Part shown: in pieces, positions 1-24,572 of the stretch
Numbering within the stretch: position 1 is the stretch's first letter
Layout of the letters: every line of letters begins with the position of its first letter
Assembly (NCBI GenBank): GCA_009602725.1
Contig: WELB01000119.1
Coordinates: 6,893 to 31,464 of the forward strand
DNA from: Spirogloea muscicola
Lineage: Eukaryota; Streptophyta; Zygnematophyceae; Spirogloeales; Spirogloeaceae
Direction: 5' to 3'
Length of the DNA: 24,572 nucleotides
Notes under the pieces: model-generated
Database searches by the model: none
What the model saw: the letters and a program-made list of their open reading frames with translations, nothing else
What the model was told of the DNA's origin: nothing
Position numbers and translations under genes: made by a program

Positions 1-2291
1 GGCGCCTTCCCGGCACTGCGGCGCTGGCGCGGGCCACCCGCGGGCGCCGCCGGCGGCCGCATGGCCATCTGCCTCGCCGGCGGCCTCCGCCAGTTCGAGC
101 TCACTGGCCCCAGCCTCGTGGAGCACCTCCTCGCCGGTTCTCCTCCCACCCTCTCCCTTACATTCTCTTCCCATTCTCCTCTGCCTTCCCTTCCCCCTCC
201 CTCCTCACACTCTTGTGGCCCCCACTTCACGGCCGCGTCCACAGCCGCCGCCGCAGCTGCCGGAGGCTGATGCCATCTTCGCGCTTTACGTGGACTTTAG
301 CTGGAAGCGACTTTCATAATCAAGCTCGATTCGTCGCTGCCGGCCTCGCGCAGGGTACGAGCACGCGGACGTGTTCGTCGTGGCGCCGCTGGACGCGGAC
401 GCGTACAAGGTGCAGCTGCTGGGCGGCGCCAACGTCGCGGCCGTGCGGCTGTTCGAACCCACGGAGCTTCCGGTGGACGAGACGGCGATGCGGGTGCTGG
501 CCAAGCGCGCGTCGCCGCGCGGCCGCCAGGGCCTGCTGCAGTACCTCACGCTCGTCGAGCAGTGCGGGCAGGTGATCGAGGACGCCGAGGCCGCCGGCGG
601 CTTTGCCTACTCGTGGGTCCTGCGCACGCGCCCCGACGGCCTCTGGTCCGGCCCGCCGCCGCCGCTCGCGTCCCTCGACGCCGCCGGCTACTACGTCCCC
701 CACGGTGCGCCCCTCGCGGCTCTCGCATGCGGGCTCTCGCTCAACCTCACTGCTCACGCCACGGAATGTAGGCCTTCTCTCGCCGTCCGCGTACATTGAG
801 CCTTCTGCTCGTAAGCTGTGTCGTTGCTTAGGTCTCTGCTGGTCGAGTCCAGCAGCGCCAGCCAAATCCTCTCTCCTCCACCTTCTCTCTCCCTCCTCCT
901 TCCGTTCTCAAGTTGTTGTCTATGTTTCTGCTCCCTTATGTCCACTTATGCCTCCATTGTCGTCCTTGTTCCCTCTCTTCTTCCCCCCTCCTTTCCTCCT
1001 ATTTTCTTCCTGCAAAATCCCCACCTTTTCCTGTTCCTGCCTGCTATGGCGCATTGCAAGAAGCCAACTGGCTGGCGACAAATGAGCTCCTCTAATGCTT
1101 TGCGGGTTTGCCGCTGCGCGTCCTTCCAGGCTCGGACTACGATGGGCTCAACGACCGGCTGAGCTTGGCCAACCGCAGCGCCAGCAGAGTGGGCCTCGCC
1201 TGGCTCTCCACGCTGCCGGAGCTGCGCGCCAAAGCTGGCGCCACTGCCATCGGCGCCGAGAAGGTGCAATCGTTGTAAACCCACCACTTAGCACAGAGCC
1301 TCCGCCCTGCTGCCCGCTGCTCCGCCGACTCCGCAAGCGGCGGCCATGCTGGGGGAGCTGGTCGGTCTGCCAGCAACCGCTGGTGGTTGTTATCAGTGTT
1401 TCCTTGTTTTCTTCGCCTTTGCCTTTGGCTCATCTAGAGAGGGTTTTTTGCCTACTGATGCAGAAAGTCGTCCTGATCTCACTGATATTGTCTGTAAGCA
1501 TGTCGGCGGGTGCTCTTGATGTCTTACGTACTTCTACGTGGCCAGTTTTGTTTGACTCGTTCAAGTTTTTTGCTTAGATGAAGCAGTACATTTTACATCA
1601 ACCTCTCTGTTCTGTCCAGTATGTATATCTTAAGTGACTGTACTGTGGGTGCGCAGCACATGGAGGAGCTGCTGAAGCTGGGGGGCCTGCTGAGCGCGGT
1701 GCGGCGGGCTCGCTTCCCCTTCTGCGTGCTCACCAAGCGCTCGTTCCGCTTCCCCCCAGCGGAGCCACTGCACACGCCTGTCGTGCCAATTGGCTTCGAC
1801 GGAGCCGACGGCGGCAAGTACTGCTGGCCTTGCCGCCCTGTGCGCCAGTCCTCGCTCGATCCCCGCCTGCGCCAGTGGTTCGCCACCAAGGTCTGGCTCG
1901 TACCATGGCGCTGCAACCTCATGCTCTAGCCCTGGAACTTGATCCCTGCACCCGTTTGCTCTGCACGGCAGTCGCAGCGCCGGCGGTAACTTGGTTGAGC
2001 CTGAGTATTGCGCGTGCTTCTTTCCATCCGTTCCTGCTGCAGCATTTCTGTAACACGACAAGCCAAGAGTGGCCTCCCCAATGGCGCCGGCTCTTTGACA
2101 AGGCTGTGACAGAGGGCGCAGCACAGGCGCGGCAGCACTTCGCGAAACACCGCAATCTTTTCCATTGCATGCGCGGCCTCGCTAACTTCAAACGCACGGT
2201 GCCGACGTGGGAAGGCCCATCGGCACTCGCCATCTGCATTGAGGGCTTCAGAGTGCACCCAAAGGCAGCACAGGTGCCACTTGCGGTCTAA
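1..2291 (+). CDS. DUF7796-family protein, five exons, 5' end possibly incomplete
   Basis: Exons: (1 or 61)-136, 354-704, 1130-1263, 1657-1890, 2043-2291; all introns are GT..AG, phases agree, and the stop is TAA at 2289-2291. From the ATG at 61 the product is 347 aa. Motifs in order: CLAGGLRQFELTGPS at the N-terminus, GLLQYLTLVEQC, YSWVLRTRPDG, YDGLNDRLSLANRSAS, FPFCVLTKRSFRFPP, KYCWPCRP, and a C-terminal W-rich part (QEWPPQWRRLFDKA). This order matches plant DUF7796 proteins as I remember them. Function is not established; the opening strand and the R-T-R-x-D-G motif recall glycosyltransferase-like folds, which is inference only. The frame is also open from base 1 to 60, so the true start may lie upstream and the ATG at 61 would then be internal. 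Introns are 217, 425, 393 and 152 nt, CT-rich, with nothing recognised in them. Confidence 0.85.
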
Positions 2292-2544
2292 TGGGCGCTT
2301 GGCACTCAACCGCTTCTCCAGCGAGCACTCAATTCGGTCCTCGCTCTGCTCACCTTCAGCTTAAAGCTTGTGACCAAGTCAAACGAAGACTGACTTACTG
2401 GGTTCATTTGCTGGCTTGAAGCCAATTCTTTGATTTTTTGGTAGGGGTTGTGCAAGGTGATCCCCTTCTCTCGAATTATATATATTCCGCTTAGCTCCCT
2501 CGCTTTATTCAGTGCGCCATTCTCACTCCCTGCTTTCAAGCAGA

Positions 2545-2830
2545 CTAATTCTGGTAAATGTTTTAGGTGTTCTGCAGTTTCTACAGCTTCAGCCCAGAAT
2601 TGCTTGATCAGTGCTGCTGAGTGAAGCACTCAGCGAGCACTCTCAACAACCAAGCGTTTGCATCTTTCTGCTACTCCATTCTATTGTGGTGTATATGCCA
2701 TCTTTCTCATTTCTAATACCACTCTCCTTCAGCGAAGAAATATACACACCCCTATTGTCTGTGCGTAGGATTCTGATCTGCTTCACTGTGAACTCAGCCT
2801 CCGCCTTGTACTCCTTGAGTTTGGGGAGAC
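2545..2830 (-). mobile_element. Ty1/copia integrase fragment, decayed (minus copy)
   Basis: Minus-strand translation gives pieces of the copia integrase core: LKEYKAEAEFTVKQIRILRT, then DNRGVYISS, ESGIRNEKDGIYTT, and in another frame LHSAALIKQFWAEAVETAEHLK. The order and spacing are those of the family (the K-x-L-R-T-D-N-G-G-E-Y block, the Y-T-P-Q-Q-N-G-V-A-E-R block, then the F-W-A-E-A block). The reading frame changes and the Q-Q-N-G-V-A-E-R block is eroded to TIEWSSRK, so it is a non-functional remnant. No LTRs, protease or reverse transcriptase were found around it. Further sequence down to 2306 is open on this strand but not recognisably part of the element. Confidence 0.75.
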
Positions 2831-2842
2831 ATCCGTCTCTTG

Positions 2843-3142
2843 TCTTCAAGGAATAGCAGGTGGAGGCTGAAATTTTCACTGGGAAGCAGATCAATATCTT
2901 ACGTACAAACAATGGGTGAGTATATTTCTTCGCTTATTGGAAATTTTCCAAAGGAGAGTGGAACTAGACATGAGAAGATGATTCCATATACACCACAACA
3001 GAGTGGAGTAGCTGAAAGATGGAGTGGTATAATTGTTGAGAGTGCTCGCTCAAAGCTTCACTCAGCAAGACTGATAAAACAGTTCATTGCTGAAGCTGTT
3101 GCAACTGCAGTATACCTGCTCACGAGGAGAGCTGCATCATAG
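2843..3142 (+). mobile_element. Ty1/copia integrase fragment, decayed (plus copy)
   Basis: Plus-strand translation, in two frames, gives QVEAEIFTGKQINILRTNNG, then EYISSLIGNFPKESGTRHEK, then IPYTPQQSGVAERW and LHSARLIKQFIAEAVATAVY. It is the same segment of copia integrase as the neighbouring minus-strand copy and roughly three quarters identical to it by eye. A frameshift falls after LRTNNG near 2919 and an in-frame TAG lies at 2853, so it is a dead fragment. It ends near 3142 with no LTR or further polyprotein. Confidence 0.8.
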
Positions 3143-4482
3143 TGCGTGCCATTGCCAAGAGAGGATCAAGGCGATGCACTCGCAGTGTTCTACTGACCGC
3201 TGTTCTTGCACTGGGCCTACCCTGCTCACTCAGTCAAGGCCAGCATATTACACATGGTGCCACACCTTCTTAACAAATGGCATAAGCTGTCATGTTTGTG
3301 CAATTCTCACACGACATGCAGGCTTCGCCCCTCTCATATGAGACGTGCAATGCTCTGCCCTCACTCATATGCTCGGGAGAGTTGGGAGATATGCAGCATC
3401 TTGCAAGGGATCAGAGGTCCAGGTCTAACAATTTGGCAATCTCTGCCTGTCTGTCATGTCGTTGAGCCTTGACTAGCCGCCCACCCGCCTCTCCATTCCA
3501 CACTGGCCTTTTCTCACAAAAAGATTTGCTCAAAGAGATTGCCTGCTTACTGTGGAAATTAGCTACATAAGTGGCAGCCCGGATGCTGAGGAGAGGAGAG
3601 CCAGCCATGCCACAAGGCAACAACTAGCAATCAACAAACAGCAACTTCATTGACAGCAAATAACCTTACGAGCTGCCCCTTCACTCGTGCCAGAGCGGCG
3701 CTACCAGAAGCCTGGCAGCTGCTGTACATGTCTGCTTGGTAATTTTACCTGTCACAGCTCACCGTAGCTGCTTGTCTACCTCAACAGCAAAGATGACAGT
3801 AGAGGAGCTGAAGTAAAGTACAGGATGACGAAATGTACATTACGGACAGGTAGACAAGCTGCCCTCCTGGTTTTGCTGCGAGCACTGACGGGTGAAGTGA
3901 CTCAGCTGAAACTCACGTGTAGCAGGAGCAAGGCTTCTGGTAGCGGCAGCCCCGCAAGAGTAGCCGCGACGCTAGCAGCTGCTAAGGTTGTTGCTGGTCC
4001 ATCTGTCCATCTCGACTGCAAAGCAGCTGCTGGACTCCCCCTTGGCTAGCCATCCGTAACACCTTAAGGTTGTTGGTGCTGTCAGTGTTGCATGAAGCTG
4101 GCCGGCATGCTGCAGTCTTGGCATGCTGCCACGCGGAGACAAGCAGGCAGGGTCGCCACGAATTGCGGCACTATGTTGATCTCTCACAAGCAGAGAACAA
4201 AGCAGGCCAATGCAATACAGCAAGGCCTGTTCCTCCTCCATGCTGCTGTGACAAACTGCATGCTCCTGGTCGACCAAGTAGTCCACTTGGCCACATGGTC
4301 CCTACTGTGCGTTCCTTGGTGGTGGGTAAGCCTGCTGTACATCAAGCTAGTTACTGGTATACAATGAAATCATCGAGTCTGCCCAAGCTGAATTGCTTGC
4401 CAAGGGCCTACACTTGTCAGTCAGCCTTGCTGTACAAGTTGAGCGCTTGGCAATATTGATCAAGTCAATAAAACCTGGGAAT
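3143..4482. other. Intergenic region without a recognised gene
   Basis: Short open frames occur on both strands but none shows a family motif, long coding stretch or splice-joined partner. The region lies between the copia remnant and the 3' end of the SWI2-like gene and presumably contains that gene's 3' UTR near 4350-4482. Its main structure is the foldback repeat listed separately. Confidence 0.6.
3654..3996. repeat. Imperfect foldback (inverted) repeat, about 340 bp
   Basis: The left arm 3654-3781 and right arm 3848-3996 are diverged reverse complements. Matching blocks from outside in: CAGCAAATAACCTTACGAGC at 3654 against the complement of gcagctgctaaggttgttgctg ending at 3996; gctaccagaagcc near 3700 against ggcttctggtagc near 3930; and agcttgtctacct at 3766-3781 against aggtagacaagct at 3848-3860. 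The centre is about 66 nt of unrelated sequence. No coding capacity is seen. It could be a MITE or foldback element, or an old inverted duplication; no clear target-site duplication was found by eye. Confidence 0.55.
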
Positions 4483-7400
4483 CTAACGGCCGCGTGATCT
4501 GAGGAAGTCGGCCTGCAGGGCTGCTCTCTCCTCGGTGCTGAGGGTTGCAACGAAGGTGCTAAATTTGACCAGGTCCATGCCTTTGAAGGCGGCCATCTCG
4601 GCAAACTGGCTGGCTTTCCTTGCCTCCACATCATCCTCCGCGGCAATGTGGCCGAGGGACGACAACCGGCTGGCTCCAGCTAAGGTGGCGGTCGACCGAC
4701 GATTACTCAGCTCGTCTTGCCGGAGGGCCTCTGCTGACCTTGGGCCAACGGACGATGCGCCAGGTGATTTGCCGACCACACCGCCAGCATCCTCTGACGT
4801 TTTCTGCTTCCACTGGTGTTTGCCTCCAAGCTGTGGCCTCTTTGTAGCAGCACCGTGGACCTCAGCTTTTGCCCTTTTCCTTGGTGGTGACTTGGAACCC
4901 AACACCTGCTCATTCCGATGCGTATATATGACGCCTGCAAGCCTTGACTTACACCAGTTTAGAACATGTGCCAGCAACTTTGACAAGCTTACAGTACACA
5001 AGGTCTGCACTGTCAGAAGACAACTCTATGCACGACCGGCTGCTTGTTTCATTGCTTGTGCAGCTAAAGCTAATTGCATGGCCTTCTTCAAGTGAATTTC
5101 TGTAACATGTACCTGCAGATGCAAGTTCCTCTCTGAGTGCGTTGCCTCCTGCCCCACTTCGGATAGCGGCCTCCTGTGCATCATCTTCTACCTCTCCACC
5201 ACCCTGTCGCGCCCGTGCCGCCATGGCTTCGGCCTGGATGAGGCGCGCGAGCTCGCTCAAGCCATGCGCGTCGCCGTCGTCATCCTCTACCAGGGAGCCA
5301 TGCACCCCCTCCCCAGCTGGCTCCTGCTCGCCTGTGTGGGCAGCCCGCCGATGGCAGCCTCCCGCTGGCTGCGCCTCGTTTGTGACAACCCTCAGCCGCC
5401 TCGCCTCGTGCTTTTCAATAATGTCTGCAGTAAACACCTCGTCGGATAGATCCCGGAACAGGTTGCCCACACCGAAGAGCTCCCCCTTGTGGACCTTGGA
5501 ATCCTGCATTCATAGCACATCCCTTATATATATTGGGCTGCAATACCATTGCATGTGACTTCTGTTATTCGGTAATACCTCAATACAGAAGTCATTGGAC
5601 TTAATTGCCTCAATTACAATGACAAAGCTCGTCGCTGTACTAGGAGCCTGGAACACTTCAGCTAAGGACGTCTGGTGACAAGATCTGGGTCGTGCGACCA
5701 GGCTGCAGACCTGCACTCCCTCAAAGTAGCGTTTCTCTGTTGCCCCAATGGTGGCGATATTGGACTGCTGCTGCTTGTAGATCTGCCTTGAGTACACGAG
5801 CTCCTCCAGGGAGCCCGCCGATAGCAGCCGATACACTGTGACGTGCCTTGTCTGGCCATAGCGGAATGATCGGTCCTGCGCTTGCAGGTCGTGGGCAGGG
5901 TTCCAGTTGGGGTCGAAAACGACCACCCGGTTGGCGCTCGCAAGGTTTAGGCCCAGGCCTCCGGCGCGCGTGGACATCAAGAAGACCTGAAAACACACAC
6001 TCCAGTAGATCATCACACACTTTGCACTTTGCACACTTGGTACGCCAGGAACTTGAACTCCTGTCTAGCTCACAGTCTCCCTGATCAACAATGACGGGCA
6101 TTATCATATATCAATGGAAGTAGAGAACGGTCTTTTAGGCTGCTATATCTATGACAGAGCTTGGTGAAATGGAATGACTGAAGAGGACCTGAATGCTTGG
6201 GCTACTGTTGAACTCGTCCACCATTGCTTGTCGAGCAGCCATAGGCGTGCCACCGTCCAGCCTGCGGAAGCTGTAACCTCTCCTAATGAGGAATCGATCG
6301 AGAATGTCGAGCATCCTGCAGAAGCAGCAAGATACGAAGGAGTCAGCTGCAGCTAAGCTCAAAGATAGCACATTGTCGACTATTCGTGTCAATGCCAGTT
6401 CGGTCTTGGGCGTACACATACTTGACTGAGAGGCTGAAGAGGAGTATCTTGTCACCGCCACTTGTCCAGCTCGTCAGCAGGAGCTCCAGCGCCTGCATCT
6501 TCCCGCAGTGGCTTGCATCGCTGAGGCCCAGGAAGCTCTTGCTCGGGGCCACGCCACCGGCCAGCGACGCACCCTCTCCAAGGGCCATCCTGGCAAACTC
6601 CTCGTCCTTCTCGCGCTTTGATGGCTCGTCTTTGGGGTTTGCTTTTATGAGCTCGAGGTGATTGCTGACCTGAAACAGCAGCAGGGGCTCAGCCCCAGGC
6701 ATCAGAGTCCTGGAGAGGAAGCACATATGAGAAGAGTCTGGTTGTCGGTTATGCTTTATCTTTAGGACTTATATCGCAGGGTTGCTCAATCATGAGCCCT
6801 AAGTCCATGCTGCGATTCTGCATGGGCTGACTAAAAGCTGAAAATGAAGTCCTCCAAAGAGCAATGATCATGCTGATGGTGTAACTTAGACTGCAATATT
6901 CGTGGTGGGCACCTGCTGCAGCTTCGTGAGGCAGGGGAGGATGAGGCAGAACGGGCACTGCTCGCACGGCTGCCCGTCCTTGTGCATGTTCTTCCACATG
7001 ATGCCATCTTCTGCCACCTGATGGTGGCACTCAGCCCTTGTCAGCCTCGATCCACAGCTGCAATGTATGTCCAGGCAGCGATTGGACACTCCTCTCAGAT
7101 TCTGAGTATGGAGCCCGGCGTTGACCATGTCACGTCAGCTAAAGAGCACAGCGGCAGCAGCAATCTAGCATCAGTGGCGATCAGGTGTGGCGCAAAGCGA
7201 GCTGACATGATCAGTGGATATGATCAGTGGCATTCACATGCGCTACCTGCAAGGCTCGTCCTTCTGAATGAGGAGCTGCATGTCGGGGCTGCCAAGAATG
7301 CGGTGGTACACCTGACGCTGCAGCGGTGACATAGTGCAGAAGACGATGTTGTCCTCCTTGCCCAGCATCAGATGGCCGATGGTCTCGTCCTTGGTCCTCC

Positions 7401-10265
7401 TCAGCATGAACCGTTTCAGGACAGACACGAGCTCCTCCTTTCTTGCTTCTGCTTTCTCCACAAAGTACGATGGAACGCCGAGCCGCTGGCCCTGGCAGCA
7501 GAACATAAGTAAAGCACTCCACCACGTGTCAGTGTCACGTGTCATTGGCTATGTGGTCAGAAAATGATGAGCTACTGTTATACCAATAGTATCAATGCTT
7601 GTCATGTCCAAGATCCTTACCTGGTTGGATTTAGCCCTTTACGAAAGCTTGGATACGAAAAGTTCTGTGGAGAATAGAGGTGCCATGCATACCTGCTGAA
7701 GAGGCTGTTCATAGTACTCCCGGAACTGTACACGATCTCCAAGGCAGCCTGGTGACGCCCAGTGCAGGACATTGAAGAGCTCCAAGTACTTGTTCTGCAT
7801 GACTGTGCCAGAAAGGCCATACCTGCGCCCTGTCTGGAAGCGCTGGCAAGCAATGTAGTTCTTTGACTGCACATGCCCCAGCACAGCAAACGAACAGGCC
7901 CATCAAAGATCGACCATTGACTGGGTGTGTAAGAAGCTCAATCCCAATACTCCTGTCAAGCATCTCCAGAGAAAGGGTCGAGTATGCTAACAATGGACAC
8001 ACTGATATCTTGCCAACTCGTTTAATAGCTGGTGACCTGTGGGCAAATACCTTTTCATTCTTGAGCCGGTGCACTTCATCGGCGACAATGCAGTCCCAGC
8101 CAATGGCCAGAAGCTCGTCCTGGGCTCGCAAGTAGGTGTCATAGCTCGTCAGCAACACCTGGTGGCCCCCACCGAAGCAGAGTGTGATTGATCAATCAGG
8201 AACAAATTTCAACCTTTGTCCCAGCCCCTGGACAGTAAGACACGACTCCTTGCATTCCCAGATGCCAGCGCACAGTTGCTCAAGCTTCCATCTCAACTAT
8301 CTCGCCCAGAATGACTGATATTGACGCTGCCAGCATGTCGAATAAGGCGAACATGCCTTGGCCTTCTTCTTTGGCAGGACCAGTGCTGCCTGATTCTGAT
8401 TGAACAATCTTGTGGATCATCCTCATGCCAAGTTGCTCATCTAATGGCGTGGGGGTGCTGAACCTCAATATCGCCCACGAGCAGGCGTGCGAGAGAGCTC
8501 TCACGCGTCGGGCCATGGAAGAGGCCCACACGGAAGCTGCCCCAGGCCCGGAACTCTTTCTCCCAGTTGTGGAGTACTGAGGTTGGGCACAGGATCAGAA
8601 CAACCTGCAAACATAGTGAAGTGAGCATGTGACTACTATCAATTTATCATTGCCACGGAGTAGCAGTTGTTTCATGGACTTAGAAAGTTTGAGATGGCTA
8701 TCTTCATATGGGCTGTGAAGTCCAAGGTCAGGGCTCAACAATGATTTTGAGAACTTGCGTAGAACAGCTTGAGCAGTGGACGTTGCCACCAAGGTTGACA
8801 CACAGCTCACCTTTGCAAATTCGTGACCATTGGGAACATTAGCCCGGATCTTCTTGGAGGACACCGTGGGCGGCAACTTGCGTTCCTCGACAACTTCGTC
8901 AGTGAAGTCCCCGCGCTTGCCAAGCACCGCCGCCAGGAAGGCGATGACCTGCACTGTCTTGCCCAAGCCCCTGCGCGCAGCGATTGAAGGCGCTCATTCA
9001 GGGATCACACCTGGCATCCTGTACACATCTGAGCCACAGAGAAGTGGCAAAGCTGGAGAGAAAGAGGAATTGTTGCGCAAGATTTGTTGCATACTCCCTA
9101 TGAGAAAGACGGAATGTGAAGCTGGCGCGAGGTCACTGGCTGACTAAAAGCAAGAGCATTTGTATCTGCGGCCTAGGTTTCGGCTCAGGTAGTGTCCCAC
9201 ATGTCGTCGCCGAGAATGCCACCTTGGTGGGCGCGGTACAGGCGATAGAGGAATTGGGCGCCCTCGCGCTGGTGTGGCAGGAGCTGACCATTGATGGAGG
9301 CCGGCACGACCACCGGCTGGTCGGAGGAGCCGGAAGGGCCCTCATCGCCGACCAGTGGCCACAAGATGAGCGGCTCTGCTGGGCCCTCTGCTCGCCCCTG
9401 CACTCTTCCGCATGAGCAGATCACGTTGTTGGGTTCTAGAATTCAGGGCCTTCCCTGACGATTTGCTGTCGAGAGCTACGTACTGAGCTGCGTACAGAGG
9501 CTCGCTTTCCTGATTGAAGCCCTCATTGGCTTGCAGCTGCTTCCCTTCCGTAATGTCGCTTCTCCCCATGGATGGACTGGCGTAGACTCAAATCTTCGTG
9601 ATCGTTACCCAAGGGCCTACACCTTAAGCACTGAGTACTGAAGACAATACCTAGACCACAGTATGAGAGTGTACCCGAATGAAGAGGCCAGCCTCGCTGT
9701 CGATCGCGTGCTCTCCGACGCCCTCAGCCTCGCCCTCAGCACTCAATGGCTGCTTCTGCAACGTATCGTCGCGTTGCCGTGCATCACTGACCCTGCCCAC
9801 AGGCCCTCCTGGGCCTCGAGCAGGGGCCGGCAAGGCGCCATGGTCCGGCTGCCGCGTTGGCCGCTTCGCTGGTGCAGGCTCCCGGTGGTCAACCTCAGCG
9901 TCTCCGTCGTTGCCAACATCGCTGTCGCTGTCGCCAACGGCAACGGCCGTCCTGCGGCCCTCCAGACGCAGGAGTCGGCCCTGCAGGGAGCGCAGTGGAG
10001 ATCGCGCCTCGTTGCAGCTGCACCACGACCGCCATGAGGTCCCTTAGATGCGTCCCAAGAGGCCAGCTGCGGCGCTGCCGAGAGCTGCGATACGAGCGCT
10101 GCCTACCCACCTGGCTTTGGCAAAGCCGGCCGCAGAAGCATCGTCGAGAGGCGGCGTAGCTCGCGGCAGCGGTAGCGGAGGCGGAAGCGGCGACGGTGGC
10201 GGCGGCGGCGGCGGAGGGCCTCGTGCGGCGCCGGCGATGGCAGCTTTGAGAGCGCGCAGCGACAT
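4483..10265 (-). CDS. SWI2: SNF2-family DNA-dependent ATPase, SWI2/CHR9 (ERCC6L2-like)
   Basis: Nuclear SNF2 translocase expected to remodel chromatin or act in DNA repair; function inferred from orthologues. Exons (high to low): 10265-10111, 10017-9675, 9397-9201, 8970-8811, 8604-8464, 8158-8051, 7866-7693, 7491-7247, 7057-6913, 6669-6422, 6315-6189, 5986-5711, 5503-5113, 4934-4483; 1053 aa, all GT..AG. Motifs: proline-rich N-terminus (about 17-35), acidic stretch, Walker A GDDMGLGKT (229-237), motif Ia [12 protein letters not shown], motif II DEVH (359-362) instead of DEAH, motif [12 protein letters not shown] (385-), motif [12 protein letters not shown] (686-696), motif [13 protein letters not shown] with R720, R723 and Q726. 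A Cys-rich insert (C507, C509, C518, C539, C542, C545, C550) could bind zinc. The [14 protein letters not shown] segment and the C-terminal IYTHRNEQV match plant SWI2 as remembered. The first two exons and the 93-nt first intron are the least certain; everything from 9397 on is strongly supported. The longest intron is about 305 nt. Confidence 0.9.
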
Positions 10266-10601
10266 GCGCTCGCGGCAGCAGAGCTGCAGGTGGCCGACGT
10301 CGAAGTCATGGGCAGCTCTGCCACCACCCCGCCGCCACGAGCCTCGGGTCTAGCATTGCGGGCCCTGCTGGCGTGCCTCTGATGGCGGCGGCGGTGGCTG
10401 CAGTGAATAGGCTGTGACAATGCTAGTTTGTGTCACGCTGATCACAGCAGCAACTTCATCCATAGCTGCATGCGCAGTCACCGGACTGCTCACGATGAAG
10501 GAACTTGATCAGCAGTTGAGCTTGTTCACCGCACTCCCCAGCATTTCCTCCCCGTAATACCTCGACTTTCTCGCACCGTCGTTCTGGGCCTGATTCCCTG
10601 T

Positions 10602-10800
10602 GTGCTTTAGCGCTTTCCCTGGCTCCTTCGACCTTTGTTCATCTTCTGTCTAGGCTGGCCTCTGGAAGCGTCGTCCTTCCGGGCTGCGCTTTTCGGCCCC
10701 TTGGGACCTTGTCATGTCTTTTCGGGCTAGCTTTTCACAGCCCTCGCACGCTTTGGAAATGGAGGAGCCACCTTCGTTCTTTTGGGCTAGTCGGTCACAG
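10602..10800. repeat. Dispersed repeat, copy A (GGCTRG..CACAGCC motif units)
   Basis: The first 60 bp (tttagcgctttccctggctc... to ...ctaggctggcc) are about 80% identical by eye to 17073-17130. Later in the copy, short units of the form gggctag(n)cacag recur at 10724-10742 and 10784-10800; related units are seen in copy B. Each unit has complementary ends (ggct.g / cagcc), so it could form a tiny hairpin. On the minus strand both copies can encode K-V-E-G-A-R-like peptides, but copy A has stops, so no protein is claimed. Confidence 0.5.
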
Positions 10801-11638
10801 TCGAGCTGGACGAGCTGTTTCAAGTGACTGCCTCTACACGTCGGAGCTCCTTACGGAGCAGCGGTATCTGTGAGGGGCCAGACTTTAGCACTCTTCCAGG
10901 GCATGGTCCAGGCGAGGGCAACGGCCCCCCAAGACCAGGCAATACCATTTCGACTCCAAGGTTGCATAGCACAGCTTCTGACAGAAAGAATGATGCAACC
11001 TGCAAGTCATAAGGTGCGCCACTCAGAGCTTGCAGACCAGCAGTGTGCTGATATTTCTACCTTAGCCACCTTAAGATAGGGCCTCGCTTTATGTAGACCC
11101 ACTTCTTGCACTGATTGTGCCTGAACAGTGCATCGCAAAAATTGGCCAACCTTTTATTTCATGAGCACCATGCACCCTCTCGCTGATTATTCTCAGAAGT
11201 CGAGGGCGTCAGCTATGTAGTCTCTCTCCGCCATAGAACAATCGGATAACCGAACAGTGCGATTGACTCCGTGTGCAGGTAGTCCCCTGCTTCCATCTTG
11301 TTCAACCGAAACTGAATCGTCTTTCATTGGAGTTGAGATATCGTAGAAAGGGAAAAAGGCACTTTTCAGGAGGTCGGTGTCTGTGAAAGGTCAGCCCAGA
11401 GGCGTGGACCAGGTCTCAGGGTAAAGCTGTACAATAAGGTAGCTAAAGAATCGCAGAATGAAGTGCAGCTTGTCATTGTGCTATTTGTTTGTGCAACAAC
11501 AATACAATCACAAAAGTTCCGGATTTGGAACCTCAAATTCCAATCGTCAGTGGCACTCAGCAGGCGACTTCAAAAAAATAAGTCTCATTGTGCTATTCGT
11601 GTTGTGTGAAGCCAACTAGGGGCTGTCCACATGAATCG

Positions 11639-11661
11639 CAAGACCCATCCATTGGGTCTTG
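11639..11661. repeat. Perfect 9-bp hairpin in the 3' flank of the FAP-like gene
   Basis: CAAGACCCA (11639-11647), a 5-nt loop, then TGGGTCTTG (11653-11661): a perfect 9-bp stem. It lies about 160 bp downstream of the stop codon of the minus-strand chalcone-isomerase-fold gene, so it may be in its 3' UTR. No function is known. Confidence 0.5.
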
Positions 11662-11818
11662 TCATGATGGCACATGAACATGCTTGGTGCAGCGCAAGTC
11701 AGATCTTCACTTGATTGTGCGGCAAAGTCAGTATCAAATTTCAGCAAGACAAAAAGTAAATCAACAAAGATTCTAGCAAATTGGTGTACACAGTACATCC
11801 AGTGCCGCAAGTGGTGAC

Positions 11819-13554
11819 CTACAGAATCTTAGATGCACCCTGGGCAATGCTGGTCTTGAGAGAAGGGCTGACTGCCTCCTTGCCCAAGTATACATCAAAG
11901 AGGGCCTGTGCAAGTGGCTGGGATGATATACAGGCCAACGGCTTCTCTGGGATTTTCAAGTCGGTGGCATCCGCCAAGTACGCAATCTGCAATGAAGGGG
12001 GCTCTCAGCAATTGTGCAGAGTTGGCAGTCTCAGAAACTCCGTGCCAGTGTCAAAAAGGACACTGGCCTATGCTGCCCAAACCGGCGTCCAAGATGTCTA
12101 GGTGCAGCAGAGATGGCAGAGCTTATGGCTGGCAAGAGAGAGAGGCACTGTTATTGGTGCCGCTGGACGTGATCTACCTGCAAAGTTGCTGGCATCAACC
12201 AAGAGACGATGATGGCGCTGTTCTTCTTCAAAGACTGGCCCTTGATTGTCTCGCCAAATGCTATGAGTGCCGACTCTGCCGTGTCACCTTCGTTGGCGGC
12301 CTTCAGCCTGGGCCTCAGTTCCTCGTTCAAAGCCTCGACGAATTGATCGCCTCCTACATTGCGTGCGAGCACCAGCACAAGGGTCTTCTCCACAGGGGCT
12401 GCATGCATGCGAACAAAGCCCAATCAGCTGCCTGATTGTTTGTAACTCAGTATGCATCGTGATTTGGGAGCCAATGTACGGTGTATGATAAGGGCAGGGC
12501 GAAGCTGCACAGCCACCTATGCAGTGGCTGCCTTCAACAGTACCTCGAATGAGAGCGCTGTAGAAGCCCTCATCCTCCTCCAGAGCAGCCGCGGACCTGC
12601 CCTTCCACGTAGCCTCAAAGCCCGCGAAGGTTTTGTTTGCATAGAAGCCGACTGCATAGACCTTGACTGCCAGCACCGCGATCTTCTTCTCGCGAACACC
12701 TGGACAGAGCAGGACATGGCACCCCGAGTATAGCACATCATGCAGATCCAAGCTACAAGATGGGCAGCAGTGTCGTCAACTCTACGGCTGTTGCCTCGAA
12801 GATAGGAACATTGTAACGTGTTGAAGATTCGTACGCAGACTATGCTTGTCAACCTGTGCCAAGGAGCTCCAGGACATTGTCGCCGGGGATAGCCAGAGAG
12901 GACGGGAATGCAATGTTGGTGGCAGGCTCCTGCACGGCCGTGTCTGTGTCTGCAGCTGGTCACAGGGGCACGAAGAGTACGTGGTATCAGTCTTGGCAAA
13001 CTCTGGGACGTAATTCACACAGCTCAGCTTAGATGCCAGGGCTTCAACCAGGCCGCCATGCTTCCAACGTGGGCACTGTGCTATCTACGACCATTCGCAA
13101 TCTCGAGAATGCGAGCAGATGTGTGCACATTGCGAATAGGCGTGTCCAGGACAGAAGCTTAGGGCGCTTGGGAAGCCAGAGCTTACTAGAGGTGGCATTG
13201 GCGGCCAGCATTGACTGCCAGATGACATGCTTAATGACTGCATTGCCTTCTCAAGTGATGGCGGACGCATATGGCACAATGCAGTCGCAACGACGACGTT
13301 TCGAAGCAGCCAATTGATCGGGTTGCGGACACTGCAAGCGTAACGGGGGCCCGAGGCCACAAGGAGGTCTAACCGGCAGCACGGGCAGCTCCAGGACGCC
13401 GCGCAAGCGCCCATCGCAGGCTCGGAGCTCGGGGAGCGAGCCCCGGGGAGGCCGCCGCGGATTGCAGCGACGGAGCCGCCGCGGTCGGCGGACGGGCGGC
13501 GCGGCCGGGGGCGGCGCGCGCGGCTGCCGCCGCCGAGGTTGCGAGCGCGGCCAT
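11819..13554 (-). CDS. Chalcone-isomerase-fold / fatty-acid-binding-protein-like, probably plastid-targeted
   Basis: Exons: 13554-13374, 12949-12854, 12699-12544, 12398-12178, 11986-11819 (stop TAG); 273 aa, all GT..AG with matching phases. Residues 1-60 are Ala/Arg/Ser/Pro-rich without acidic residues (MAALATSAAAAARAAPGRAA...), a typical plastid transit peptide; the mature part starts about at DTDTAVQEPATNIAFP. Family blocks follow: LLGTGVREKKIAVLAVKVYA, GFYANKTF, FYSALIRAPVEKTLVLVLAR, QFVEALNEELRPRL, LKKNSAIIVSWLMPATLQ, and a C-terminal LAQALFDVYLGKEAVSPSLK, as in plant FAPs. FAPs of this fold bind fatty acids in plastids; true chalcone isomerases cyclise chalcones. The VSPSLKTSIAQGASKIL tail favours FAP over chalcone isomerase, by inference. 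Start: ATG at 13554 in a good context (GCCATGG), seven bases from the gap. Intron 1 is 424 nt with nothing recognised in it. Confidence 0.87.
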
Positions 13555-13560
13555 GGCGGA

Positions 13561-14122
13561 NNNNNNNNNNNNNNNNNNNNNNNNNNNNNNNNNNNNNNNN
13601 NNNNNNNNNNNNNNNNNNNNNNNNNNNNNNNNNNNNNNNNNNNNNNNNNNNNNNNNNNNNNNNNNNNNNNNNNNNNNNNNNNNNNNNNNNNNNNNNNNNN
13701 NNNNNNNNNNNNNNNNNNNNNNNNNNNNNNNNNNNNNNNNNNNNNNNNNNNNNNNNNNNNNNNNNNNNNNNNNNNNNNNNNNNNNNNNNNNNNNNNNNNN
13801 NNNNNNNNNNNNNNNNNNNNNNNNNNNNNNNNNNNNNNNNNNNNNNNNNNNNNNNNNNNNNNNNNNNNNNNNNNNNNNNNNNNNNNNNNNNNNNNNNNNN
13901 NNNNNNNNNNNNNNNNNNNNNNNNNNNNNNNNNNNNNNNNNNNNNNNNNNNNNNNNNNNNNNNNNNNNNNNNNNNNNNNNNNNNNNNNNNNNNNNNNNNN
14001 NNNNNNNNNNNNNNNNNNNNNNNNNNNNNNNNNNNNNNNNNNNNNNNNNNNNNNNNNNNNNNNNNNNNNNNNNNNNNNNNNNNNNNNNNNNNNNNNNNNN
14101 NNNNNNNNNNNNNNNNNNNNNN
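13561..14122. other. Assembly gap (562 N)
   Basis: All bases are N. The gap separates the 5' ends of two divergent genes, so it hides their shared upstream region and probably the start codon of the MsrB gene. Flanking sequence on both sides is extremely GC-rich, the likely cause of the gap. Its length may be only an estimate. Confidence 0.98.
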
Positions 14123-15056
14123 CCCGCTCCTCGCTGCCGCCGCCAGCAGCTTCCGCGGCGCTGCACCGCTCCGCCTCCCGCGCCCGACCGCGCCATCGGC
14201 CCGCCGCCGCCTGTCCGCCGGGCCCGCTGCCAGCATGGCGGGCGCAAGCAAGGTCCAGAAGAGCGACGACGAGTGGCGGGCCGTCCTGAACCCCGAGCAG
14301 TTCCGCGTCATCCGCCAGAAGGGCACTGAGTACGCCTCCCCAGCGAGCCCTCGCGGACGACTTGCGCTCTGGTAGCCCGCGCTGCCGCCGGCGCTGCCTT
14401 CGCTTGTGACGTTGGTGCTGATGCCGATGCCATCCACGCTGCGTCAGGTACCCCGGGACTGGCGAATACAACAAGCACTACAAGGACGGGACGTACCTGT
14501 GCGCCGCCTGCCAGGCGCCGCTGTACAAGTCCACCACCAAGTTCGACTCCGGCTGCGGGTGGCCCGCCTTCTACGAGGGCATCCCCGGCGCCATCACTCG
14601 CACAGTACGTGTCTGCTCCCGTGCCACCTGCCTCTGCCTCTGATGCTTCGTAGGTCGCTTGCGCATGCCGGCTCCTTAGGTCTGCAAGTTGAGCTGCATT
14701 CTCTCTGCTTTCTGCTTTCCTTTTACCTTGTTAGCGTGTGTGCCTGACGGTGGAGGAGAGTGACTGAACCTGGGCGCTCGACCGGCGTCGCAATGATTGC
14801 TGAACCAGGGCGCTCGACCACCTTGCCAAGCATGAGACTGCCGACCTGCTCGCATGACTCTGACAGCCCCTTGTCTTTGTGCCTCTGCTTGCATTGCCTG
14901 CTGCGGCAGACGGACTCAGACGGCAGGCGCGTGGAGATAACCTGCACGCGCTGTGGCGGTCACCTGGGTCATGTTTTCAAGGGCGAGGGCTTCAACACGC
15001 CGGTGGATGAGCGGCACTGCGTCAACAGTGTGTCGCTGAAGTTTACAGAAGAGTGA
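14123..15056 (+). CDS. MSRB: Peptide-methionine (R)-S-oxide reductase MsrB, 5' end in gap
   Basis: Reduces methionine-R-sulfoxide in proteins. Exons: (gap) to 14329, 14448-14604, 14910-15056 (TGA stop); phases agree. From the ATG at 14235 the product is 132 aa, the size of the MsrB core. Residues counted from that Met: zinc-type C50-x-x-C53 (CAAC) and C96-x-x-C99 (CTRC), SGCGWPAF with the candidate resolving C68, GGHLGHVF, and [12 protein letters not shown] with catalytic C121 encoded by TGC (Cys, not Sec). The frame upstream of 14235 is open to the gap and reads [20 protein letters not shown]..., Ala/Arg/Ser-rich, so a plastid transit peptide starting inside the gap is likely and Met at 14235 may be internal. 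Divergent from the FAP-like gene and convergent with the DUF3253 gene. Intron 2 holds a 20-bp direct duplication. Confidence 0.92.
14764..14819. repeat. 20-bp direct duplication in MsrB intron 2
   Basis: ctgaacctgggcgctcgacc at 14764-14783 recurs at 14800-14819 with one mismatch. It lies entirely within the intron 14605-14909; no function is evident and it may be a small duplication scar. Confidence 0.7.
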
Positions 15057-15863
15057 GGGGGGGTGGAGGGGAGCCAATGCTGGAGGAATGTGCGCTTGGC
15101 CGCACCTCAGCCTGCAGAGTGACTGGTTTCCATTGTATTGCTGCCTTAGGACGCCTATCAATTGGATGATTAGGGTTACAAACCTTGCAGCCATGATATC
15201 CCCACCACCTAGCCTACTCCAACCCCCCGACCAAGCGGAGAACAAGCATACCTGCTTGTGGAGCCTTGAATGCCTTTCAAGGACCAGGGGCTTGTCTACC
15301 AACCTGAGCATGCTGTCTTGTGACACTGCTATGGGTCATTCGTCACTATCGACCAGGCAGCCGCCACTTTATTGATGTGCTTGCTGTATTCTAGCAATGG
15401 GGCCACTGTGATGCTCACATGCTGTTCTCTTACCCTGGCTTGGCTAAGCGAGCGCCAACGTGGACGGTCCTCACATTACTAGCTATGAAAAACCTTACAC
15501 TAAGATCTGGTGTTGCACTGCGTGGGGCTGAGGACGTCAATCATAATGGGTTGGAAATGGGGTTTGACAGCATCATGCAAACAGAATCACACATTACTAA
15601 TGAAGCTGTCGATAAGCTTGTCAATGCTCATAACTATTGCGACATACTTCAACACTGTCATCACAACATCACGCATCTGAGCCTCACACAAAGCAGCAGA
15701 GAAAGTGGTCATCCTCGAGTGACTGCCAATGGCAAGGAGGCCTCATTTGGGCAAAGCCACTGTCATCGATTGCGTGCTTGTGTGTAAAGCGACACATCAT
15801 ATCCGCACCTCAGGTGCCTCAGATTCTCCAAGACAATGAGGTTAAGCAGCTGCAGTGACGGCT
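15057..15863. other. Intergenic region between convergent genes
   Basis: Lies between the stop codons of MsrB (+) and the DUF3253 gene (-), so it should contain both 3' UTRs. Open frames are short and unrecognised. I searched the minus strand of 15421-15863 for a eukaryotic SECIS element (an ATGA quartet, unpaired AA in an apical loop, a matching GA) because of the in-frame TGA in the DUF3253 gene. ATGA strings occur (for example minus-strand ATGACAGTGGC near 15766-15756, which can pair with GCCATTG), but none has the full core arrangement. Confidence 0.6.
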
Positions 15864-16879
15864 TCACGGGGTTGATGGAGGCAGACGCAGGCGGATCGGC
15901 CCTTTGGTCGGCTGGGATGGATCTTGAACTTCGCCCTTCTGAGGAACAGCAACAAGACTGTGAGCTTTTGATATAGGCAGGATTGTGGACTGGTGCTGTG
16001 CTGCAGATGAGCATGACAGTTTTCCTCAACACCCACCTGCATGATCTGCAATCTTCCTTGCAATGCAAGCGCCCTTGCGACCTGCATGAGAAGGAGCACT
16101 TAGCACGGCTGCCGCGCGTATGAAACGGAGTGCTGCCTTGGCATGCACTTTCTGGACATCAACGTAAATTGCAAGGAGGAGGCGGCTTGAGAACCTGCCG
16201 CGTCTCCTCCATGCGAAGCCTGCCACCGAATCAGCCACCACACACATCGTGAGGTGCGTTGGTGTGGCATGTGCCGAGTACTTGGCCAATGGTGCTGAGG
16301 AGCATGTGAGCACAGCCGAATGACTACCTCCATCCAGATGGGTCTACCGCCCTCGCTGCGTTCCACCCTCGCCAGAGTTTACGTGCACGGCATAGAGCGA
16401 GTCACAGTGCAAGTCAGGCAGCTGGCCCAGCATCACCATCTGCGAGTGTCACATTCAATCTGCGAGGATCTGCAGGCGGCGGCCGGTGTAAGATGGGCAG
16501 GAGCAGTGGCAGCAGCAGCAGCACCAGCCTCCGACGGTCACATGGTGGAGGTGCGCTTCCGGCGGCCGAGGATGGCCAGGATTGCCGCCTCCAGCTCGCC
16601 GGCTGGCCCCGCATCGGCCGTCTGCGCCTCTGCGGCGCCACTGTCGCCGCCGCCATCACGAGCGCCGGGCGCCGCCTCGGCCCCACCTCTACTGTGGCGG
16701 CCTCTACCATCAGCGGCGCTGGCGGAAGTCGGCGATGCCGGCACCGCCGCCGCTTCGGCCTTGCGCTTCCGCGGCGCCGGCTCATCGAGCGCCGCTTCAG
16801 CGGGCCGCCCAGAGCGGCTTCTGAGCGCCGATGGGTCCTCCTTCTGGCGCCGTCCCTGGCGCCCCCCCGCTTTCACCAT
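15864..16879 (-). CDS. DUF3253-domain protein with in-frame TGA at the conserved Cys (candidate selenoprotein)
   Basis: Homology-based model: exons 16879-16525, 16355-16328 (28 nt), 16219-16195 (25 nt), 16081-16037, 15938-15864 (TGA stop); GT..AG with matching phases, 175 residues. Residues 1-95 are low-complexity, basic and Ala-rich (perhaps a nuclear or disordered tail). From ELEAAILAILGRRKRTST the protein follows DUF3253: T-M-(TGA at 114)-PSEAARAVDPSGWR, LRMEETRQ, VARALALQGRLQIMQ, KGEVQDPSQPTKGPIRLRL. The family consensus I recall is T-I-C-P-S-E-[AV]-A-R...W-R-x-L-M..V-R..A-R..L-A..G-R-[LI]-x-[IV]-x-Q-K-G..x-D-P..GPIRL, so TGA replaces the Cys. A TGA-free model also exists: donor at 16541 (AT|GTGACC), exon 16355-16328 in another frame, exon 3 skipped; it gives 161 aa but loses the PSEAAR and W-R motifs. 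Molecular function is unknown for the family. Start: GCCATGG context. Confidence 0.78.
16538..16540 (-). other. In-frame TGA at the position of the family's conserved Cys
   Basis: The codons read ACC ATG TGA CCG TCG GAG GCT, i.e. T-M-TGA-P-S-E-A, against T-I-C-P-S-E-A in the family. Coding similarity continues directly on both sides and across the next two splice sites, which is not expected of a random stop. It may be a selenocysteine codon, a base error for TGC or TGT, or an inactivating mutation. No SECIS was identified by eye. Confidence 0.7.
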
Positions 16880-18135
16880 GGCCGCGAGCTGGCGAGCTGC
16901 CTCGCAGCTGCGGCGGGCTCAGTGAGAGCCCGCCTTCTCCTGCAGTGCAGCCACGGCCGCCTATCTCCGGAACGCCTTGGCAGTCTCCTGGACTGCTCAA
17001 CCCGGCTGCAGCAACTGACCTGCGGCTGCTTAACAAGGTCTATCTTGTGCATCCAGTGGCCACTTGAGTCGGAGTGCTTCAGCGCTTTCCTGGCTCCTTC
17101 GACATTTGTCATACTTTTTCTGGGCTGGCCAAGCACAGCCTTCGCCCTCTTCTTGGGAACTCTTGCTCTCAGCAAGCAAAGATCGTAAACCCGCACTTTC
17201 TCGTCGGGCATGAGAGTGCAATGCCTGGCCGGCATTGGACGTGAGCCGAGAGTTGGGGCCGGTGAGGGGGAGCATTGTCCAGTCTCTTTAGGCTGGCCTT
17301 TCACAGCCACTGCTTCAGTTTGGAAGAGTTGTTGGTGAGGTTATAGGCTGCCTGGATGTGCGTTTCGCACCGAGCATCAGCGGCCCCCCGGCAACCGCCG
17401 AGCCTGGGCGACGCTTGTCAGGGGGTTCCGAAATATGAATTGCAGCTGAGCTCATACTCAGATCTGCAATTTATGGCTCAAGAACCAAAGATCGGCATCT
17501 AGCACTACGAGGTACCTAGATTCCACTTCAGATAATACAAGTCTAGGACCTCACCTTCTCCTCCACCTCGGTTTGTGCCTGAATTGCTCAAATACGAATG
17601 AGTTTTGGTGCAGTATTTTTGGCAGTGTCGCTGCCACCACAGCTTGCAGGTACTGCTGCTTCTCAAACCAGCACGTCGGCCATCCATGAGATACAGTGAT
17701 ACTGGAGTTTGCCGACTGCCTCAAGTCCGGAGAGCAGGTCCCTATTCTGGAGGGGACCTGGCAGGACTTTGCCCGAGCGGGCATGCACCTTGGGAGCAGG
17801 CCACTGAGCAGGCAGCCAAGGGGTGGTGGGAAGGGGGCACCCAGGTCTACTCCAGTAGCCCGTCGCCAGAATCGGAGGAGCGGTAGCAAGGCCGCTCCGA
17901 GTCGAGCTTCGGGAGAGTGGACAGGCACGATGGGGATGTACGACACTTCTCTGTCAGCTGGAACGTGCACAGATGCAGACCAGCATCTAGTAGCAGAGCG
18001 AGCCACTCTGCTGCAGGTGCTTTTCTCAGCATTTTGGCGAGCGCGAGGCCAGACAACAATCTGTAACGATCAGCAGATGCGGCACGGCAGCAAAGAAGCG
18101 GTAGCGCGGCCATAGAAGCGCCACTGTGGTGGTTA
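16880..18135. other. Intergenic region without a recognised gene
   Basis: Lies upstream of the DUF3253 gene and downstream of the GRWD1 gene, both on the minus strand. An open frame at 16873-17310 (-) is largely the dispersed repeat plus sequence antisense or upstream to the DUF3253 exon, so I do not call it. Frames at 17696-18115 (+) and 17551-18006 (-) overlap each other in GC-rich sequence; neither shows a family motif. The 3' UTR of GRWD1 should lie near 18000-18135. Confidence 0.5.
17073..17328. repeat. Dispersed repeat, copy B
   Basis: Positions 17073-17130 match 10602-10660 of copy A at about 80% (both contain agcgctttcc, tggctccttcgac, a ttgt..t tract and ggctggcc). Hairpin-type units occur at 17122-17140 (gggctggccaagcacagcc) and 17290-17308 (aggctggcctttcacagcc). 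Between these lie about 150 bp with no counterpart in copy A. The minus strand is open here (GQPRKSMTNVEGARKALKH), which may be chance or a relic of an element-encoded peptide. Confidence 0.5.
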
Positions 18136-21100
18136 TCAGAGGTTGGAGGGGCGGAACACGTTGAGGCCATTGAGCGCAGTGGTGAGCAGGAGGCCTGGTA
18201 TCTGACGATGCCAGTGAAGCTCCTTGGGGTCCTCCTGGCCCTGCAAGCTTGACAATAGACTGCAAAGTGAGCGCTGCTCTCCAGAACTGGCTGAGCGTGT
18301 ATGGTTCACAATTTCGAGCTCACAACTCCAGAGTCCAAGTTGAGGTTAGGCTGCGGCAGCGGGAGACCTGGTGCACAAAAAGGAGCTGCGGCGGGAGGTC
18401 GGTCGGCGCCGCTGCCTGCGGTGCCGCTTGCTGCGCCTCATACTCCGCCTCTTCCTCGGCGTCCCTCTCCAGTGACAGGTCCCACAACCTGCAAGCAGCA
18501 ACAGCACAGCGACATCACGGGCCCGCTCCGCTATTCAGAAAACGCCCAGAGCTGCCTCTGCCCGACCTATACAATGCTGTGCATTGATGTTGCCATATTG
18601 TGGTGCAAAAGGCGACCTTGTAATAGCCTTTGAAGTTTGCAGACATAGGGTGTTCAAGGGTTGGGTTCGAGAATGATTTAGAGAGGCTGGTCATGGTGAT
18701 TGGTAAGCTGTTTTCTTGCTCAAGTCTAGCAATGAAGAGCTGCAAATCACTCGCAAATATCTCAAGACTAGATTGATGCTAGAAGTGGAGTGCCCACGTG
18801 ACTTGGTTGTCAGCAGACGCCGCAGCAATCGTGGAGCTCTCATGGGGCGACCACTCAATGGACGTGATGGGCCCCCGGTGGTACTTGAAGTGCGCCACAA
18901 AGGAGTCCTCCTACAGACGAGCAGTCGGTTGCACTTCAGCAGGGAGGGCCGCGACGGACCCTGCAAATGCAGTCAAATGCAGCTGATATACCATATATGA
19001 GATTGCCTTTGCTTTCCACAGGCATTGCGACCTTAAAGGCTCGCAGGTCCCAGATGCGGAAGGTGCCGTCATCGCTTCCCGAAGCAAGCATGCAGCTCGC
19101 CAGCCTGCAGACGCGCTGCGATGAGAAGGTGCTCTAATTGCCAGATGACCCTGGAAGCTAGAGACACTGGCTATCTTTCGGTCAAAAGCCACAGCAAGTC
19201 TGAGACTAGCATTCCTACCCCAATCTGCTAGCGGGTCAGCTAAGCAGCAGGCAATGTGCATCTGTAGATGTGCAAGTCCTTGTACTTTGCAAATCCACCA
19301 ATCAATTTTTTCTGATCTGTTGGGGCGTCAACCTCAGGCACTAACAGCATTCCAGGCGCCTCACCTGTTCCAGGAGATGACATTGACGTCGACCGAGTGA
19401 GCTTGGATGGATAGCGCCGGCTGTGAGAATGTCCGGGCGTCCCAGATGGCGACCCTGCCATCGGCGCTGCTTGATGCAAAGACGTCCGCTTCGGTGGGGC
19501 TCCACTGCGCGGCAAGTAAATAGCACTTGCGCAAATCGACATCAGCATCGCGCTTGACGAGGGATATTTGCCGCTGTGCAATCTTGACGAGCAGATGGAT
19601 TGCGAGGAGGAGCTCGTCCGCTGGCCTGGAGGTCCTCCACGGAGGCAGTGTGGCCGAGGAAGGGTGTGGCAGACACAGCCCACTTGCTGCCCGACGTCGG
19701 CTCCCACAGGTGCAGGCCTGCCTTGCAGTCCCCTGATGCAAACACATTGACAAGAGGTGACGGACTCTGAGTGCTCCACAGTGACTCATAAGAAGACAAA
19801 TCTTTTTGTAGCTGCAAGGAATGCAGAAGTCTCTGAGGTCTTGGACAGGCGCAGGAGCGGCACCAGTGAGGAGGCGGCCGCTTGTTGTGGGACTCCAGTC
19901 CATTGCAAAGCCCTCACTGCGGTGCCCAGCGTAGAGCTGCAGGGGCGCCTGCCGGTGCAGCGGCGCTGCGGGAGCTGCCATCCCTGGCACCGGGCCGTCC
20001 GCTGAGGACAACGCCCGCACGTGCGACCCAAAGTCCCAGACCTGCCATAAAAACGTTCGGCGTTAAAGGGTGTGAGCCTGCTGCGGCGCACCCACTGCAG
20101 AGCTGGAGTGTGTGCAGCTTACTGGGGATGAGGGATATTGGTAGTCAAGATGTCAAGATATTTGCGGATAGGATGCCATAATTTTCAGATTAGTGTGTAG
20201 TGTGGCAGCTCAACCTGAACGTGGCCGCTGTCGCCCCACGTGGCGGTGATGTGGGGCAGCTGCGGCATCGTCCGCAAGCGGTTCACGCCGCCGTGGTGCG
20301 CCACCATCCTCACCTGCGCACGTCAAAGCACCAAGTCCCGACCAAGGCCAGCTTCAGGCTTGGCACGAGCCGGCGACGAGAGGCAAGCATCGCCTGAAGG
20401 GGTGCCTGCGATGAATGACCTGCATCGCGGGCTTGCCCGGCGACGCCGACGTGCCGGGCCCGTCCATGGGCTCGTCCTCCTCATCGTCGCTGCTCTCCTC
20501 GTCGTCCTTGTCGGCACCGCCGGCACCCGTGCGCTGTTTGTGCTTGATGCCCGTCAGGCCCGACAGCTTGATGACAGCGACGACGTTGTTGGCGGCCGCA
20601 TCCGCCTGCCGCAGACGGCCAAAGCAGGGCAAGACTCAGGTGGTGGGCTCAGCAGCAGCAGGAGCAGCAAGGCAACGGCAAGGCCGGGCTGGTAGCCCGC
20701 AACATACGCGAGCACGGCAAGCGAGCTCCAGCGGCAAGAGCGGCAGGGAGGGCACACCTGCGTGCCGGCGACGCAGAAGGCGGTGTGCGGGAAGGCGGTG
20801 CGGGTGGCGCCCAGGCCGTCCTGCACCACGTCGAAGCTGCGGCCGAGACGAAGGCCGCAGTGAGGTCACTGGGCTCACCCACAGCTGCGGCCATGGCTCG
20901 ACGGCAAGGAGGGACGGCGGGGCTCGGACGTGACGGTGGGGTTTGGGGGTGGGCACCTGAGGCAGGGCCAGGCGAGGCGGAAGGCGTGCATGCAGTCGTA
21001 CGCGCTCGGGTCGAACTGCAGCTCCTCGCCGGCGCCCACGCCGTCGCCGGGCTGCCACACCTGCGCCGCCGCCGCCGCCGCCGGAGGTGCCTCGGCTTAG

Positions 21101-21291
21101 CGGGCTCGCCGTCGCCGCGTCCCTCGTACGCGCCTCACCGCCGCAGCTCTCGCAGTGGAGCCCCGCAGGCAGCGGCAAGGCGGCGTGCTGCAACTCGCCT
21201 TGGGGCGCTCCGACGCCGCCGCGGTGGCCGCCGTCGGACCCGGCTTCTTCTTCTTCTTGGCGCTGCCGCCCTTCTTGGGGTTGCGCGCCAT
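18136..21291 (-). CDS. GRWD1: Glutamate-rich WD-repeat protein (GRWD1/Rrb1-type), ribosome biogenesis
   Basis: WD40 beta-propeller; yeast Rrb1 and animal GRWD1 act in 60S subunit assembly as chaperones for a ribosomal protein and in chromatin. Exons: 21291-21139, 21060-20957, 20836-20758, 20605-20420, 20313-20215, 20041-19864, 19732-19626, 19504-19365, 19104-19032, 18910-18798, 18488-18368, 18240-18136; 485 aa, family size. Features in order: basic N-terminus (ARNPKKGGSAKKKKK), VWQPGDGVG...ELQFDPSAYD, AFRLAWPCLSFD, AFPHTAFCVAGTQ, the acidic stretch DKDDEESSDDEEDE (141-154), then WD repeats with GHVQVWDFGSH, GLHLWEPTSG, GHTASVEDLQWSPTE, AIWDAR, GTFRIWDLR, ITSIEWSPHE, VTLWDLSLERD, and the C-terminal QLLFVHQGQEDPKELHWHRQ signature. 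Eleven introns, ten GT..AG; intron 7 begins GC (CAG|GCCAGC). Exon 1 beyond about residue 30 is poorly constrained. Start: ATG at 21291, 5'-GGCGCCATGGCGCGC; the upstream side is a GCC repeat. Confidence 0.92.
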
Positions 21292-21707
21292 GGCGCCGCC
21301 GCCGCCGCGTCCGCCGCCGCCGCCGCCGCCGCCGCCGTCGTGGGAGGAGCTTGGGCCAGAGGCGCAGCAGTCAGGGTTTAAGCTCCTAGGGTTCTCGCAG
21401 CCGCCTAGGTGGCGTTCATAAACCCCAGCCTGCCCCGCCCACGCCGCCGCCGCCGCCACCGGCGCCGGCGGCGGCGCTGCGGGATCGCAGATATTGGCGG
21501 GCAATGCTTGTGTGCTGAAGGAGCAGCCCATGCTGAAGGAGCAGTGGGCGAGCTCGATCGCGTGGACATGGGCGCGCTGCTCGCTCTCTTTCGCCAGTCG
21601 CCTGCCGCACACGCTTTGCCGCCGCCATGGCTTCCATCGACGGTGTCATCAGCTGCCAATGAGTCTGCACTGAGACGCTCTCTGTCACGCTTGTGGCTTG
21701 GCTGCAG
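21292..21707. other. Head-to-head upstream region of GRWD1 and CBL
   Basis: Short region between the GRWD1 start codon (-) and the first recognisable cystathionine beta-lyase exon (+). Contains a GCC-repeat tract (21294-21339), a direct duplication of tgctgaaggagcag (21513-21526 and 21531-21544), and an ATG at 21630 in a strong context (gccgccgccATGG) that opens only 11 codons (MASIDGVISCQ) before TGA. The N-terminal CBL coding segment expected here is not found. Probably holds a bidirectional promoter; no TATA box was identified. Confidence 0.5.
21294..21339. repeat. GCC trinucleotide tract
   Basis: Nearly pure (gcc)n with one cgt interruption, immediately upstream of the GRWD1 start codon on its strand. 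It may lie in the 5' UTR and is the kind of tract that varies in length between strains or assemblies. Confidence 0.85.
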
Positions 21708-24265
<2,558 letters not shown>

Positions 24266-24572
24266 GTGAGCAGACCGTCACCACCATCGCCCGTGCTTTT
24301 GCAGCCCAGCTACCAGTACACCTGTTCTCAAGGCACCTGTTGTCAAGATTGCATAAGGGTCCCATAGAGAGAAGGCGCGCGGTGCTCATGAAATTGAAAG
24401 GGAGGCCAACTCTAGCCTTACAAATGTCCTGTTAACTGGGTAATGAGCTGGCTAAGGGGGACACTAAATATCCTCGAGTGAGCACATGCATATCTGATAA
24501 GCTATACTGAGGCGCCAAACCACCACCACGGAAGCCATTAGCCTGGGCTAATGCACGACCAGCACGCTGGTG
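24266..24572 (+). other. Intron of CBL running off the window end
   Basis: Starts with the donor GTGAGC after V-S-F-G; no CBL C-terminal motif was found in any frame to the window end, so the next exon lies downstream. Confidence 0.7.

Follow-up and report, generated by a model that had tools for sequence, protein, structure and literature searches.

Eukaryotic selenoprotein genes that have Cys homologues, including those for GPX, SELENOT, and MsrA, have in common a TGA codon at the Cys site, a SECIS-like element in the 3′ UTR, and the presence of Sec machinery genes. The same three features are seen for the algal gene described here. New eukaryotic selenoprotein families are rare. Three came from a survey that covered 137 algal species, and that paper gives 42 algal selenoprotein families (PMC7539508). 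The gene described here belongs to DUF3253, a family that lacks an assigned function and whose fold is not that of the usual redox enzymes. We know of no selenoproteins in this family.

The window, meaning the whole stretch of 24,572 nucleotides from Spirogloea muscicola that was analysed, carries this gene on its minus strand (Table 1). All four introns have GT-AG borders, and exon 1 is in phase with exons 2 to 5. An earlier reading of this DNA, made without database searches and hereafter called the sequence-only reading, had proposed that the exon with the TGA joins the rest of the domain in phase, and the five-exon model bears this out. The spliced product has 175 residues, with X at the in-frame TGA. 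The context of this codon on the minus strand, where 16540-16538 is the TGA, reads ACC ATG TGA CCG TCG GAG GCT. Bacterial DUF3253 proteins differ from the algal protein, which has about 95 additional N-terminal residues and is encoded by a gene with four introns.

Table 1. Positions of the DUF3253 gene, its candidate SECIS element, and nearby features within the window.
Feature	Position	Strand	Basis or remark
DUF3253 gene, five exons	16879-15864	minus	Homology and splice signals, without transcript data
Exon 1: ATG, basic low-complexity N-terminal region, first DUF3253 helix, in-frame TGA, P-S-E-A	16525..16879	minus	
In-frame TGA, conserved DUF3253 Cys codon, proposed selenocysteine codon	16538..16540	minus	Also in second copy
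Exon 2: R-A-V-D-P-S-G-W-R	16328..16355	minus	Ala and Arg codons split across its junctions
Exon 3: L-R-M-E-E-T-R-Q	16195..16219	minus	Second copy identical
Exon 4: V-A-R-A-L-A-L-Q-G-R-L-Q-I-M-Q	16037..16081	minus	
Exon 5: K-G-E-V-Q-D-P-S-Q-P-T-K-G-P-I-R-L-R-L-P-P-S-T-P	15864..15938	minus	Terminating TGA 15866-15864
Candidate SECIS core: ATGAC, helix II, AAA, apical hairpin, helix II 3′ arm, CGAG	15714..15766	minus	Own scan, folding
Candidate SECIS core plus flanks able to pair below it (possible helix I)	15681..15790	minus	Folding
Other shared 3′ stretch	~15489-15372		
Methionine sulfoxide reductase B (MsrB), Cys form	~14440-15056	plus	Convergent with the DUF3253 gene; adjoins the second copy too
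Repeat or mobile element	11467-13556		

When compared with the Pfam model for DUF3253 (PF11625), the product with X matches over residues 95-171 (E 4.9e-21, 75.2 bits, gathering cut-off 22.1). In the bacterial members examined, Cys is found where the algal gene has TGA. These comprise five proteins from plasmid records that were aligned with the algal product and three further plasmid records. For these records (eight of eight), Cys was scored at the best place only, one record looks degenerate, a second place in Variovorax was left out, and the queries themselves carried Cys. The solved member of the family, RHA04536 of Rhodococcus (PDB 2ns0), likewise has Cys at this position. The C-P-S, W-R, and G-P-I-R positions are common to the family and the algal protein, which scores from 75 to 82 bits against Pfam.

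Six letters were compared at the TGA in the Pfam model, and the best total was obtained with Cys (82.5 bits). The other letters were Ser (79.1 bits, 3.4 below Cys), X (77.7 bits, 4.8 below), Ala (77.5 bits, 5.0 below), Arg (77.3 bits, 5.2 below), and Trp (76.4 bits, 6.1 below). Because the aligned residue is Cys in relatives and Cys is the top-scoring letter in the model, we assign the TGA to the codon of the conserved Cys in this family, and the sequence-only reading had correctly identified it as such. The expectation of Cys at this site derives from the sequences examined here and not from a formal definition of DUF3253, and the gene would satisfy it only if the TGA is read as Sec or Cys. 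A larger set of 80 genome loci is of no use as a test of Cys conservation because these loci were picked with a Cys-containing pattern. A motif search that itself contains Cys placed the site in 72 of the 80 loci, and exactly one Cys is present in the domain region of 66 of these 72 loci. Viral relatives were also sought; seven stretches fit a pattern and none was confirmed. No recurrent bacterial gene neighbour of DUF3253 emerged from the 57 of 212 flanking ORFs that were scanned, where the top family accounts for 4 of the 57 (among 25 of 37 families listed).

A search of the assembly (153 Mb, 471 contigs) identified a second DUF3253 copy on a different contig (C133), with 88% identity over 737 nt. 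This copy retains the TGA, the reading frame, the five exons, and GT-AG borders at every intron. A base-calling or assembly error that changed TGC to TGA, which the sequence-only reading had raised as a caveat, would require only one base in a single copy. However, a one-base error is very unlikely because an 88% identical locus on another contig has the same TGA, and we give this explanation practically no weight.

The two copies also permit an assessment of selection on the sequence that follows the TGA. Neither copy has a frameshift or, apart from the TGA, a stop ahead of the terminal one. The sole coding indel between them is 3 nt long and lies in exon 1, and the four introns have 4, 0, 1, and 2 gap columns. 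The 183 nt downstream of the TGA differ by 15 substitutions, with 3, 2, and 10 at the three codon positions, and the two closest to the TGA are synonymous. The changed codons are synonymous in 11 of 14 cases in frame, as opposed to 2 of 14 and 2 of 15 when either alternative frame is used. Values of dN and dS beyond the TGA are 0.026 and 0.29, respectively (dN/dS ~0.09; Fisher P 2.5e-5), and random placement of the same substitutions yields equally few amino acid changes at P 5e-5 (permutation, 20,000 trials). This pattern of coding substitutions 3′ of the TGA therefore indicates that the region is selected as protein in this frame, with purifying selection acting on the residues encoded after the TGA. 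It should be noted that the test involves two copies from one genome, without another eukaryotic homologue. Upstream of the TGA the constraint is looser (dN 0.051, dS 0.104), which fits with the low-complexity character of the N-terminus. The 20 codons preceding the TGA have one non-synonymous and no synonymous change, which are too few to test.

These comparisons weigh heavily on the possibility that the TGA is a nonsense mutation in a decaying gene that is common to both copies. A single base change suffices to convert a Cys codon to TGA, and a third DUF3253 copy was not found in the assembly, whereas SecS and SPS have three copies each. Regardless, neither copy has acquired a frameshift or an additional stop, the splice sites are intact, and both the low dN/dS ratio and the permutation result speak against decay, such that we consider this explanation very improbable. 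Contigs C178 and C80 were evaluated as locations of an extra DUF3253 copy, and within the portions retrieved nothing but the repeat or mobile element of the window matches. This element has an inverted copy on C80 (99.95% identity), another copy on C178 (93%), and a partial copy on C133 (92%).

Another alternative is that splicing removes the TGA or a different transcript start avoids it, so that the downstream exons serve a protein without that residue. Five GTs in exon 1 share the phase of intron 1 (16707, 16692, 16686, 16659, and 16641) and could in principle act as donors that skip the TGA, and there are no transcript data. However, the GT closest to the TGA (16541) is out of phase with intron 1, and skipping would cost the protein its first DUF3253 helix and P-S-E-A as well, both of which match the family. 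Furthermore, both changes between copies in P-S-E-A are synonymous. We judge there to be only a very slim chance that the TGA is avoided in this manner.

If the TGA is instead read as selenocysteine, a SECIS element would be expected to recruit eEFSec and tRNA-Sec from the 3′ UTR. No convincing SECIS had been recognized by eye in the 3′ flank by the sequence-only reading. We nevertheless located a candidate that begins 97 nt past the stop codon and is present in both copies, although longer flanks make its fold ambiguous. Its order is ATGAC-AGTGGCTTTGCCC-AAA ... TGGCAGTCACT-CGAG. The scan demanded ATGA, AA located 10-13 nt past the quartet, four or more pairs in a proximal helix II, and a 3′ NGA. 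These limits were fixed after the candidate was seen, and controls were run with identical limits. The 808-nt tail gives a single match (score 7), and the counterpart in the second copy scores 8 or 9 depending on the register. The opposite strands of both tails give no matches.

First-order Markov shuffles of the tail (n = 3,000) reach a score of at least 5 in 41 cases and at least 7 in 17 cases. When the window and 18 loci of the genome were scanned on both strands (185,774 nt with overlaps), nine rows with a score of at least 5 were recovered: two for the candidate site, two for one repeat site at 11992, two for loci of repeat copies, two for SPS loci, and one for the eEFSec locus. The two SPS rows, L008 3098 (+) and L009 3089 (-), are on the coding strand of two Cys-form SPS copies, and these matches could be chance, exon, or fossil SECIS.

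The candidate was also evaluated by folding and by comparison between the copies. The SECIS form is the best RNAfold structure of the core alone at 53-58 nt for the window and 55-64 nt for the second copy. Other folds are favoured from 59 nt upward and from 65 nt upward, respectively (in pieces to 66 and 68 nt), and the preference amounts to 4.7-6.6 kcal/mol in pieces of 100-140 nt. The energy model of RNAfold leaves the SECIS quartet unscored. The core fold from the window places two of the three apical As in base pairs. Identity between the copies reaches 53 of 60 columns at the SECIS block and is mostly 39-49 elsewhere in the tail, with two stretches at 52 and 55. The other shared 3′ stretch (Table 1) is conserved between copies in up to 52 of 60 columns. 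A search against Rfam at E values up to 5 returned no SECIS in either copy. The sequence core of a putative SECIS element (ATGA, NGAN, helix II, and AA) is present in the 3′ flank of both copies, and we regard the element itself as likely, although not proven.

Components of the Sec machinery were also sought in the genome. Exons for SecS are present on C36, C32, and C3 as judged by the Pfam SepSecS model (best E 4.8e-16), and weaker matches occur on C49, C80, and C48 (E 0.003-0.04). The selD profile identifies SPS exons on C3, C232, and C56 (best E 5.8e-20), where matches were made exon by exon and none is above the whole-protein cut-off. As a control, this profile gives matches in 14 of 14 genomes and exceeds the cut-off in two. 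An initial search for eEFSec returned one weak match on C80 (E 0.37). On the minus strand of C80 there are, in order, matches to GTP_EFTU (9.2e-8), euk_SelB_III (1.2e-4, below cut-off), and eEFSec_4th (3.8e-12), together with a stretch that we take to be the G-domain of eEFSec. SecS and SPS thus have three copies each, which suggests, from gene counts alone, a multiplied or hybrid genome. A triplicated zygnematophyte genome is mentioned in PMC6627142.

The search for tRNA-Sec was less successful. The sole match to RF01852 is below cut-off, and ARAGORN assigns it as tRNA-Ser(tga). Three pattern searches for tRNA-Sec produced nothing convincing by eye (0 matches; 31 versus 27 in a reversed control; 15 versus 17). 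Absence of tRNA-Sec is not established by these efforts because only 53 of 7,899 first-look candidates were scored. Thus, among the machinery that the sequence-only reading had listed for checking, SecS, SPS, and eEFSec are present but tRNA-Sec was not found by limited searches.

This gap is relevant to the possibility that UGA-C is subject to readthrough without selenium, wherein a near-cognate tRNA (Trp, Arg, or Cys) provides some full-length protein. TGA followed by C is a leaky stop context. Selection beyond the TGA is also expected from readthrough, and both the missing tRNA-Sec and the ambiguous SECIS fold leave room for it. However, the TGA coincides precisely with the conserved Cys and interrupts a compact domain, a SECIS-like element is retained downstream in both copies, and the genome retains SecS and eEFSec. 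In addition, Trp and Arg score well below Cys at this position in the Pfam model, as noted above. We therefore view readthrough as unlikely, although it remains the most plausible of the alternatives that we have considered.

Other genes were inspected as selenoprotein controls. GPx has Cys in the four loci that were read (L103, L106, L107, and L108) and, by motif, in L104 and L105. In the four loci that were read, a phase-2 intron interrupts the codon for the GPx active-site Cys (TG|T), and an exon-wise scan for Sec or Cys would miss the site for this reason. Two matches to Rdx were also rejected. One (L002) is a Cys-type SelW-like exon whose TGA falls close to where the match ends and not at C-x-x-C, and the other (L003) appears to be spurious. 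Of the three SPS copies, the two that were read have a motif of the Cys type. GPx, MsrB, these two SPS copies, and the SelW-like exon thus all have Cys, and we observed no other selenoprotein that could serve as a control.

We conclude that the DUF3253 gene is probably a selenoprotein gene whose TGA is read as selenocysteine. The sequence-only reading had put it forward as a candidate, and support now comes from the second copy that keeps the TGA, selection beyond this codon, the SECIS-like element, and the genes for SecS, SPS, and eEFSec. Our analysis establishes the gene model by homology, the position and conservation of the TGA, the signature of selection, the SECIS-like element, and the Sec machinery genes. 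Sec insertion itself is inferred, without transcript or selenium data, and the same is true of the redox-switch role discussed below. In the proposed mechanism, the UGA in exon 1 would be decoded as selenocysteine by eEFSec and tRNA-Sec. The product would be the full-length 175-residue DUF3253 protein, in which Sec replaces the single conserved Cys of the family.

Some indication of what this residue might do comes from the family fold. The predicted structure of one bacterial homologue (L033), based on 24 sequences, has a mean pLDDT of 93.3. Its Cys24 lies between a two-residue strand and the helix formed by residues 25-31, directly before that helix. A Foldseek search with this model gave one match at E <0.001, which is 2ns0 (1.7e-7), and weak matches (E of at least 0.14) that include the winged-helix proteins Fur, Z-alpha, and PadR. 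Based on this bacterial model, the conserved Cys or Sec site is predicted to be just before helix 2 of a winged helix, which would be an unusual setting for selenocysteine. At the N-terminus of helix 2, Sec would be kept in its reactive selenolate form. The combination of one conserved Cys, no CxxC, and a selenol at a helix N-terminus suggests a redox or electrophile switch that relies on one residue. We propose such a one-selenol switch as the most likely job of the residue, an inference made without functional data. The switch would probably govern contact of the winged helix with nucleic acid or protein.

DUF3253 is not mentioned in the open-access literature that was searched, which mostly leaves out subscription journals, and an earlier report of a DUF3253 selenoprotein is therefore not excluded. 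The main text of the algal survey (PMC7539508) makes no use of the term DUF, and DUF3253 is absent from the DUF passages in a 2026 prokaryotic review (PMC13188914). Likewise, the open-access literature, insofar as its contents could be searched, offered no precedent for a selenoprotein with a winged helix or for one that is a helix-turn-helix transcriptional regulator. Searches restricted to known selenoprotein families would overlook this gene. If our interpretation is true, the use of Sec for Cys would imply that the Cys is chemically active, which provides a testable lead on the role of DUF3253 in many bacteria.

The DUF3253 gene differs from known eukaryotic selenoproteins such as GPX, SELENOT, and MsrA in that its product is predicted to adopt a winged-helix fold and, at the site, has a single conserved Cys position but lacks CxxC. 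It is conceivable, although we hold this idea only tentatively and with considerable doubt, that the gene represents a new selenoprotein family with Sec in a winged-helix domain of the nucleic-acid-binding type, where selenium is a sensor or switch in a regulator rather than part of a thioredoxin-like enzyme. Redox regulators of the OhrR/MarR type use one Cys in a winged helix. A single reactive thiol within a winged-helix fold is what makes these proteins our working analogy, whereas homology between them and DUF3253 has not been demonstrated, and no DNA target or peroxide response is known for DUF3253.
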